A program made the translations under genes and the position numbers. The notes beneath the pieces are model-generated. The model was not told the DNA's origin. It was given only the letters and a program-made list of their open reading frames with translations, and did not search any database. Source: an uncultured Lachnospiraceae bacterium (lineage in GTDB: Bacteria > Bacillota > Clostridia > Lachnospirales > Lachnospiraceae). From it: a DNA stretch of 64,000 bases. Of this stretch, positions 1-64,000 are shown piece after piece; within the stretch, counting starts at the first letter, position 1, and every line of letters begins with the position of its first letter. The stretch is taken from the NCBI GenBank assembly GCA_902781655.1, contig CACZJZ010000003.1:1-64000 (forward strand), in the 5' to 3' direction.

Positions 1-142
1 GGGATATTCGCTCTGCGGACGCTTCCGCCGCTGTGGGTATAAGTTCGGCACCTGGTATGACATGATCTGGATGGAGAAAATCATCGGAGAGCATCAGGCA
101 GCGGAGCGGGCCATTGTGCCGTATCCGGAGCTGCTGCGATGA
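1..142 (+). CDS. GNAT family N-acetyltransferase, C-terminal fragment
   Basis: The window opens inside this gene; only the last 46 codons are present, in the frame beginning at base 2 and stopping at 140-142. The visible residues include GYKFGTWYDMIWMEKII. This closely resembles the C-terminus of phosphinothricin-acetyltransferase-like GNAT enzymes, where a G-Y-K-F-G-x-W-Y-D strand precedes a W-M-E-K motif. Such enzymes acetylate small amines with acetyl-CoA; the substrate cannot be told from a tail. The gene converges on the AraC regulator, with 29 bases between the two stop codons. Confidence 0.7.
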   Translation, partial: GYSLCGRFRRCGYKFGTWYDMIWMEKIIGEHQAAERAIVPYPELLR

Positions 143-171
143 TGCAGCATCGCGGCAGACGGAGGAAGAGG

Positions 172-1437
172 CTACAGACTGTCCCGAATGAAATCCTCCG
201 GGGTGTAGAGCTTGCGGTATCTGGCTGGCGTCTGGCCGGTGAATCGCCGGAATTCGCGGATCAGATGACACTGAGAGGAGAATCCCAGATATCCTGCGAT
301 ATCAGGCAGGGAATAGGAGGAATAGATCAGCAGATTTTTTGCCAGATCAATTTTTCTGCGGAGAATGTATTCCTTCAAAGACACGCCGCACGTTTTTCGA
401 AAAAGTGAGGACAGATAACTGGCATTGAGTCCGATGGCATCAGCAATCTCCGATACGGTCAGGACACCGTGCAGATGGGTATAGATATAGTCTTTGCAGT
501 GCGCGATATGTTCATTTTCGTCCTTCGGATTGCCTTCCGGAAGTTCTTTTTTTAAGTCACGCACCAGCTCCGCGTAGTGAAACTGCGCATCATTGTATAT
601 CTGCTCGACGGTCTCAACGTCGGAGCATTTTTCCATATTTTGGATGGAAATATCGGACAGATAAAAGGCTGTCTCCGCATGGAGCCCGCCACGGATGGCC
701 GCCCGGCTTGCAACCGTGATCGTTACGATACCGATATCAATCGCCTGCCGGAGCGGTGAGCGGGCCAGCGTACCGAATCGCCCGGTAAAGTTTTCCTGTA
801 AAACCTTTCGAAGTCCTTCCACATCTCCGTGTTCTATGCAGAGAGTCTGCCGAAGTTCGTGATTCCATGGGTTATGGACGATGCCTTCTTCTAGCTGTTC
901 AAAGGAAGTTTTAGCAAACTCGCGGCGGACATTGTCCAGCTTTTCCGGGTTGATACAGTTGGCGACGAGGATCTGCTCCCTGGTGATGCGGCGGCGCGGA
1001 TCTGCCTCATTCTGACCGGCATTTAAAAGAAGCATCAGGCAGGAGATAAGATCTTCCAGATGGCAGACAGGAACCGATTTCAGCCAGTCATCATAATGCT
1101 CCGGCCGGTCATGAATGCCGATCTGGCAGAACCCGAGCGAGTGCTGAAAGAACACAGGGGCATCAAACCGCAGGGGACCAAGAAGGGCCCATTCCTCCGG
1201 AGAGTCGTTCCTGCTGACAAGAATACAGTAGGCAAAATCTCCCGCAAGAGAAAAAATGCAGCAGCTGCGCTCTCCCAGAAGATCCGGAGCGTGCTTCTGC
1301 GCCGCGGGGCCAAAAGGCATATCGGAAAAATCCACAATGTGATCCATTCTGACGCTGTCAGGATGTGCAGTCGACCAAATCCGAATCAGAGTGTGAAGGA
1401 AGTCGGCTGTGTAATTGCATACATATCGGTCCAGCAT
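172..1437 (-). CDS. AraC family transcriptional regulator
   Basis: A 421-residue protein with a long N-terminal sensor part and a C-terminal AraC/XylS DNA-binding domain in about the last 110 residues. Two helix-turn-helix units are visible: one around LTVSEIADAIGLNASYLSSL and one around LPDIAGYLGFSSQCHLIREF, followed by the family ending FTGQTPARYRKL. The N-terminal part has no obvious cupin motif, so the ligand is unknown. It is divergent from the sugar ABC transporter at 1695, with a 257-base AT-rich region between, so a role as activator of that transporter and the downstream GH120 gene is the natural inference. Direct repeats just upstream of its own start suggest autoregulation. Confidence 0.9.
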   Translation of the reverse strand: MLDRYVCNYTADFLHTLIRIWSTAHPDSVRMDHIVDFSDMPFGPAAQKHAPDLLGERSCCIFSLAGDFAYCILVSRNDSPEEWALLGPLRFDAPVFFQHSLGFCQIGIHDRPEHYDDWLKSVPVCHLEDLISCLMLLLNAGQNEADPRRRITREQILVANCINPEKLDNVRREFAKTSFEQLEEGIVHNPWNHELRQTLCIEHGDVEGLRKVLQENFTGRFGTLARSPLRQAIDIGIVTITVASRAAIRGGLHAETAFYLSDISIQNMEKCSDVETVEQIYNDAQFHYAELVRDLKKELPEGNPKDENEHIAHCKDYIYTHLHGVLTVSEIADAIGLNASYLSSLFRKTCGVSLKEYILRRKIDLAKNLLIYSSYSLPDIAGYLGFSSQCHLIREFRRFTGQTPARYRKLYTPEDFIRDSL

Positions 1438-1446
1438 GGCGAAAAC

Positions 1447-1484
1447 ACTTTCGTAAAAGCTCGTAAAGGCTACTTTCGTAAAAG
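1447..1484. promoter_or_regulatory. Direct repeats upstream of araC-type gene (possible regulator sites)
   Basis: ACTTTCGTAAAAG occurs at 1447-1459 and again, identical, at 1472-1484, 25 bases apart. A partial copy (CTCGTAAAGG) lies between at 1460-1469. AraC-type regulators commonly bind direct repeats, and these sit 10-47 bases upstream of the regulator start codon in the divergent intergenic region. That they are operator sites is inference. The rest of 1485-1694 is AT-rich and holds the strong AAGGAGGGG ribosome site of the binding-protein gene (1679-1687); I could not settle on one promoter there. Confidence 0.45.
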
Positions 1485-1694
1485 AACTTTTGCAATTACC
1501 AATGAAATATATAAATAGTATAACATAAATATAATTATGCAGAGATAAAATTGCTTATAGTATAGGCATAACAGATATGAAACGGATTAATACATAGGAA
1601 TAATTCGTCAATGTGTCTCAGAGGCATGTGACAGGAATGATATCCGGGAAAGAATTCCCATGGATAAAGAACAGTTGTAAGGAGGGGTAAGCCT

Positions 1695-3089
1695 ATGAAA
1701 AAGGAACTGGTAGCAATCATCAGCTGTGCTGCGATGATGAGCAGCGTACTTGCCGGATGCGGTGTGTCGACAGATACCGGCACAGGCGGAGGAACTTCCG
1801 CTACGGCAGAGTCTTCTTCCACTGCAGAGACGGACAATGCGGCAGATGCATCTACGCAGACCGCTTCCAGCGGAGAGGTTGAAGAAATTCAATGGATGTT
1901 CTGGGACGATCTCGACGCCAGCTCGGATTTGATCACGCAGGGCTACAAGCAGGTGATTGACCGCTTCAATGAACAGTACAAGGGGCAGTATCACTGCACC
2001 GCGATTACCACGAATCTGGAGGAGTATGATACCAAGCTGAATGCCCTGATCGCGGCGGGAACTGCGCCGGATGTATGGATCTGCAATCCCGGACCAAACC
2101 TGACACAGTATGTGGAAGCAGGAGCGGCGGCGGATCTGACAGATATTCTCAAGAATCAAAATGCGGATTGGTATAACAGTTTTAACCAGAGCATGTTCGA
2201 GCGCCTGACCTATGACGACAAAATTATGGCGGTTCCGACAAACTTTGCTGCAGCGTTGTGCTTCTACAACACGGAAATCTTTGAAAAGGCTGGTATTGCC
2301 AATCCGCCGGAAACCTACGACGAACTGATCGAGGACTGCAAGAAGATCAAGGCGGCCGGGTATGACCCTATTTCCTGCTCTGCAGGAACAGCGTGGTGCC
2401 TGTCCATGGTAGCCGGATATCTCTGTGACCGGGAAGGCGGACCGGACAATCTGGCCGGGACGGCTGACGGGTCGGTGCAGTGGACAGATAAGACATTTAT
2501 TGATGCTGGAACCAAGCTGAAGGAACTGTCTCAGTATTTCCAGGACACGGCAGCAGGCGATTCCAATGATCAGGCCACGGCACTGTTCTATAATGGTCAG
2601 GCTGGAATTTTGATCCAGGGTTCCTGGGTCATCGCTCAGATCAATGGCAACAATCCGGACTTTGAGGATAAATGCGGTGTGTTCCGCTTCCCTGGCATCA
2701 CAGGAGGCGCAGACCCGAACCGCATGATTGTCAAGACGGATAATCTGGTTATGAGTGCCACGACAAAGCATCAGGATGCGGCGATTGCACTGATGAAGTG
2801 CTTCACGGACGATGCGGCTGAAAAGTACACCGCAGAGGTCGGAGGCAAAATCCCGGTCACTAATGTTGAGTTTGATGCCTCCAAGGCACCGAAGCAGCTG
2901 GGATATGTGCAGGATATTCTGAAGACGACGACCGGCACCTTTGGCTTCTACAATGAGTCTCTGGCCAGCGTCGAGGCGGGGGATACCTTCGATAATAACA
3001 TGGTGGATATCTACCTTGGAAATAAGACGCCGGAGCAGGCGTTTACAGCCATCAATGATTATTACAAGGATAATGTCTGGAACAAGTAA
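1695..3089 (+). CDS. Carbohydrate ABC transporter substrate-binding lipoprotein
   Basis: A 464-residue extracellular solute-binding protein of the CUT1 sugar type. The N-terminus is a lipoprotein signal with lipobox L-A-G-C, so Cys22 would be lipidated. A Ser/Thr/Ala-rich linker of about 40 residues follows, then the mature fold begins near EIQWMFWDD. Typical family stretches include AGTAPDVWICNPG and the C-terminal region with ALMKCFTDD. The start is fixed by AAGGAGGGG eight bases upstream. It leads an operon with two permeases and a GH120 enzyme; the substrate is therefore likely a pentose-containing oligosaccharide (inference). A strong hairpin right after the gene probably makes this subunit more abundant than the permeases. 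Confidence 0.92.
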   Translation: MKKELVAIISCAAMMSSVLAGCGVSTDTGTGGGTSATAESSSTAETDNAADASTQTASSGEVEEIQWMFWDDLDASSDLITQGYKQVIDRFNEQYKGQYHCTAITTNLEEYDTKLNALIAAGTAPDVWICNPGPNLTQYVEAGAAADLTDILKNQNADWYNSFNQSMFERLTYDDKIMAVPTNFAAALCFYNTEIFEKAGIANPPETYDELIEDCKKIKAAGYDPISCSAGTAWCLSMVAGYLCDREGGPDNLAGTADGSVQWTDKTFIDAGTKLKELSQYFQDTAAGDSNDQATALFYNGQAGILIQGSWVIAQINGNNPDFEDKCGVFRFPGITGGADPNRMIVKTDNLVMSATTKHQDAAIALMKCFTDDAAEKYTAEVGGKIPVTNVEFDASKAPKQLGYVQDILKTTTGTFGFYNESLASVEAGDTFDNNMVDIYLGNKTPEQAFTAINDYYKDNVWNK

Positions 3090-3100
3090 GCATGCCTGAC

Positions 3101-3150
3101 AACAGTGCATCTTCCCCGGCATTGACGCCGGGGAAGATGCACTGTTTTAA
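3101..3150 (+). terminator. Intercistronic terminator-like hairpin after the binding protein gene
   Basis: Bases 3101-3120 and 3127-3146 are perfect reverse complements (20-bp stem, loop ATTGAC), followed by TTTTAA. It lies between the binding-protein gene and the first permease gene. It fits partial termination or 3'-end protection, which would give higher binding-protein than permease levels. The rest of the 180-base gap shows nothing else that I recognise. Confidence 0.85.
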
Positions 3151-3269
3151 AATGAAAAACGGAGCCTTACCATTCCGACGGAATGGTCGGTGGACACAAA
3201 GGAAAGATCGGATAATACAGACATCATCCGAACCGGAGCTGTCGGAACAGTAGCGCGGAGTTTTCGACT

Positions 3270-4154
3270 ATGAATAAAATACTGAGCAATAAAAAAGCCA
3301 TTGCCGTTTTTGTTCTTCCTACGGTCATTCTATTCACATTGATTCTTTTCGTACCAGTGATTCAGATGATCGGATATTCTTTCACCGACTATAACGCACT
3401 GAGCAAACCGTCGTTCTGCGGTCTGAAAAATTATAGGACCATGATGAAGGACGATGTCCTTCTGACTGCGCTGAAGAACTCGATTTTCTTCCTGCTGTTT
3501 TCAGCGGTCACGCAGCAGATCATTGGTATTTTGCTTGCAGTGCTTCTTACGAATATTAAAAAGGGACGGAACACTTTCAAGAATATCATTTATCTTCCCT
3601 GTGTTCTTTCCAGCGCGGCGCTTGGTCTGCTGTGGGCATTTATGTTTAACCCCCGCATGGGAATCAATCAGTTTCTTGCGGTCTTTGGCATTAAGGGACC
3701 GCTGTGGCTGATGGATACGAAGGGATTTATTATTCTTCCCATGTGGGTGATCGCCTTTGTGGCGCTGTGGCAGTACGTCGGACAGAACATGATGCTCTAC
3801 ATGGCCCAGATCACCGGTATCAGTCAGGACCTTTATGAAGCCGCCTATGTTGACGGTGCTTCCAGAGGACAGGCATTCCGCTATATCACGCTGCCGCTGA
3901 TCAAACCGATGCTGGTGATAACGCTGTCTCTCAACTGCATCGGCTCTCTGAAGTTTTTTGACCTGGTATATAACATGACACAGGGCGGACCGAATAACCG
4001 TACGCAGGTTCTGGCCACCTGGCTCTATTTTCAGGGGTTTCAGTACTTTAAGTATGGATACTCCAGTGCCATCGCGGTGCTTCTGCTGATTATGTGCCTG
4101 GCTGTGACGTTCCTTATCAAGAAGGGAATTCATGTGGAGACCTATGAGGCCTGA
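3270..4154 (+). CDS. Carbohydrate ABC transporter permease, MalF-like
   Basis: A 294-residue inner-membrane permease with about six hydrophobic segments, the first near residues 10-30. The binding-protein-dependent transport signature (EAA loop) is visible at ISQDLYEAAYVDGASRGQAF, the site that docks to the ATPase. The length and N-terminal LPTVILFTLILFVPVIQM pattern match the MalF/LacF-type subunit of CUT1 importers. It pairs with the MalG-like gene downstream. The ribosome site is weak (GGAG), consistent with lower expression than the binding protein. Confidence 0.93.
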   Translation: MNKILSNKKAIAVFVLPTVILFTLILFVPVIQMIGYSFTDYNALSKPSFCGLKNYRTMMKDDVLLTALKNSIFFLLFSAVTQQIIGILLAVLLTNIKKGRNTFKNIIYLPCVLSSAALGLLWAFMFNPRMGINQFLAVFGIKGPLWLMDTKGFIILPMWVIAFVALWQYVGQNMMLYMAQITGISQDLYEAAYVDGASRGQAFRYITLPLIKPMLVITLSLNCIGSLKFFDLVYNMTQGGPNNRTQVLATWLYFQGFQYFKYGYSSAIAVLLLIMCLAVTFLIKKGIHVETYEA

Positions 4155-4298
4155 CAGCGGGGCAGAAATGCGGATTCTTCCCCGTCTTGCAGAAACCGGG
4201 AAACATCGAGTTTACATACATTTCAGTTCATCCGATCTGGAACAGGTCAATGAATGGAACGGATGCCGTGGATGAGAACGGCAAGGGAGCACGGGATC

Positions 4299-5159
4299 AT
4301 GGCTGAAATTACTGAAATTGGAGCCGTTAGGCAGAAAAAAGTGCGGATCAGCACAGTTATCATTTATCTTGTGCTGGTGCTGCTGGCAATCATTTATATC
4401 ATCCCACTGCTATGGGTGCTTGAGGTATCCCTCAAAACAAATGCGGAGGTCTTTCAATCTCCCTTCGCGTTCCCTAAAGTGCTACAGCTGGGAAACTACA
4501 TTTTTGCCTGGACGACAGGCAAGCTGGGCAAGGCAATGCTGAATTCTCTGGTTGTTTGTACCGTTACGCTCGCAATCAGCCTGTTTTTTGGTGCCATGAC
4601 TGCATTTGCGATCGGACGCATGAAATGGAGAATGGCAAATGCTACCATGGCCTACATTATGATCGGCATGATGATCCCAGTCCATTGCGTTCTGATTCCT
4701 CTGTTTGTTCGATTTTCGCGCATTGGACTGACGAATTCGCTGCCAGGACTGATCCTTCCATATCTGACGTTTTCTTTGCCGCAGATTGTATTCCTGATGA
4801 CGGGATTCTTCAAATCCCTGCCCAGGGAATTGTTTGAGGCTGCCTGCATTGATGGCTGTGGCATCTACCGGATGTTTTTCACCATTGCACTTCCTTTATC
4901 CCGCACAGGACTTTATGTGGCCGGTATGATGACGTTCATCGGAAACTGGAATGAGCTGCTTCTGGCAATGGTGTTCATTTCGGATCCGACGAGGAAGACT
5001 CTGCCTGTGACACTGACATATTTTGTCGGACCGTATGCTACAAACTATGTGCAGATGTTTGCTGCGATCGTGATAGCGGTGTTGCCTTCGATTCTGGTTT
5101 ACTGCGCATTCAGTAATCAGATCGTCGGCGGGCTGACGGCCGGTGCGGTAAAGGGATAA
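4299..5159 (+). CDS. Carbohydrate ABC transporter permease, MalG-like
   Basis: A 286-residue permease with six predicted membrane segments and the EAA-loop motif at LPRELFEAACIDGCGIYRMF. The C-terminal ATNYVQMFAAIVIAVLPSIL region is typical of MalG-type subunits. An upstream ATG at 4254 exists, but the ATG at 4299 has AAGGGAG nine bases before it and gives the usual N-terminus, so I chose it. No ATP-binding subunit is encoded nearby; in Firmicutes CUT1 systems often share a remote MsmX/MsmK-type ATPase, and that is the likely arrangement here. Confidence 0.92.
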   Translation: MAEITEIGAVRQKKVRISTVIIYLVLVLLAIIYIIPLLWVLEVSLKTNAEVFQSPFAFPKVLQLGNYIFAWTTGKLGKAMLNSLVVCTVTLAISLFFGAMTAFAIGRMKWRMANATMAYIMIGMMIPVHCVLIPLFVRFSRIGLTNSLPGLILPYLTFSLPQIVFLMTGFFKSLPRELFEAACIDGCGIYRMFFTIALPLSRTGLYVAGMMTFIGNWNELLLAMVFISDPTRKTLPVTLTYFVGPYATNYVQMFAAIVIAVLPSILVYCAFSNQIVGGLTAGAVKG

Positions 5160-5232
5160 AGTGGTTTTGTAACGAATGAAAGATACATGACAGGGATACG
5201 GAGGGGAGTATACTCTGCGGGGAGAGAAATTA

Positions 5233-7323
5233 ATGATTTATTATGTGGACTGTAAGGCATCTCTGTGCGGCGATGGCCGGAAAGAACGGCCTTTCCGGTC
5301 TATCCAGGAGGCAGCGGACATCGCACTTCCGGGGGATGAGGTTCTGGTGGAGCCGGGGGTTTACCGCGAATATGTGCGTCCGAGGCATGCCGGCCGGGCG
5401 GATGCGAGGATAACTTATCGTTCTGTGGAGCCGCGCGGCGCGGTGATCACTGGCGCTGAGCCGGTGGCGGACTGGACGCCGTATGACGGCGCGGCAGAGG
5501 GGGAGGTATACACTGCCCGCATTCCGAACGCGCTCTTCGGCGGTTTTAATCCGTACACGGTCCGGGTTCGCGGCGACTGGTTTGTGGATACCATGATGGC
5601 GCATCTGGGGGAAGTTTATCTTGATGATCAGGCATTGTACGAGGTGACGAGCCTCGAGGGAGTCCTTCACCCGACGGTTTACCGTCCGTCCTGGGAGCCG
5701 GAGGCGACGCTGCGCACCTGGTATACGGAGCAGGATACAGAGAACAATGAGACAGTGATCTATGCGAATTTTGGCGCAGATCCGACGGGCCATAAGGTGG
5801 AGATCAATGTGAGACGGGCCTGCTTCGCTCCGGAGGAGACAGGAATCGGCTATATCACGTTGTCCGGATTCACTGTGACGAAGGCGGCCTGCCAGTGGGC
5901 GCCGCCGACAGCTTATCAGGAGGGCATGATCGCGCCGCACTGGTCGAGAGGCTGGATCATTGAGGACTGCGAGATTTCGCACGCGAAGTGCAGCGGCATT
6001 TCGCTCGGCAAATATCTTCAGCCGCAGAACGAGAACAAGTGGCTGAACACGAAGTGGAAGGACGGCGCGCAGACGCAGCGGGAGTGCGTGATGCAGGCGC
6101 TGAATGACGGCTGGACAAAGGAGAATGTCGGGCATCATATCGTCCGCCGTTGCGAAATTCATGACTGCGGGCAGACCGGCATTGTCGGGCACATGGGCGG
6201 CGTGTTCTCCCGGATTGAGGATAACCACATCTACCGGATCAACATCCGGCAGAATCTGTCCGGCGCCGAGATCGGCGGCATCAAGATGCATGCGGCGATC
6301 GACGTGGTGTTCCGGCACAATCATATTCATCACTGCACCCGCGGTATCTGGCTGGACTGGCAGGCGCAGGGAACCCGGGTGACCGGAAACCTGTTCCATG
6401 ACAACGCGCTGTCGGTGGACGGCGAGCTGAACCAGGAGCAGATGGGCGGTCTTGGGGAGGATATCTTCATTGAGATCAGCCATGGACCGACGCTGGTGGA
6501 CCACAACTTCTTCCTGTCCGAGCGCGCCGCGAAGATCCCGGCGCAGGGCCTTGCCTTCGTGCACAACCTGATCGCGGGGAGTCTATCCGCAGTGGGCGTC
6601 GGAACGAACAACGGCACGCCGCACATCCCGTCTCCGCGCTACACGCCGTATCATGTGCCGCACGATGTGAAGGTGGCCGGATTCATGACCGTCCTGCACG
6701 GCGACGACCGGTTTGTAAACAATATCTTTGTCCAGCAGAAGGTGCGGGAGCCGCTGGTACAGATGGCTGCGTATGTGCGGGAGCATCCGAACGACTGGGA
6801 TGATTTCAACGTGACGGCGGGAACGGCGGAGTTCGATGCGGGCAATTATCCGACCGTATCGGAGTGGAAGGCGCGCTACGAAGGATACTGCGGCATGGGG
6901 TCCGAGACTACGGACCGGTACTACGACCATTTGCCGGTTCAGACGCGCGGCAATGTATATCTCGGCGGTGCAAAACCATGGTGCAAGGAGCAGCATCCGG
7001 CGGTCAGAGAAGACTGCCCGGTGACCTTCGCGCTGGAGAAAAAAGACGGGACATGGAAATTGCGGACCAACCTGTATGCGCTGCTGCCGGAAGTACTGCA
7101 GCAGGCGCCGGCAGGATATGCGTGCACCCTGGCCAATTCTGATACCCTCGGCGAGGCATTCGAGCCGGAGGAAAGGTTCGAGAATCCTGACGGCAGTTCC
7201 ATCGTCTTCTCCAGCGATGCCTTCGGACAGGATGCAGGCCTTGCGCCGCTTCCCGGCCCGCTCGCGGACGGCGGAGAACTGCAGAACTTTGGCTGGACAG
7301 AGCCGCTGGCGGAGAAGCGCTGA
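5233..7323 (+). CDS. Glycoside hydrolase family 120 (beta-xylosidase family) protein, copy 1
   Basis: A 696-residue right-handed parallel beta-helix protein with no signal peptide, so probably cytoplasmic. It matches what I recall of GH120 beta-xylosidase XylC of Thermoanaerobacterium along its length: PGVYREYVRP near the N-terminus, WAPPTAYQEGMI and HWSRGWIIEDCEI in the middle. The two catalytic acids of XylC (Asp382 nucleophile, Glu405 acid/base) correspond to Asp375 in IWLDWQAQGTRV and Glu414 in IFIEISHGPTLVDHN. Between them this protein has about 16 extra residues compared with XylC. It directly follows the sugar importer, so it likely hydrolyses imported xylo-oligosaccharides or related beta-xylosides. 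A paralogue lies at 10586. Confidence 0.85.
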   Translation: MIYYVDCKASLCGDGRKERPFRSIQEAADIALPGDEVLVEPGVYREYVRPRHAGRADARITYRSVEPRGAVITGAEPVADWTPYDGAAEGEVYTARIPNALFGGFNPYTVRVRGDWFVDTMMAHLGEVYLDDQALYEVTSLEGVLHPTVYRPSWEPEATLRTWYTEQDTENNETVIYANFGADPTGHKVEINVRRACFAPEETGIGYITLSGFTVTKAACQWAPPTAYQEGMIAPHWSRGWIIEDCEISHAKCSGISLGKYLQPQNENKWLNTKWKDGAQTQRECVMQALNDGWTKENVGHHIVRRCEIHDCGQTGIVGHMGGVFSRIEDNHIYRINIRQNLSGAEIGGIKMHAAIDVVFRHNHIHHCTRGIWLDWQAQGTRVTGNLFHDNALSVDGELNQEQMGGLGEDIFIEISHGPTLVDHNFFLSERAAKIPAQGLAFVHNLIAGSLSAVGVGTNNGTPHIPSPRYTPYHVPHDVKVAGFMTVLHGDDRFVNNIFVQQKVREPLVQMAAYVREHPNDWDDFNVTAGTAEFDAGNYPTVSEWKARYEGYCGMGSETTDRYYDHLPVQTRGNVYLGGAKPWCKEQHPAVREDCPVTFALEKKDGTWKLRTNLYALLPEVLQQAPAGYACTLANSDTLGEAFEPEERFENPDGSSIVFSSDAFGQDAGLAPLPGPLADGGELQNFGWTEPLAEKR

Positions 7324-7382
7324 GTAAATGTCCATTTCCTCATGAGAGAGTGTCCCTGACGGATAGTACCTGTGCGGAAGAC

Positions 7383-7426
7383 AAATTGTCCCTAACAAGT
7401 TTAGCTTGTTTGGGATAATTTTGACC
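7383..7426. repeat. Palindromic repeat unit downstream of GH120 copy 1
   Basis: AATTGTCCCTAACAAG (from 7384) followed by TTTAGCTTGTTTGG matches the units at 12571-12678 after GH120 copy 2. The core AACAAG-TTTAG-CTTGTT is a short hairpin. A second inverted pair flanks it: TGTCCCTGACG at 7351-7361 and CGTCAGGGACA at 7443-7453. It may act as a terminator for the upstream operon; it has no poly-T run on the plus strand. No coding potential is seen between 7324 and 7497. Confidence 0.7.
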
Positions 7427-7497
7427 TCATACATGGTAAACTCGTCAGGGACAATTTCTATGCGTGAGGGTATTTCTGCGGAAGGGAGGAGACCGGC

Positions 7498-8862
7498 GTG
7501 AATCAGAAGAGGCGGGCAGTGCAGGATATGACGGAAGGCAGTCCGATGCGGCTGATTCTGTCCTTTATGATGCCTCTGCTTCTGGGGAATTTGTTCCAGC
7601 AGGCATACAATGTGGTGGACGGGATGATTGTCGGGCGGATGCTGGGCGCGGAGGCGCTGGCGGCGGTCGGGGCGTCCTCGAGCGTGCAGTTTCTGGTGCT
7701 GGGGCTGTGTATCGGCTGCTGTGCGGGCTTCTCCATCCCCATTTCGCAGCGGTTCGGCGCGCGGGATGAGAAGGGCGTTCGTTCTTTTGTGTGGCATTCG
7801 GTTGTGTTGAGCGTCGTTCTGGCGGGGGCGATGACCGCTGTGACGGCCGTGCTGTGTCCGCAGATTCTGCACCTTATGCAGACGCCGGAGAACATTTATC
7901 GCAACGCGTATGCGTACCTGTTCATTATATTCTGCGGCCTTCCGTTCACGATTCTTTACAACATGACCGCCGGGATGCTTCGGGCGGTCGGCAACAGCCG
8001 GATTCCGTTTCTGGCGCTCGCCCTGGCTACGGTTCTGAATATTTTCCTCGATTTATTCTGCATCGCGGTGCTCCGCTGGGGCTGTGCCGGAGCGGCTGCC
8101 GCGACGGTGGCGTCGCAGGCGCTGTCCGGGCTGTGCTGTCTTCTGTATATCCTAAAGAGGGTCCCGGTGCTCCGCCCGTCAAAATCTGACCGGATGTGGA
8201 ACGGGCATGCAGCGCTTTTGCTCGTGCAGAGCGGCCTGCCCATGGGTCTTCAGTACTCGATTACCGCGATCGGTTCCATGACGATGCAGTCGGCGAACAA
8301 CGGGCTGGGCAGTATTTATGTCTCCGGCTTTACGGCCGGGACGAAAATCAAGCAGCTGGTGATGTGTCCATTTGATGCGATGGCCACGTCGCTCGCGGCT
8401 TATGTCGGGCAAAATTACGGCGCGCGGAGAATGGATCGGGTGAAGACAGGCGTCTCCCGCGCGGTTCTACTCAGCTTCGGATACGGCGCGGCTGCAGGGC
8501 TGGTCATGATTTTCTCTGGCATATCTCTGTCTTCTCTGTTCCTCAGCGCGAAAAACGCGGATGCCCTGGAGGCATCCGCACGGTATCTTCGCTGTATGGG
8601 GTATCTGTTCTGGATTCTCGCTTTTCTGAATATGTTCCGCTGCACGATGCAATCGCTCGACGCGGCGGGGCTTGCGATTCTGTCCGGCGTCATCGAGATG
8701 ATATCGCGTGTCACGGTAGCGAGGGCATTTGTCCCGCGTTTCGGCTACAGCGCCATCTGCTGGACAGATCAGTCGGCCTGGATCACGGCGACAATTTACG
8801 TGGTCCTGATGGGAAATCTGATTCTGAGGAAGCGCACTGCCGAAACGAAACAGAAGGCCTGA
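7498..8862 (+). CDS. MATE family efflux transporter
   Basis: A 454-residue membrane protein with about twelve hydrophobic segments and the two-half MatE architecture. Typical features are the N-terminal DMTEGSPMRLILSFMMPLLL, QQAYNVVDGMIVGR in the first helices, and the second-half repeat with GLPMGLQYSITAIG. The start is GTG, supported by GGAAGGGAGGAG a few bases upstream. MATE proteins export cationic drugs or metabolites in exchange for Na+ or H+; the substrate here is unknown. It sits between the two GH120 paralogues but nothing in it indicates a sugar role. Confidence 0.93.
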   Translation: MNQKRRAVQDMTEGSPMRLILSFMMPLLLGNLFQQAYNVVDGMIVGRMLGAEALAAVGASSSVQFLVLGLCIGCCAGFSIPISQRFGARDEKGVRSFVWHSVVLSVVLAGAMTAVTAVLCPQILHLMQTPENIYRNAYAYLFIIFCGLPFTILYNMTAGMLRAVGNSRIPFLALALATVLNIFLDLFCIAVLRWGCAGAAAATVASQALSGLCCLLYILKRVPVLRPSKSDRMWNGHAALLLVQSGLPMGLQYSITAIGSMTMQSANNGLGSIYVSGFTAGTKIKQLVMCPFDAMATSLAAYVGQNYGARRMDRVKTGVSRAVLLSFGYGAAAGLVMIFSGISLSSLFLSAKNADALEASARYLRCMGYLFWILAFLNMFRCTMQSLDAAGLAILSGVIEMISRVTVARAFVPRFGYSAICWTDQSAWITATIYVVLMGNLILRKRTAETKQKA

Positions 8863-8947
8863 AACGGCGCCCGTCGTCTTCAAGCAGCAAGGGCATCGCG
8901 GACGCTGGCGTCGCTGGACACTTCGATTCCGTTCGGGGAGAAGCGTG

Positions 8948-9775
8948 TTACCGGGAAGACGAGAAAAAGGGACACAGGAGATGATATAGAGCCCGGTCGC
9001 ACCGCAGATTGACGGCGGCGGGTTCCGGAGAGGAACCGGAGGCGGGAAGCCCTCCGCAGAGGTCTGCGCCGAGGAGGCGTCTTCCGGAAAGGAGACGGCG
9101 GAGCAGACTGGTCAGATCAGACAGCGTCATATCGCCCTGATCCCAGTCCGTCACGGCGTCCTCCCGGCAGAGAACATCCTTGTCAATCGAGAGATAGACA
9201 GGGAGATCTGCGCCTGGCGGGGGGAGATTCACGGTCTCGCTGGCGGAAAGAACGGTTCCATCGATAGATAGATCCTCTGCAGGGATGAAAAGGACTCTGC
9301 CGTCCCGGATGCCGAACTGGCATATCGGGTCTGCCTGTGCCGCGAGGACGGCTTCCGCGGGAGGACCGATGAGGAGCAGACGCCGCAGGAAGGAATTTGT
9401 TTGCAGGACGGATCTGACCCAGCTGCCACAGCTGAGTGTATTTCCGTCAGATGCATCGAACGCGCCGGGCTGCAGGTCGGTGTGATGGTCGATCTGGATG
9501 AGACAGAACGGCTCACGGATCGCATCTGTCATGAATTTGGTTACATAGTGGTAGTCTCCGGTGTCGATGAAATGGATGCCGTGGGTTCCGCGGGCGCGGA
9601 TGGCGGCAGTGATGGCATTTCCTGCCTCCGGGCCGCAGTAGAGATGCGTCCCGGAGACCGCGGACAGGTCGACCCGCTCCGGCGGACAGGCGGCGTCGAG
9701 GAGCGCGCCATAATCCGGCGGGTAATCCTGGGAAAAATCAAGGATGTAGCTGCGAAGGGACGAATCTGGCGTCAT
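8948..9775 (-). CDS. Arginase-fold (ureohydrolase) family protein
   Basis: A 275-residue protein with the metal-binding pattern of the arginase/agmatinase/formimidoylglutamase superfamily: GDYHYV (first His), IDHHTD (Asp-x-His-x-Asp type) and SIDKDV (Ser-x-Asp-x-Asp). The overall order and spacing fit, but the first and last motifs deviate from true arginases (no SxDxDxxDP). It is likely a dinuclear-metal hydrolase of a guanidino or amide substrate; the substrate cannot be assigned. It converges on the MATE gene (85-base gap) and is divergent from the Nudix gene, with 104 bases between. Confidence 0.72.
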   Translation of the reverse strand: MTPDSSLRSYILDFSQDYPPDYGALLDAACPPERVDLSAVSGTHLYCGPEAGNAITAAIRARGTHGIHFIDTGDYHYVTKFMTDAIREPFCLIQIDHHTDLQPGAFDASDGNTLSCGSWVRSVLQTNSFLRRLLLIGPPAEAVLAAQADPICQFGIRDGRVLFIPAEDLSIDGTVLSASETVNLPPPGADLPVYLSIDKDVLCREDAVTDWDQGDMTLSDLTSLLRRLLSGRRLLGADLCGGLPASGSSPEPAAVNLRCDRALYHLLCPFFSSSR

Positions 9776-9879
9776 TTGACTCCTTTCCTGTAGGTTTTAA
9801 CCCGGGAAGTGCGGCGCGGGTATGATTTTGCGTGCCTTTGCCGTATTATTAATACTATTATAGGCTGACGGGAGATGAA

Positions 9880-10548
9880 ATGGATATGTTGGAAGAAACA
9901 GAAAGGCAGGAGAAGGCTCCGGATTCCGCGGAGGACCGCGCGCTGGCATGGAAGCCGCTGCAGGTGAAGCATGTCGTGCGGGATCAGTGGATCGACTTCC
10001 GTAGTATCCGATATGAGCTGCCGGATGGTTCGGTGTACGAGCCGTTTTACAGCTACAGCCGCAGGAGTTATGTGGTGATTGTGGCATCGGATGAGGAGGG
10101 GCGGTTTCTCTGTGTGCGGCAGTACCGGCCGGGGATCCGCGCGGTAACGACGGAGTTTCCGGCGGGCGGTATTGAGCGGCGCGGCACGGCGGAATATGGG
10201 GAACCGGAGGTGACCGGATATGAGGACGGCACCGCAGCGGAGGACGCGCTGTCCGCGGCAAAACGGGAGCTGCGGGAGGAGACGGGATACACGTCTGAGG
10301 AGTGGACGCCGCTGATCGCGATCCCGTCCTGCGCGTCCATCAGCGACAATTATGCCTATATTTTCCGCGCGAAGCACTGCAGGAGAGTGAGCGGGCTGAA
10401 GCTTGACGAGACCGAATTTCTGAAGGTGCACTCTTATACAGCGGAGGAACTCGATACGCTGATCCGGAAAGGACAGTTTCAGCAGGCCGTTCATGTGATG
10501 GCATGGCTGCTGGCCAGGGAGCAGGAAGCAGGGCGTCAGTACCTGTGA
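9880..10548 (+). CDS. Nudix hydrolase (ADP-ribose pyrophosphatase-like)
   Basis: A 222-residue Nudix protein. The motif is recognisable as FPAGGIE at residues 93-99 and AAKRELREETGY ending at residue 137, with the RELxEExG catalytic helix at about 129-136. Between these is an insertion of about 20 residues rich in Gly, Glu and Ala, which is longer than usual. The N-terminal beta-rich domain and VVIVASDEEGRFLCVRQYRP fit the ADP-ribose pyrophosphatase group that cleaves nucleoside-diphosphate sugars. It stands between the arginase-like gene and GH120 copy 2, 37 bases before the latter, so the two may be co-transcribed. Confidence 0.88.
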   Translation: MDMLEETERQEKAPDSAEDRALAWKPLQVKHVVRDQWIDFRSIRYELPDGSVYEPFYSYSRRSYVVIVASDEEGRFLCVRQYRPGIRAVTTEFPAGGIERRGTAEYGEPEVTGYEDGTAAEDALSAAKRELREETGYTSEEWTPLIAIPSCASISDNYAYIFRAKHCRRVSGLKLDETEFLKVHSYTAEELDTLIRKGQFQQAVHVMAWLLAREQEAGRQYL

Positions 10549-10585
10549 GACGCAGTTAACATATTTTTCAAAAGAGGTGTTATTT

Positions 10586-12583
10586 ATGGTGATTTATGTA
10601 AACGGGAAGGCGCTGCATGATGGGAACGGCTCGAAGGAGAGACCATTCCGCCATATCCAGGAGGCGGCGAGGATCGCCGCGCCGGGAGACGAGGTGCTGG
10701 TGGCGCCGGGCGTGTACCGGGAATATGTGGATCCGGCGCGGGGCGGCACAGAGGATGCCCGCATCACCTACCGCAGCGAGGTGCCGCTGGGGGCGGTCAT
10801 CACCGGCGCGGAGCTGATTCAGGATTGGAAGCCGATGGAGGGCGGCATCTGGGTCACCCGGGTCAGAAACAGTATCTTCGGAGACTATAATCCGTATACC
10901 ACGCTGGTGTATGGAGACTGGTATTTTGCCACACCGGACAAACACACGGGTTGTGTCTGGCTGAACGATCAGGCACTCTATGAAACGTCCTCACTGGAGG
11001 AATGCAGAGCGGGGAAGGTGTATCAGTGTTCCTGGGATCCGGAGAATTCGACCCGCAAGTGGTATGCGGAGCAGGACGAGGAGACGAAAGAGACGGTGAT
11101 CTATGCCAACTTCCAGGGGGCTGATCCGACGAAGGAGAAGGTGGAGATCACGGTGCGCCGGGAGTGCTTCCTTCCCTCGAGGGAGGGCAACGGATATATC
11201 ACGGTGGACGGATTCAACATCAACAAGGCAGCCACCACATGGGCGCCGCCGGCGGCCTATCAGGACGGCATGATCGGCCCGCACTGGAGCAGGGGCTGGA
11301 TCATCGAGAACTGCGAGATCTGGGGAAGCAAGTGCGCCGGCATTTCGCTTGGCCGGTATTACGACCCGGAGAACAGCAATTACTTCACGACAGAGCATCT
11401 GAAAAGTCCGACACAGATGGAGCGGGATTCAGTCTGCCGCGGACAGGCGTATGGCTGGCTGAAGGAGAACATCGGAAGTCATATCATCCGGAACTGCAAT
11501 ATCCATCACTGCGAGCAGGGCGGGATCATCGGCCGCATGGGCGGTGTATTCAGCGTCATCGAGGATAACCACATTCATCATATCAATAACATGATGGAGC
11601 TGGGCGGCGCGGAGATCGCGGGAATCAAAATGCACGCGGCGATCGATGTCATCATCCGGCGCAACCACATTCATCACTGCACGATGGGCGTCTGGTGTGA
11701 CTGGGAGGCGCAGGGCACACGGATTTCGCAGAATCTGCTTCACGACAACATGCGGCCGGCCTTCGCGGAACAGCTGAAGGGCGGCATGATGTCGCAGGAT
11801 ATTTTCGTGGAGGTCGGACACGGGCCGACACTGATCGACAATAATATTCTTCTGTCGGATGTGAGCCTGCGTGTGGCAACACAGGGCGTGGCCATGGTAC
11901 ACAATCTGATCTGCGGCGCGTTTACCTGCGTCGGCGGCGGAACCGGGTGGCGCTACACGCCTTATCATATGCCGCACAGCACGAAGGTCATGGGATTCAT
12001 GACGATTCTGCACGGCGACGACCGGTTCTATAACAATATTTTTGTTCAGAAATACCCGGCGGAACCGTTTGTCGTCAAGAGAGATTCCAGGGAAGGCGTG
12101 GATACAGAGAACCGGGAAGTGGGAACGGCTGTCTGGGACGAGTATCCGACGTATGACGAGTGGATCTCGCAATTCCAGATCGGGCAGATGCCGGATATGG
12201 GGAAGCTTGAGGATGTGCATCTGAATGGAAAGCTGCCGGTATGGTGCGGCGGCAACGCGTATTTTGACGGAGCGAAGGCCTGCCGGAAGGAGACGGAACG
12301 GCTGGTGGACGAGAAAAACGATGTCCGCGTGAACGTCGTGGAGAAGGAGGATGGCTGGTATCTCGACACCAACCTGTACGATGTCCTGGGAAGCTTCCGG
12401 GCGGATCTCGTCACCACGAAGACCCTCGGCAGAGCTTTTGAGCCGCAGGAGCAGTATGAGAACCCGGACGGCACGCCGATCACCTTTGACGAGGACTATT
12501 TTGGCGGACACCGCGGCGCGGAAATCCTGCCTGGTCCCTTTGCGGATGCGGCAGATGCGGAGAAAAAGGTATTTTGTTCCTAA
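10586..12583 (+). CDS. Glycoside hydrolase family 120 (beta-xylosidase family) protein, copy 2
   Basis: A 665-residue paralogue of the gene at 5233, sharing the same beta-helix layout: PGVYREYVDPARGG, WAPPAAYQDGMIGPHWSRGW, and NIHHCEQGGIIGRMGGVFS. Catalytic residues aligned with GH120 XylC are Asp372 (VWCDWEAQGTRI) and Glu409 (IFVEVGHGPTLIDNN). ATG at 10586 is preferred over an in-frame GTG at 10577 because AAGAGGTG ends six bases before it. No signal peptide is visible. The last few codons and the stop lie inside a repeat unit beginning at 12571, so the C-terminus (after about A-D-A-E-K) has been set by the repeat. Substrate may differ from copy 1, as about 16 residues between the catalytic acids are quite different. 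Confidence 0.85.
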   Translation: MVIYVNGKALHDGNGSKERPFRHIQEAARIAAPGDEVLVAPGVYREYVDPARGGTEDARITYRSEVPLGAVITGAELIQDWKPMEGGIWVTRVRNSIFGDYNPYTTLVYGDWYFATPDKHTGCVWLNDQALYETSSLEECRAGKVYQCSWDPENSTRKWYAEQDEETKETVIYANFQGADPTKEKVEITVRRECFLPSREGNGYITVDGFNINKAATTWAPPAAYQDGMIGPHWSRGWIIENCEIWGSKCAGISLGRYYDPENSNYFTTEHLKSPTQMERDSVCRGQAYGWLKENIGSHIIRNCNIHHCEQGGIIGRMGGVFSVIEDNHIHHINNMMELGGAEIAGIKMHAAIDVIIRRNHIHHCTMGVWCDWEAQGTRISQNLLHDNMRPAFAEQLKGGMMSQDIFVEVGHGPTLIDNNILLSDVSLRVATQGVAMVHNLICGAFTCVGGGTGWRYTPYHMPHSTKVMGFMTILHGDDRFYNNIFVQKYPAEPFVVKRDSREGVDTENREVGTAVWDEYPTYDEWISQFQIGQMPDMGKLEDVHLNGKLPVWCGGNAYFDGAKACRKETERLVDEKNDVRVNVVEKEDGWYLDTNLYDVLGSFRADLVTTKTLGRAFEPQEQYENPDGTPITFDEDYFGGHRGAEILPGPFADAADAEKKVFCS

Positions 12584-12678
12584 CAAGTTTAGCTTGTTTG
12601 GTACAAAATTGTCCCTAACAAGTTTAGCTTGTTTGGTACAAAATTGTCCCTAACAAGCTAAACTTGTTAGGGACAATT
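12571..12678. repeat. Three tandem ~35-base palindromic repeat units, the last forming a perfect hairpin
   Basis: Unit 1 (12571-12604) and unit 2 (12605-12639) share TAACAAGTTTAGCTTGTTTG. Unit 3 (12640-12678) carries the core in the opposite orientation and makes a perfect 15-bp stem, ATTGTCCCTAACAAG / CTTGTTAGGGACAAT, with loop CTAAA. The same unit occurs once at 7383. It lies between convergent genes (GH120 copy 2 and purine nucleoside phosphorylase) and probably serves as a bidirectional terminator. The stop codon of the GH120 gene is inside unit 1. Confidence 0.85.
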
Positions 12679-12685
12679 CTTCGGA

Positions 12686-13411
12686 TTATGCGAATTTGAC
12701 GGCGGTGTTGAGGGCGATTTCCATCATGTCGGTGAAACCATTCTGGCGTTCTTCCGCAGAAAGGGCGACCGGCTTGAAGAGGTGGTCAGAGATGGAGAGG
12801 ATGGAGACGGCCTTTTTGTGGTTCGCGCATGCGGTCCAGTAGAGGCCGGCGGTTTCCATTTCGACGCAGAGGTGGCCGAAGTCGCGGAGTTTTTCGTTGA
12901 GGCCGGTCTGAGGATAGTAGAAGAAGTCGGAGGAGTAGACCTTGCCGACCTTGAATTTGCAGCCCTGGTTTCTGGCCTGTTTCACGGCCTCCTCCAGCAT
13001 GTCCCAGTCGGCGCAGGCGGCGAGCTGTCCGGGGATGCCGTAGGCGTTGCCGTAGTTGGAGTTGCTGGATGCCGCCTCGGCGATGACGACGTCCTTGGCG
13101 TCGACGTCCATGTCAAGGCCGCCGGCGGAGCCGATGCGGATGATGGCCTCGACACCGAACTGGCTGTAGAGTTCCTGCGTATAGATGCCGATGGAGGGGA
13201 TGCCCATGCCATGGCCCATGACGGAGATGCGCTTGCCCTTGTAGGTGCCGGTGTAGCCGAGCATGTTGCGGGTGTCGTTGAAGCAGACAACGTCGGTCAT
13301 GAAGTTGTCCGCCACGGCTTTGGCGCGGAGCGGATCTCCGGGCATGAGGACGACCTTGGAGAGTTCATCCCTGACGACGATGCTGGCGCTGATACTTTCT
13401 CTGGGTTCCAT
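12686..13411 (-). CDS. deoD: Purine-nucleoside phosphorylase, DeoD type
   Basis: A 241-residue member of the hexameric PNP family, which splits purine (deoxy)nucleosides with phosphate into base and (deoxy)ribose-1-phosphate. Visible motifs: VLMPGDPLRAKAVADNF at the N-terminus, the phosphate-site GHGMGIPSIGIYTQEL, RIGSAGG, the nucleoside-site VEMETAGLY, and the catalytic-Asp stretch ISDHLF. It is the last gene of a minus-strand series after the MtnA-type isomerase (120-base gap). That neighbour suggests it may also process 5'-modified adenosines, but this is inference. Confidence 0.95.
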   Translation of the reverse strand: MEPRESISASIVVRDELSKVVLMPGDPLRAKAVADNFMTDVVCFNDTRNMLGYTGTYKGKRISVMGHGMGIPSIGIYTQELYSQFGVEAIIRIGSAGGLDMDVDAKDVVIAEAASSNSNYGNAYGIPGQLAACADWDMLEEAVKQARNQGCKFKVGKVYSSDFFYYPQTGLNEKLRDFGHLCVEMETAGLYWTACANHKKAVSILSISDHLFKPVALSAEERQNGFTDMMEIALNTAVKFA

Positions 13412-13531
13412 AGTGTGATTTCACCTTTCTTGGAGTGGTGTGTGTTCCCCGCGCACAGGGAACACACAGATAACAGGTTGCGGTCGACATAGAACTGTCA
13501 CGGATAACAGATTACAGTTGAAATGAAACTG

Positions 13532-14599
13532 TTATTTCTGAAACAGTTTCCGCAGGTTCTCCTCGAACGGAGCCGTGACGATGCCGCGTTCGGTGACGAT
13601 GCCGGAAAGAAGGCTGTGGTCTGTGACATCAAAACTCGGGTTGTAGCATTTGACGTCCGGCAGCGCCATGGGCTCGCGGTACCACATGGAACGGACCTCG
13701 TCTGGATCGCGCTGTTCGATGTGTATGTCCGCGCCGGTCGGCGTGTCAAAATCAATGGTGGACGACGGACCGAGTGTGTAGAAGGGGATGCCGTAGTATT
13801 TTGCCAGGATGGCGACGCCGGAGGTTCCGATTTTATTGGCAAAATCGCCGTTGGCCGCGATGCGGTCGCAGCCGACGAACACAGCGTTAATCCTGCCCTG
13901 TTTCATGACGATGGATGCCATGTTGTCACAGATGAGGGTGACGTCGATGCCGGCCTTCTGCAGTTCGAAGGAGGTGAGACGGGCGCCCTGGAGGAGCGGT
14001 CTTGTCTCATCGGAATAGACGTGCAGGGTCATGCCCTGCTCGGCGCCGTAGTAAATCGGCGCGGTCGCGGTGCCATATCCGAGGCAGGCGAGGTAGCCGG
14101 CATTGCAGTGGGTGAGGATGCCGTCGCCGTCCTTGATCAGCGACACGCCGTATTCCGCGATTTTGCGGGTCATTTCTTCATTTTCTGCATCGATCTTGTG
14201 CGCCTCTTCGCCGAGCAGCTTAACAATCTCGGATCCGGTGCAGCCCTCGTGTGCCTCGACCAGCCTGGTCTGGCGGCGGAGCGCCCATGACAGGTTGACC
14301 GCGGTCGGACGGGAGCTGTTCAGATATTCCGCCTGGCGGCGGAATTCAGCGAGGAATTCCGGGTAGGGCTTGTCCGCGTAGCGCTGTGCGAGAACGTACA
14401 TGGCATATCCGGCGAAAACGCCGATGGCCGGCGCGCCGCGGATCTCGAGGCGCTTGATGGCGGTCCAGGCGCGCTCCTCATCGCTGATGCGGAGGTATTC
14501 CTCATGACCCGGGAGTCTGGTCTGATCCAGAATGATGACCTCGTGCTCGTCGTCAGAGAGCCTGACGACAGCGAGGCGGCTGTCCTTGAAGCTGTTCAT
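13532..14599 (-). CDS. mtnA: S-methyl-5-thioribose-1-phosphate isomerase (MtnA family)
   Basis: A 355-residue aldose-ketose isomerase of the eIF2B-like family. Signature stretches are IRGAPAIGVFAGYAMYV, SRPTAVNLSWALRR, ILTHCNAGYLACLGYGTATA (with the catalytic Cys), VFVGCDRIAANGDFANKIGT and GADIHIEQRDPDEV. The start at 14599 is chosen because an AAAGGGGA site precedes it and the longer reading frame adds a low-quality Arg/Pro-rich leader. It converts methylthioribose-1-P to methylthioribulose-1-P, or 5-deoxyribose-1-P to 5-deoxyribulose-1-P in the radical-SAM by-product (DHAP shunt) pathway. No dehydratase, dioxygenase or aldolase lies beside it, so which pathway applies is open. Confidence 0.92.
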   Translation of the reverse strand: MNSFKDSRLAVVRLSDDEHEVIILDQTRLPGHEEYLRISDEERAWTAIKRLEIRGAPAIGVFAGYAMYVLAQRYADKPYPEFLAEFRRQAEYLNSSRPTAVNLSWALRRQTRLVEAHEGCTGSEIVKLLGEEAHKIDAENEEMTRKIAEYGVSLIKDGDGILTHCNAGYLACLGYGTATAPIYYGAEQGMTLHVYSDETRPLLQGARLTSFELQKAGIDVTLICDNMASIVMKQGRINAVFVGCDRIAANGDFANKIGTSGVAILAKYYGIPFYTLGPSSTIDFDTPTGADIHIEQRDPDEVRSMWYREPMALPDVKCYNPSFDVTDHSLLSGIVTERGIVTAPFEENLRKLFQK

Positions 14600-14778
14600 A
14601 AATATGGTTCCCCTTTTTGATAAATTTGCACCTGCCCTGCATCCCGAATTATCCCGCAAATCTGAATGCGGTTTACGTGGCGGATTCCGGGTGGGTTTCT
14701 GGGTAATTGTGCACTTCTTCGAATCGCAATTGGACCTCAAAATCTGCGGCTGTCTGCGTGTCAATGCGGCGTGGACCG

Positions 14779-15216
14779 CTATTTTGTCAGTTCCGCGACG
14801 ACCTGGCTGATTTCCTTCCCGTCGGCCTTGCCCTTGAGAAGAGGCATGACGGTCTTCATGATCTGTCCCTTGTTCTTCGTGGCGAGCACCTCGGCGCAGT
14901 TGTTGGTGAGGAAGGAGCGGATTTCATCCCTGCTCATCATGTGCGGCGCGTATTCCGCGATGACATTGTAGCGGTAGGTGTACTCCGCGATCAGGTCCTC
15001 GCGGGACGGCGGGCAGGTGTCGAGCGACTCCTTGGCGGCCCGCAGCTCCTTCGTCACGGCACGGCCAACCAGTTCCTCGGAAATATTGTCCCTGGTCTTC
15101 TCATCAATCGCCAGCGCCATGACGGCACTCACCAGGGCGGAGAGCACGTTCTTCCTCTCCTTGTCGCCGGCCTTCGCGGCGGCGATCATGTCCTTTCGCA
15201 GCTGTTCAATCGTCAT
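14779..15216 (-). CDS. yqeY: GatB/YqeY domain-containing protein
   Basis: A 145-residue YqeY-family protein. The start at 15216 follows a perfect AGGAGG five bases upstream, so the eight extra residues of the longer reading frame are dropped. The protein begins MTIEQLRKDMIAAAKAGDK and ends with the family pattern KTVMPLLKGKADGKEISQVV, where small helical bundles resemble the tail of the GatB amidotransferase subunit. The function is not firmly known; a link to tRNA-dependent amidation is assumed from the domain. It is preceded by the PHP gene and followed by mtnA on the same strand. Confidence 0.93.
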   Translation of the reverse strand: MTIEQLRKDMIAAAKAGDKERKNVLSALVSAVMALAIDEKTRDNISEELVGRAVTKELRAAKESLDTCPPSREDLIAEYTYRYNVIAEYAPHMMSRDEIRSFLTNNCAEVLATKNKGQIMKTVMPLLKGKADGKEISQVVAELTK

Positions 15217-15343
15217 GATATCCTCCTGTTGCCCCTCCATTTTTCTTCAGGCACTTGTCAAAATCTTTACAATCCGCCGGGCAAGGGCTGCGGACGTTTC
15301 CTATTGTATCACGAACCCGCGCGGCCGACATGCCGCGCGCGGC

Positions 15344-16309
15344 TCACGCCTCACGGAGCGGGATCGGCGAGGTCCACGCCTTCCGGCCGAACCGGTCCAT
15401 GAGTTCCGCCCGGATGTAGGTCTCCTCCCTCGCGATCGGGTAAGTCACGGTGCCCTTGTGGAGCACACTCATCACCCGGTTTTCCTGCCAGATGCTGTTG
15501 CTGTAGAACGCGGCGGCGATCACGTCGGCGGAGCAGTCGATCCGCAGGAGATGGTTCTCGCGGTCGAGTGCGATGTCCTTGATGACAGGACCGCGGCTCG
15601 CATAGAAGTCGCCGCGCCGGATCGCGTCCATGATGCCGTCGCGGGTGAGGAAGGCGGCGCGGACCATGGTGAAGGACTGGCACTGGTCGCCGTCGTAGGA
15701 GTGCGCGTCATCCCCGGCCACCGCCGGCATGCAGATCCGCTGGTTGGAGGCCCACAGATCGAACCAGATGGACGAATCTGCGCGGTTCCCGTTCCAGGGA
15801 TTCTCGGAGATGGCGTTATAGATCTCAGCGGCGGCAAAACCAGTCACATCGGTGAGCGACGCCGGATCCATGACAGACCAGCAGGGATGGGCGAGAATGG
15901 CAAGACCGCCGTCCTGCCGGATGATATCCACGATCTGCTGCGGAGACGGGTGCCGGATGGCGGCAAAATCCGCGTCCTTTCCGCTGCTCGTCATGCCGAT
16001 CCCGAGGATGTGCCAGCAGGGACAGTCGCCCGGCAGATCCGAGTTCGTCCCGCCGGTGTCCCATTCCACGCCGGAGAGCAGAAGCATATTCTCCGGAGAC
16101 AGAGCTGTGCCGTCCAGCACGCCGGTGCAGCCGGGTTCGACCGTGATGCCGGGCTTTCGATGATCCGTGATCGCCACAAAATCATATCCGCTGCGGCGAT
16201 AAGCCGACAGGGCGGCGGCGGGATCTGCCCGGCCGTCGGACCGCGTCGTGTGCATATGCAGATTTCCCTTATACCAGTTGCCGTCTTCTGAAAAAACTGA
16301 TTTGAACAT
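15344..16309 (-). CDS. PHP-domain metallohydrolase (CehA/McbA-like)
   Basis: A 321-residue protein with a PHP domain over most of its length. Metal-binding motifs are clear: GNLHMHTTRSDG near residues 15-26 (His-x-His), VAITDH, SGVEWDT, LAILAHPCW, and AGDDAHSYDG near residue 210. PHP enzymes are phosphoesterases or other metal-dependent hydrolases; this single-domain version resembles CehA/McbA-like and stand-alone PHP proteins rather than a polymerase or histidinol phosphatase. The substrate cannot be assigned. It heads the minus-strand run toward yqeY and is divergent from the serine acetyltransferase gene. Confidence 0.85.
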   Translation of the reverse strand: MFKSVFSEDGNWYKGNLHMHTTRSDGRADPAAALSAYRRSGYDFVAITDHRKPGITVEPGCTGVLDGTALSPENMLLLSGVEWDTGGTNSDLPGDCPCWHILGIGMTSSGKDADFAAIRHPSPQQIVDIIRQDGGLAILAHPCWSVMDPASLTDVTGFAAAEIYNAISENPWNGNRADSSIWFDLWASNQRICMPAVAGDDAHSYDGDQCQSFTMVRAAFLTRDGIMDAIRRGDFYASRGPVIKDIALDRENHLLRIDCSADVIAAAFYSNSIWQENRVMSVLHKGTVTYPIAREETYIRAELMDRFGRKAWTSPIPLREA

Positions 16310-16556
16310 AGAGTCGTTTCCTCCGGAAACATTTTAATTTCTTTTACGGAAAATGCGCCTCACCTGGGATTCACAACGCATTTTGCCGCAGCCGCGTGAT
16401 TTGCGCGGCTGACCTGTCATTAGCATAATCCGCCAGACAGCTCTGCGCAACGTCCTCAGGTATGGTAAGATGGTGCCATATCGGACAGCGGGATTTTTGC
16501 AGGAGGTCGGGGAGACGATGCTGCAGCCCGCCGAAAGCAGCCGGGAGGGAAAAGGC

Positions 16557-17534
16557 ATGGAGGAAATGAAGGACCGGATTCAGATCGCGACCTGCGACAT
16601 TCTGCGGGACTATCTGAAGAAGCGGGATGTGGACAAGATGGATGTGTTCAGTCAGCCCGACACAGAAGTGGTGGAGGACATCCTGAAGAAGGTATTCATC
16701 ATTCTCTATCCTGGATATTACAGGGAGAAGACGTTCCGGATCTACCGGTATGACAATCGTATTTCGCTTCTGATCGAGGACATCAGCTACAATCTGCAGA
16801 AGCAGATCATGATCGCACTGAAGTTCCGGCCGGAATATCAGGACGTCTCGGAGGAGACCCTGCGCGCCCGCGCGGAGGGGATAGTGATTGCGTTCCTGAA
16901 GCGCATTCCGAAGGTGCGGGAATATCTCGACACGGATCTGCAGGCCTTTTTCGAGGGAGATCCGGCGGCGTACAATAAAGCGGAAATCGTCCTGTGTTAT
17001 CCGGGATTCATGGCGATCACCACGAACCGCATCGCACACGAGCTGTTTCTCCTGGGCGTTCCGCTGATTCCCCGCATGATGACGGAATATGCGCACAGCC
17101 ATACGGGAATCGATATTCATCCCGGCGCGACGATCGGCAAATATTTCTTCATGGATCACGGAACCGGCATCGTGGTCGGAGAGACGTCCATCATCGGCGA
17201 GCATGTGAAGGTGTATCAGGGCGTCACGATCGGTGCACTCTCGACCCGCGGCGGGCAGAGCCTGCGCGGGAAGAAGCGCCATCCCACGATTGAGGACAAT
17301 GTCACGATTTACGCAGGAGCCTCGATTCTCGGCGGCGACACGGTCATCGGGGCCGGCTCGGTCATCGGCTCCAACGTCTTCATCACCAGCAGCGTGAAAT
17401 CCGATTCCCGGATCAGCGTCAAGACGCAGGAGCTTCTGGTCAAGCGCCACGGAGAGATCCAGGAGGTGGAGCGGAAGGAGACAAAGATTCTCGACGAGAA
17501 CAATGACGAGACGCCGTGGTTCTATATCATATGA
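16557..17534 (+). CDS. cysE: Serine O-acetyltransferase (CysE/EpsC-type)
   Basis: A hexapeptide-repeat acetyltransferase that makes O-acetylserine for cysteine synthesis. About 150 residues of helical N-terminal domain precede the left-handed beta-helix. Motifs include HSHTGIDIHPGATIGKYFFM, DHGTGIVVGETSIIG and GVTIGALSTRGGQS, matching the clostridial long form of serine acetyltransferase. The C-terminus continues beyond the helix with a charged tail ending DENNDETPWFYII. I placed the start at 16557 (GGGAGGGA six bases upstream); ATG 16518, with AGGAGG eleven bases upstream, is a fair alternative. No Cys T-box or S-box is seen in its leader, only a small GC-rich hairpin near 16386-16414. Confidence 0.9.
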   Translation: MEEMKDRIQIATCDILRDYLKKRDVDKMDVFSQPDTEVVEDILKKVFIILYPGYYREKTFRIYRYDNRISLLIEDISYNLQKQIMIALKFRPEYQDVSEETLRARAEGIVIAFLKRIPKVREYLDTDLQAFFEGDPAAYNKAEIVLCYPGFMAITTNRIAHELFLLGVPLIPRMMTEYAHSHTGIDIHPGATIGKYFFMDHGTGIVVGETSIIGEHVKVYQGVTIGALSTRGGQSLRGKKRHPTIEDNVTIYAGASILGGDTVIGAGSVIGSNVFITSSVKSDSRISVKTQELLVKRHGEIQEVERKETKILDENNDETPWFYII

Positions 17535-17582
17535 GGCATGAAGTGGCGCGTGAGCGACACGGGAATGCCGAATGTGGCAGCA

Positions 17583-19223
17583 TCACGAAAGAATGAACTC
17601 CCTTCCGCCCATGTCCTCATAGAGGCGGTGGGAGATGGACAGGACGGTTCTCCCCGCGGAGGCTTTCTTCAGCGCGGTCAGGACCGTCTTTTCCGTATCG
17701 GCGTCGAGGTTGGCGGTGATCTCGTCCAGGAGAAGAATGGGAGGTTCCGCGGCGATGGCGCGCGCGATGGAAAGGAGCTGCCACTGCCCCTGGGAGAAGA
17801 GACCGGGCGTGCAGGGCGTGTCATAGCCTTGATCGAGACGGCGTATCGTCTGGTCGAGGCCAACGGTGACCGCGGCCTGCTCCACCTGCGCATCTGTGAT
17901 GGCGGCATCATACAGGGCGATCTGATCCCGGACCGTACCGGGAACCAGACGGAAGTGCTGCTCTACATAGCCGAAGAGGGGGCGTTTGCTGCTGTCGGCA
18001 ATGCGGGAGGCATCCGTGCCGCAGACGAGAACCCTGCCGGAGACCGGACGGTACAGCCCCAGAATTAGTTTGAACATGGTGGATTTACCGGCGCCGGTGC
18101 GGCCGGAGACAGTTACCTGTTCGCCGGGCATCACGGTCAGCGAGAGGTGCGAAAGCACGGCGGTTTTCATGTCATAGCCGAACGTGACATCCCGGAACTC
18201 GATGCAGGGAATGTCGGAACCACCGGCAGTCTGAATTTTGCCGGGGATGATCTGCTCCGGCGCATCCCAGCGCACGGGCTGGTCTAGAAATTCATTGATC
18301 CGGTGCACGCCTGCCAGAGCCGACTGGATTGTCTGGATCTCCATGCCGATGCTTTCCAGGGGGCCGAAAATCTGGGCGATGTAGTTCACGACAGCGACCG
18401 CGGTGCCGACGGACATGCCAAAGAAGGCCCGGACCGGCGCGCTGCCCGAGGCGGAGAGCACATAGACCACTGCGACGACGGCGGCATTTGTGATGAGTAT
18501 GACCGGCGAATAGACGGCATCGTAGAAATTAGTGCGGTTCACCGCCCGGTAGCTCTCGCCGATGACCTCCTCATAGCGGTTCCGCATATAGGACTCGCGG
18601 CCGAGATTGTGGATGGTCCGGATGCATCGGATGGTCTCCGGGACAAAATTCGTGACGCGCGCCACGGCTGCCCGGTTGTCGATCTGCGCGCGCAGCATGC
18701 GCTTCTGAACCGCCCGCGTGAAAGCGAAGACCAGCGGCAGCACGGCGAGAAGGAGCAGGGTGAGACCTCGGCTGCGCAGGAACAGGATGACGAAAATGCT
18801 GACCATCTGGCAGGCATCGGCGAACATGCTGATGATACCGGAGGTGAAGAGCTCCTCCACGGTGTCCACATCTCCGACGAAGCGGGATACTGTGGCGCCC
18901 GGATCCTGCCGCACCAGGCGGTCGGCGGGGAGACGGTCGAGCTTTTGGAGCAGCGCGGAGCGCATGCTGTGCGTGATTTTCTGCCCCAGCACGGTGAGAA
19001 GACTCTCCCGGCAGGCGGTCAGCACGCCTGCCAGCGCGAGCAGACCAAAATATTCGAGACCCAGTGCGGCAGGGACGCGCTGATTCTGCGTGAGTTCATT
19101 GATGATCCGCTCCAGAACCAGCGGAGGGAGCAGGCTCACGATGACAGCGCCGGCGACCGTCAGAATCACGGCGGCGGTGAGCAGACGGAACCGGGAGAGG
19201 GTGCGGAGAATGATTTTACGCAT
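17583..19223 (-). CDS. ABC exporter subunit, fused membrane/ATPase (non-canonical signature)
   Basis: A 546-residue half-transporter with six N-terminal membrane helices (about residues 10-290) and a C-terminal ATPase domain. Walker A is GRTGAGKST, Walker B is [12 protein letters not shown] with the catalytic Glu intact, and the H-loop is SISHRL. The signature motif is altered to FSQGQ instead of LSGGQ. Its start overlaps the end of the partner gene by 8 bases, so the two are translationally coupled. With the partner it forms a heterodimeric exporter of the TM287/288 or BmrCD kind; the cargo (drug, lipid or peptide) is unknown. Confidence 0.93.
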
Positions 19224-21033
19224 GGCGGCCGCCTCCTTTCACATTTTCACTGCCGGAAGTCTGGATCTCATAGAGCTTCCGGTATTCCGGATTGGACCGC
19301 ATGAGTTCCCGATGCGTGGAAACAGTGGCGCGGCCCTGTTCCATCCAGATCACCTGATCCATCTGCGGAAAGAGATAAAGACGGTGGGAGAGCAGGAGGA
19401 TGATGGAATCGCCTGCGGTCTGCCGGAGGCCGCGGTATACCTGTTCCTCGGTCGGCCGGTCGAGCGCGGAGAACGGATCGTCCAGCACAAGGACCGGATG
19501 CGGGTGGGCGAGGGTCCTGGCCAGCGCGAGACGCTGCTGCTGTCCGCCGGAGAGCCGGACGCCGCCGCTGCCGATCCGGGTATCTGCGCCGTCCGGCATG
19601 GCGCGGATCTCCCGGTCCAGACAGACGGCACGCAGTACGGAATCCAGCAGAGCATCGTCCGCGGCAGGATATGTGCCTTCAGCAGAGTGGCCCGGCGTTC
19701 CCATCAGGACATTCTCGCGAATGGTGTCACTCATAAGCTCTGGATCGTGGCCGAGATAACCGACGATGGCCTGGCGGACAGCATCCGGCAGAGCAGACAG
19801 CTCCTTCCCGGCAAAACAAATGCTGCCTTTGTAGGGCTGTTCACACAGGAAGGCTTTGCCGAAGGTGGATTTGCCACTGGCCACCGGGCCGGTGACGCCG
19901 ATGACGGTTCCGGGTGCCGCGGCAAAGGAGATGCCGGAAAAAACCGGGTGATTCGGATTTTGCGGATAGGAAAAACCGAGATCTTTCACAGCGAGAAGTG
20001 CCGGCGCCGCAGCGGGCTGTGCGGTCTCCTCCGGCGGCCGTTTCATCAGTGGAACGATGCGGCGCCAGGACACCTCTGCCTTCTGCACGGCATTGAAGAG
20101 TTTGGCTGCGTGAGAAGACTTCACAGACAGTTTGGTGTAGCAGGAAAGAAAGGCCGTGAACGCCGCGATATCCCATGCCGACCATCCGGTTCCGGCCACA
20201 TTGCGGGTGCCGAACCAGAAGATGAAGAGCACGGAACTCATGGAGATGACATTGTAAAGCGGCGGCATGGAACCCGCCCAGATGTTGGCGAGCACAGCCT
20301 TTTTCTCATAATCGGAGAGGTGTGCCTCATAGTCTCTGTCGCGCTGTGGCTCACAGCCGAAGACGCGGTATGTCAGCGCGCCGGACACACGGTCCATGGT
20401 GGCGGCAGAGAGCCGGCCGGAGCTCTCGCGGAACTCCGCATTGGTGCGGGTGACGAGACCCTTCATCCGGTTGGCGATGAAATAGGAGATCGGGGGAAAA
20501 ATCAGGCAGAGGAGGCCGAGACGCCAGTCGATGGAGAGAAGCAGGGCGATGTAGCTGACGAGGGCGACGCCGGTGTCGAAAATTTCAGTCGTGAACTTGC
20601 GCATGCCCTCGGCGCAGGCGTCCGCGTCAAGGACAGCCTTTGTCATCACCGCACCGACATCCTGCGACTCGAGCGAGGATTTTGACTCATGGATGAGATT
20701 GCCGTAGATGACTTCCTTCATGCTGCGGCTGGTATTGTTGGCGAAGACGCGCACGTAGAGGCGTTTGAGAAAGCGGGAGACCTGGACGACGGCGATGACG
20801 CCGACATAGGTGAGGGCAAGTCTGGACATGGCGGAGGCGGGCTGCCTGCCGCGCAGAATGTCGTAGAGACATTGGGCGAGGCGGCCCTCATACAGCGGGC
20901 CGGCCAGCAGACCGATGTTGTAGATGAGTCCGAAAATAGTGACAAAGAGCAGAGAGAGCCATTCGGCGCGGAAATAGGAGAGAACGCGGTCCGGATGCGA
21001 AACGGGGTGAACCATGGTGCTGCGAAGTTTCAT
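19216..21033 (-). CDS. ABC exporter subunit, fused membrane/ATPase (Walker B Asp variant)
   Basis: A 605-residue half-transporter with an N-terminal exporter membrane domain and C-terminal ATPase. Walker A is GPVASGKST, the signature is a normal LSGGQ, the H-loop is LLSHRL, but Walker B reads [12 protein letters not shown] with Asp in place of the catalytic Glu. In heterodimeric exporters this degenerate Walker B pairs with the partner's deviant signature to form the inactive site, which is exactly what the FSQGQ of the downstream subunit provides. It is the first gene of the two-gene operon and is divergent from the Cof-type phosphatase. Confidence 0.93.
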
Positions 21034-21272
21034 GACAAGAACCCTGCGACGGACGCCGGCAGAGAAGGCTCCACGGATATTTTCGGCAGGGCATGCAGCG
21101 GATTGCCGGGTGTCCGGCAGATTCGGCGGCAGCGCATACGGAATGGTGTGGAGCGGAAAAGAAAACCGCCGGCGTGGAGGTCATCCTTTCATATTTCCTA
21201 TCATAGAACCAGGCAGGATGGTGTACAATAATAAACTTTAAGGCGCCTGGAGAGCAGGCATAAGGAAACTAC

Positions 21273-22214
21273 ATGAAATCTCAGTATACGTTGATCGCGT
21301 TCGATATGGATGGAACACTGCTCGACCCGGCGAAGGAAATTCTGCCGCAGACCCGCGAGGCAGTGCGCAGGGCAGCGAAAGAAGGCAAAATCGTTGCCCT
21401 TTGTACCGGAAGAGCCCTGGCTGAGGTCAGGCCGTATCTGGATGCCGGGGACCTGGAGGGAGTGCGGTACGCCGTTCTCTGCAGCGGCTCTCTGATCTAT
21501 GATCTGGCGGCGCGCAGGATGATCGGCCATACGGTGTTCACAGGCCGGGAGACGGCAGAAATTCTGGAAGCGTTGCGCGGGCGGAATGTGCAGGCACAGC
21601 TTCTCTCCGGCGGCAGGGCAGTTCTCTCCCGGCGCGCGTTTCAGCACCTGAAGGAGTATGGCATGGACCAGTACGCGGCGCTCTACCGGGACACGGCGGC
21701 TGTGGCGGAGGACACGGCGGAGATGCTGCAGAGGGGAGACATCTCCTGTGAAAAAATCAATCTCTGGCATGCGGACTGTCCGGAAGAGGGACGCACGGCA
21801 GCGGAGGAACGGACAGTCACGGAGGAGAAGCTCGCCGGCACAGGGCTTGTTCTCGCCCGCGCGGAGCGGTCCAATCTGGAGATCAATCCGCCGGGAACCG
21901 ACAAAGGGGCCGGATTGTCATCTCTGTGCAGAATACTCCGCCTTCCGATGGAGCAGGTGATCGCGGTCGGCGACGCGGAGAATGACCGCAATATGTTTGC
22001 ATGTGCCGGCCTTGCGGTGGCGATGGGCAATGCGGCTCCGGAAATCCGGAAGCTGTGCGGTGTGACCGTGGCGGACAATGCGCACGACGGCTGCGCGGAG
22101 GCAGTGGACCTGCTGCTGGGCGGCAGAGGAGGGGAATTCTTTCCGGGTCAGGCGGGAGCGGACGAAACAGGAACAGAGGGAGTGGGGGAAGCAGCGGAGC
22201 AGGTTCGCAAATAA
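21273..22214 (+). CDS. HAD superfamily Cof-type phosphatase
   Basis: A 313-residue HAD-IIB (Cof) hydrolase. Motif I is FDMDGTLLDP near residue 10, with the nucleophile Asp; motif II is around ALCTGRAL; the terminal motif is AVGDAENDRNMF with the Mg2+-binding acids. The large C2-type cap lies between. Family members dephosphorylate sugar phosphates or pyridoxal phosphate; the substrate is not predictable. A Gly/Glu-rich tail of about 35 residues (after LLLGGRGGEFFPG) extends past the usual end. The stop at 22214 is only 25 bases before the -35 of the T-box transcript, so the genes are separate units. Confidence 0.9.
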   Translation: MKSQYTLIAFDMDGTLLDPAKEILPQTREAVRRAAKEGKIVALCTGRALAEVRPYLDAGDLEGVRYAVLCSGSLIYDLAARRMIGHTVFTGRETAEILEALRGRNVQAQLLSGGRAVLSRRAFQHLKEYGMDQYAALYRDTAAVAEDTAEMLQRGDISCEKINLWHADCPEEGRTAAEERTVTEEKLAGTGLVLARAERSNLEINPPGTDKGAGLSSLCRILRLPMEQVIAVGDAENDRNMFACAGLAVAMGNAAPEIRKLCGVTVADNAHDGCAEAVDLLLGGRGGEFFPGQAGADETGTEGVGEAAEQVRK

Positions 22215-22239
22215 TGGCCGAATGGAAGCAAAATTTAAC

Positions 22240-22268
22240 TTGACGCTCCGGGCGGGGCGGCCTACAAT
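22240..22268 (+). promoter_or_regulatory. Sigma-A promoter of the T-box leader
   Basis: TTGACG at 22240-22245 and TACAAT at 22263-22268 are separated by exactly 17 bases. This predicts transcription starting near 22275, which places the whole T-box leader in the transcript. Confidence 0.85.
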
Positions 22269-22274
22269 CGACAT

Positions 22275-22605
22275 CACAAAAGCACATGAGGACCGGCTGT
22301 GAAGAGAACAGTCCCGGAAACGAATGCTGCAGAGAGCTGCCGGACGATGCGAGACAGCGCAGGACTTCCGTGGAGAATCATCTCTGAGCTTCGGTGCTGA
22401 ACAGGAGACCGGATGATTTCGGCAGTACCAGAGTAAGCGCCGACGGAGGATCACCGTTATCATAGATCACGCATTGCTGGATGCGGCTGAGTGGCTGTCG
22501 CTGTGAGGCGGCAGCAAGGAAGAGTGGTACCGCAGAGGAAGTATGGTAAAGCCTCTGTCTCTTCCCGGAATCGAATCGGATTCCGGGAAGAGACAGAGGC
22601 TTTTT
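22275..22605 (+). promoter_or_regulatory. T-box riboswitch, predicted specifier AUC (tRNA-Ile)
   Basis: The leader carries the T-box motif AGAGTGGTACCGC at 22521-22533, with UGGU at 22525-22528 able to pair with tRNA ending ACCA. In Stem I, AGAGA (22303-22307) pairs with TCTCT (22381-22385) below the specifier loop, and CGGAA (22315-22319) pairs with TTCCG (22366-22370) above it. Between them the 3' strand reads GTGGAGAATCA: codon ATC at 22377-22379 followed by the conserved purine. This is the same geometry as B. subtilis glyQS (GGC-A then the lower helix). tRNA-Ile has A as discriminator base, consistent with the U of UGGU. CAGAGAGCTG near 22330 fits the distal AG-bulge. The terminator overlaps the 3' end. 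It controls the BASS transporter. Confidence 0.88.
22548..22605 (+). terminator. T-box terminator hairpin
   Basis: Bases 22548-22572 and 22579-22603 form a perfect 25-bp stem with loop GAATCG, ending in a run of five T. It immediately follows the T-box motif, as expected of the terminator form of a T-box leader. Uncharged tRNA would favour the antiterminator and read-through into the transporter gene. Confidence 0.9.
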
Positions 22606-22675
22606 GTCGGTTTCTCAGCTCTGCTTTGTCATATCCAAGGCACGCCGCGGAAGCCTGCGGCAGAAAGGCAAAAGC

Positions 22676-23641
22676 ATGAAAACACTGGAAAAAGTAAGCA
22701 ATTTCGTCGGGAAGTGGATGGCGCTCATCGTTCTCGGTGTGGCTGCCCTCGCGTTCTTCGCGCCGCAGACCTGTACCTGGATCAAGACGAGCTGGATCAA
22801 CTGGCTGCTCGGCATCGTCATGTTCGGCATGGGTCTCACCCTGAAGGCCTCGGATTTTGCCGAGGTATTCAAGAGACCGAAGGATGTGGTGCTCGGCGCG
22901 GTCTGTCAGTTCACCCTGATGCCGCTCCTTGCCTTCCTGCTCTGCAAGGTCTTCCACCTGTCTCCGGAGCTGACCATCGGTGTCATCCTCGTCGGCACCT
23001 GCCCCGGCGGCACTTCCTCCAATGTCATGACTTACCTGAGCCACGGCGATGTGCCGCTTTCTGTCTCCATGACCGCGGTGTCCACACTGCTCGCGCCGCT
23101 CATGACTCCGTTCCTGACTCTGGTCTATGCCGGCAAGACGGTTGATGTCAACTTCTGGGCGATGTTCGTGTCCGTCCTCAAGGTTGTGTTCCTTCCGATC
23201 ATCCTCGGGCTGGTTGTGAACCATTTCTTCGGCAAATTCACCGAGAAGGCAGCCAAGGCACTTCCGCTTGTTTCCACGACCGCGATTGTCATGATCGTCG
23301 CGGCTGTCGTATCCGTGAACTCGGATCGTCTGAAGACGGTCGGCGGACTCATCGTCGTCGTCGTGATGCTGCACAACCTGCTCGGTTACCTCACCGGCTA
23401 TCTGGTGGCGAAGGCACTCCGGCTCGACACCACCAAGTGCCGCGCGATCTCCATCGAGGTCGGCATGCAGAATTCCGGCCTTGCAACGAGTCTTGCGGCG
23501 ACGCATTTTGCCCAGTACCCGCTGGCGACTGTCCCGGGCGCCGTGTTCTCCGTGTGGCATAACATCTCCGGTGCGCTGCTCGCCGCCTTCTTCAATCGTC
23601 GGTCTATGAAGCAGGCCGCAAAGGAAAAGGCTGAGGCCTGA
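22676..23641 (+). CDS. BASS (bile acid:sodium symporter) family transporter under T-box control
   Basis: A 321-residue membrane protein with about nine to ten hydrophobic segments. Characteristic stretches are GIVMFGMGLTLKASDF, the crossover region VGTCPGGTSSNVMTYL, and EVGMQNSGLATSLA, all typical of the BASS superfamily. Start 22676 is preferred over 22604, since the latter lies in the terminator and 22676 has an AGAAAGG site. BASS proteins move organic anions with Na+; relatives include PanS (ketopantoate) and plant BAT5 (2-oxo acids). The isoleucine T-box upstream suggests the substrate is isoleucine-related, such as a branched-chain 2-oxo acid. That assignment is inference. Confidence 0.92.
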   Translation: MKTLEKVSNFVGKWMALIVLGVAALAFFAPQTCTWIKTSWINWLLGIVMFGMGLTLKASDFAEVFKRPKDVVLGAVCQFTLMPLLAFLLCKVFHLSPELTIGVILVGTCPGGTSSNVMTYLSHGDVPLSVSMTAVSTLLAPLMTPFLTLVYAGKTVDVNFWAMFVSVLKVVFLPIILGLVVNHFFGKFTEKAAKALPLVSTTAIVMIVAAVVSVNSDRLKTVGGLIVVVVMLHNLLGYLTGYLVAKALRLDTTKCRAISIEVGMQNSGLATSLAATHFAQYPLATVPGAVFSVWHNISGALLAAFFNRRSMKQAAKEKAEA

Positions 23642-23686
23642 CCATATACCGGGCGGTTTTCAGAGCAATTTCAGAACAACAAAAAG

Positions 23687-23730
23687 AACCGCCGGACGCA
23701 GGAAATACCTGCGCCCGGCGGTTTTTTTTG
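23687..23730. terminator. Bidirectional terminator between convergent genes
   Basis: AACCGCCGG-A-CGCAGG and CCTGCG-C-CCGGCGGTT form a 16-position stem with one internal mismatch and loop AAATA. It is flanked by eight T on the plus strand and by a T-rich stretch on the minus strand, so it serves both the BASS gene and the GH127 gene. Confidence 0.88.
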
Positions 23731-23731
23731 T

Positions 23732-25714
23732 TCAGCTCTCCGGGATCCAGACCCGCATCTGGGTGAGGCCGCGGTTGCCCCAGGCAAAATACGGCACGGC
23801 GCGCATGGAAACGGCACTGTGCACCGGCGGTTCGAATGCGTACAGCGGCTCTTCCTCCTTATCTGCGGGGAAGGAGGCGCGCTCGCCAGTCAGGTCGATC
23901 ACGGTCATGCCGGCGAGCGGCCCGTCCGGCATGATCGAGGTGTGAAGCGCCGCGCCGCGCGGAATCCTGAGTTCCTGGATCAGTTCCCCGTTGTCGACGC
24001 CCTCGAAGCAGTACACCAGAGGTCCGCGCTGCAGCGCAGTGCAGCCCTCGTCAGCCCGGACGCGCGGATTGCAGTAGACCCGGCGGACCGGCATGTCAAA
24101 CGAGAACTCCACCGTGTCGCCGTCCTGCCAGGCCCGGGTCAGATACAGGTATCCATCCTGCAGCACACCTGCCTCTGTCATCGGGACGGTTTTTCCATTC
24201 AGTGAAACCGCCGGATTCTCCGCATAGGCGGGCACACGGAAGGCCAGGGTCCAGACTTTGCCGGAGCAGGAGGTAAAGGCGTAGGTCGTCCTGCTGTTCC
24301 AGGGATATTCGGTCCGGGTATTCAGAACGCCCTGCGTGAACCGGGCGGTTCCGCCGACAAAGAGATGATTCCACACGACGGCCGCACCGGGATGGACAGC
24401 ATCCGGAATGGCCGCTGCTGCGTCGCCCTGGACGGTTTCATCCCACGCGTACTTGCCGAGCGAGGCGATGGTCCGCGTGACGTTCGGCGGACAGCAGGCG
24501 CAGGCATACCACTGCGGGCGCTGGGGCAGCACATGCTCGAATCCCGGCAGGACGCCGGAGACGCCCGGATTTACCTCGAGCGGATTGACATAGAAGAAGC
24601 GTTTGCCATCGAGCTGCATGCCGGAGAGAACACCGTTGTAGAGCGCGCGTTCCATGACGTCTCCGTACCGGCGGGACGGATGCAGCTTCAGCATCCGGTG
24701 TGCAAAGAAGACAAGGCCGATGGCCGCGCAGGTTTCGTCGTAGCAGGTGTCGTTCGGCAGATCGTAATCGTGCGTGAATCCCTCCCATTTTGCCGTCTGG
24801 CCGATGCCGCCGGTGAGATGCATCTGTTTGCGTGTGACATTGTCAAACAGCTGGTCACAGGCCGCGGTGAGCGAGGCGTCGCTGCGGAGTCTGGCGAGCT
24901 CGGCCGCTGCGGAGAAGAAGTACATGCAGCGGACCGCGTGCCCCTTTGCCTCTTTCTGCTCCCGGACCGGCAGATGCTGCTGATAATAGGAAGGATCGAC
25001 AAAATTCCCGCTCCAGTGGATCCAGCCGCGCGCGGCCTTTTCCTTCTCGAAGAACTGCGGATCCTGTCCGCGCTGCCCGATGAAATATTCGGCCAGTGCG
25101 AGGTCGTCCTGATTGGCGGTCACCTCGTACATCCGGAGCAGTCCGAGTTCGATCTCCTCGTGGCCGGGCACGCCGTGCTTTTTGCCCTCTTCAGGTCCGA
25201 TATGCCGACTGATGCAGTCCGCGAGCCTCTGACAGACTTTCAGGAGCGTATCCTTCCCGGTCGCCTCAAAATACGCGACCGCGGCCTCCATCATATGGCC
25301 GGCGCAGTACAGCTCGTGACATTCCTGCAGATTTTGAAATTTATGATCTGGCTCCTTCAAAATAAAATAGGTATCGAGATACCCGTCCTCCTGCTGCGCC
25401 GCCGCGATGGTGGCAATGACCTCATCCACCCGCGCCTCCAGCGCCGCGTCCGGGTGAATGGCGAGGGAATACGCCGCGCCCTCCAGCCATTTTGCCACAT
25501 CGCTGTCCTGAAACACCATTCCATAAAACTCGCCCTGCTCCTGCCCGGCGGCGATGCGGAAATTGGCGATCGCGTGGCTCTTCTCGGCGCCTGGCACGGC
25601 GTCGCGGAGAATCGCTTCCTGATAGGGAATGACTACCTCCGTGACCAGCTTCTGCCTGGATGCCCAGAACGCATCTGTGATGGTGATATTTTTTAAATCC
25701 ATTTCCTGTTCCAT
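23732..25714 (-). CDS. Beta-L-arabinofuranosidase, GH127 family
   Basis: A 661-residue glycoside hydrolase of the former DUF1680 family. Residues that match the Bifidobacterium HypBA1 active site are all present: Glu311 (KWEGFTHDYDLP; HypBA1 Glu322), Glu327 and Cys329 (CYDETCAAIG; Glu338, Cys340), and Cys407-Cys408 (YACACCPPNVTRT; Cys417 nucleophile and Cys418). These make the Zn-thiolate site. No signal peptide is seen, so it acts on imported arabinosides, releasing L-arabinose from short beta-L-arabinofuranosyl chains. The start at 25714 follows GGAGGG; the longer reading frame adds 33 unlikely residues. It stands alone on the minus strand, divergent from the dehydrogenase at 25918. Confidence 0.92.
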   Translation of the reverse strand: MEQEMDLKNITITDAFWASRQKLVTEVVIPYQEAILRDAVPGAEKSHAIANFRIAAGQEQGEFYGMVFQDSDVAKWLEGAAYSLAIHPDAALEARVDEVIATIAAAQQEDGYLDTYFILKEPDHKFQNLQECHELYCAGHMMEAAVAYFEATGKDTLLKVCQRLADCISRHIGPEEGKKHGVPGHEEIELGLLRMYEVTANQDDLALAEYFIGQRGQDPQFFEKEKAARGWIHWSGNFVDPSYYQQHLPVREQKEAKGHAVRCMYFFSAAAELARLRSDASLTAACDQLFDNVTRKQMHLTGGIGQTAKWEGFTHDYDLPNDTCYDETCAAIGLVFFAHRMLKLHPSRRYGDVMERALYNGVLSGMQLDGKRFFYVNPLEVNPGVSGVLPGFEHVLPQRPQWYACACCPPNVTRTIASLGKYAWDETVQGDAAAAIPDAVHPGAAVVWNHLFVGGTARFTQGVLNTRTEYPWNSRTTYAFTSCSGKVWTLAFRVPAYAENPAVSLNGKTVPMTEAGVLQDGYLYLTRAWQDGDTVEFSFDMPVRRVYCNPRVRADEGCTALQRGPLVYCFEGVDNGELIQELRIPRGAALHTSIMPDGPLAGMTVIDLTGERASFPADKEEEPLYAFEPPVHSAVSMRAVPYFAWGNRGLTQMRVWIPES

Positions 25715-25917
25715 GTTACCCTCCTGATCTGTCCCCGATTGTAGAAATCGCGCTGCAGTTTCGCATGCAATCACCAGTATACCGGATGGGCAGAGAAGCG
25801 CAATCGAAAGCATGGGAACCGCAGTTTCGACTGCGTTCAGGATTGTAATCGGCCATGCCGGACTCTAAAATGGAACTGTATTTTGCGTGCATTTGAGCAG
25901 AAGGAGAGGAGATCCGG

Positions 25918-26910
25918 ATGAAAATATTTTTCTACACGCTCCGTGAATTTGATGAGCTTGCCTGTGCAAAGGAATGCAGCGCGAAGACTGGCATTGCCTT
26001 CGATTACACCACTGCTTATCCGAGCGCGGAGAACGCTGCGCTCGCCCAGGGATATGAAGCAATTTCCATGACGCCGTGCGATATGTCTGCGCCGATGCTT
26101 GAGCGTTTTGCCTCGATCGGTGTGAAGTACCTGCTCTGCCGTTCCATCGGCTACGATCATGTCGACCTCAGAAGAGCGCGTGAACTCGGCATGCGGGTCT
26201 CAAATGTCAGCTATCCGCCGTCCGGCGTCGCCAATTATGCCATCATGCTGATGCTCATGCTGCAGCGACGCGCCGTCTCCATTCTCGACCGTGCCAGACT
26301 CCAGGACTACTCGCTGCGCGGCAAAATCGGTGCGGACATCAGCTTTGAGACGGTGGGGGTCATCGGTACCGGCCATATCGGCACCACTGTCATTCAGCAT
26401 CTGTCGGGCTTTGGCTGCAAAATCCTCTGCTACGATCCCTACCGGAATTCGGAGGCGGAAAAATACGCGGATTATGTTTCTCTGGAGGAGCTGTTTGCCC
26501 GCGCGGATGTGATCACCCTGCACACCAACGCGACGGAGCAGAACTATCATTTGCTGAACCGCGAGGCGTTCGCCAGGATGAAGGATGGCGTGCTGATTGT
26601 TAACACCGCCCGCGGCAAGCTGATTGATACTGACGCTCTGGTGGAGGCGCTCGAGAGCGGCAAAATCGGCGGCGCGGCTCTCGATGTGCTCGAGAAGGAG
26701 GACGGTCTTTATTACTACAATCGTATCGGCGACGTGATCGCGAACCGCGATATGGCGCTGCTGCGCTCCTTCCCGAACGTGATCCTGAGTCCGCACACGG
26801 CCTTCTACACGGAGCAGGCGGTCTCCCATATGGTCGGCAGCTGTTTTGAAGCGGCGCAGGCCTTCGACAGAGGGGAGGAGTCAGCACATGAGGTGAAGAT
26901 CAAAGTGTGA
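25918..26910 (+). CDS. D-lactate dehydrogenase-like D-2-hydroxyacid dehydrogenase
   Basis: A 330-residue NAD-dependent D-isomer-specific dehydrogenase. The Rossmann motif is VGVIGTGHIGTTVI; catalytic residues appear as Arg in VNTARGKLID, Glu in DVLEKEDG, and His in LSPHTAFYTEQA. The closing SPHTAFYTEQAV and the YPPSGVANYAIMLMLM region match the D-LDH/VanH/D-hydroxyisocaproate group rather than phosphoglycerate dehydrogenase. It likely reduces pyruvate or another 2-oxo acid to the D-hydroxy acid in fermentation. RBS AGGAGAGGAG precedes the ATG. A second dehydrogenase gene starts 29 bases after it, so they are probably one operon. Confidence 0.9.
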   Translation: MKIFFYTLREFDELACAKECSAKTGIAFDYTTAYPSAENAALAQGYEAISMTPCDMSAPMLERFASIGVKYLLCRSIGYDHVDLRRARELGMRVSNVSYPPSGVANYAIMLMLMLQRRAVSILDRARLQDYSLRGKIGADISFETVGVIGTGHIGTTVIQHLSGFGCKILCYDPYRNSEAEKYADYVSLEELFARADVITLHTNATEQNYHLLNREAFARMKDGVLIVNTARGKLIDTDALVEALESGKIGGAALDVLEKEDGLYYYNRIGDVIANRDMALLRSFPNVILSPHTAFYTEQAVSHMVGSCFEAAQAFDRGEESAHEVKIKV

Positions 26911-26939
26911 CGCCGCAATCAAGCGGCAGGGGGAGTGGT

Positions 26940-27932
26940 ATGGAGAAAATATGGAGAGTACTGTCGGTGCTGCCGTTGGAGCAGCGCCACAGGGAATATC
27001 TGCAGCAGGCTGCCGGTGGAGAGGCAGCCTGCACATTCCGATGGAAAAGCTACGCGTCGGTGACGCCGGAGGATGTCGCCTGGGCGGATGTGATTCTGGG
27101 AAATGTCCCACCGGCGCTGGTGGCGGAGTGCGCCGGCGCGGGCGCGGAGAAGAGTCATCTCTGCTGGATGCAGCTGAATTCCGCCGGCGCGGATGCGTAC
27201 GCCGGACCGGAGGTGCTGCGGCCGGAAACCATCCTCACCTGCAGCAAGGGCGCCTATGGCGTCAGCGTCTCGGAGCATATGTTGACGATGACATTCTGCC
27301 TTATACGCAGGATGGATCAGTATCTGCGGCAGCAGGTGCGTCACGAATGGAAAACGGCGGGCGCGGTCACCAGTCTGCAGGGATCGGTGGTTCTGGTCCT
27401 CGGCCTGGGAGATATCGGCGGCCGGTACGCCAGAATGTGCCATGCGCTCGGCGCCCGCGTCATCGGTGTCAGGCGATCGGTCCGGGGAGAACGGCCCGAC
27501 TGGCTCGAGGAGGAGCACACGATGGAGGATCTGGACGAGCTGCTCCCGCGGGCGGATATTGTTGCCATGATCCTGCCCGGCGGACCGGCCACGGAGCATG
27601 TGATGGATGAGCGGCGGCTCCGTCTGATGAAGCCGGGGGCCTATCTCATCAATGATGGGCGCGGGAATGCCATTGATCCTGCGGCATTGAAGAAGGTGCT
27701 GCGTGAGGGCCATCTCGGAGGAGCGGCGCTGGATGTTACAGAGCCGGAGCCGCTCCCGGCGGACGACGCGCTCTGGGATATGGACCGGGTGATCATCACC
27801 CCGCACATCGCCGGTCAGTTTCTGCTCGCCGAAACCTTTGAGAATGTGGTCCGGATTGCGGGGGAGAATCTCCGTGCCTTTGTCAGCGGCGCGCCGCTTC
27901 AGCATGTAGTTGATCGGAAAGCAGGCTACTAG
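26940..27932 (+). CDS. D-2-hydroxyacid dehydrogenase family protein
   Basis: A 330-residue dehydrogenase of the same superfamily but a different branch from its neighbour. Motifs are VLVLGLGDIGGRYARM (nucleotide binding), LINDGRGNAIDPAAL with the catalytic Arg, DVTEPEPLPADDALW with Glu, and ITPHIAGQF with His. The shape is that of glyoxylate/hydroxypyruvate or phosphoglycerate-type enzymes. The substrate is not determined. ATG 26940 has GGGGGAG five bases upstream and removes a short leader from the longer frame. Confidence 0.88.
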   Translation: MEKIWRVLSVLPLEQRHREYLQQAAGGEAACTFRWKSYASVTPEDVAWADVILGNVPPALVAECAGAGAEKSHLCWMQLNSAGADAYAGPEVLRPETILTCSKGAYGVSVSEHMLTMTFCLIRRMDQYLRQQVRHEWKTAGAVTSLQGSVVLVLGLGDIGGRYARMCHALGARVIGVRRSVRGERPDWLEEEHTMEDLDELLPRADIVAMILPGGPATEHVMDERRLRLMKPGAYLINDGRGNAIDPAALKKVLREGHLGGAALDVTEPEPLPADDALWDMDRVIITPHIAGQFLLAETFENVVRIAGENLRAFVSGAPLQHVVDRKAGY

Positions 27933-27960
27933 GGCAGAAAAGAGCGGGCAGGGGGAGAGT

Positions 27961-28902
27961 ATGAAATTTCACGTCGTTGTCAACCCGGCGGGCGCCTCGG
28001 GACGCACCGGCCGGGAATGGCACAGAATTGAGCCCGTTTTTCGCGCGGGCGGCGTACCGTATGATGTGCACTATTCCTCGCCCGCACACGGAATCGGCGC
28101 AATCTGTGCGGAGATTGAGAAAGAGGAGAGCGGGGCGTCTCCCGTGAATCTTGTCATTTGCGGCGGGGACGGTTCGCTGAATGAGGCGGTGAATGGCGTG
28201 CGGCATCCGGAACACTTCCGGTTCGGCCTGATTCCCTGCGGCTCCGGCAATGATTTTGCAAGGGATCTGGGCATCATCGGACAGCCGTTAGAGCAAACCG
28301 CCCGCACGATTCTGGAGGGAAGAGTGCACCATGTGTTTGACATCGGGGAACTGGAATATCCGGATGATCACACGGTGCGGCGCTTCAACGTGAGCTGCGG
28401 GATCGGCTTTGACGCGGCAATCTGTGCCCTCGCCGGGCGGTCCCGGTATAAGAATCTGCTGAATCGGATCCATCTGGGCAATCTCATTTATATCAGCTCG
28501 GCGTTCCGGGTGATCCGGGAACAGCGCTGCCTGCCGGTGACAGTGACGGCAGACGGAAGATCCTATCAGTTTGACCATCTGCTCTTTGTCTGCGGGATGA
28601 ATCACCGGTTCGAGGGCGGAGGCTACCAGTTCGCGCCGGACGCGGATGCCACAGACGGCGTGCTGAATCTCTGCCTTGCCAACCCGGCGCGCAATGCGGA
28701 CTTTTATAAGGTGTTCCCATCGGTGCCGGGCGGTACTCATTATAAGAAATGGCCGACGATCATGTATCCGATCCGCGGGCGGGAGATCAGTGTGCAGACT
28801 TCTATTCCGCTGTGGGTACACACGGACGGCGAGGTGGTGCGGAAGGCGGACCATATCCTGATCCGCGTGGCGAAGGAGAAGCTGGCAATATTTAATCCAT
28901 AG
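27961..28902 (+). CDS. Diacylglycerol/lipid kinase family protein (YegS/BmrU type)
   Basis: A 313-residue member of the lipid kinase family. The N-terminal VVVNPAGASGRTGREW loop and the nucleotide-binding LVICGGDGSLNEAVNGV (the family GGDGT with Ser) are clear, followed by FGLIPCGSGNDFARDLG. The C-terminal beta-sandwich part contains the usual FNVSCGIGFDAAI region. It phosphorylates a lipid such as diacylglycerol at the membrane. GGGGGAG lies just upstream of the ATG. The preceding dehydrogenase gene ends 28 bases earlier, so they may share a transcript. Confidence 0.9.
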   Translation: MKFHVVVNPAGASGRTGREWHRIEPVFRAGGVPYDVHYSSPAHGIGAICAEIEKEESGASPVNLVICGGDGSLNEAVNGVRHPEHFRFGLIPCGSGNDFARDLGIIGQPLEQTARTILEGRVHHVFDIGELEYPDDHTVRRFNVSCGIGFDAAICALAGRSRYKNLLNRIHLGNLIYISSAFRVIREQRCLPVTVTADGRSYQFDHLLFVCGMNHRFEGGGYQFAPDADATDGVLNLCLANPARNADFYKVFPSVPGGTHYKKWPTIMYPIRGREISVQTSIPLWVHTDGEVVRKADHILIRVAKEKLAIFNP

Positions 28903-29075
28903 AAATACGGCAACGGCGCTGGCTGCGGATAAGACGCGGCATCGGCGGCCGACGCGGCGACCTTCATCTGGATGCTGCCTGCGGAACTGCATGGAATTCT
29001 GCAGGAGTTAAGCGAAAGAGCCAGTGCGATATGGGTGCAGGAGCATGAGGCCGACAGCCGGGAAAGAGCAGGGAC

Positions 29076-29987
29076 ATGGTTTATACGGTGACCTTCAATC
29101 CGTCCATAGATTATATGGTGCTGGCAGACGGACTAGTCCCGGGGCGGACAAACCGCACAACCTGGGAGGAGATGCTTCCCGGCGGCAAGGGGATCAATGT
29201 CGCGGCGGAGCTTGCGGCACTCGGTGTGCCGGGAACGGCGTTGGGGTTTTGTGCTGGATTCACGGGGAAAGAGATTCTCCGCATGCTGCGGGAGCGGAAC
29301 GTGGCGTGCGACTTCCGGGAGCTGCCTGCGGGATATTCCAGAATCAATGTCAAGCTCAGGAATGTTGACGGGACAGAACTCAACGGCATGGGACCCGCGA
29401 TCGACGCGGACTCCCTCGCGTGGCTGATGTCAAGACTTCGTGGCATGCGGAACGGAGATACCCTTGTCCTGTCCGGGAGTGTGCCGCCGTCGGTGCCGCA
29501 GACTATTTACCGGGATATTCTGGCGGAGCTTTCGCGGGAGGACAGAGACCTGCGGTTTGTCGTGGATGCATCCGGTCCGCTGCTGGCGGACACGCTTCCG
29601 TATCATCCGTTCCTCATCAAGCCGAACCGGCATGAGCTTGAGGAACTGTTTGCGGCGAAGATCAGCACACCGGAGGAGGCCGAACCTTATGCCCGCAGGC
29701 TGCAGGAGCGCGGCGCGCGCAATGTTCTGGTGTCGATGGGCGGGCAGGGCGCCGCGCTGCTGGATGAAATGGGGGAATTCCGGTTTCGCGCCTCGGCCGG
29801 CGGCATGGTGATCAATGCGGTGGGAGCCGGCGATGCCATGGTCGCCGGTTTTCTCGCGGGCTGGGATGCCGGACACGGCGCGGAGTATGCGCTCCGCATG
29901 GGGATCGCGGCGGGCGCCGCAAGTGCGTTTACCGACTGGATGGCGTCGGGAGAACAGGTCATGGAGGTCCTGCGGACGCTGAAATAG
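29076..29987 (+). CDS. 1-phosphofructokinase family hexose kinase (PfkB family)
   Basis: A 303-residue PfkB-type kinase. It starts MVYTVTFNPSIDYMV, typical of FruK/LacC enzymes, with the substrate motif LPGGKGINVAAELAALG near residue 35 and the ATP/anion-hole motif NAVGAGDAMVAGFLAGWD with the catalytic Asp near residue 255. Most likely it phosphorylates fructose-1-phosphate or tagatose-6-phosphate. No fructose PTS gene is in the window, so its partner transporter is elsewhere. It stands 173 bases after the lipid kinase. Confidence 0.9.
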   Translation: MVYTVTFNPSIDYMVLADGLVPGRTNRTTWEEMLPGGKGINVAAELAALGVPGTALGFCAGFTGKEILRMLRERNVACDFRELPAGYSRINVKLRNVDGTELNGMGPAIDADSLAWLMSRLRGMRNGDTLVLSGSVPPSVPQTIYRDILAELSREDRDLRFVVDASGPLLADTLPYHPFLIKPNRHELEELFAAKISTPEEAEPYARRLQERGARNVLVSMGGQGAALLDEMGEFRFRASAGGMVINAVGAGDAMVAGFLAGWDAGHGAEYALRMGIAAGAASAFTDWMASGEQVMEVLRTLK

Positions 29988-30035
29988 GAGCATGCAGACA
30001 TGGATTCGGCGTGCCCGCATGCTGAATGTCGCTGA

Positions 30036-30512
30036 TCAGCGGATATCCTGTCCAGTCAGATCGTCGACCCCATCGTGATCAAAATCAACCGGATCCGGCA
30101 GAGTACCTTCCGGCCCGGCAGGTCCGTGATTCTCGTCCGGAGAGGCAAAGCCTGGCATTGTATCCAGGGATTCTCTGGCATAGACGTGATTCTCGCGCCG
30201 CGCAACCTCGACCAGGTTGGAAAGTTGCTCCTTGATGTCGCCGCTGTTCCGGATGTTTTTCAGATCAAAGTTTGCGAGCGTCTTGTCGGAGGAATCGATG
30301 TGGATTGTCCCGGTGCCGATGATGCGCTGCCACAGGCTGCGGGTCAGTGTGAGGTCGGTGATGCGGTAGAGCCGGACCTCGTCCTCCCGCTGATTCAGAA
30401 ATCCGGTCTGCAGGAACAGCCGGTTTCTGGTGAGCTCATAGACGGTGAATGTCCACGGAAGGCCTAGAAAATTGCGCTTCCTGTCGTGCCATAATACATC
30501 GGTGTGTTTCAT
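30036..30512 (-). CDS. PH domain-containing protein
   Basis: A 158-residue protein whose first ~110 residues form a bacterial PH-like domain (bPH_2 type): the pattern FTVYELTRNRLFLQTGFLN, EVRLYRITDLTLTRSLWQR and GTGTIHI is typical. The C-terminal 45 residues are Pro/Gly/Asp-rich and end with DFDHDGVDDLTGQD, which resembles a Ca2+-binding loop. There is no membrane segment. The role is unknown; bPH_2 proteins often attach to membrane assemblies. It has no clear operon partner, lying between the convergent sugar kinase and the minus-strand solute-binding-like gene, which could be transcribed before it. Confidence 0.78.
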   Translation of the reverse strand: MKHTDVLWHDRKRNFLGLPWTFTVYELTRNRLFLQTGFLNQREDEVRLYRITDLTLTRSLWQRIIGTGTIHIDSSDKTLANFDLKNIRNSGDIKEQLSNLVEVARRENHVYARESLDTMPGFASPDENHGPAGPEGTLPDPVDFDHDGVDDLTGQDIR

Positions 30513-30702
30513 GACTTCCTGATCTCCTTCTGATTTCTTTTCGGATTCCCGGTACTGGGGTGGCGCTGCAGACAGGGGGATGCTTCTGTTCCATGTCCTA
30601 AGTTTTGTATTCTAAGCTCTATTCTGCCACGCGGACGGGATTTTGACAAAAGCACATCCTTCCCTGCCGGCAGGTAAAAACACAGTCTTTTCTTGCTGAT
30701 TC

Positions 30703-32247
30703 CTACCAGTTGGAGGCGTCCCCAGCATGATCTGCCGCAGATGCACAGTCGGACTGCAGCTCCTGCAGGGCGGAAAGCAGGGTGCTGTCATCCGCGTTCT
30801 GATATTTGCCGGCCAGGATATTGTCGCCAAACGCGGTGAGGAAGGACCAGAAGTCCTGCGGATAGACGCCGCGGAGCGAGCCGGCTGCATTCTGCGCGGC
30901 GAGCGCTTTGATAGCAGGATCCGTTTCTTCTGTCAGAGATGCGGCGGAGACATCGGTTCCGGCAGAGTCGTTCTCCGTGAGAACGGTATCATCCGCTGGG
31001 ACCCACCCGGCCTTGCGGTACAGGGCGAGTTCCTGCGCAGGGGAGGACAGCCATCTGGCCAGTGCAGTGCAGGCTTTCTGTTTCAGTGCATTCTCCTGCG
31101 GTTTCACACCGAGCATGCGGCCCTCGACGAGAGAACCCATGGGATAGACGGCGCCGTCTACTGTGAAGGAGGGAAGCTTTGCCGCGGCGTATCCGCTGCC
31201 GAACAGCTCCTTTGCGGCGCCTCTGTCCCAGATACCGGAGATAATCGCGGCGGGACGGTCTGCGAGGGCAGCCATGGAGATATCAGAAAAGGCGGAGGAG
31301 GAGGCAAGATGAATCATGGCCTTCATGGCTGCGACGCCGGAATCGGAGGCGAGCGTCATGGATCCGGCGGCAACGCTGCCGTCATCAGAAACAGTATATT
31401 CCGCCTGGCAGCCGGCTCCGAGGAAAAATGCCATCTGGTACCATCCGGAGGTGAGTTCCATGTTGAAGGTCCTGCCGGAAGCCTCACAGGCCGCGAGAAT
31501 GCTGTCCAGCGTACTGACGTCCTGGATGACCGAGGAATCGTAGTAGAGAAAATAGCCGCCATCCAAGGTGAGCGGGAAGCAGACATCATCGTCATGCTCT
31601 GTGGCCAGCGCACTTTTCGCGCGCAGAAGCGCCCTGTCCTCGGACTGGAAGACATAGAGATCGGGGAGATCGTCGGTGCCGGAGTACGCGCTGAGCACAT
31701 CGGTTCCGGACTCCTCAGTCACAGTGACGGTCATATTGGCCATGCCAGGCAGCGCTTCTGTGTAGGCGCTGACGGCATCCTGCATGACACCGGAGATCTC
31801 AGAAGGAACAGCAAGTGTGATTTCTCCGCTGCCGTAGTCGGTATTGTCCTGCGGGACAGAATAGGAGACGGACGCTCCTGCTTCCGGAGTGTTCCCTGCG
31901 GAGGCGCCGCTGCCCGCACTGGCAGAATCAGCAGAACCGGCATTGGTACTGCTGCCTTCAGTGCTGTTCCCGGTACCATCCGGCCGGGCTGATGCCTGAT
32001 CAGATGACGGGCCTGCGACATGGCTTCCCTGCACGCGGACAGAGGACAGCAGCCTGCCCAGTTCTCCCGGTGCAAGCAGCCCGCGCGCGTCGAGAACCAT
32101 GAATCCAGCGATGGCCGCGGCGCCGCCCGCCAGGATCAGGCAGAGCGCCAGCAGTGTTCTGCGGCGAATCTGCTTCTGCCGGGCCAGGCGCGCCTGCTTT
32201 CGTTCCGGCAGGGAGGGAATCCGATTGTCGTCCTGAATGCTTGTCAA
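30703..32247 (-). CDS. Membrane-anchored solute-binding-like protein
   Basis: A 514-residue protein. The N-terminus has a basic cytoplasmic stretch (RKQARLARQKQIRRR, residues 17-31), then one hydrophobic segment of about 22 residues (LLALCLILAGGAAAIAGFMVL), without a lipobox. A Ser/Gly/Ala-rich linker follows to about residue 125. The outer part resembles a sugar-type solute-binding fold: DVLSAYSGTDDLPDLYVFQ, a GSLVEGRMLGV loop, and ACTALARWLSSPAQELALYRKAGWVP near the C-terminus, which is a classic binding-protein pattern. No permease or ATPase gene is adjacent, so it is an orphan; sensing or a shared transporter are both possible. Start codon choice is not certain. Confidence 0.72.
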   Translation of the reverse strand: MTSIQDDNRIPSLPERKQARLARQKQIRRRTLLALCLILAGGAAAIAGFMVLDARGLLAPGELGRLLSSVRVQGSHVAGPSSDQASARPDGTGNSTEGSSTNAGSADSASAGSGASAGNTPEAGASVSYSVPQDNTDYGSGEITLAVPSEISGVMQDAVSAYTEALPGMANMTVTVTEESGTDVLSAYSGTDDLPDLYVFQSEDRALLRAKSALATEHDDDVCFPLTLDGGYFLYYDSSVIQDVSTLDSILAACEASGRTFNMELTSGWYQMAFFLGAGCQAEYTVSDDGSVAAGSMTLASDSGVAAMKAMIHLASSSAFSDISMAALADRPAAIISGIWDRGAAKELFGSGYAAAKLPSFTVDGAVYPMGSLVEGRMLGVKPQENALKQKACTALARWLSSPAQELALYRKAGWVPADDTVLTENDSAGTDVSAASLTEETDPAIKALAAQNAAGSLRGVYPQDFWSFLTAFGDNILAGKYQNADDSTLLSALQELQSDCASAADHAGDASNW

Positions 32248-32388
32248 AATATCAAAACCTTCCTTAGTAATCTGTTTGATAGCGTCATTGTATCACGAGA
32301 GGAAAGCGGCGGCTCTCTCATCCGGAAATATGCTATGATGAGAAGCGGCAGATTTTGAATGACAGCACGCAGAAAAGGCGGGAGAACA

Positions 32389-33858
32389 ATGATGTCCGGA
32401 AAGCAGGAACAGCATGATCGGATGAAGCAGATGATAGACGCCTCACAGGAGGCAATGTGTGGGGCGCTGAAGAGACTGGTGCGCATCCGGAGCGTCGAGG
32501 GAGCGCCGGAGCCGGGCAAACCGTATGGTGAGGGACCGGCGGCGTGCCTTGAGGAGGCACTCCGGATCGCGTCGGAGCTTGGCTTTTCCACATACAATAT
32601 GGACGGGCAGTGCGGCTATGCGGAGATGGGAGAGGGTGACGGCATGGTGGCGGTGCTCGGACATCTGGATGTGGTCCCGGAGGCGGATGGCTGGAGCCAT
32701 CCGGCGTATGACCCGGTTGTGCGGGACGGCAGAATGTATGGGCGCGGCACCATCGACGACAAGGGACCGGTCGTATCCGCCCTTTATGCCATGAAGGCGG
32801 TTCGCGATGCAGGCATTCCGCTCACCCGCCGGGTGAGGCTGATTTTTGGCTGCAATGAGGAAACAGGCGCGGCGGATATGAAGTATTATCTGGCGCACGG
32901 CGGGGAGATTCCGGAGGCCGGGTTCACGCCGGATGGAGAATATCCGCTGATCAACGGGGAAAAGGGGATTATCAACGAGGTCTATGAGAAGCCGCTCCGC
33001 GGCGCCGGGGGAGAGGTAAGACTCCTGTCGCTCAGGGGAGGCGTGGCTGGCAATGTGGTGCCGGACCACGCGGAGGCACTGATTGAGGTTCCAGGAGATC
33101 TGGAGCTGCCGGAGGCGGAGAAAATCACGGTGCGGGAGATTCTGCCGGAGGACGGAACCCGGTCGGAACTCACCGGAGACAGACGGACTGTCCGTGTGGA
33201 GGCGGCAGGGAGGTCTGCGCACGGGTCGACGCCGGAGAAGGGGGAGAACGCGATCGGGAGGCTCTTCCGCTATCTGGACCGGCTTCCGTTTGGCGGAGAC
33301 GCGGGAGAAGCCATCCATTTTCTCGCGGGGAAGCCAGGCATGGAGACGGGCGGGCAGGCATTCGGCTGTCCGCTGAAGGATTCGGTTTCCGGCCGGTTCA
33401 CCTTCAACCTGGGTGTCGCGGAGGGAGGCCGGGATCACATCAGGGTGCGCCTGAATTACCGCTATCCGGTGACGTTTACGGAACAGGACTGCGGACCGGC
33501 CGTGCGCCGGACGTTTGAGAATGCCGGCTTCCATTGTACATATTCGTTGCACAAGCCGAAGCTATATGTGCCGGAATCCGCGCCGCTCGTCAGGACACTG
33601 CTTGCGGTGTACCGGGAGGCCACCGGCGATCTGTCCGCGCCAAAATCGATCGGCGGCGGCACGTATGCCAAGGCAATTCCGAATATCGTGGCGTTCGGGC
33701 CGATTTTTCCGGGCGATCCGGTGGTGGAGCATCTGCCGGATGAATATATCCGTCTCGACCGGCTGGTGCAGAATACAGAGATTTACGCTGCGGCGATCGC
33801 GGCACTGGCGGCAGCACCGGCGAAGCGCGCAGACGACAGGGAGGACAACGACAGATGA
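32389..33858 (+). CDS. M20 family dipeptidase (PepV/Sapep-like)
   Basis: A 489-residue zinc peptidase. Metal-binding motifs of the PepV group are seen: VLGHLDVVPEADGW, GRGTIDDKGPVVSALYAM, FGCNEETGAADMKYYL, and FTPDGEYPLINGEKG. A lid domain sits in the middle with RSAHGSTPEKGENAI. PepV-type enzymes cleave dipeptides with a free amino end in the cytosol. The start is at ATG 32389 (or 32392) after GGCGGGAG. The stop codon overlaps the ATG of the next gene (ATGA), so the dipeptidase and the dipeptide epimerase are translationally coupled. Confidence 0.92.
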   Translation: MMSGKQEQHDRMKQMIDASQEAMCGALKRLVRIRSVEGAPEPGKPYGEGPAACLEEALRIASELGFSTYNMDGQCGYAEMGEGDGMVAVLGHLDVVPEADGWSHPAYDPVVRDGRMYGRGTIDDKGPVVSALYAMKAVRDAGIPLTRRVRLIFGCNEETGAADMKYYLAHGGEIPEAGFTPDGEYPLINGEKGIINEVYEKPLRGAGGEVRLLSLRGGVAGNVVPDHAEALIEVPGDLELPEAEKITVREILPEDGTRSELTGDRRTVRVEAAGRSAHGSTPEKGENAIGRLFRYLDRLPFGGDAGEAIHFLAGKPGMETGGQAFGCPLKDSVSGRFTFNLGVAEGGRDHIRVRLNYRYPVTFTEQDCGPAVRRTFENAGFHCTYSLHKPKLYVPESAPLVRTLLAVYREATGDLSAPKSIGGGTYAKAIPNIVAFGPIFPGDPVVEHLPDEYIRLDRLVQNTEIYAAAIAALAAAPAKRADDREDNDR

Positions 33859-34949
33859 AAATCACAGCAGTTCGGCTCGGACAGATTGCAGTTCCGCTGC
33901 GGGTGCCGTTCAAGACGGCGCTCCGGACAGTGGACAGTGTCAGAGATGTGGTCGTGGAAATCGACACGGATACGGGAGAAAAGGGCTTCGGCGAGGCACC
34001 GCCGACCGGCGTCATCACCGGGGATACGACCGGAGCGATTATCGGAGCCATTCAGGATCATATCGCAGGCAAACTCATCGGACGGGACGTGGATGAATTC
34101 GAGGATGTGATACAGGAGGTGCAGAAGGCGGTTGTGCACAACACCTCGGCCAAGGCGGCTGTGGACATGGCACTGTACGATTTGTACGGTCAGCTGTATC
34201 ACATCCCGGTGTACAAGCTGCTGGGAGGCGCCCGCAGGACCATAGTCACGGATATTACGATCAGCGTGAACCCGCCGGAACAGATGGCGGAGGACGCCGT
34301 GAATGCGGTAAAGCGCGGGTATGACACCATCAAGGTCAAGGTCGGCGTCAATCCATCGCTGGATGTGGAGCGCCTTCTTGCCATCCGCCGTGCGACCGGT
34401 CCGGATGTCCGCATCCGCATTGACGCCAATCAGGCCTGGACGCCGAAGCAGGCGGTCCGGATCCTGGATCAGATGGAGGAGCGGGGGATCGGCCTTGAGC
34501 TGGTGGAACAGCCGGTGAAAGCGGCGGATTTTGACGGGCTGAAGTATGTCACGGACCGCAGCCCGGTTCCGGTGCTGGCGGATGAGGCGGTGTTCAGCCC
34601 GGAGGACGCGCTGCGGATCATGCAGTACCACGCGGCGGACATGGTGAATATCAAGCTGATGAAGTGCGGCGGCCTGTACAACGCCCAGAAGATTATATCC
34701 GCGGCGGAGGTTTACGGCTGCGAGTGCATGCTGGGCTGCATGCTCGAGGCCAAAATTTCCGTCAACGCGGCAGTGGAGCTCGCCTGCGCGAAGAAGGTCA
34801 TCACGAAGATCGATCTCGACGGGCCTGTGCTCTGTTCGGAGGATCCGATCCTGGGCGGTGCCGTGTTCCGGGAGAAGGAGATCACTGTGAGCGATGAGCC
34901 GGGATCCGGCATCCGTGGTATTGAGACAGGGAAAATTACCTGGCTGTGA
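33855..34949 (+). CDS. Dipeptide epimerase (enolase superfamily, L-Ala-D/L-Glu epimerase-like)
   Basis: A 364-residue enolase-superfamily enzyme of the muconate-cycloisomerase subgroup. The capping domain holds RVPFKTALRTV; the barrel has catalytic Lys in TIKVKVGVN, metal ligands in RIRIDANQAW (Asp), ELVEQPV (Glu), LADEAVFS (Asp) and the second Lys in NIKLMKCGG. This pattern is that of L-Ala-D/L-Glu epimerase and other dipeptide epimerases. The gene overlaps the M20 dipeptidase by four bases, so together they could convert D-containing dipeptides from murein into L-forms and split them. The substrate is inferred, not shown. Confidence 0.9.
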   Translation: MKITAVRLGQIAVPLRVPFKTALRTVDSVRDVVVEIDTDTGEKGFGEAPPTGVITGDTTGAIIGAIQDHIAGKLIGRDVDEFEDVIQEVQKAVVHNTSAKAAVDMALYDLYGQLYHIPVYKLLGGARRTIVTDITISVNPPEQMAEDAVNAVKRGYDTIKVKVGVNPSLDVERLLAIRRATGPDVRIRIDANQAWTPKQAVRILDQMEERGIGLELVEQPVKAADFDGLKYVTDRSPVPVLADEAVFSPEDALRIMQYHAADMVNIKLMKCGGLYNAQKIISAAEVYGCECMLGCMLEAKISVNAAVELACAKKVITKIDLDGPVLCSEDPILGGAVFREKEITVSDEPGSGIRGIETGKITWL

Positions 34950-34996
34950 ACAATCTAAACAATCCCTAAAGAATGCCTGAATTCTGGCGTATCGGC

Positions 34997-35026
34997 TTGC
35001 GAAGGGACTGACGGCGCACCTATAAT
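34997..35026 (+). promoter_or_regulatory. Promoter of ftsH
   Basis: TTGCGA at 34997-35002 and a perfect TATAAT at 35021-35026 are separated by 18 bases. The predicted start lies about 50 bases upstream of the ftsH start codon. Confidence 0.75.
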
Positions 35027-35081
35027 GGCGTTGTGCTGAATTTTGCGGCACAATCAGCGCCGGAACCGGCGCAGGAAAGGA

Positions 35082-36986
<1,905 letters not shown>

Positions 36987-37027
36987 TGCCAGAGCGGCAG
37001 AAGCAGTCGGGATGCGGACGCGCGACA

Positions 37028-37070
37028 AGGGACAGGGGCACGGCAGATATCTGCCGTGCCCCTGTCCTTT
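37028..37070 (+). terminator. Terminator-like hairpin after ftsH
   Basis: GGACAGGGGCACGGCAG and CTGCCGTGCCCCTGTCC form a 17-bp perfect stem around ATAT, followed by TTT. It lies about 45 bases after the ftsH stop codon. Confidence 0.8.
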
Positions 37071-37105
37071 GCTGTGTGGGAGCTATTTCTCCCTGAAAAG
37101 GGAGG

Positions 37106-37140
37106 ATGCCAGGCGCCTCGCGGTGCCTGGCATTATTATG
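37106..37140 (+). terminator. Second hairpin after ftsH
   Basis: ATGCCAGGCGCC pairs with GGTGCCTGGCAT (12 bp with one G-U) around TCGC, followed by TATTAT. Possibly a back-up terminator; the T-tract is weak. Confidence 0.55.
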
Positions 37141-37454
37141 AAAAAGTGTATTGGCAAGTTCTCTGGCAGCAGCTGCTGTTGAACTATTACGATATTTATC
37201 GTAGCGGATAAACGTGACCAGAATTTGCCGGCCATTTGAAGAGTCTTTGAAGGAATTATGAACGGAATATGAACGCATCAGCCATTGGTGCCGCGCAAGG
37301 CGTTTCGCCCGCGCCTGCCGCAAAGACGTGACATTGGACTGGGCCAGAAAGCTGCGGAAATCTGGCTGACTGGGATCAGGGGATCCGACAAAAGCGGCTC
37401 TGACAAAAAAGATTACGAAAAATAACCGAATAATTTGTTAAAGAAAACATTTAT

Positions 37455-37495
37455 GTTTCGATTTACTTTTTATATCGAAACGAATATCCTATGAT
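37455..37495 (+). promoter_or_regulatory. Promoter with inverted-repeat operator upstream of the glycerol operon
   Basis: GTTTCGAT (37455-37462) and ATCGAAAC (37474-37481) are perfect inverted repeats with an 11-base spacer. TATGAT at 37490-37495 is a likely -10; the -35 would fall inside the repeat region (TTTTTA, 37467-37472). An operator covering the -35 fits repression by the DeoR-type regulator encoded just downstream, that is autoregulation. The assignment to that regulator is inference. Confidence 0.65.
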
Positions 37496-37587
37496 TATAG
37501 CGTGAATCAGTCCGGTCGCCCCGCGTGCCTGCATGCGTGTGGCGGCGAAGAGGATGCGATGCGGCGTGACATGGGGATGAGAATGGA

Positions 37588-38406
37588 ATGACGATTGCAG
37601 AACGGAAGGATTACATCATGCACTGTCTCGCGGCCAACTCGTCTGTGAGCGTGGCAGAACTGGCACAGCAGTTCGGAATCTCGGAGGTTTCGGTTCGAAA
37701 GCTGCTGGACAGTATGGAGAAAGAGGGAATGGTGCGCCGCACCTGGGGCGGCGCGGTGAGTCAGTACAGCTCACTGCATGAGTACAATTACCGGGAGAAG
37801 GCGGCGCAGCACCATCCGGAGAAGGTAGCGATCGCGGCGGCTGCGTACGATCTGATCGAGGATGGGGACGCGGTGTTCCTTGATAATGGGACGACGGTGC
37901 TGGAACTGGCAAAGCAGATCGTGGGAGGACCGAAGAGAAATCTGATGGTCTGCACCAATACGCTGGACATCGCCATGGAACTCAGCAAATGCAGCGATCT
38001 CACCATCATTCTCACAGGAGGGACGCTGCGCACCAATGTGATGAGCTGTGTCGGGCCGCTGACCATGGAGGCACTCGCCCAGCTGACCTTCGACAAGTAT
38101 TTTGCCTCATGCAACCGATTCACGCTGGAGCATGGCTTTTCGACGCCGAATCTCAGTGAGGCGGAGGTGAAGCGGCAGATGCGGGACTCGTCGAAGGAGG
38201 TTATCATGCTGGCGGATATGAGCAAGCTGGGGGACAACTCTCTCGCGCAGATCATGCCTATCTCCGATGCCGATGTGCTGGTGACGGACTGGCACGCGGG
38301 ACCGGATTTTGCGGAGAGTCTGCGAAGTCGGAATGTACAGCTGATCTGCGGGACAAAGCCGGAGGGGAAGCCTGAAGGGTCCTGCGGCACGGGCATACGC
38401 TTATAA
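37588..38406 (+). CDS. DeoR/GlpR family transcriptional regulator
   Basis: A 272-residue protein with the DeoR-type N-terminal helix-turn-helix (SVAELAQQFGISEVSVRKLLDSMEKEGMVRRTWGG is its region, residues about 19-53) and the C-terminal sugar-phosphate-sensing domain, with AVFLDNGTTVLELAKQI and ILTGGTLRTNVMSCVGP. GlpR-type repressors respond to glycerol-3-phosphate and other DeoR members to sugar phosphates. It is the first gene before the glycerol-3-P oxidation genes and glycerol kinase, so a GlpR-like role is likely. Unusually, the recognition sequence has LLDSMEKEG where most have LNxLEEKG. Stop 38406 is 68 bases before the next gene. Confidence 0.9.
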   Translation: MTIAERKDYIMHCLAANSSVSVAELAQQFGISEVSVRKLLDSMEKEGMVRRTWGGAVSQYSSLHEYNYREKAAQHHPEKVAIAAAAYDLIEDGDAVFLDNGTTVLELAKQIVGGPKRNLMVCTNTLDIAMELSKCSDLTIILTGGTLRTNVMSCVGPLTMEALAQLTFDKYFASCNRFTLEHGFSTPNLSEAEVKRQMRDSSKEVIMLADMSKLGDNSLAQIMPISDADVLVTDWHAGPDFAESLRSRNVQLICGTKPEGKPEGSCGTGIRL

Positions 38407-38474
38407 GTGACGTCGATGCGCCACTTTCCAACATAAAGCAGAATGGGCAGAAAAAGCTCGAAGGAGGGAACAAG

Positions 38475-39968
38475 ATGGTTGATGTTCTGATCATCGGCGC
38501 CGGTGTGACGGGAAGCGCCATCGCACGGGAGCTGGCGAGGACGGAGCGCAGCGTTCTGGTGCTGGAGCGGGAATTGGATGTGTGTGAAGGGACCAGCAAG
38601 GCCAACAGCGGTATTGTGCATGCGGGACACGACGCCAAACCGGGCAGCATGAAGGCAAGAATGAATGTTATGGGGTCAAGGATGATGCCAGCGCTGTCGA
38701 GGGAGCTGGATTTCCCGTTTGAGAACAATACCTCTCTGGTGATCGGGATGAGCGCGGAGGACCGGGAGACGCTGGAGGAACTCCTGGAGCAGGGCAGAAA
38801 GAACGGTGTTGCGGATCTGTCCATCATTTCCGGTCAGGAAGCGCGCCGCCTCGAGCCGAATCTTTCGGAGAATGTCACCTGCGCGCTGCGCTGCGGGACG
38901 GGCGGCATCGTCGATCCATTCCTGCTGAATATCGCGTTAGCGGAAAATGCGAATGTCAACGGCGTGCGGTTTGAATTTGGCCGCGCGGTCACGGACATCA
39001 AGCGGGAGCGCGGCGGTTTTGTCGTGAAATGTGCTGACGGCTCGCTCTACGAGGCAAAATTTGTCGTGAACGCGGCGGGCGTCTACGCGGACAAATTCCA
39101 TAACATGGTCTCGGCGCACAAGCTGCATATCACGCCGCGCCGCGGAGAATATCTCCTGATGGACAGGAAGACGCAGGGCTTTGTGCGCGCCACGATTTTC
39201 CAGTGCCCCACGAAAATGGGAAAGGGGGTTCTGGTGACGCCCACCTGCCATGGGAATCTTCTGATCGGCCCCACTGCGGAGGATATTGATGACAAGGAGG
39301 CAACAGCGACGACGGCGAAGGGACTGGCGGAGGTGCTTGCAAAGGCGGGACTGTCCGCAGAGCATATTCCGGCGCGGCAGGTCATCACATCGTTCTGCGG
39401 ACTTCGTGCCCACGAGGACGGCGGCGACTTTATCCTCGGCGAATGCGCGGACTGCCCGGGCTTCTTTGATGCGGCAGGCATTGAATCTCCGGGACTGACA
39501 AGCGCGCCGGCGATCGGCGTATATATGGCGGAGCTGATTCAGGAAAAGGACCGGCGGCCGGAGAAGAAAAATTTCACAGCGAAACGGAAGGGGATTCCGT
39601 GCATGGCCACGGCGTCGCCGGAGGAGCGGCGCAGGCTGGTAGCGGAGAATCCGCTCTATGCGAATGTGGTATGTCGCTGTGAGCTGGTGACAGAGGGCGA
39701 AATTCTGGATGCCATTCACCGTCCGCTCGGCGCAAAGACACTCGACGGCATCAAGCGGCGCGTCCGCGCCGGCATGGGCCGCTGTCAGGCGGGATTCTGC
39801 ACGCCGAAGCAGATGGACATTCTGGCCCGGGAGCTGGGCACGGATATCGGTGCAATCGTCAAATCCGGACCGGAAGCACGGATTTTGGAGGGATATACGA
39901 AGGAAGACGATCCGGTCGGGGAGATCGCCTTCGGCATGAAGAACAGAACGGATACGGAGGCACAGTGA
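38475..39968 (+). CDS. GlpA-like FAD-dependent glycerol-3-phosphate dehydrogenase with [2Fe-2S] domain
   Basis: A 497-residue flavoprotein. It begins with the FAD-binding VLIIGAGVTGSAIARELA and contains the DAO-type fold through about residue 370. The C-terminal part has VVCRCELVTEGEILDAI and GMGRCQAGFC: a BFD-like [2Fe-2S]-binding domain with Cys in C-x-C...C-x4-C arrangement, as in anaerobic GlpA. It oxidises glycerol-3-phosphate to dihydroxyacetone phosphate. It starts after AAGGAGGGAAC and is followed directly (one base) by the second flavoprotein gene, so the two probably make a complex. Confidence 0.9.
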   Translation: MVDVLIIGAGVTGSAIARELARTERSVLVLERELDVCEGTSKANSGIVHAGHDAKPGSMKARMNVMGSRMMPALSRELDFPFENNTSLVIGMSAEDRETLEELLEQGRKNGVADLSIISGQEARRLEPNLSENVTCALRCGTGGIVDPFLLNIALAENANVNGVRFEFGRAVTDIKRERGGFVVKCADGSLYEAKFVVNAAGVYADKFHNMVSAHKLHITPRRGEYLLMDRKTQGFVRATIFQCPTKMGKGVLVTPTCHGNLLIGPTAEDIDDKEATATTAKGLAEVLAKAGLSAEHIPARQVITSFCGLRAHEDGGDFILGECADCPGFFDAAGIESPGLTSAPAIGVYMAELIQEKDRRPEKKNFTAKRKGIPCMATASPEERRRLVAENPLYANVVCRCELVTEGEILDAIHRPLGAKTLDGIKRRVRAGMGRCQAGFCTPKQMDILARELGTDIGAIVKSGPEARILEGYTKEDDPVGEIAFGMKNRTDTEAQ

Positions 39969-39969
39969 G

Positions 39970-41358
39970 ATGGCAGACAGAACAGCAAAAATCGTAATCA
40001 TCGGCGGCGGGCCCGCAGGACTGTCCGCCGCCTCCTCCGCGGTGAAGGAGGGTGTGGATCCGTCCGATGTACTCATTCTGGAACGGGATCATGTGCTGGG
40101 AGGAATTCTGAACCAGTGTATTCACAATGGATTCGGTCTGCACACCTTCCACGAGGAGCTGACCGGGCCGGAGTATGCGGAGCGGTTTGAGAAGATTGTC
40201 AAAGAGGAGAGGATTCCCTGCCTTCTTGATACGATCGTGGTGAATATTGAAATAGAGAAGGGAGCGGAGGCGGCTGCATCGCCGGATGGGACAGGAATCG
40301 ATGCATGCAAAGCCGGGAGCGGAAACGACGGAGCGGCGCTGTCCGCGGCTTGCGGCAGGAAGCTGGTTTCGGCCATGAATAAAACCGATGGCTATTTCAC
40401 CATCGAGGCGGAAACGGTGATTCTCGCCATGGGATGCCGCGAGAGACCGCGCGGCGCGCTGAACATTCCGGGATACCGGCCGGCAGGAATTTACACGGCA
40501 GGCACCGCCCAGCGCTTTGTCAACATCGAGGGCAGGATGCCGGGCCATCGGGTTGTCATCCTCGGATCCGGAGATATCGGACTCATCATGGCACGGCGCA
40601 TGACGCTGGAGGGGGCAAAGGTTGAGGTGGTCGCGGAACTGATGCCGTATTCCGGTGGCCTTAAGCGGAATATCGTGCAGTGCCTGGATGACTTTGGCAT
40701 TCCCCTGAAGCTCTCTCATACCGTGGTGGATATCCGCGGAAAGGAGCGCGTGGAGGCGGTTACAATCGCACAGGTCGGACCGGACCGGAAGCCGGTTCCT
40801 GGTACGGAGGAGACCTACGAGTGCGATACTCTGCTGCTCTCCTGCGGGCTGATACCGGAAAACGAACTCTCAGGGCAGCTCGGCGTGAAGCTGTCCGGTG
40901 TCACGAGCGGGCCGGTGGTCAATGAGTCGCTCGAAACTTCGGTGCCGGGCGTCTTTGCCTGCGGCAATGTGCTGCATGTGCATGATCTGGTGGATTACGT
41001 CTCAGAGGAGGCCGCGCAGGCGGGAAAATGCGCCGCAAAACTTGTACTGGGGAAATGTCCGGCTCCGGATGCGCCGGAACGCGTCATCCCGGTGCTTGCG
41101 AAGGACGGCGTCCGATATACTGTGCCTGCCGAAATAAGGCTGAACCACATGGACGAGCTGCAGACCATACGGTTCCGCGTGGGCGGCGTCTATAAGGGCG
41201 CCTCGGTCGTCATTGATTTTGACGACCAGATCTTCCGCAGCCAGAAAAAGAAAATTCTGGCGCCGGGTGAGATGGAGCAGGTGATTCTGAAGAAATCGGA
41301 TCTGGAGCACGCCGCGGACCTGAAGGCGGTCACGATCCGGGTTGCGCAGGCGGAATGA
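39970..41358 (+). CDS. GlpB-like NAD(P)/FAD-dependent oxidoreductase
   Basis: A 462-residue pyridine nucleotide-disulphide-type flavoprotein. FAD motif: IVIIGGGPAGLSAASSAVKEG; second nucleotide motif: VVILGSGDIGLIMARRMTLEG; and the closing VPGVFACGNVLHVHDLVDYV. The gene lies one base after the GlpA-like gene and before a DUF1667 gene and glycerol kinase; this four-gene set is the clostridial anaerobic glycerol-3-P system. It likely passes electrons from the GlpA-like subunit to NAD or another acceptor. Residues about 98-130 are an Ala/Gly-rich insert not expected in the family. Confidence 0.88.
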   Translation: MADRTAKIVIIGGGPAGLSAASSAVKEGVDPSDVLILERDHVLGGILNQCIHNGFGLHTFHEELTGPEYAERFEKIVKEERIPCLLDTIVVNIEIEKGAEAAASPDGTGIDACKAGSGNDGAALSAACGRKLVSAMNKTDGYFTIEAETVILAMGCRERPRGALNIPGYRPAGIYTAGTAQRFVNIEGRMPGHRVVILGSGDIGLIMARRMTLEGAKVEVVAELMPYSGGLKRNIVQCLDDFGIPLKLSHTVVDIRGKERVEAVTIAQVGPDRKPVPGTEETYECDTLLLSCGLIPENELSGQLGVKLSGVTSGPVVNESLETSVPGVFACGNVLHVHDLVDYVSEEAAQAGKCAAKLVLGKCPAPDAPERVIPVLAKDGVRYTVPAEIRLNHMDELQTIRFRVGGVYKGASVVIDFDDQIFRSQKKKILAPGEMEQVILKKSDLEHAADLKAVTIRVAQAE

Positions 41359-41380
41359 GCCGGAAAGGACGGGAGTAGAA

Positions 41381-41815
41381 ATGAGCAAAGTGACGGAGCT
41401 GACCTGCATCCGGTGTCCGATCGGATGCGCGATCACGGTGACGCAGGACGATGAGGGAAAAGTGACGGAAATCGTCGGAAATTCCTGCCAGAACGGCTAT
41501 CTGTACGCAGAAAATGAGGTAACCAATCCTACCCGGATTGTCACTTCGACAGTCCGGGTGGATGGCGGAGTGCTTCCGGTCGTCTCTGTCAAGACGAACG
41601 GAGATATTCCCAAGGCGAGGATGTTTGACTGCATGAAGGAGATCAACCGGGTGCATGTCAGGGCGCCTGTCTCAATCGGGGATGTGGTGCTGAAGGACGT
41701 GCTGGGACTCGGCGTCGATATTGTGGCGACGAAGAACGTGGGGGTTATGAAGGATGGAAGGGTATATTCTCGCACTGGATCAGGGGACGACCAGCTGCCG
41801 CGCGATTCTGTTTGA
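41381..41815 (+). CDS. DUF1667 domain-containing protein
   Basis: A 144-residue small protein with four conserved Cys: [14 protein letters not shown] near residues 7-16 and GNSCQNGY near 33. DUF1667 proteins usually sit with GlpA/GlpB-like flavoproteins and probably bind an Fe-S cluster as an electron-transfer subunit. The family core ends near [13 protein letters not shown]; the last 20 residues run into the glycerol kinase gene, overlapping its first 62 bases in another frame. This overlap may couple translation. Start 41381 follows GGACGGGAG. Confidence 0.88.
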
Positions 41816-43307
41816 TCATGCGGGCAAGATTCGTTCCCTGGCGCAGAAGGAGTTTCCGCAGTATTTTCCGCAGCCGGGCTGGGTGGAACATGATCCGATG
41901 GAAATCTGGTCCGCACAGCTCTCTGTGGCGATGGAGGCGATGGCGACGGTGGGAGTCGGCGCCGCGGAGGTGGCAGCCATCGGTATCACGAATCAGCGGG
42001 AGACGACGATTCTATGGGATCGCAGAACCGGAAGGCCGATCTGTAACGCCATTGTGTGGCAGTGCCGCCGGACCGCGGAGATGGTGGATGCCCTGACGCC
42101 GGCGCAGCGCTCGCTCATTCAGGAGCGCACCGGGCTGGTACCGGACGCGTATTTTTCGGCCAGCAAAATAGCCTGGATTCTCGATCATGTGGAAGGCGCC
42201 AGAGAGCGGGCGAAGGCGGGAGAGCTGGCATTTGGCACGGTGGATTCCTGGCTGATCTGGAATCTCACAAAGGGCGCGGTACACGTCACGGATTATACCA
42301 ACGCCTCCCGCACAATGCTGTTCAATATTCATACGCGCAAGTGGGACAGGGAGCTTCTTGACATCTGGAGCATTCCGGAGGAACTGCTTCCGGAGGTCTG
42401 TCCCTCCAGCATGGTTTACGGGTACACGGATCCGGCGGTGCTCGGCGGGCGAATCCCCATCGCCGGCGCAGCCGGCGATCAGCAGGCGGCTCTGTTCGGG
42501 CAGTGCTGCTTTGAACCTGGCGAGGTCAAGAATACGTACGGGACCGGCGGCTTTCTGCTTATGAATACCGGACACAGAGCAATTTCGTCCGCTCATGGAC
42601 TTCTCACCACCATCGCGGCGACGCGAGAGGGGGAGGAGTTGAATTATGCGCTGGAGGGTTCTGTCTTTGTGGCCGGCTCCGTGATCCAGTGGCTGCGGGA
42701 TGAGATGCGGATGGTCAAATCAGCACCGCAGTCAGAGGAATATGCGGACGAGGTGTTCGACACAGCGGGAGTGTATATTGTGCCTGCGTTCACCGGGCTG
42801 GGGGCACCCTACTGGAATCCCTACGCACGCGGGACCGTGGTCGGACTGACCCGTGGCTGCAAAAAGGAGCACTTTATCCGTGCAGCATTGGAATCCATTG
42901 CCTATCAGTCCATGGATGTTGTGCAGGCGATGGAGGAAGACGCCGGGGTGAAGCTCAAGGGCCTCAAGGTGGACGGCGGTGCGAGCGCCAACAACTTCCT
43001 GATGAAATTTCAGGCAGATCTGATGGATGTACCGGCTTACCGCCCCAAGTGTATAGAGACGACGGCCCTCGGAGCCTCCTATCTGGCAGGGCTTGCGGTA
43101 GGATATTGGAAGAATACGGATGAAATCAAGGAGAACTGGCAGCTCGGCCGTACATTCCGGCCGGACATCGCATCGGAAGAAAGAGAAAAGCTGCTGCGCG
43201 GCTGGCATCGCGCTGTCCGCTGCGCCATGGCCTGGGCGGACGACCGGGAGGAGAATGCCGAAGCAACGGCTTTCATGAGAGCAGACAAAATGAGCGCTCA
43301 AAAGTAA
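41754..43307 (+). CDS. glpK: Glycerol kinase
   Basis: A 517-residue FGGY-family kinase that phosphorylates glycerol to glycerol-3-P. N-terminal phosphate motif [16 protein letters not shown], glycerol-site region [19 protein letters not shown], and the FGGY signatures including [30 protein letters not shown] and [18 protein letters not shown] are complete. It closes the glycerol operon, providing the substrate for the GlpA/B-like complex encoded just before. No glycerol facilitator gene is in the window. The C-terminal ~20 residues ([16 protein letters not shown] onward) are longer than usual. Confidence 0.96.
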
Positions 43308-43359
43308 AGTAAGGTTATATTTACCAAACTTTTTCCGACAAATACAGCACTTTATCAAG

Positions 43360-43404
43360 TTGACTCAGACTAATTTAAGCCTTACCATTTGATTAAATTA
43401 GTCT
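43360..43404 (+). promoter_or_regulatory. Promoter overlapping a 12-bp inverted repeat before the mannan operon
   Basis: TTGACT (43360-43365) and TACCAT (43383-43388) are 17 bases apart. AGACTAATTTAA (43367-43378) and TTAAATTAGTCT (43393-43404) are perfect inverted repeats that bracket the -10. This would suit a repressor operator. The same repeat could instead be a weak AT-rich terminator for glpK, as AAGCCTTTT follows. I favour the operator reading. Confidence 0.55.
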
Positions 43405-43455
43405 AAGCCTTTTGCGTTTTGAGCATCGAACGCGGGGCAGGCGCTGGAGGGAAGG

Positions 43456-44643
43456 ATGACGAAGGAAGAGCTGGCTGAGGGCGCGCGTGCGCATCTGACC
43501 GGGACGCTGATTCCATTCTGGGAGAAGCTGCGCGATGAGGAACATGGCGGTTTTTATGGCTACATGGACTATGACCTGAGAGTGGATCAGAAGGCAGTCA
43601 AGGGCTGTATTTTGAACAGCCGGATCTGCTGGTTTTTCTCCAGGGCATATTGCGAGCTCAGAGAGCCGCAGCTGCTGGAGGATGCGCGGCATGCTTTCAC
43701 ATTCATGCGGGACCGCTGCTTTGACAGGCAAAACGGTGGAACTTTTTGGTCGGTGGCCTATGACGGAAGGCCGGAGGACACGACGAAGCATACGTATAAT
43801 CAGGCGTTTTCCATCTATGCGCTGTCCGAATATTATCTGGCCTCCGGGGACGAAGAAGCGCTGCGGATGGCGATGGAGCAGTTCCACCTCATCGAGACAA
43901 AAATGAAGGATGGGATCGGATATCTGGAGGCGCTGGACATCCTGTTCCAGCCGGTATCCAACGACAAGCTGTCTGAGAATGGCGTCATGGCGGACCGCAC
44001 CATGAATACGCTGCTCCATGTCCTGGAGGCGTATACGAATCTCTATCGCGCAACCGACAATGCGGAAGTGAAGCAGGCGCTGGAGGAAATTTTCCTTCAG
44101 TTTGCGGAGAAGGTCTGGAATCCGGAGAAGCGCAGACAGGAGGTCTTTTTTGATAATCAGTGGAACTCTCTGATCGACCTGTATTCCTATGGACATGATA
44201 TTGAGGCAAGCTGGCTGATGGATTATGGCTGTGATATCATGGGGAAAAAGGAGATCACGGACCTGATCCGACCGATGACGGATGCGATGGCGGACAACCT
44301 GATGAAGATGGCCTTTGACGGCCGGTCGCTTCCGCAGGAGTGCGAGCGCGGAGCGGTCAATGAGGCGCGAGTATGGTGGGTGCAGGCGGAGGCGCTGCTG
44401 GGCTATCTCAATGCCTGGCAGAAGTATCCGGAGCGCGAGGATTACCGCAATGCCGTTGAGCAGGAGTGGAACTTCATCCAGACCTATGTGGTGGACCACC
44501 GCCCCGGCGGGGAATGGTTCTGGATGGTTCACAAGGATGGTACGCCATATGAGGGAAAGCCGATTGTTGAACCGTGGAAGTGCCCGTACCACAATGGCCG
44601 CATGTGCCTGGAGATCATACGCAGACTGGGAAAACCGGAGTGA
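43456..44643 (+). CDS. Cellobiose 2-epimerase (AGE family)
   Basis: A 395-residue (alpha/alpha)6-barrel epimerase of the N-acylglucosamine 2-epimerase superfamily. Motifs typical of cellobiose 2-epimerases: [64 protein letters not shown] with a catalytic His, and [16 protein letters not shown]. It converts the reducing-end mannose of beta-1,4-mannobiose into glucose, giving mannosyl-glucose. The next gene encodes the phosphorylase that uses this product, so the pathway assignment is strong. [13 protein letters not shown] precedes the ATG. Confidence 0.92.
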
Positions 44644-44669
44644 AAAACATTTTGGCGGAGGAGAAGAGC

Positions 44670-45881
44670 ATGACCGAATTTGAGGAGAACCGGAGCAGAG
44701 AGCAGGCAAAACTGGACTATCTGCTCACCAGGAAGAACCATATAGACGACCATTTTTATAACGGCGTTCTGGATCGCTGGGTCAATCCGGTGGTGACGCG
44801 GGAGATGGTGCCGCTGTTCTGGAAGTATGATATGAATCCGGAGACAAATCCGCATTTCATGGAGCGACTCGGCATCAATGCGACGTTGAATTCCGGCGCG
44901 ATCAGTCTGAATGGCAAGTACTATCTGATTGTCCGCGTAGAGGGCGCGGACCGCAAGTCGTTCTTTGCCGTGGCGGAGAGCGACAACGGCGTGGACGGAT
45001 TCCGTTTCTGGGATTATCCGATTCTGCTGGAGGACACCTGCCCGGAGGAGACAAATGTCTATGACATGAGGCTCACAAAGCACGAGGATGGATGGATCTA
45101 CGGCGTGTTCTGCTCCGAGAGTAAGGACAGGGAAAATCCGGATCTGTCCGCAGCTGTTGCGGCGGCGGGCATCGTGCGCACGAAGGATCTGAAGACCTGG
45201 GAGCGGCTGCCCAATCTCGTGACGCTGCATTCCCCGCAGCAGCGCAATGTGGTGCTCCATCCGGAATTTGTGAATGGAAAGTATGCATTCTACACCCGGC
45301 CGATGGACAGCTTTATCGATACCGGGTCGGGCGGAGGAATCGGGTTCGGCCTGTGCGATGATATCACGCATGCTGTCATTGATGAGGAGAAGATCCTGTC
45401 CCGCCGGAAATATCACCAGATCACGGAGTCAAAGAACGGCGAGTGCACAGTGCCGATCAAGTGCAGCAAGGGCTGGATTCATATCGCCCATGGTGTCCGC
45501 AACACGGCAGCAGGCCTGCGCTATGTGATTTATGCCTATGCGACCGCGCTGGAGGATCCGTCCCGTGTGATCGCGGAGCCGTCCGGTCTTCTGCTCGGAC
45601 CGCGCGGTGCGGAGCGGGTCGGCGATGTCTCGAATGTCCTGTTCTCCAACGGCGCGATCGTGGATGACAACGGGAAGGTCTTCCTGTATTATGCATCGAG
45701 CGACACCCGTATGCATGTGGCGACCACGACCCTTGAGAAGCTGGAGGACTACGTCTTCCATACGCCGGCGGATCCGGGCCGGAGCGTTCTGTGCGTGCGG
45801 CAGAGAACAGAGCTGATCCGGAAGAACCTGGAGTATATGAAGAATTGCAGCGGCATACAGACTTCAAAGGAGCTGTTTTGA
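44670..45881 (+). CDS. 4-O-beta-D-mannosyl-D-glucose phosphorylase (GH130)
   Basis: A 403-residue five-bladed beta-propeller enzyme of GH130 subfamily 1. [37 protein letters not shown], and [14 protein letters not shown] (with the catalytic Asp) match mannosylglucose phosphorylases. It cleaves mannosyl-glucose with phosphate to mannose-1-P and glucose. The start 44670 has GGAGGAG nine bases upstream; the longer frame begins inside the epimerase gene. It sits between the 2-epimerase and mannose-6-P isomerase genes, the last overlapping its stop codon. Confidence 0.94.
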
Positions 45882-46852
45882 CAGAATATCGGGATCCTGT
45901 ATTTTTGAAACCATATTTTCAGCAAAATATCTGGGGAGGCCGGCGGTTGGAGACGGAATTCGGCTTCTCCATTCCGGACGGCAGGATCGGAGAGTGCTGG
46001 GCGGTCAGCGCTTATCCGGGCTGTGAGTCAACCATTGCGAACGGACCGGATGCCGGGATGAAGCTGTCCGAATTCTGGAGCAGGGAGCCGGAGTTCTTCG
46101 GCGACCTGCCGGCAGAGTACCGGGCGGCAGGATATCCCTTCATCACGAAGATCATTGACGCAAAGGAGAATCTCAGCATTCAGGTTCATCCGGACGACGC
46201 CTATGCGGCGGCGCATGAGAACGGCGCGCGAGGCAAGACGGAGTGCTGGTATATTCTGGACTGTCCGGAGCATGCGGAGCTGGTGCTCGGTCACAACGCC
46301 GGGACGCGGGAGGAGCTGCGCCGGATGATCGGGGAGCATCGCTGGAACGAGCTGCTGCGCAGGGTGCCGGTTCGCAAGGGTGATTTCATCCAGCTGGAAC
46401 CCGGAACCATTCATGCCATCACTGCAGGTGTCTGCCTCCTCGAGACGCAGCAGAGTTCCGATATCACATACCGGGTTTATGATTATGACCGCCTGCAGAA
46501 TGGAAAACCGCGGGAACTGCACAAGGAACAGAGCATCGCGGTGGCCACGATTCCGGCGCAGGATCCGGATAAGATGGTGCTTCACACGGACAAGGCTCCG
46601 GCAGGACAGATGTTTGAACTGGTAAAATGCAGGTATTATCGCGTCGGCCGTCTTCCGATCAGCGGCAGAGCGACGGTCGGAAGGGCCCGCTCCTTCCGGA
46701 TTGTCACAGTGACAGAGGGAAACGGCACGATGCAGACGGCAGGCAAGGATGCTCCACTGAAGAAAGGAGACAGCTTCCTGCTTCCGGCAGACAGCGAGGG
46801 TGCGGAGTTTGATGGGACCATGAATCTGATTGTGGCTTCCCCGGTTTTGTGA
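45878..46852 (+). CDS. manA: Mannose-6-phosphate isomerase, class I (TTG start)
   Basis: A 324-residue zinc isomerase turning mannose-6-P into fructose-6-P. The cupin core shows [40 protein letters not shown], and [13 protein letters not shown]. An upstream ATG (45791) exists, but homology begins at the TTG at 45878: it has AAGGAG five bases before it and overlaps the TGA of the GH130 gene (TTGA). Translational coupling to the phosphorylase follows. A phosphomannomutase, needed to link mannose-1-P to this step, is not in the window. Confidence 0.92.
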
Positions 46853-46893
46853 GATAACGTACCACAGTGAACGTGACGCATGGACAGACAGAA

Positions 46894-46931
46894 TATCAGG
46901 CAGGGCAGATTTCATCTGTCCTGCCTGATTT
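46894..46931 (+). terminator. Terminator of the mannan operon
   Basis: ATCAGGCAGGGCAGA (46895-46909) pairs with TCTGTCCTGCCTGAT (15 bp, one G-U) around TTTCA. A short T run follows. It lies 40 bases past the manA stop codon, before the aminotransferase gene. Confidence 0.75.
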
Positions 46932-46985
46932 GGATCGTGATAGAATGATGGAAAGTATGCAGAAAACAGGAGAAGGCGCCACACC

Positions 46986-48188
46986 ATGATCAATCAGACC
47001 TATCTTGCAATGCTGTCCCATAAATCGGTGATCCGGGAGCTGTCGGAGTATGCCACAGCGCGCGCCGCGGAGATCGGTAATGACAATGTCTTTGATTTCA
47101 GTCTCGGCAACCCATCTGTCCCGGCGCCGGAATCGTTCCGGGCCTCGCTCCTCGGGCTGCTGGATGGGATGGATCCCGTGCGTCTCCACGGCTACTCTCC
47201 GAGCCTCGGCATCCCGGAGGTGAAGGAGAAGGTGGCAGCTTCCCTGAACCGGCGATTCGGAATGGACTATCGGGCAGAACATATTTTCCCGACGTCCGGC
47301 GCGGCCGGTGCACTGGCGCATGCAGTCCGCGCGGTGACAGAGCCGGGAGACACGGTTCTGGTTTTTGCGCCGTATTTTCCGGAATACAATCCTTATATAG
47401 AAGGAACAGGAGCGCACATCCGTGTGGTCCCGGCGAAAACAGAGGATTTTCAGATTGATTTTGAGAGACTTTCGGAATACCTGACAGAAGATGTCGCGGC
47501 GGTTCTGATCAATTCTCCGAACAATCCGTCCGGCGCGGTCTATTCTGAGGCGACGCTCCGCCGTCTGGCGGAAATGATGGAGAGCCGGGAGCGGGAATTC
47601 GGACATGCCATTTTCCTGATTTCGGATGAACCATACCGCGAGATTTGCTTTGACGGGAAGACGGTTCCTTACACGGCAAAATTCTATGATAATACGCTGA
47701 CCTGCTACAGCTTCTCAAAATCGCTTTCCATTCCCGGGGAGCGGATCGGCTATGTGGCGGTCAGTCCGCGCTGCGAGTCGGCGGCGCAGCTCGTGCCGGT
47801 CATGGGGCAGATTTCCCGCGGGATCGGGCACAACTGCCCGGCATCTTTGATTATGCGCGCCATGGCAGACAATCTCGACCAGACAGCGGACCTTTCTGTC
47901 TATGAAACAAATATGAACTTACTATATAATAAGTTCAAAGAGCTGGGATTCTCCGTGGTGAGACCAGGCGGCACATTCTACCTTTTCCCGAAGGCGCTGG
48001 AGCGCGACAGCGCGGCATTCTGCAGGAAGGCGCTCAAATACGACCTGGTGTTTGTGCCGGGAGACGGGTTTGGCGGACCGGGCTATTTCCGTGTGGCATA
48101 CTGCCTGGACACGGAGAAGGTGAGACGTTCCCTGCCGGTGATCGAGCGGTTTGTGCGGGAAGAATATCCGGACGGATCCGCGTTCTGA
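46986..48188 (+). CDS. Class I/II pyridoxal-phosphate aminotransferase
   Basis: A 400-residue fold-type I aminotransferase. Visible are the N-terminal FDFSLGNPSVPAPESF, the cofactor region PTSGAAGALAHAVRAV, INSPNNPSGAVYSE (substrate carboxylate side), LISDEPYREICFD, and the Schiff-base Lys in CYSFSKSLSIPGERIGY. The C-terminal FLRVAYC-type ending reads GYFRVAYCLD. It resembles aspartate/aromatic-type aminotransferases of Clostridia; the amino acid is not determined. It has its own start after GAGAAGGC and is followed 64 bases later by uppP. Confidence 0.9.
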   Translation: MINQTYLAMLSHKSVIRELSEYATARAAEIGNDNVFDFSLGNPSVPAPESFRASLLGLLDGMDPVRLHGYSPSLGIPEVKEKVAASLNRRFGMDYRAEHIFPTSGAAGALAHAVRAVTEPGDTVLVFAPYFPEYNPYIEGTGAHIRVVPAKTEDFQIDFERLSEYLTEDVAAVLINSPNNPSGAVYSEATLRRLAEMMESREREFGHAIFLISDEPYREICFDGKTVPYTAKFYDNTLTCYSFSKSLSIPGERIGYVAVSPRCESAAQLVPVMGQISRGIGHNCPASLIMRAMADNLDQTADLSVYETNMNLLYNKFKELGFSVVRPGGTFYLFPKALERDSAAFCRKALKYDLVFVPGDGFGGPGYFRVAYCLDTEKVRRSLPVIERFVREEYPDGSAF

Positions 48189-48252
48189 CCGGATGGCGTC
48201 AGGATTCCGGTAGACACGTTGCAAGACAGGATCGCAAAAAGAAAGGACTTCT

Positions 48253-49095
48253 ATGGACTTTATCAAATCAATCTTTTTCGGCATTGTGGAGGGAGTCACG
48301 GAGTGGCTGCCGGTCAGCTCCACCGGTCATATGATTCTTCTGCAGGAATTCATCAAAATGGATGTCTCGGACACATTCTGGAATCTCTATCTTGTCGTTA
48401 TCCAGTTTGGCGCGATTCTGGCTGTCATCCTGCTGTTCTGGAATCGCATCTGGCCACTAAAGTGGGTGGAGACCGGGAACCGGCGGAAGCTGGAGTGGAA
48501 GATGGGCACCCTCCAACTGTGGCTCAAGGTGATCATCGCCTGTGTGCCGGCTGCCATCGTCGGCGTGCTGGCGGACGAACTGATCGACAAGTATCTCTAC
48601 AAATGGTATGTCGTCGCGATCATGCTGATTGTCGTCGGCGCCGCGTTTATTCTGATCGAGAATTACAATCAGGATTTGAAGCCCTCCACGACAAGGCTGA
48701 GGGATCTCACCGGCGGACAGGCCCTCGTGATCGGTCTGTTCCAGCTGGTGGCGGCGATTCTGCCCGGCACATCCCGATCCGGCTCCACGATCCTTGGCGG
48801 CATCGCGATCGGCATCTCCCGGACGGTCGCTGCGGAGTTCACATTTATTCTCGCCATTCCGGTCATGGCCGGCGCAAGCCTTCTCAAGTTCGCAAAATAC
48901 GACGGCAGCCTGACTGGACGCGAATGGGGTATCCTGCTGGTCGGCATGGCGGTTGCGTTCTTTGTCTCGGTGGCCATCATCAAGTTCCTGATGAACTACA
49001 TCCGGAAGCATGATTTCAAGGTTTTCGGGTGGTACCGTATCGCGCTTGGCGTCGTCGTGCTGGCGTTCTTCGGCATCCGGGCGATCGTCGGATGA
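48253..49095 (+). CDS. uppP: Undecaprenyl-diphosphate phosphatase UppP (BacA)
   Basis: A 280-residue membrane phosphatase with about eight hydrophobic segments. The two conserved regions are present: GIVEGVTEWLPVSSTGHMIL with catalytic Glu and Ser, and LPGTSRSGSTILGGIAIGIS with the PGTSRSG loop. It recycles undecaprenyl pyrophosphate for cell-wall synthesis and gives bacitracin resistance. Compared with standard UppP the length is normal. A RBS (GAAAGGAC) stands just upstream. Confidence 0.96.
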   Translation: MDFIKSIFFGIVEGVTEWLPVSSTGHMILLQEFIKMDVSDTFWNLYLVVIQFGAILAVILLFWNRIWPLKWVETGNRRKLEWKMGTLQLWLKVIIACVPAAIVGVLADELIDKYLYKWYVVAIMLIVVGAAFILIENYNQDLKPSTTRLRDLTGGQALVIGLFQLVAAILPGTSRSGSTILGGIAIGISRTVAAEFTFILAIPVMAGASLLKFAKYDGSLTGREWGILLVGMAVAFFVSVAIIKFLMNYIRKHDFKVFGWYRIALGVVVLAFFGIRAIVG

Positions 49096-49207
49096 TCCGG
49101 ATGGCAAATCAGAATCAACAAAATTTCCATCAGAATTGTCACAACATGACGAATGTATTTTGACTATTCCATCCGATGACTGATTAAAACAAAAAAATGC
49201 GAAAAGA

Positions 49208-49236
49208 TTGACTCATTTTTATCTTTGTGCTAGTCT
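49208..49236 (+). promoter_or_regulatory. Possible promoter of the Lys/Ala-rich protein gene
   Basis: TTGACT at 49208-49213 and TAGTCT at 49231-49236 are spaced 17 bases. The -10 is weak. The gene starts about 107 bases further on; between them is only leader sequence. Confidence 0.5.
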
Positions 49237-49342
49237 TACGCTGTAATTGAGGAGAAAATCAGCGTTTTCAATGGTTATCGGCATTTTGCAATCAGGATCC
49301 AGGCGCCGGGACCAACAGTTTGTGAAAGGAGAATTATCTACT

Positions 49343-49810
49343 ATGGCAGACGAAAAAGAGAATGCAAAGCCGAAGGCGACTGTGAAGAGCGCCAATCTGA
49401 AGAAAGAGGAGGCTCCGAAGGCAGAGGCCCCCAAGGCAGCGGAAAAGAAGGCCGCGAAGCCTGCCGCTAAGAAGACGACAGCGAAGAAGGCTCTGACAGA
49501 GGTCAAGGCGGCGACGGCAGCGGTTGCGGCAAAGGCGGATGCGGTCAAGACGGAAGTGAAAAAGGAAGTCAAGGCGGTGGAGAAGAAGGCTGCGGCAAAG
49601 AAGGCTGGCGAACCCGCGACGGAAGTCAATGTGCAGTTTGACGGCAAGACCTATACGACAGAGACCCTGATCCAGTCCGCGAAGGATGTCTGGAAATATG
49701 ATCTCAAAAAGAATCCGGATGATCTGAAGAGCATCAAGCTCTATGTCAAGACGGAGGAGAGCAGAGTTTATTACGTCATGAACGACGAACTCGGCAGCTT
49801 CGAGATTTGA
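49343..49810 (+). CDS. DUF6465-type Lys/Ala-rich protein
   Basis: A 155-residue protein in two parts. Residues 1-92 are a repetitive, disordered Lys/Ala/Pro/Glu tail of the histone H1 type (KKAAKPAAKKTTAKKAL and similar). Residues 93-155 are a small domain, EVNVQFDGKTYTTETLIQSA ... LYVKTEESRVYYVMNDE, which I recognise as the DUF6465-like domain common in Lachnospiraceae. The function is unknown; nucleoid association is possible from the charge alone. Start 49343 follows AAAGGAGAATT. It is monocistronic with a hairpin terminator after it. Confidence 0.8.
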   Translation: MADEKENAKPKATVKSANLKKEEAPKAEAPKAAEKKAAKPAAKKTTAKKALTEVKAATAAVAAKADAVKTEVKKEVKAVEKKAAAKKAGEPATEVNVQFDGKTYTTETLIQSAKDVWKYDLKKNPDDLKSIKLYVKTEESRVYYVMNDELGSFEI

Positions 49811-49850
49811 CCGCGGCTCAGAATCCCATCCCATTCGGTTTGTAAAATGG

Positions 49851-49897
49851 AAAATCCCCGCGCAGGAACGCAACGGCATCCCTGCGTGGGGATTTTT
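49851..49897. terminator. Terminator after the Lys/Ala-rich protein gene
   Basis: AAAATCCCC-G-CGCAGG pairs with CCTGCG-T-GGGGATTTT around a 12-base loop, followed by a T-run. Symmetric enough to act in both directions. Confidence 0.85.
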
Positions 49898-49945
49898 GAT
49901 GCCCCTGTTGCCGGCCACGTTTACAATTCTTTAAGAAATTGGCTG

Positions 49946-50015
49946 TTGACTCTTCTATAGGGCAGTGCTATTTTATAGCAGTAAGGTGTTAGCACTCAAA
50001 CGGTATGAGTGCTAA
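49946..50015 (+). promoter_or_regulatory. Heat-shock promoter with CIRCE operator
   Basis: TTGACT (49946-49951) and TATTTT (49969-49974) are 17 bases apart. The CIRCE inverted repeat TTAGCACTC-N9-GAGTGCTAA is perfect at 49989-50015, just after the start point and 17 bases before the hrcA start. HrcA represses the operon here. Confidence 0.97.
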
Positions 50016-50031
50016 CAACTGAAAAGGACTG

Positions 50032-51072
50032 ATGGATATGGACTTACCAGGGAGAAAAAAGAAAATCCTTCAGGCCATCATCCGCACTTATCTGGAGACG
50101 GGAGAGCCGGTTGGAAGCAGAACAATTTCCAAATACACGGATCTCCACCTGAGTTCGGCGACAATCCGGAATGAGATGTCAGATCTGGAGGAGATGGGAC
50201 TGATTGTTCAGCCGCACACCTCCGCGGGACGCATTCCGACCGACAGGGGCTACCGCATGTATGTGGACGAGCTTCTGGAGGGGAAAAACCAGGAAGTGGA
50301 GGAAATGAAGTCGCTGCTGCTGGAGCATGAGGATCATCTCGAGAATCTGCTGAAGCAGGCGGCAAAGCTGCTGGCGAACAACACAAACTACGCATCGCTG
50401 ATTTCGATGCCGACGATCTCGGGCAACAAGATCAAATTCATCCAGCTGTCGCAGGTGGACAGGAATCATATTCTGGCTGTGATTGTCATAGAGGGCAATC
50501 TGGTGCGGAATTCGATGATCGAGGTGGATGAGGCGCTTGATTCGGAGGCACTGCTGAAGCTGAACATGCTGCTCAACAGCGCGCTGGATGGCCTGGCGGT
50601 GGAGAATATCAGCCTGGGGCTGATCGCTGCGATCAAAAAGCAGGCCGGCATTCACAGCGAGTTAGTGAGTCATGTGATGGACGCGGCAGCGGAGGCAATC
50701 CGGACGGACGGCCGGCCGGAGATCTATACCAGCGGTGCGGACAACATCTTCAAATATCCGGAGCTTGCGGAGCAGTCCATGGCAAGTCAGATCATCGGAG
50801 ATTTTGAAGAGAAAAAGGTTCTGGGCAATATTGTGCAGAACACGCTCGCGGACAGCGGCGGGAAGGAAGGCATTCAGGTTTACATCGGCGATGAGGTCCC
50901 TGCCTCTGCGAGAGGAATGGAGGAATGCAGTGTCGTCACCACAACCTATGATCTGGGCGGCGGCATGAAGGGAACGATCGGCATCGTCGGTCCGAAGCGA
51001 ATGGATTATGACAAGGTGGTCGATGCATTGAAAACGGTGATGCATCAGCTGGAAGATTATTATAAGAAATGA
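50032..51072 (+). CDS. hrcA: Heat-inducible transcription repressor HrcA
   Basis: A 346-residue repressor. The winged-helix N-terminus holds RTYLETGEPVGSRTISKYTD, LSSATIRNEMSDLEEMGLI and PHTSAGRIPTDRGYRMYVDE; the central GAF-like region and the closing GTIGIVGPKRMDYDKVVDAL are as in other HrcA proteins. It binds the CIRCE element directly upstream, so it autoregulates the whole operon (hrcA, grpE, dnaK). The order hrcA-grpE-dnaK-dnaJ is the standard one of Clostridia and Bacilli. Length is normal. Confidence 0.98.
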   Translation: MDMDLPGRKKKILQAIIRTYLETGEPVGSRTISKYTDLHLSSATIRNEMSDLEEMGLIVQPHTSAGRIPTDRGYRMYVDELLEGKNQEVEEMKSLLLEHEDHLENLLKQAAKLLANNTNYASLISMPTISGNKIKFIQLSQVDRNHILAVIVIEGNLVRNSMIEVDEALDSEALLKLNMLLNSALDGLAVENISLGLIAAIKKQAGIHSELVSHVMDAAAEAIRTDGRPEIYTSGADNIFKYPELAEQSMASQIIGDFEEKKVLGNIVQNTLADSGGKEGIQVYIGDEVPASARGMEECSVVTTTYDLGGGMKGTIGIVGPKRMDYDKVVDALKTVMHQLEDYYKK

Positions 51073-51084
51073 AGGGCTTAGGAT

Positions 51085-51867
51085 ATGGCAGAAATCAAAA
51101 TTGAGGATACAGGGCAGGAAAACAAGAAGTCCTGCGAGACCGGCGCTACGGCGGATGAACTGAACGGAAAGCAGTCCGGAGCAAAATCAGAAGCCGACGG
51201 GAAGGCGGAGACAGGAGCGACGGAAGCGGAAGACAAGGGAACCGGCGCAGCACAGCAGAAGGCTGCGAAGGACGACACCGGCGAAGCAGCCGCGGACCAG
51301 TCCGGGAAAGCCGGAAACGAAGGTACAGATCAGAAGAAGACGGACGGTGAGAACAGTGCTCCCACAGGCAGTGATAAGGAAGAAAAAAAGTCCGGATTCT
51401 TCAGCAAAAAGAAGGACAAAGAGCTGGATGCGCTGAAGGCACAGAACGCGGAGCTGAATGATCGTCTGAAGCGTCAGCTCGCGGAGTTCGACAATTACCG
51501 CAAGAGGACCGAGAAGGAAAAGGAGAGCATGTTCTCCATGGGAGAACAGAGCGTGGCCGAGAAAATCCTTCCAATCATCGATAATTTTGAGCGGGGCCTT
51601 GAGACAGTGCCGGAGGAGCAGAAGAACGACGCCTTCGTGCAGGGAATGGAAAAGGTTTATCAGCAGACCGTGAAGCAGCTGAAGGCAATCGGCGTCACAG
51701 AGATCGATGCCGAGGGTCAGAAATTCGACCAGAATCTTCACAATGCCGTGATGCAGGCGGAGAGCGACGAGAAACATCCGTCGGGAACTGTCGTCCAGGT
51801 GCTCCAGAAGGGGTACATGTATCACGACAAGGTGCTTCGGCACAGCATGGTCAGCGTTGCAAAATGA
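51085..51867 (+). CDS. grpE: Nucleotide exchange factor GrpE
   Basis: A 260-residue GrpE. The first ~110 residues are disordered and acidic/polar (many Glu, Gly, Ala, Lys), longer than in B. subtilis (187 aa total). The rest is canonical: the long coiled-coil with LNDRLKRQLAEFDNYRKRTEKE, ILPIIDNFERGLETV, and the beta-domain KFDQNLHNAVMQAES and GTVVQVLQKGYMYHDKVLRHSMV. It releases ADP from DnaK. The gene is 12 bases after hrcA. Confidence 0.97.
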   Translation: MAEIKIEDTGQENKKSCETGATADELNGKQSGAKSEADGKAETGATEAEDKGTGAAQQKAAKDDTGEAAADQSGKAGNEGTDQKKTDGENSAPTGSDKEEKKSGFFSKKKDKELDALKAQNAELNDRLKRQLAEFDNYRKRTEKEKESMFSMGEQSVAEKILPIIDNFERGLETVPEEQKNDAFVQGMEKVYQQTVKQLKAIGVTEIDAEGQKFDQNLHNAVMQAESDEKHPSGTVVQVLQKGYMYHDKVLRHSMVSVAK

Positions 51868-51905
51868 CAGATAGAGCACAGATGTGCAGAACAGGAGAAT
51901 GAATT

Positions 51906-53801
51906 ATGGGGAAGATAATTGGTATTGATCTTGGCACGACAAACAGCTGCGTCGCCGTGATGGAAGGCGGCAAGCCGACTGTGATTCCGAATAGCGAGGG
52001 AGCGCGCACAACGCCTTCGATCGTGGCGTTTACGAAGGATGGCGAGCGTCTTGTCGGCGAGCCGGCAAAGCGTCAGGCTGTCATGAATTCGGAGAACACC
52101 GTCTCCTCGATCAAGAGAAAGATGGGCACGAACGACGGGCCGGTAATTAACGGCAAAAAGTATACGCCGCAGGAAATCTCCGCGATGATTCTGCAGAAGC
52201 TCAAGGCGGATGCGGAGGCTTATCTCGGCGAGAAGGTCACGGAAGCGGTCATCACGGTGCCTGCCTATTTCAATGACGCGCAGCGTCAGGCGACAAAGGA
52301 TGCGGGCAAGATCGCGGGGCTTGATGTGAAGCGTATCATCAACGAGCCCACAGCGGCGGCACTGGCCTACGGCCTGGACAACGAGAAAGAGCAGAAGATC
52401 ATGGTCTACGACTTCGGCGGCGGCACGTTCGATGTCTCCATCATCGAGATCGGCGACGGCGTCATCGAGGTCCTCGCGACAAACGGCGATACCCATCTGG
52501 GCGGCGATGATTTTGACCAGAGGATCATGGACTGGATGGTCTCTGAATTCAAGGCAAAGGAAGGGGTCGACCTTTCCACCGACAAGATGGCAATGCAGAG
52601 ACTGAAGGAGGCTGCCGAGAAGGCAAAGAAGGAACTCTCCTCCTCCACGACCACGAACATCAATCTTCCGTTTATCGCATCGGTCGGCGGCGTGCCGAAG
52701 CACTTCGACATGGATCTGTCCAGAGCCAAGTTCGAGGAGCTGATCAGCGATCTTGTGGAGCGTTCCGCGACACCGGTTCAGAACGCGATGAGAGATGCGG
52801 GGCTGACGAATGCGGACCTTGGCAAGGTGCTTCTGGTCGGCGGTTCCACCCGTGTTCCGTGCGTGCAGGAAAAGGTGCGCCAGCTGACCGGTCATGAGCC
52901 GAGCAAGAGCCTGAACCCGGATGAGTGCGTGGCAATCGGCGCGGCAATCCAGGGCGGCAAGCTGGCTGGCGACGCGGGCGCAGGCGATATCCTTCTGCTG
53001 GATGTCACGCCTCTGACGCTGTCCATCGAGACGCTCGGCGGAGTGGCGACACCTCTGATCGACCGCAACACCACGATTCCGACCAAGAAGAGCCAGGTGT
53101 TCTCCACAGCGGCGGATAACCAGACATCGGTTGAGATCAATGTTCTGCAGGGCGAGCGAAAGTTCGCACGTGACAACAAGTCCCTCGGCCAGTTCCGTCT
53201 GGACGGCATTGCGCCGGCTCCGAGAGGAGTTCCGCAGATTGAGGTCACCTTCGATATCGATGCGAACGGCATCATCAATGTATCGGCGAAGGATCTCGGC
53301 ACAGGCAAGGATGCGCACATCACGATCAGCGGCGGATCCAACATGTCCAAGGAGGACATCGACAAGGCTGTGAAGGAAGCGGCTGAGTACGAGGCACAGG
53401 ACAAGAAGAGGAAGGAAGGCATTGACGCCCGCAATGAGGCGGATTCCCTTGCATTCCAGACCGAGAAGGCTATGAAGGAGGCCGGGGACAAGCTGGATCC
53501 CGCGGAGAAATCCACGGTTGAGGCTGACCTCGCGGATCTGAAGACCGTTCTCGACAGGACGAAGGATCAGTCCGATATCAGCGACGCGGATCTCGATGCG
53601 CTGAAGACGAAGAAGGAAAAGCTCTCGAATGATGCGCAGCAGCTCTTCACAAAGATGTACGAGCAGGCAGCGCAGCAGAACGCGGCGAACCAGGGTGCCG
53701 GACAGAATGCCGGCCCGCAGGCGGGACCGCAGAACGGCGGGGCACAGAATAACGGCGGCAAGAATGACGACGTGGTGGACGGCGATTACAGAGAAGTGTA
53801 A
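51906..53801 (+). CDS. dnaK: Chaperone DnaK (Hsp70)
   Basis: A 631-residue Hsp70. The ATPase domain starts [20 protein letters not shown], has [15 protein letters not shown] and [17 protein letters not shown]; the substrate-binding domain contains [20 protein letters not shown] and the linker. As in Firmicutes it lacks the long internal insert of Gram-negative DnaK. The C-terminal tail is Gln/Asn/Gly-rich and ends [11 protein letters not shown], a typical Gram-positive ending. It lies 38 bases after grpE. Confidence 0.99.
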
Positions 53802-53918
53802 GGCTGTATACCACAGAAGACACTGCCAGCCCGGCAAAGGGATTTCCTGCAGGAGACCGGGAGCGCGGACGGGCAATGCCACGATACAGACAGCCGGAAT
53901 AGAAATCGAATAGATACG

Positions 53919-53950
53919 GCCCAGAAGGCTTCATAACCTTCTGGGCTTTT
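53919..53950 (+). terminator. Terminator between dnaK and dnaJ
   Basis: GCCCAGAAGG pairs with CCTTCTGGGC (10 bp) around CTTCATAA, then TTTT. It would end or weaken the hrcA-grpE-dnaK transcript; dnaJ starts 138 bases later, so it may have lower or separate expression. No second CIRCE is seen before dnaJ. Confidence 0.8.
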
Positions 53951-54087
53951 CGCGCAGGAAGAAGGATGGATGTGTCGGCCGTTCTCTTCCCTGCGTCAGT
54001 ATGCTACAATGCGTGTGATATTTTGCAGGAGACAGAAGGGCTGGCAGGCTGTGTGCCGCGTCTGTCCCGCAATAGCAAGGAGCTTAT

Positions 54088-55257
54088 ATGGCAGAACAGA
54101 AACGGGATTACTATGAGGTTTTAGGCGTGTCGAAGGACGCCTCCCAGGAGGATATCAAGAAGGCATACCGCGTGCTGGCCAAGAAATATCATCCGGATAT
54201 GAACCCGGGAGACAAGAACGCGGCTGAAAAATTCAAGGAGGCATCCGAGGCCTACGCGGTTCTGTCGGATGAAAACAAGCGCAGGCAGTATGATCAGTTC
54301 GGCATGTCCGCGTTTGACGGAAGCGGCGGATTCGGCTCCCAGGGCTTTGATTTCAACAGCGCGGATTTCAGTGATATTTTCAGCGACATTTTCGGCGACA
54401 TTTTCGGGGGCGGCGGAGCGCGCTCACGCGGCGCGGCGAATGGCCCGATGAAGGGCAGCAACATCCGCACGAGTGTCCGCATCACGTTTCAGGAGGCAGT
54501 GTTCGGGTGTGACAAGGACATCACACTGAATCTGAAGGATCCCTGCCCGACCTGCGGAGGCACGGGAGCAAAACCAGGCACTTCTCCGCAGATGTGCCCG
54601 AAGTGCGGTGGCCGCGGGCAGGTCGTCTACACGCAGCAGTCGTTTTTCGGAACGGTCCGCAATGTGCAGACCTGTCCGGACTGCGGCGGTTCGGGTAAAA
54701 TCATCCGGGATAAATGCCCGGACTGCGGCGGTTCGGGCTATAAGACGAGCCGCAAGACAATTCGCGTCACGATTCCTGCCGGCATTGACAACGGCATGAG
54801 CGTCCGCATCCGCGAGAAGGGAGAGCCCGGCGCAAACGGCGGCCCGCGCGGAGACCTGCTGGTGGAGGTTCTTGTCGCATCCGATCCGGAGTTTACCCGC
54901 GAGGATGAGAATATTTACTCCACAGTCAGGATTTCCTATCCGGTTGCCGCTCTTGGTGGAACGGTCCGCATCAATACGGTGGACGGTCCGGTTCTGTATG
55001 ATGTCAAGGCCGGCACACAGACGCAGACCAGAGTCCGTCTGCGCGGCAAGGGCGTTCCTTCTCTCCGCAGCGCCAGTTCGCGCGGCGATCATTATGTCAC
55101 GCTCGTCGTGGATGTGCCGACGCATCTCTCCAGGGAGGCAAAGGAAGCGCTGAAGGCATATGATGCACTGACCGGCAATACGCTGAATGCATCGGAAGAA
55201 ACGGCGGAACCGGAGGAGAAGGAGACGAAGAAAAAGAAGAAAGGATTCTTCAAATGA
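54088..55257 (+). CDS. dnaJ: Chaperone DnaJ (Hsp40)
   Basis: A 389-residue class I DnaJ. J domain with [20 protein letters not shown] and the HPD motif ([10 protein letters not shown]); Gly/Phe-rich linker about residues 70-115; four zinc-binding repeats [32 protein letters not shown]; then the C-terminal beta domains. A Lys-rich tail ([13 protein letters not shown]) extends past the usual end. It stimulates DnaK ATPase. Its last four bases overlap the prmA start (ATGA), so prmA is coupled to it. Confidence 0.98.
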
Positions 55258-56258
55258 AATGGATGCGATTCCGGATCCGCACGACGACCGCGGCGGAGGA
55301 CATTATCATCAGTGAGCTGAGCGATCTGGGACTGGAGGGCGCCCAGATCGAGGATCACGTGCCGCTGACGGCGGCGGAGAAGGAGCAGATGTTTGTCGAT
55401 ATCTGCCCGGAGGCGCAGCCGGACGACGGTTCGGCCGTGCTCAGCTTTTTTGTCGAGGAGAACGAGGACGGGACGCTGAAGCTGGAGGACCGCGTGACGA
55501 CGCCGGACGAGATGAAAGCCGGGATACTCGCGGTGCTGGACAGGCTCAGAACGTATTCGGATATCGTCGGGCCGGGGACGGTTTCCGTGGATGAGACGGC
55601 GGATGTCGATTGGATCAATAACTGGAAGCAGTACTTCCATCAGTTCTGGATCGACGACATCCTGGCGATTCCGTCCTGGGAGACACCGCAGATTCCGGCG
55701 GACGGACGGCAGCCGTCGCTGCTCTTCCATATTGATCCCGGCACGGCGTTCGGGACAGGCATGCACGAGACCACACAGCTCTGCATCCGGCAGATTCGCC
55801 GCTTTCTCACGCCGGAGACGCAGCTGCTCGACGTGGGAACCGGAAGCGGGATCCTTGGAATTTTGGCGCTGATGCTCGGCGCGGCGCATGTCGTGGGAAC
55901 AGATCTCGATCCGTGCGCGCTCCCTGCCGTGAAGGATAATCTGAAGGCGAACGGCGTCGATCCGTCCCGCTTTACGATGCTGCTCGGAAACCTTGTGGAT
56001 GATCCGGTTGTTCAGGACCGGGTCGGATATGAAAAATATGACATCGTGGTGGCCAACATTCTTCCGAATGTGCTGCTGCCGCTCACGCCGGCGGCGGTGC
56101 GATGCATGAAGCCGGGCGCTGTCTATATCACCTCCGGCATCATCGACGGATATCAGGACAGCGTGGCGGATGCCATGCGGAAGGCAGGACTCGCCGTGAC
56201 TGACATCACGGATCAGGGAGAGTGGCACGCAGTGACCGGAAGAAAGCCGCTGCACTGA
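55254..56258 (+). CDS. prmA: Ribosomal protein L11 methyltransferase PrmA
   Basis: A 334-residue SAM-dependent methyltransferase. N-terminal L11-recognition domain, then the catalytic part with [40 protein letters not shown] (SAM-binding loop I) and [19 protein letters not shown]. It trimethylates ribosomal protein L11. The ATG overlaps the dnaJ stop codon by four bases. A segment before residue 110 ([20 protein letters not shown] onward) is longer than in E. coli but normal for Clostridia. Confidence 0.96.
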
Positions 56259-56267
56259 GGAATCGCG

Positions 56268-57014
56268 ATGACGCATTTGTTTGTGGATCCGGCAGATACG
56301 GTCGGCGACACGCTGATCATCAACGGAGCAGACTACAATCATATCAAAAATGTCCTGCGCATGAAGCCGGGCGACGAGCTTTCAGTCAGCAACGGAGCGG
56401 ATGCCAGAGAGTATCGCTACGGCATCGAGGAGATCCGGGAGGACGGGATTGTCTGCCGTCTCCGTTTCATCAAGGAAGCGGATGTGGAGCTTCCGGTGAA
56501 AATGACATTGTTTCAGGGACTGCCGAAGGGGGAGAAGATGGAGTGGATTGTGCAGAAATGCACGGAACTCGGTGTCTTCTCCATTGTTCCTGTGGAAATG
56601 AGCCGCTGCGTCATGAAGCTGGATGAGAGCCGGAAGAGAAAAAAGACTTCCCGCTGGCAATCCATTGCGGAGGCTGCGGCACAGCAGAGCCGGCGCGGGA
56701 TCGTTCCTGTGGTGCATGAGCCGGTCTCCATGGCGGAGGCGGTGGAGATGGCGAAAGCGATGGATGTGCGGCTTCTTCCATATGAGCGCGCGGAGAACGG
56801 CCGCGGCACCCGTGAGATCTTCGGGAGCATCCGCCCGGGCAGCACAGTGGCGGTTTTCATCGGCCCGGAGGGAGGATTTGCGCCGGAAGAGGTGGATCTG
56901 GCGCAGGAGCGCGCAGACGTGCAGCCCATCACACTCGGGCGGCGGATTCTGCGCACGGAGACGGCCGGTATGACGGTTCTCTCCTGGCTGATTTACACGC
57001 AGGAAATCCAGTAA
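56268..57014 (+). CDS. rsmE: 16S rRNA (uracil1498-N3)-methyltransferase RsmE
   Basis: A 248-residue SPOUT methyltransferase. The N-terminal PUA-like part includes NHIKNVLRMKPGDELSV-type sequence, and the trefoil-knot C-terminus has VAVFIGPEGGFAPEEVDLA and LGRRILRTETAGMTVLSWL. It modifies U1498 of 16S rRNA. It starts nine bases after prmA in what looks like the end of the heat-shock operon. Length is normal. Confidence 0.96.
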   Translation: MTHLFVDPADTVGDTLIINGADYNHIKNVLRMKPGDELSVSNGADAREYRYGIEEIREDGIVCRLRFIKEADVELPVKMTLFQGLPKGEKMEWIVQKCTELGVFSIVPVEMSRCVMKLDESRKRKKTSRWQSIAEAAAQQSRRGIVPVVHEPVSMAEAVEMAKAMDVRLLPYERAENGRGTREIFGSIRPGSTVAVFIGPEGGFAPEEVDLAQERADVQPITLGRRILRTETAGMTVLSWLIYTQEIQ

Positions 57015-57086
57015 CAGCCAGAGAGGGAGGACAGCGGGGATTTTGCGGCATCAAGGTCCGCTGACAAGTAGAAAGGATTTGGCAAT

Positions 57087-58331
57087 ATGCCTGTGTCAAA
57101 GGAAGTTTATCTCGATAATTCCGCCACCACCCGGGTGTTCCCGGAGGTTGTGCGCCTGATGGACAAAATCTATCTCGAGGAATACGGCAATCCATCGAGC
57201 ATGCATCACAAGGGCGTGGAGGCGGAGAATGAAATCCGCCGGGCAAAGGAGACCCTGGCCGGCATTCTGAAGTGCCAGCCGAAAAATCTGTATTTTACTT
57301 CCTGCGGCTCGGAATCTGACAACATCGCGATCCTCGGCGGAGCGCTCGCAAACTGCCGGCAGGGCAGGCACCTTGTCACCACCCGGATTGAACATCCGGC
57401 GGTGCTGGAGTCCATGAAATATCTGGAGTCCCAGGGCTTCACCGTGACGTACCTGCCGGTGGATGCGAACGGGCATGTCTCGGCGGAGCAGGTGCGGGAT
57501 GCCGTGCGGGAGGATACCATTCTGGTCTCGATCATGTTTACAAACAACGAGATCGGTGCGGTTGAGCCTGTCGCGGACATCGGCGCGGCCATCAAGGAGA
57601 AAAACCCGCGCACCCTCTTTCACGTGGACGCGGTGCAGGCATTCGGCAAGGAGGAGATCCTCCCGGGCAGGATGCACATCGATTTCCTGGCGGCGAGCGG
57701 ACACAAGATCCATGCGCCGAAAGGCGTCGGACTGCTTTATGTGGCGGACGGCGTCAAAGTTCGCAACCTGATCTTTGGCGGCGGTCAGCAGAACGGCCTG
57801 CGATCCGGAACGGAGAATGTCGCCGGCATCGCCGGTATGGCGCTGGCGGCGCAGATGCTGTACGGCAATCTGGCTGCGGAGCGGGAGCAGCTCTTCGCCA
57901 TGAAAGAACACTTTATTCTGCGGATGAGAGAGCTGGAGAATGTCCGGTTCAACGGCATTCCGGCGCTGAGCGCACCGGGAGAGGCGAACACCTCACCGCA
58001 GGAATCCGCAGCGGTACCTGCGGAAGAACTCTCCGCCTCGATCCGCACGACGGCACCGCAGGTGCTGTCGCTCACGGTACCGGGAGTCCGTGCGGAGGTG
58101 CTCCTGCATGCACTGGAGGACCGGAATATTTATGTCTCCTCCGGCAGTGCCTGCTCGTCCAACCGTCCGCATCTCTCCGAGACGTTGAAAGCCATCGGCG
58201 TGCACGGCGACGAGCTTGACAGTACCATCCGTCTGAGCACATCGGTGATGAATACCATGGAGGACATGGACGCGGCGGCGGATGCGCTGCTTTCCATCGT
58301 GCCGATGCTGCGCCGATATACGAGACAGTAA
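57087..58331 (+). CDS. Cysteine desulfurase (NifS/IscS family)
   Basis: A 414-residue PLP enzyme. The start is EVYLDNSATTRVFPEVV; the Schiff-base Lys is Lys207 in ASGHKIHAPKGVG; the catalytic Cys is Cys356 in SSGSACSSNRPH. It takes sulphur from cysteine for the partner, here very likely ThiI encoded 72 bases downstream, as in the B. subtilis NifZ-ThiI pair. About residues 296-323 are an insert of low complexity (Pro, Ser, Glu, Ala) that the family lacks. Otherwise the order of motifs is standard. It follows rsmE after 72 bases. Confidence 0.93.
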   Translation: MPVSKEVYLDNSATTRVFPEVVRLMDKIYLEEYGNPSSMHHKGVEAENEIRRAKETLAGILKCQPKNLYFTSCGSESDNIAILGGALANCRQGRHLVTTRIEHPAVLESMKYLESQGFTVTYLPVDANGHVSAEQVRDAVREDTILVSIMFTNNEIGAVEPVADIGAAIKEKNPRTLFHVDAVQAFGKEEILPGRMHIDFLAASGHKIHAPKGVGLLYVADGVKVRNLIFGGGQQNGLRSGTENVAGIAGMALAAQMLYGNLAAEREQLFAMKEHFILRMRELENVRFNGIPALSAPGEANTSPQESAAVPAEELSASIRTTAPQVLSLTVPGVRAEVLLHALEDRNIYVSSGSACSSNRPHLSETLKAIGVHGDELDSTIRLSTSVMNTMEDMDAAADALLSIVPMLRRYTRQ

Positions 58332-58403
58332 GTAGAACAGCGGCCCTGCGCGGCAGAAAATCAGCAGCGCGGCTGTCAGAAGGAGGACAGAGGAGAAAAC
58401 GAC

Positions 58404-59639
58404 ATGGAATATCAGTCATTCCTGATCAAATATGCCGAGATCGGCGTCAAGGGGAAAAACCGGTATCTGTTTGAGGATGCCCTTGTGCAGCAGATGCGGA
58501 TCGCGCTGAAGAAATGCAGCGGAGCCTTCACCGTGCACCGCACCTCCGGCCGGATTTTCGTGGAAGCAAAGGGCGCATGCGACACAGAGGAAGTGGTGAA
58601 TGCGCTCCAGCACGTGTTCGGCATCGTCGGCGTCTGCCCGATGGCGGAGCGGCCGATTGAACCCTATCCGGAGCTGGAGAAGGATGTCGTCGCGTTCTTC
58701 GGGGAGGAATACCCTGACCGGCACCGCACCTTCAAGGTGCACTGCAGGCGGCAGGACAAGACATATCCGATGAATTCACAGGAGATCGACGAGGCGCTCG
58801 GCGGCGCCCTGCTCGATGCCTATCCGGAGCTGAAGGTGGATGTACACCATCCGGATGTCATGGTGACGGTGGAGATCCGCGAGAAAATATATATCTATAC
58901 GCATATTTTGCCCGGGCCGGGCGGACTGCCGGTGGGCAGCGCCGGCAAGGCCATGCTGCTTCTCTCGGGCGGCATCGACAGCCCGGTCGCAGGCTGGATG
59001 ATGGCGAAGCGCGGCCTGAAACTGGATGCGGTCTATTTCAACGCGCCGCCGTACACCAGCGAGCGCGCCCTGCAGAAAGTGGAGGATCTCGCGGCAGAAG
59101 TGGCGGCCTACACAGGACCGATCTGGCTGCACAATATCAATTTTACAGAAATACAGCTGGCGATCTATGACAAGTGCCCGCATGACGAACTGACCATCAT
59201 CATGCGCCGGTTTATGATGCGGATTGCGGAGAAGATCGCGCGCGGCACGGCCTGCGGGGCCCTGATTACAGGGGAGAGCCTCGGGCAGGTAGCGTCTCAG
59301 ACGATGCGCTCCCTGGAATGCACCAACGCGGTCTGTACGCTGCCTGTGTTCCGGCCGCTGATCGGATTTGACAAGGAGGATATTGTCACGGTCTCCAAGA
59401 AAATCGGGACCTACGACACCTCGATTCTGCCATACGAGGACTGCTGCACGATTTTTGTCGCAAAGCACCCGGTGACCAAACCGATTCTGGACGTGATCGA
59501 ACGGCATGAGCACCATCTAGACGACATCATCGGAGAAATGGTGGATAAAGCGCTGGAGACGGATGAGATCATCATCGTGGATGCGGAGGGAAAGAGAGTG
59601 CTGAAGCATCGCGAGGACCCGCTGACCGGGGGAATGTGA
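58404..59639 (+). CDS. thiI: tRNA 4-thiouridine synthetase ThiI
   Basis: A 411-residue protein: N-terminal ferredoxin-like part and THUMP domain to about residue 165, then the PP-loop ATPase with LLLSGGIDSPVAGWMMAKRG. Also typical: ALITGESLGQVASQTMRSL and LPYEDCCTIFVAKHPVTKP. It lacks the C-terminal rhodanese domain of the E. coli protein, so it needs a dedicated desulfurase; the adjacent upstream gene fits. It thiolates U8 of tRNA and may serve thiamine synthesis. RBS GGAGGACAGAGGAG lies upstream. Confidence 0.96.
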   Translation: MEYQSFLIKYAEIGVKGKNRYLFEDALVQQMRIALKKCSGAFTVHRTSGRIFVEAKGACDTEEVVNALQHVFGIVGVCPMAERPIEPYPELEKDVVAFFGEEYPDRHRTFKVHCRRQDKTYPMNSQEIDEALGGALLDAYPELKVDVHHPDVMVTVEIREKIYIYTHILPGPGGLPVGSAGKAMLLLSGGIDSPVAGWMMAKRGLKLDAVYFNAPPYTSERALQKVEDLAAEVAAYTGPIWLHNINFTEIQLAIYDKCPHDELTIIMRRFMMRIAEKIARGTACGALITGESLGQVASQTMRSLECTNAVCTLPVFRPLIGFDKEDIVTVSKKIGTYDTSILPYEDCCTIFVAKHPVTKPILDVIERHEHHLDDIIGEMVDKALETDEIIIVDAEGKRVLKHREDPLTGGM

Positions 59640-59722
59640 AGCGGAAGCGCTGAAATGGAGATAAAGGAGCTGCTGCGATCGGAAAGAACGCGCAGCAGCC
59701 TGACTCTGCCATAAAAGGAAAC

Positions 59723-59760
59723 GAAAAAGGAGTTCTCTGATCCCGCAGAGAACTCCGCCC
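59723..59760 (-). terminator. Terminator of the HPr-like gene
   Basis: GGAGTTCTCTG pairs with CAGAGAACTCC (11 bp, 6-base loop). Read on the minus strand it is followed by five T, so it ends the HPr-like transcript. It lies between the convergent thiI and HPr-like genes. Confidence 0.8.
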
Positions 59761-59795
59761 TTCTTTGAAACCAATCGTTCTGATCAGCCCCGGGG

Positions 59796-60026
59796 TTAAA
59801 CCATGTAAGGCTTCAGAACAGCAAGCACTTCATCAATGTTGTCTTCCGCATGGATGTTCAGATCAATCGGCTTGGACAGATCCAGCGAGAAGATTCCCAT
59901 GATGGACTTGGCATCGATAACGTATCTTCCGGATACCAGATCGAAATCATAATCGAATTTCGTGATATCATTGACGAAAGACTTGACCTTATCGATGGAA
60001 TTCAGAGAAATCTTTACGGTTTTCAT
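59796..60026 (-). CDS. HPr-like protein lacking the catalytic His but keeping the regulatory Ser
   Basis: A 76-residue protein with the HPr fold pattern. The region AKSIMGIFSLDL matches the regulatory Ser46 site of HPr (here Ser41), while the N-terminal loop that should carry the phosphorylated His (GxHxRPA) is reduced to LNSIDKVKSF, without any His. Thus it cannot carry phosphate from Enzyme I in the usual way but could still be phosphorylated on Ser and act as a regulatory partner, as Crh does in B. subtilis. It is monocistronic with a strong promoter (TTGACT/TAGTAT) and AGGAGGT ribosome site. The function is inferred. Confidence 0.85.
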   Translation of the reverse strand: MKTVKISLNSIDKVKSFVNDITKFDYDFDLVSGRYVIDAKSIMGIFSLDLSKPIDLNIHAEDNIDEVLAVLKPYMV

Positions 60027-60068
60027 TGGACTGCTACCTCCTTCTGTAGAATAATACCTTCGCCTACT

Positions 60069-60097
60069 ATACTAGGTTAGCGTATTTTTAAAGTCAA
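60069..60097 (-). promoter_or_regulatory. Promoter of the HPr-like gene
   Basis: On the minus strand, TTGACT (60097-60092) and TAGTAT (60074-60069) are 17 bases apart, about 40 bases before the start codon. It is among the strongest promoters in the window, suggesting high expression. Confidence 0.8.
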
Positions 60098-60131
60098 TGC
60101 TCAAACACGACAAAAAAACGGGTGGAAAAGC

Positions 60132-61715
60132 GTGAAAACAATAGCATTTCATAATCTCGGCTGCAAGGTAAATGCGTACGAAACAGACGTCATGATGCAA
60201 AATTTACAGAAAAAAGGCTGGCAGGTTGTGCCTTTTGATCAGCCGGCGGATGTCTATGTCGTCAATACCTGTACGGTCACGAATATTGCGGACCGGAAGA
60301 GCCGGCAGATGCTGCACCGCGCAAAAAAGACCAACCCGGACGCCGTGGTGGTCGCGGTCGGCTGCTATGTGGAGACCGACCCGGAGGGCGTGGAGAAGGA
60401 TCCCGCGGTTGATCTGGCCATCGGAACGAACCGCAAGGGCCAGATCGCGGAGATCATCGGGGAATATCTGCGGAAGCGGGCGGGGGAGGATGCCACCGCA
60501 GCACAGGATGCTTCCGCCCCGGCTGACGATTTCCTGCCAGAGAAAGCGGAAGGCGGCGCGGACGGCTGTATTCATGGCGGAAAGAAGAAACCGGATAAAA
60601 CGCTGGGCGGACTCACCATGGACGACATCCGGCACCATCCTGCCTATGAATCCATGATGCTCCAGACACCCGGCCGGACCCGCGCGGATGTCAAAATTCA
60701 GGACGGGTGCAATCAGTTCTGCTCCTATTGTATCATTCCCTATGCCAGAGGCCGGGTGCGGAGCCGCCGCCCGGAGGAAGTGGTGGAGGAGGTAAAGGGT
60801 CTCGCTGCGCAGGGCGTCCGGGAAGTTGTGATCACAGGCATTCACATCGGGAGTTACGGCCTGGACTGGGAGGATATTTCGTACAATCAGGCAGGCGCCG
60901 GGAACGCGGCGCTGCTGTCGCTCCTCCGGGCTGTCGCGGATGTGGAGGGCATCGAGAGGATTCGGCTCGGCTCGCTGGAGCCGCGCGTGATGAGCGAAGC
61001 GTTTGTCGCAGCCATCGCGGAGGAGCCGAAAATCTGTCCACATTTTCACCTCTCCCTGCAGAGCGGCTGTGACAGTGTACTGGCGCGGATGAACCGCCAT
61101 TACACGGCGGCGGAGTTCCTTGCGGCGGTGGACCGGCTTCGCCGTTATTACGACCGGCCGGCCCTCACGACAGACGTGATTGTGGGATTTCCCGGGGAGA
61201 CGGATGAGGAGTTCGAGGAGAGCCGCCGTTTTCTTGAAACCGTGAATTTTTATGAAATTCACGTATTTCCGTATTCGAGACGGCATGGAACAGTGGCGGA
61301 TCAGATGCCCGGGCAGATCACAGAAGCAGTGAAAGCACAAAGAAGCCGCATATTGCAGGAGATGACGATCCGGCAGGCCGCGGCATATCGGAGGAGCTTT
61401 CTCGGCGGGGATGAGGTGATTTTTCCGGAAGAGCACATCACAGAGCGGGAGATTCTGCGGAGAACGCAGATGGCCTACGGAAAGAAGAGAGACGACCGGA
61501 ACGGTGAGAGCGTGCGGAACAGCGTTTCCGGGCCGGATCCGGAGAGCAACGCAGCCTTGACGGAGTACCTCACCGGCCATACCGCGCGGTATCTGCCGGT
61601 GCTGGTGCCCGCCGCATCTCTGCGGGGGGACTGCGCGGCAGGCAGATCGTTGAAGGTGCGTCTTGTGGAGGTCAGGGAGGGTACGCCCTGGTGCATAGGG
61701 CGGGCGATCAGCTGA
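60132..61715 (+). CDS. mtaB: tRNA (N6-threonylcarbamoyladenosine37-C2)-methylthiotransferase MtaB
   Basis: A 527-residue radical-SAM methylthiotransferase. N-terminal cluster Cys in HNLGCKVNAYET, VNTCTVTN and VGCYVET; radical-SAM CxxxCxxC in CNQFCSYCIIPYARGRVRSR; then the SAM-binding and TRAM regions. It turns t6A37 into ms2t6A37 in tRNAs. The family is usually about 430 residues; the extra length is an Ala/Asp/Glu/Lys-rich insert at about residues 115-160, and a second insert near the C-terminus (KKRDDRNGESVRNSVSG). Start GTG at 60132. Divergent from the HPr-like gene. Confidence 0.93.
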   Translation: MKTIAFHNLGCKVNAYETDVMMQNLQKKGWQVVPFDQPADVYVVNTCTVTNIADRKSRQMLHRAKKTNPDAVVVAVGCYVETDPEGVEKDPAVDLAIGTNRKGQIAEIIGEYLRKRAGEDATAAQDASAPADDFLPEKAEGGADGCIHGGKKKPDKTLGGLTMDDIRHHPAYESMMLQTPGRTRADVKIQDGCNQFCSYCIIPYARGRVRSRRPEEVVEEVKGLAAQGVREVVITGIHIGSYGLDWEDISYNQAGAGNAALLSLLRAVADVEGIERIRLGSLEPRVMSEAFVAAIAEEPKICPHFHLSLQSGCDSVLARMNRHYTAAEFLAAVDRLRRYYDRPALTTDVIVGFPGETDEEFEESRRFLETVNFYEIHVFPYSRRHGTVADQMPGQITEAVKAQRSRILQEMTIRQAAAYRRSFLGGDEVIFPEEHITEREILRRTQMAYGKKRDDRNGESVRNSVSGPDPESNAALTEYLTGHTARYLPVLVPAASLRGDCAAGRSLKVRLVEVREGTPWCIGRAIS

Positions 61716-61902
61716 ACACCGGGATCCGGGACGAAGCTTTCCGCGAGCTTTCCGCGTCCGCGCTGTTTTTCTGGCAATACTTCACAAGAAAACAGAAATA
61801 AGATAAACTAACATTAACTATGGCCTGCAGTCCACGGCACAGAGTGGGGGAATGCCGCAGGGAAGAGGTTCGAAACTGGCGCTGCAGACCGGGAGGTTTA
61901 CC

Positions 61903-62190
61903 ATGGCAGAATATCGTGATAACAGAAATGACGATGATTTTGGAAACACCCAGTATTTCAAGGTGGAGAAGGAAGAGGAGTCGGCAGCCAAGAAGGTGCT
62001 GTCCGTCGTATATGAGGCCCTGATGACCAAGGGGTATGACCCGGTGAATCAGATCGTCGGGTATATCATGTCGGGGGATCCCACATATATCACCAACTAT
62101 ATGGGGGCAAGAAGCCTCATCATGAAGGTGGAACGCGACGAGCTGGTGGAAGAGATATTGAAGAGTTATATTAAAAATAATCGCTGGTAA
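61903..62190 (+). CDS. IreB family regulatory phosphoprotein (UPF0297/DUF965)
   Basis: A 95-residue protein with the full DUF965 pattern: TQYFKVEKEEESAAKKVLSV, EKGYDPVNQIVGYIMSGDPTYI-type core (here MTKGYDPVNQIVGY), and KSYIKNNRW-type ending. In Enterococcus IreB is a substrate of the Ser/Thr kinase IreK affecting cephalosporin tolerance. Start ATG 61903 follows GGGAGG; the longer frames are rejected. The set ireB-ruvX-DUF1292 is the standard Firmicutes cluster. Confidence 0.95.
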   Translation: MAEYRDNRNDDDFGNTQYFKVEKEEESAAKKVLSVVYEALMTKGYDPVNQIVGYIMSGDPTYITNYMGARSLIMKVERDELVEEILKSYIKNNRW

Positions 62191-62192
62191 CG

Positions 62193-62262
62193 GTTGATAA
62201 TAGATGACCGCAGGGGATGCGGTCATCTATTATCAACGCCAGTTTCCTTCGGAGACTGGCGG
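62193..62262. other. Two consecutive hairpins between ireB and ruvX
   Basis: GTTGATAATAGATGACCGCA (62193-62212) is perfectly complementary to 62218-62237 (20-bp stem, loop GGGGA). Next CGCCAGTTTCC and GGAGACTGGCG form a second stem with one G-U pair near 62237-62262. No poly-T follows, so it is not a simple terminator; RNA processing or a regulated attenuator are possible. Confidence 0.6.
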
Positions 62263-62295
62263 GGTATCATTACCTTTTTGCTGTCGGAGCTGGCT

Positions 62296-62739
62296 ATGAA
62301 GATTATGGGACTCGATTACGGCGCGAAGACGGTCGGGGTGGCGCTCAGCGACGAGCTGTTCATGACGGCGCAGCCGAAGGAAACCATATATCGTGACAGG
62401 GAGAGCAAGATTCGCAGGACGCTTTCGCGTATTGAGGAACTGATCGCGGAGAACGATGTGCGTCTGATCGTGCTGGGACTTCCGCTGAATATGAATGATT
62501 CGGAGGGAGAGCGCGCCGCGGCGGTCCGGGAATTCATGGACAGGCTGGAGCGCCGGACCGGGCTTCCGGTCGTGCTGCAGGATGAGCGGCTGACGACGGT
62601 GGAGTCGGATGAGATCATGAAGAAGCTGGGACTGGTGCCTGGCGATAAAAAATATGTCGATCAGATCGCGGCGAATATTATTTTGCAGGAATATATGGAA
62701 AACCATGCAGATGTGATCGCAAAGCTGAAGAACCGCTGA
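62296..62739 (+). CDS. ruvX: Holliday junction resolvase RuvX (YqgF family)
   Basis: A 147-residue RNase H-like nuclease. MKIMGLDYGAKTVGVALSD with catalytic Asp, VLGLPLNMNDSEGERA, VVLQDERLTTVESDEIM with Glu, and KKYVDQIAANIILQEYM near the end are the family motifs. It is thought to act in Holliday-junction or pre-16S rRNA processing. Start 62296 follows CGGAGCTGGCT; the longer frame spans the hairpins and is rejected. Confidence 0.95.
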   Translation: MKIMGLDYGAKTVGVALSDELFMTAQPKETIYRDRESKIRRTLSRIEELIAENDVRLIVLGLPLNMNDSEGERAAAVREFMDRLERRTGLPVVLQDERLTTVESDEIMKKLGLVPGDKKYVDQIAANIILQEYMENHADVIAKLKNR

Positions 62740-62781
62740 CTGACGGAACGGGCTGTGCAGGACAGCCGGAGGATAATACGG

Positions 62782-63045
62782 ATGGATAAAATTTACTTCA
62801 CTCCGGCGGAAGCAGGGGAGCCGGCAGAGTTTTATGTGCTGGATCAGGCGGTTCTGCGCGGAGAGACATATATTCTTGTGACGGATTCTGAGGAAGGCGA
62901 CGGAGAGGCGCTGATTTTGAAGGATACTGCGCAGCCGGATGCCGAGGATAGTGTGTACGAGATCGTCGAGGATGAAGTGGAGCTAAAGGCGGTGGCGGAG
63001 TTGTTCCGCGACGCGCTGGAAGATATGGGTATTTCTCTGGAATGA
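62782..63045 (+). CDS. DUF1292 domain-containing protein
   Basis: An 87-residue acidic protein with the YrzB/DUF1292 pattern: IYFTPAEAGEPAEFYVLDQA, YILVTDSEEGDGEALILKDT, and YEIVEDEVELKAVAELFRD. The function is unknown, but it is almost always found with IreB and RuvX in Firmicutes, as it is here. Start 62782 follows CGGAGG with an eight-base gap. Confidence 0.92.
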   Translation: MDKIYFTPAEAGEPAEFYVLDQAVLRGETYILVTDSEEGDGEALILKDTAQPDAEDSVYEIVEDEVELKAVAELFRDALEDMGISLE

Positions 63046-63246
63046 GATTTCCAGAACATCGCGATGTCCGGGATCCGCAGTGGTTCAGGACAGACCGGGA
63101 AACAGGATAGTACGTTGACAGAGCCGGAGCAGGCAGAATGGGAGGTGCCGCTTTCCGGGGCAGGGGAGCGTTGCGCTCCGCGTGTCCGGGATAGAGGCAG
63201 CCTTATTCCTGTCTGCCCACGGGTTCCATGCAGACAAGGAGATTAT

Positions 63247-64000
63247 GTGAGCAGAGCAGAACAGAAGGAGACAATGGATAACAAAGAACAGAAGGAAGCA
63301 AGAAACAGACAGGAACAGAATGAATCTGTGGCCAGGAGAGGAAGAAAGGAATCCGGACATGGCAGCAGAACAGGTTCAAAAGCACAGAATCAAAGCCGGG
63401 GCGACAAGTCATCCAGACCGTCCGGAGATGCCCGGGCGCTGAAGGAGAGCCGGGTGCAGAAGGCGGTGCGTCAGCTCCGGGAACGGCGGGAACAGCCGGA
63501 AAAGAGCAGCGGGAAGGAGACACCGGGCGGAAAGCTGCGGATCATTCCGCTCGGCGGGCTGGAAGAGATCGGCATGAACATCACCGCGTTCGAATATGAG
63601 GACAGTATCGTGGTGGTGGATTGCGGCATGGCCTTCCCTTCCGAGGATATGTACGGCGTAGACTGCGTGATCCCGGACACCACCTATTTGCAGAACAATC
63701 TCGACAAGGTCAGGGGATTTGTGATCACCCATGGGCACGAGGATCATATTGGCGCGCTGCCGTATGTACTGCGGGATGTCAATGTCCCGATCTATGCAAC
63801 CCGCCTCACGATGGGCATCATCGAGGGCAAGCTGACCGAGCACGGGATGATGAATACCACGGAGAGACATGTGGTAAAATTCGGGCAGACCGTCACACTG
63901 GGCGCATTCCGGGTTGAGTTCATCAAGACCAATCACAGTATTGTGGATGCCGCGGCGCTGGCGATCACATCTCCGGTGGGCACGGTGATTCATACCGGTG
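63247..64000 (+). CDS. Ribonuclease J, N-terminal part (window ends inside)
   Basis: A metallo-beta-lactamase/beta-CASP ribonuclease. An unusually long charged N-terminus (about 95 residues, rich in Lys, Arg, Gln, Glu) precedes the catalytic part: KLRIIPLGGLEEIGMNITAF, VVVDCGMAFPSEDMYGVD and ITHGHEDHIGALPYVL with the zinc ligands. The gene continues past 64000. GTG 63247 (AAGGAG five bases upstream) is my start; ATG 63274 in the same frame is the alternative. Between DUF1292 and this gene, 63046-63246, TTGACA near 63112 may be a promoter element, with no clear -10. Confidence 0.88.
   Translation, partial: MSRAEQKETMDNKEQKEARNRQEQNESVARRGRKESGHGSRTGSKAQNQSRGDKSSRPSGDARALKESRVQKAVRQLRERREQPEKSSGKETPGGKLRIIPLGGLEEIGMNITAFEYEDSIVVVDCGMAFPSEDMYGVDCVIPDTTYLQNNLDKVRGFVITHGHEDHIGALPYVLRDVNVPIYATRLTMGIIEGKLTEHGMMNTTERHVVKFGQTVTLGAFRVEFIKTNHSIVDAAALAITSPVGTVIHTG

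Follow-up and report, generated by a model that had tools for sequence, protein, structure and literature searches.

The best-studied members of the BASS family carry bile acids or vitamin B5 precursors, and carriers of the kind described here are called bile acid:sodium symporter in the NCBI family model. Transporters under T-box control are known as well. In the available portion of Wels 2008 (PMC2494555), they belong to seven families, MFS, APC, NSS, DAACS, LIVCS, NhaC and ABC, and isoleucine T-boxes are tabulated on ABC and LIVCS transporters. The locus of an uncultured Lachnospiraceae bacterium that we analysed has the Stem I AUC specifier, the antiterminator with a UGGN bulge and the competing terminator of known isoleucine T-boxes (ileS, LIVCS-type), but its target is a BASS carrier, outside these seven families. 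Limited literature searches, with the TBDB tables and two T-box reviews outside their scope, found no paper that names a BASS gene as a T-box target, in agreement with an earlier note on this DNA that could recall no described case. The portions of PMC12452182 and PMC5171806 that were available hold no such case, and TBDB, to judge from part of its description, may list such leaders automatically (PMC7778990). The mechanism is ordinary; what is new is the family to which the target belongs, together with the substrate that this control implies.

Among described carriers, the nearest solved protein is ASBT_NM of Neisseria meningitidis (3ZUX, 8OYF, 8OYG), found in a sequence search as PDB 3zuy with E 2.1e-96. 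A structure model of the transporter (pLDDT 86.2) matched 8oyf, 3zux and 8oyg in Foldseek, with 53% identity to ASBT_NM over 307 columns and a TM score of 0.80. Unlike ASBT_NM, the transporter studied here is under predicted tRNA-Ile regulation, and its host lacks matches to panB and panC. The equivalog model of Salmonella PanS, NF047939, matched at near full length with 300.4 bits and did not reach its cut-off of 400 bits; other relatives are likewise below it, for example that of Geobacillus with 305 bits. Plant BASS5/BAT5, a 2-oxo-acid carrier, belongs to the same family, and its kind of substrate is what the earlier note had proposed. Our reading, which we hold to be probable, is that a tRNA-Ile T-box controls a BASS transporter that most likely imports a 2-hydroxy or 2-oxo acid of the isoleucine pathway.

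The leader and the transporter gene

The window is a stretch of 64,000 nucleotides from one contig of the host genome, and Table 1 lists the features of the locus. A complete transcriptional T-box leader lies upstream of the BASS gene. In a cmscan of 22200-22720 it matched RF00230 over the full model length with 85 bits (E 4.6e-19), which is below the Rfam gathering score of 93, and therefore a scan of the whole window at that threshold lists nothing. It is the top scorer among the six T-boxes of the host genome. BASS leaders of the same genus scored 118, 117, 105, 102 and 87 bits (L167, L168, L172, L174 and L176), and low scores were obtained for two others, 58 bits (G028:C13) and 36 bits (L013). 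The last of these, at L013:1101-1319 in genome G040, keeps Stem I with AUC, and its T-box half has decayed. The fold of the whole window leader has a z-score of -5.5, and 0 of 100 shuffled sequences were equally stable. By eye, TTGACA-like sequences occupy the promoter position in many of the aligned leaders, though not in all. The covariance model, folding and shuffling thus recovered the promoter, Stem I, ATC specifier, UGGU and 25-bp terminator that had been claimed earlier from the letters alone.

Table 1. Positions in the window of the leader elements and of the transporter gene.
Feature	Position	Strand	Details
Sigma-70-type promoter, TTGACG-17-TACAAT	22240-22268	+	1 found vs 0.1 expected in shuffles
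T-box leader RNA, transcriptional type	22290-22565	+	RF00230, model 1-219/219
Stem I basal helix, 5' strand AGAGA	22303-22307	+	pairs with 22381-22385
Specifier codon AUC (Ile)	22377-22379	+	next base A at 22380
Stem I basal helix, 3' strand TCTCT	22381-22385	+	pairs with 22303-22307
Antiterminator with two 7-bp helices and, between them, a 7-nt bulge	22518-22565	+	-17.3 kcal/mol, z -2.9
Antiterminator bulge UGGUACC, predicted partner of the tRNA ACCA end	22525-22531	+	
Intrinsic terminator, 25 bp, then U-tract	22548-22603	+	-49.9 kcal/mol, z -10.2
BASS-family (SBF, PanS/ASBT_NM-like) transporter gene, 321 aa	22676-23641	+	ATG 22676 to stop 23641
Likely terminator 3' of the transporter gene (inverted repeat and T-run)	23689-23729	+	by eye

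The antiterminator and the terminator are mutually exclusive because strand 22552-22565 is common to both. In the proposed mechanism, when tRNA-Ile is charged the leader would fold the 25-bp terminator and transcription would stop. Uncharged tRNA-Ile would pair through its GAU anticodon with AUC and through its ACCA end with UGGU. This pairing would let the antiterminator form, and the transporter would be made.

The transporter matches Pfam SBF (PF01758) with E 9.8e-53 and 179 bits against a cut-off of 24.3, and TIGR00841 with 305 bits, under the cut-off of 326. The SBF domain and the ASBT-like fold bear out the BASS-family target that had been proposed. A longer mechanical open reading frame begins at TTG 22604; the ATG was taken as the start because close homologues begin at ATG. 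The likely terminator behind the gene means that the transporter is probably monocistronic, and the next large open reading frame with a family match lies on the opposite strand. The host genome comprises 2.76 Mb and is 99.5% complete, and at least 60 further species have been sampled in the same genus. A transporter with 100% identity is also found on a contig of uncultured Lachnospiraceae RUG554, and the homologue of Lachnospiraceae bacterium NK3A20 has 77% identity.

Gene neighbourhood was considered as a clue to the substrate and set aside, as no neighbour was shared beside 10 relatives by eye. Two adjacent D-2-hydroxyacid dehydrogenase-like genes (25918-26910 and 26907-27932) lie 2.3 kb downstream of the transporter; the first is VanH/D-lactate dehydrogenase-like, the second was assigned by eye, and inspection of the 10 relatives by eye showed no such pair. 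About 5 kb upstream, at 16470-17534, is a serine acetyltransferase-like gene (CysE/EpsC type) that scores just under the EpsC cut-off.

Specifier codon and distribution of the T-box among BASS genes

Three tests bear on the identity of the codon. A register test fixed the 3' strand of the basal helix after AUC plus one base and took the best 5' strand near the leader start. All four basal pairs formed in 24 of the 25 script-placed leaders in a set of 28; L217 was poorly placed (two of four pairs), and three further leaders were unplaced. The core of the basal helix covaries in five combinations: GAGA/UCUC, GAGG/CCUC (which includes one GAGG/CCUU), GAAA/UUUC, AAGA/UCUU and AAGG/CCUU. The five other T-boxes of the host served as a control for the specifier position. 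In front of the trpX-like, pheS, thrS, valS and trpE genes, the same position reads UGG, UUC, ACC, GUC and UGG, respectively; these codons were read by eye, and the script agrees for four and misplaces pheS. In a wider control of 16 T-boxes of the host and relatives whose gene is unambiguous, the script returned the expected amino acid for 15 and reading by eye did so for pheS; the gene names were confirmed for 8 and assigned by eye for the others. The BASS leader is the only isoleucine reader among the six T-boxes of the host. The isoleucine specificity proposed earlier is supported by AUC at the position where the controls give their expected amino acids.

The tRNA side points the same way. 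In the genomes of two relatives, tRNA-Ile(GAU) has discriminator A, which fits UGGU as had been supposed; among the host tRNA matches that were typed, a part of the whole, the host's own tRNA-Ile was not found. The tRNA-Trp discriminator is G, for which UGGC would be expected. Four Trp-type leaders of relatives (L160, L170, L173 and L175), which precede genes for ABC substrate-binding proteins, combine a UGG codon with UGGU. These leaders show that a G-U match occurs, so the discriminator argument is only supportive.

The alternative to be weighed here is a UCN specifier, read as serine, in place of AUC. The base after AUC is A, C or G in 20, 6 and 2 of the 28 leaders, and serine would be read from each of UCA, UCC and UCG; to judge from the Trp-type leaders, UGGU might also go with a G discriminator. 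However, the helix register puts AUC at the specifier, the 16 control T-boxes yield their expected amino acids in that register, and UGGU, which is present in 27/27 T-box-bearing leaders of the 28-leader set and in 8/8 further leaders, is a better fit to the A of tRNA-Ile than to the G that is the discriminator of both host tRNA-Ser species (UGA and GGA). We consider a serine specifier extremely improbable. The earlier note had named UCA in the specifier position and orthologous leaders with other codons as observations that would speak against isoleucine. The register and the UGGU speak for AUC in the first case, and no leader of the second kind was found: a pattern that leaves the codon free gave AUC in 23/23 readable rows, 21 of them distinct.

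Isoleucine leaders recur on related BASS genes. A family sample of 299 Lachnospiraceae genomes yielded 38 BASS homologues at E <= 1e-70, located in 36 of the genomes. The covariance model found a T-box at 19 of the 38 (the window; L190-L193, L199 and L201; L214, L215, L217 and L218; L253-L260) and none at 18; the remaining homologue, L203, has only 217 bases upstream and is uninformative. All 19 leaders have AUC and UGGU; several leaders of the divergent group called clade C below and L192 were read by eye for AUC, and the codon-free pattern gave the same reading for L192. The 28-leader set, to which the window and 10 others of the 19 belong, fits a pattern with AUC fixed in 28/28 cases, and the 8 further leaders have AUC by eye. 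The leader of L039 is truncated before Stem I. Agreeing relatives found by name are Clostridium transplantifaecale, Faecalibacterium prausnitzii and Enterocloster and Merdimonas MAGs. Genome G066 has two BASS genes (L161 and L180), each with its own isoleucine T-box.

Homologues of the same genus with about 60% identity or more distant were without a T-box in 10/10 covariance scans (L014, L015, L017-L020, L023, L025, L026 and L029). Homologues from Bacteroidales, Selenomonadaceae, Bacillaceae, Coriobacteria and Helicobacter gave no T-box by text pattern. Absence by text pattern alone is soft because this pattern missed the T-boxes of L045, L191, L214, L215 and L217, which wider patterns and the covariance scan recovered. 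In a class-wide sample of 392 genomes, 0 of 16 further BASS loci had a T-box (L225 repeats L209), and the link is therefore confined to Lachnospiraceae and Faecalibacterium as far as seen. In another Clostridia genome, a SAM riboswitch lies just 3' of a BASS homologue (L232:1215-1310, minus strand) and probably belongs to the next gene.

In a tree of 67 rows, the T-box members fall into three groups: clade A, which contains the window; clade B, with L199 and L201; and clade C (L214-L218), whose branch has a length of 2.67 changes per site. Clade C proteins have 42-48% identity to the window protein (45-47% in four aligned members). L253-L260 are outside the tree and were placed with clade C because of their identity (42-45%) and pocket. 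The T-box label requires 8 changes on the tree, a number that 0 of 500 shuffles matched or undercut, and 6 of the changes are forced by well-supported branches; these may be overcounted by one or two, since the uninformative L203 and the decayed L013 were scored as T-box-free. Inside the clades, no T-box was found at L048 (by text pattern) and L194 in clade A, or at L216 in clade C. That BASS genes so distantly related share one amino acid signal, whether it was attached to them or kept on them, argues for a common role in isoleucine supply.

Substrate pocket, metabolic setting and candidate substrates

In ASBT_NM, pantoate is contacted by Thr112, Ala113, Asn265, Gly267, His294 and Asn295, partly through the main chain, and Ile203 and Ile47 are nearest to it from the other domain (PMC10645422, cited here and below from part of its text). 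The window protein has Thr113, Ser, Asn266, Gly268, His295, Asn296, Ile and Val at these sites. Thus Thr112, Asn265, Gly267, His294, Asn295 and Ile203 of ASBT_NM are kept, and Ser and Val replace Ala113 and Ile47. The same residues occur in 22 rows of clade A and 3 of clade B, one row being cut short at its end, and judging from them the clade A pocket is that of a pantoate carrier. In 13/13 clade C proteins checked, Val replaces Thr112, Leu replaces Ile203, Ala replaces Ser266 and Ser replaces Asn295, whereas Asn265 and His294 are kept. A new substrate would not follow from this changed pocket, and binding of pantoate by clade C is still conceivable, because a Thr112-to-Val change raised the pantoate affinity of ASBT_NM (PMC10645422).

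Ser114 and Asn115 of ASBT_NM are sodium ligands (PMC10645422). The corresponding Ser115 and Asn116 are present in the window protein together with Gln78, Glu261 and Gln265, and all are kept in clade A. We take the last three to be sodium-site residues as well, and the transporter is probably sodium-coupled.

In the plant BASS proteins, BASS1 excepted, Ser and Gln occupy the positions of Asn265 and Thr112, and the authors suggest that these residues may allow keto acids in the 2-oxo-acid carriers (PMC10645422). Compared with this description, which covers BASS5/BAT5, the window protein has Asn266 and Thr113 and so lacks the pair of the BASS2/5/6 type. The retained Asn/Thr pair tips the balance mildly towards a 2-hydroxy rather than a 2-oxo acid. 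The pocket leaves 2-oxo acids possible, because ketopantoate is a reported substrate of PanS alongside pantoate (PMC10645422, introduction). For the suggested importer of a branched-chain 2-oxo or hydroxy acid this would shift the weight, in that the hydroxy acid gains slightly and the 2-oxo acid, which the earlier note had stressed, is mildly less favoured.

Pathway genes were searched in 43 genomes, 19 of them of clade A, with clades B and C outside the panB/panC search; the clade A set includes G040, whose leader is decayed, and G000 and G006, which share an identical transporter. The host gave no panB or panC match, which does not fit PanS-type use of pantoate or ketopantoate. Over the cut-off, panB was absent in 18/19 and panC in 19/19 clade A genomes (G037 has one fragment of 19.5 bits); these absences are soft because the genomes are mostly MAGs. 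Clade A genomes have ilvC in 17/19 and threonine ammonia-lyase over the cut-off in 18/19. In the host, ilvH-, ilvC- and leuC-like genes lie together (ilvC by search, the others by eye). In the same genus, a T-box-free group with about 60% identity and the same pocket was without panB and panC in 9/9 searched genomes, so absence of the pathway is not special to T-box members. Only 2 of the 43 genomes (G029 and G071) have panC over the cut-off, and the BASS genes of both are without a T-box. The BASS gene of G071, L048, belongs to clade A and has no T-box by text pattern; panB and panC are both over the cut-off in this genome and in only one other of the 43. Citramalate synthase searches gave matches in 41/43 genomes, 0 of them over the cut-off.

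The pocket and the metabolic setting bear on what the transporter might carry. A PanS-like importer of pantoate, ketopantoate or pantothenate could come under isoleucine control if the shared use of IlvC and IlvD by CoA precursors and branched-chain amino acids were the reason. The best structural match, ASBT_NM, was also solved with pantoate, the contact residues kept in clades A and B are those listed above except Ile203, NF047939 gives 300 bits, and the host, likely a pantothenate auxotroph, would need pantothenate. Against this, the score misses the PanS cut-off by 100 bits, although other relatives fall short of it too; pantoate and ketopantoate would be dead ends where panB and panC are absent, as they are in the host and in most of the searched genomes of clade A; ASBT_NM bound pantoate, and ketopantoate and pantothenate gave no stabilisation (PMC10645422); clade C, also under isoleucine control, has an altered pocket; and an Ile-tRNA signal is odd for a vitamin. 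Import of pantoate or pantothenate was accordingly lowered from a main reading, because of the missing panB and panC, to one that we regard as unlikely.

2-Oxobutyrate is specific to the isoleucine branch, and import of this or another short 2-oxo acid upstream of IlvC, or of 2-methylbutyrate for reductive carboxylation, would also explain an isoleucine signal. Among plant BASS proteins there are carriers of acids the size of pyruvate or glycolate (PMC10645422). However, the host has a threonine ammonia-lyase (448 bits) and can therefore make 2-oxobutyrate, 2-methylbutyrate is without the 2-oxygen bound by the ASBT_NM site, and His295 and Asn296 point to a substrate with a second polar group; such short acids appear distinctly unlikely. 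The sequence leaves the direction of transport unfixed, and the carrier might instead export what accumulates during isoleucine shortage, be it a toxic by-product or a branched-chain intermediate. The sodium-site residues kept in clade A fit sodium-driven uptake, and T-box transporters are filed under amino acid transport in the available portion of Wels 2008 (PMC2494555), so that we give export only a slight chance.

The import of an isoleucine-pathway acid, which we favour, would supply isoleucine synthesis with a small, branched acid of the 2-hydroxy or 2-oxo type, with 2,3-dihydroxy-3-methylpentanoate, 2-hydroxy-3-methylpentanoate and 3-methyl-2-oxopentanoate as candidates. 2,3-Dihydroxy-3-methylpentanoate is the substrate of IlvD and an isomer of pantoate, C6H12O4. 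Because it has the same formula as pantoate, it is the boldest candidate. We suggest, tentatively and as a long shot, that clade A imports (2R,3R)-2,3-dihydroxy-3-methylpentanoate or its mono-hydroxy cousin through a pantoate-type pocket reused for isoleucine salvage, and that clade C takes a related, less polar acid. 3-Methyl-2-oxopentanoate, which the earlier note had named, is a possible substrate.

Isoleucine switches and gut BASS carriers

One further leader was seen on another organic-anion carrier. In genome G070, a T-box with the leucine specifier CUG and UGGU (L185:1490-1750) precedes a carrier of the CitMHS/MatC family (1855-3093), and the same genome also has a BASS gene with an isoleucine T-box and no ilvC match. 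This may be a parallel case for leucine.

BASS carriers of gut bacteria are commonly called bile acid:sodium symporters, and an isoleucine switch in three clades speaks for isoleucine supply. It suggests that the transporter imports an isoleucine precursor rather than bile acids or vitamin B5 precursors, and it narrows the substrates to a short, testable list. Annotation would change in many genomes, for example those of F. prausnitzii and of Enterocloster and Merdimonas MAGs. Should the transported compound prove to be a branched hydroxy or oxo acid, this would point to cross-feeding of amino acid skeletons in the rumen and gut. On the long-shot reading given above for clades A and C, bacteria of these habitats would exchange late branched-chain intermediates, and isoleucine T-boxes would mark the carriers.
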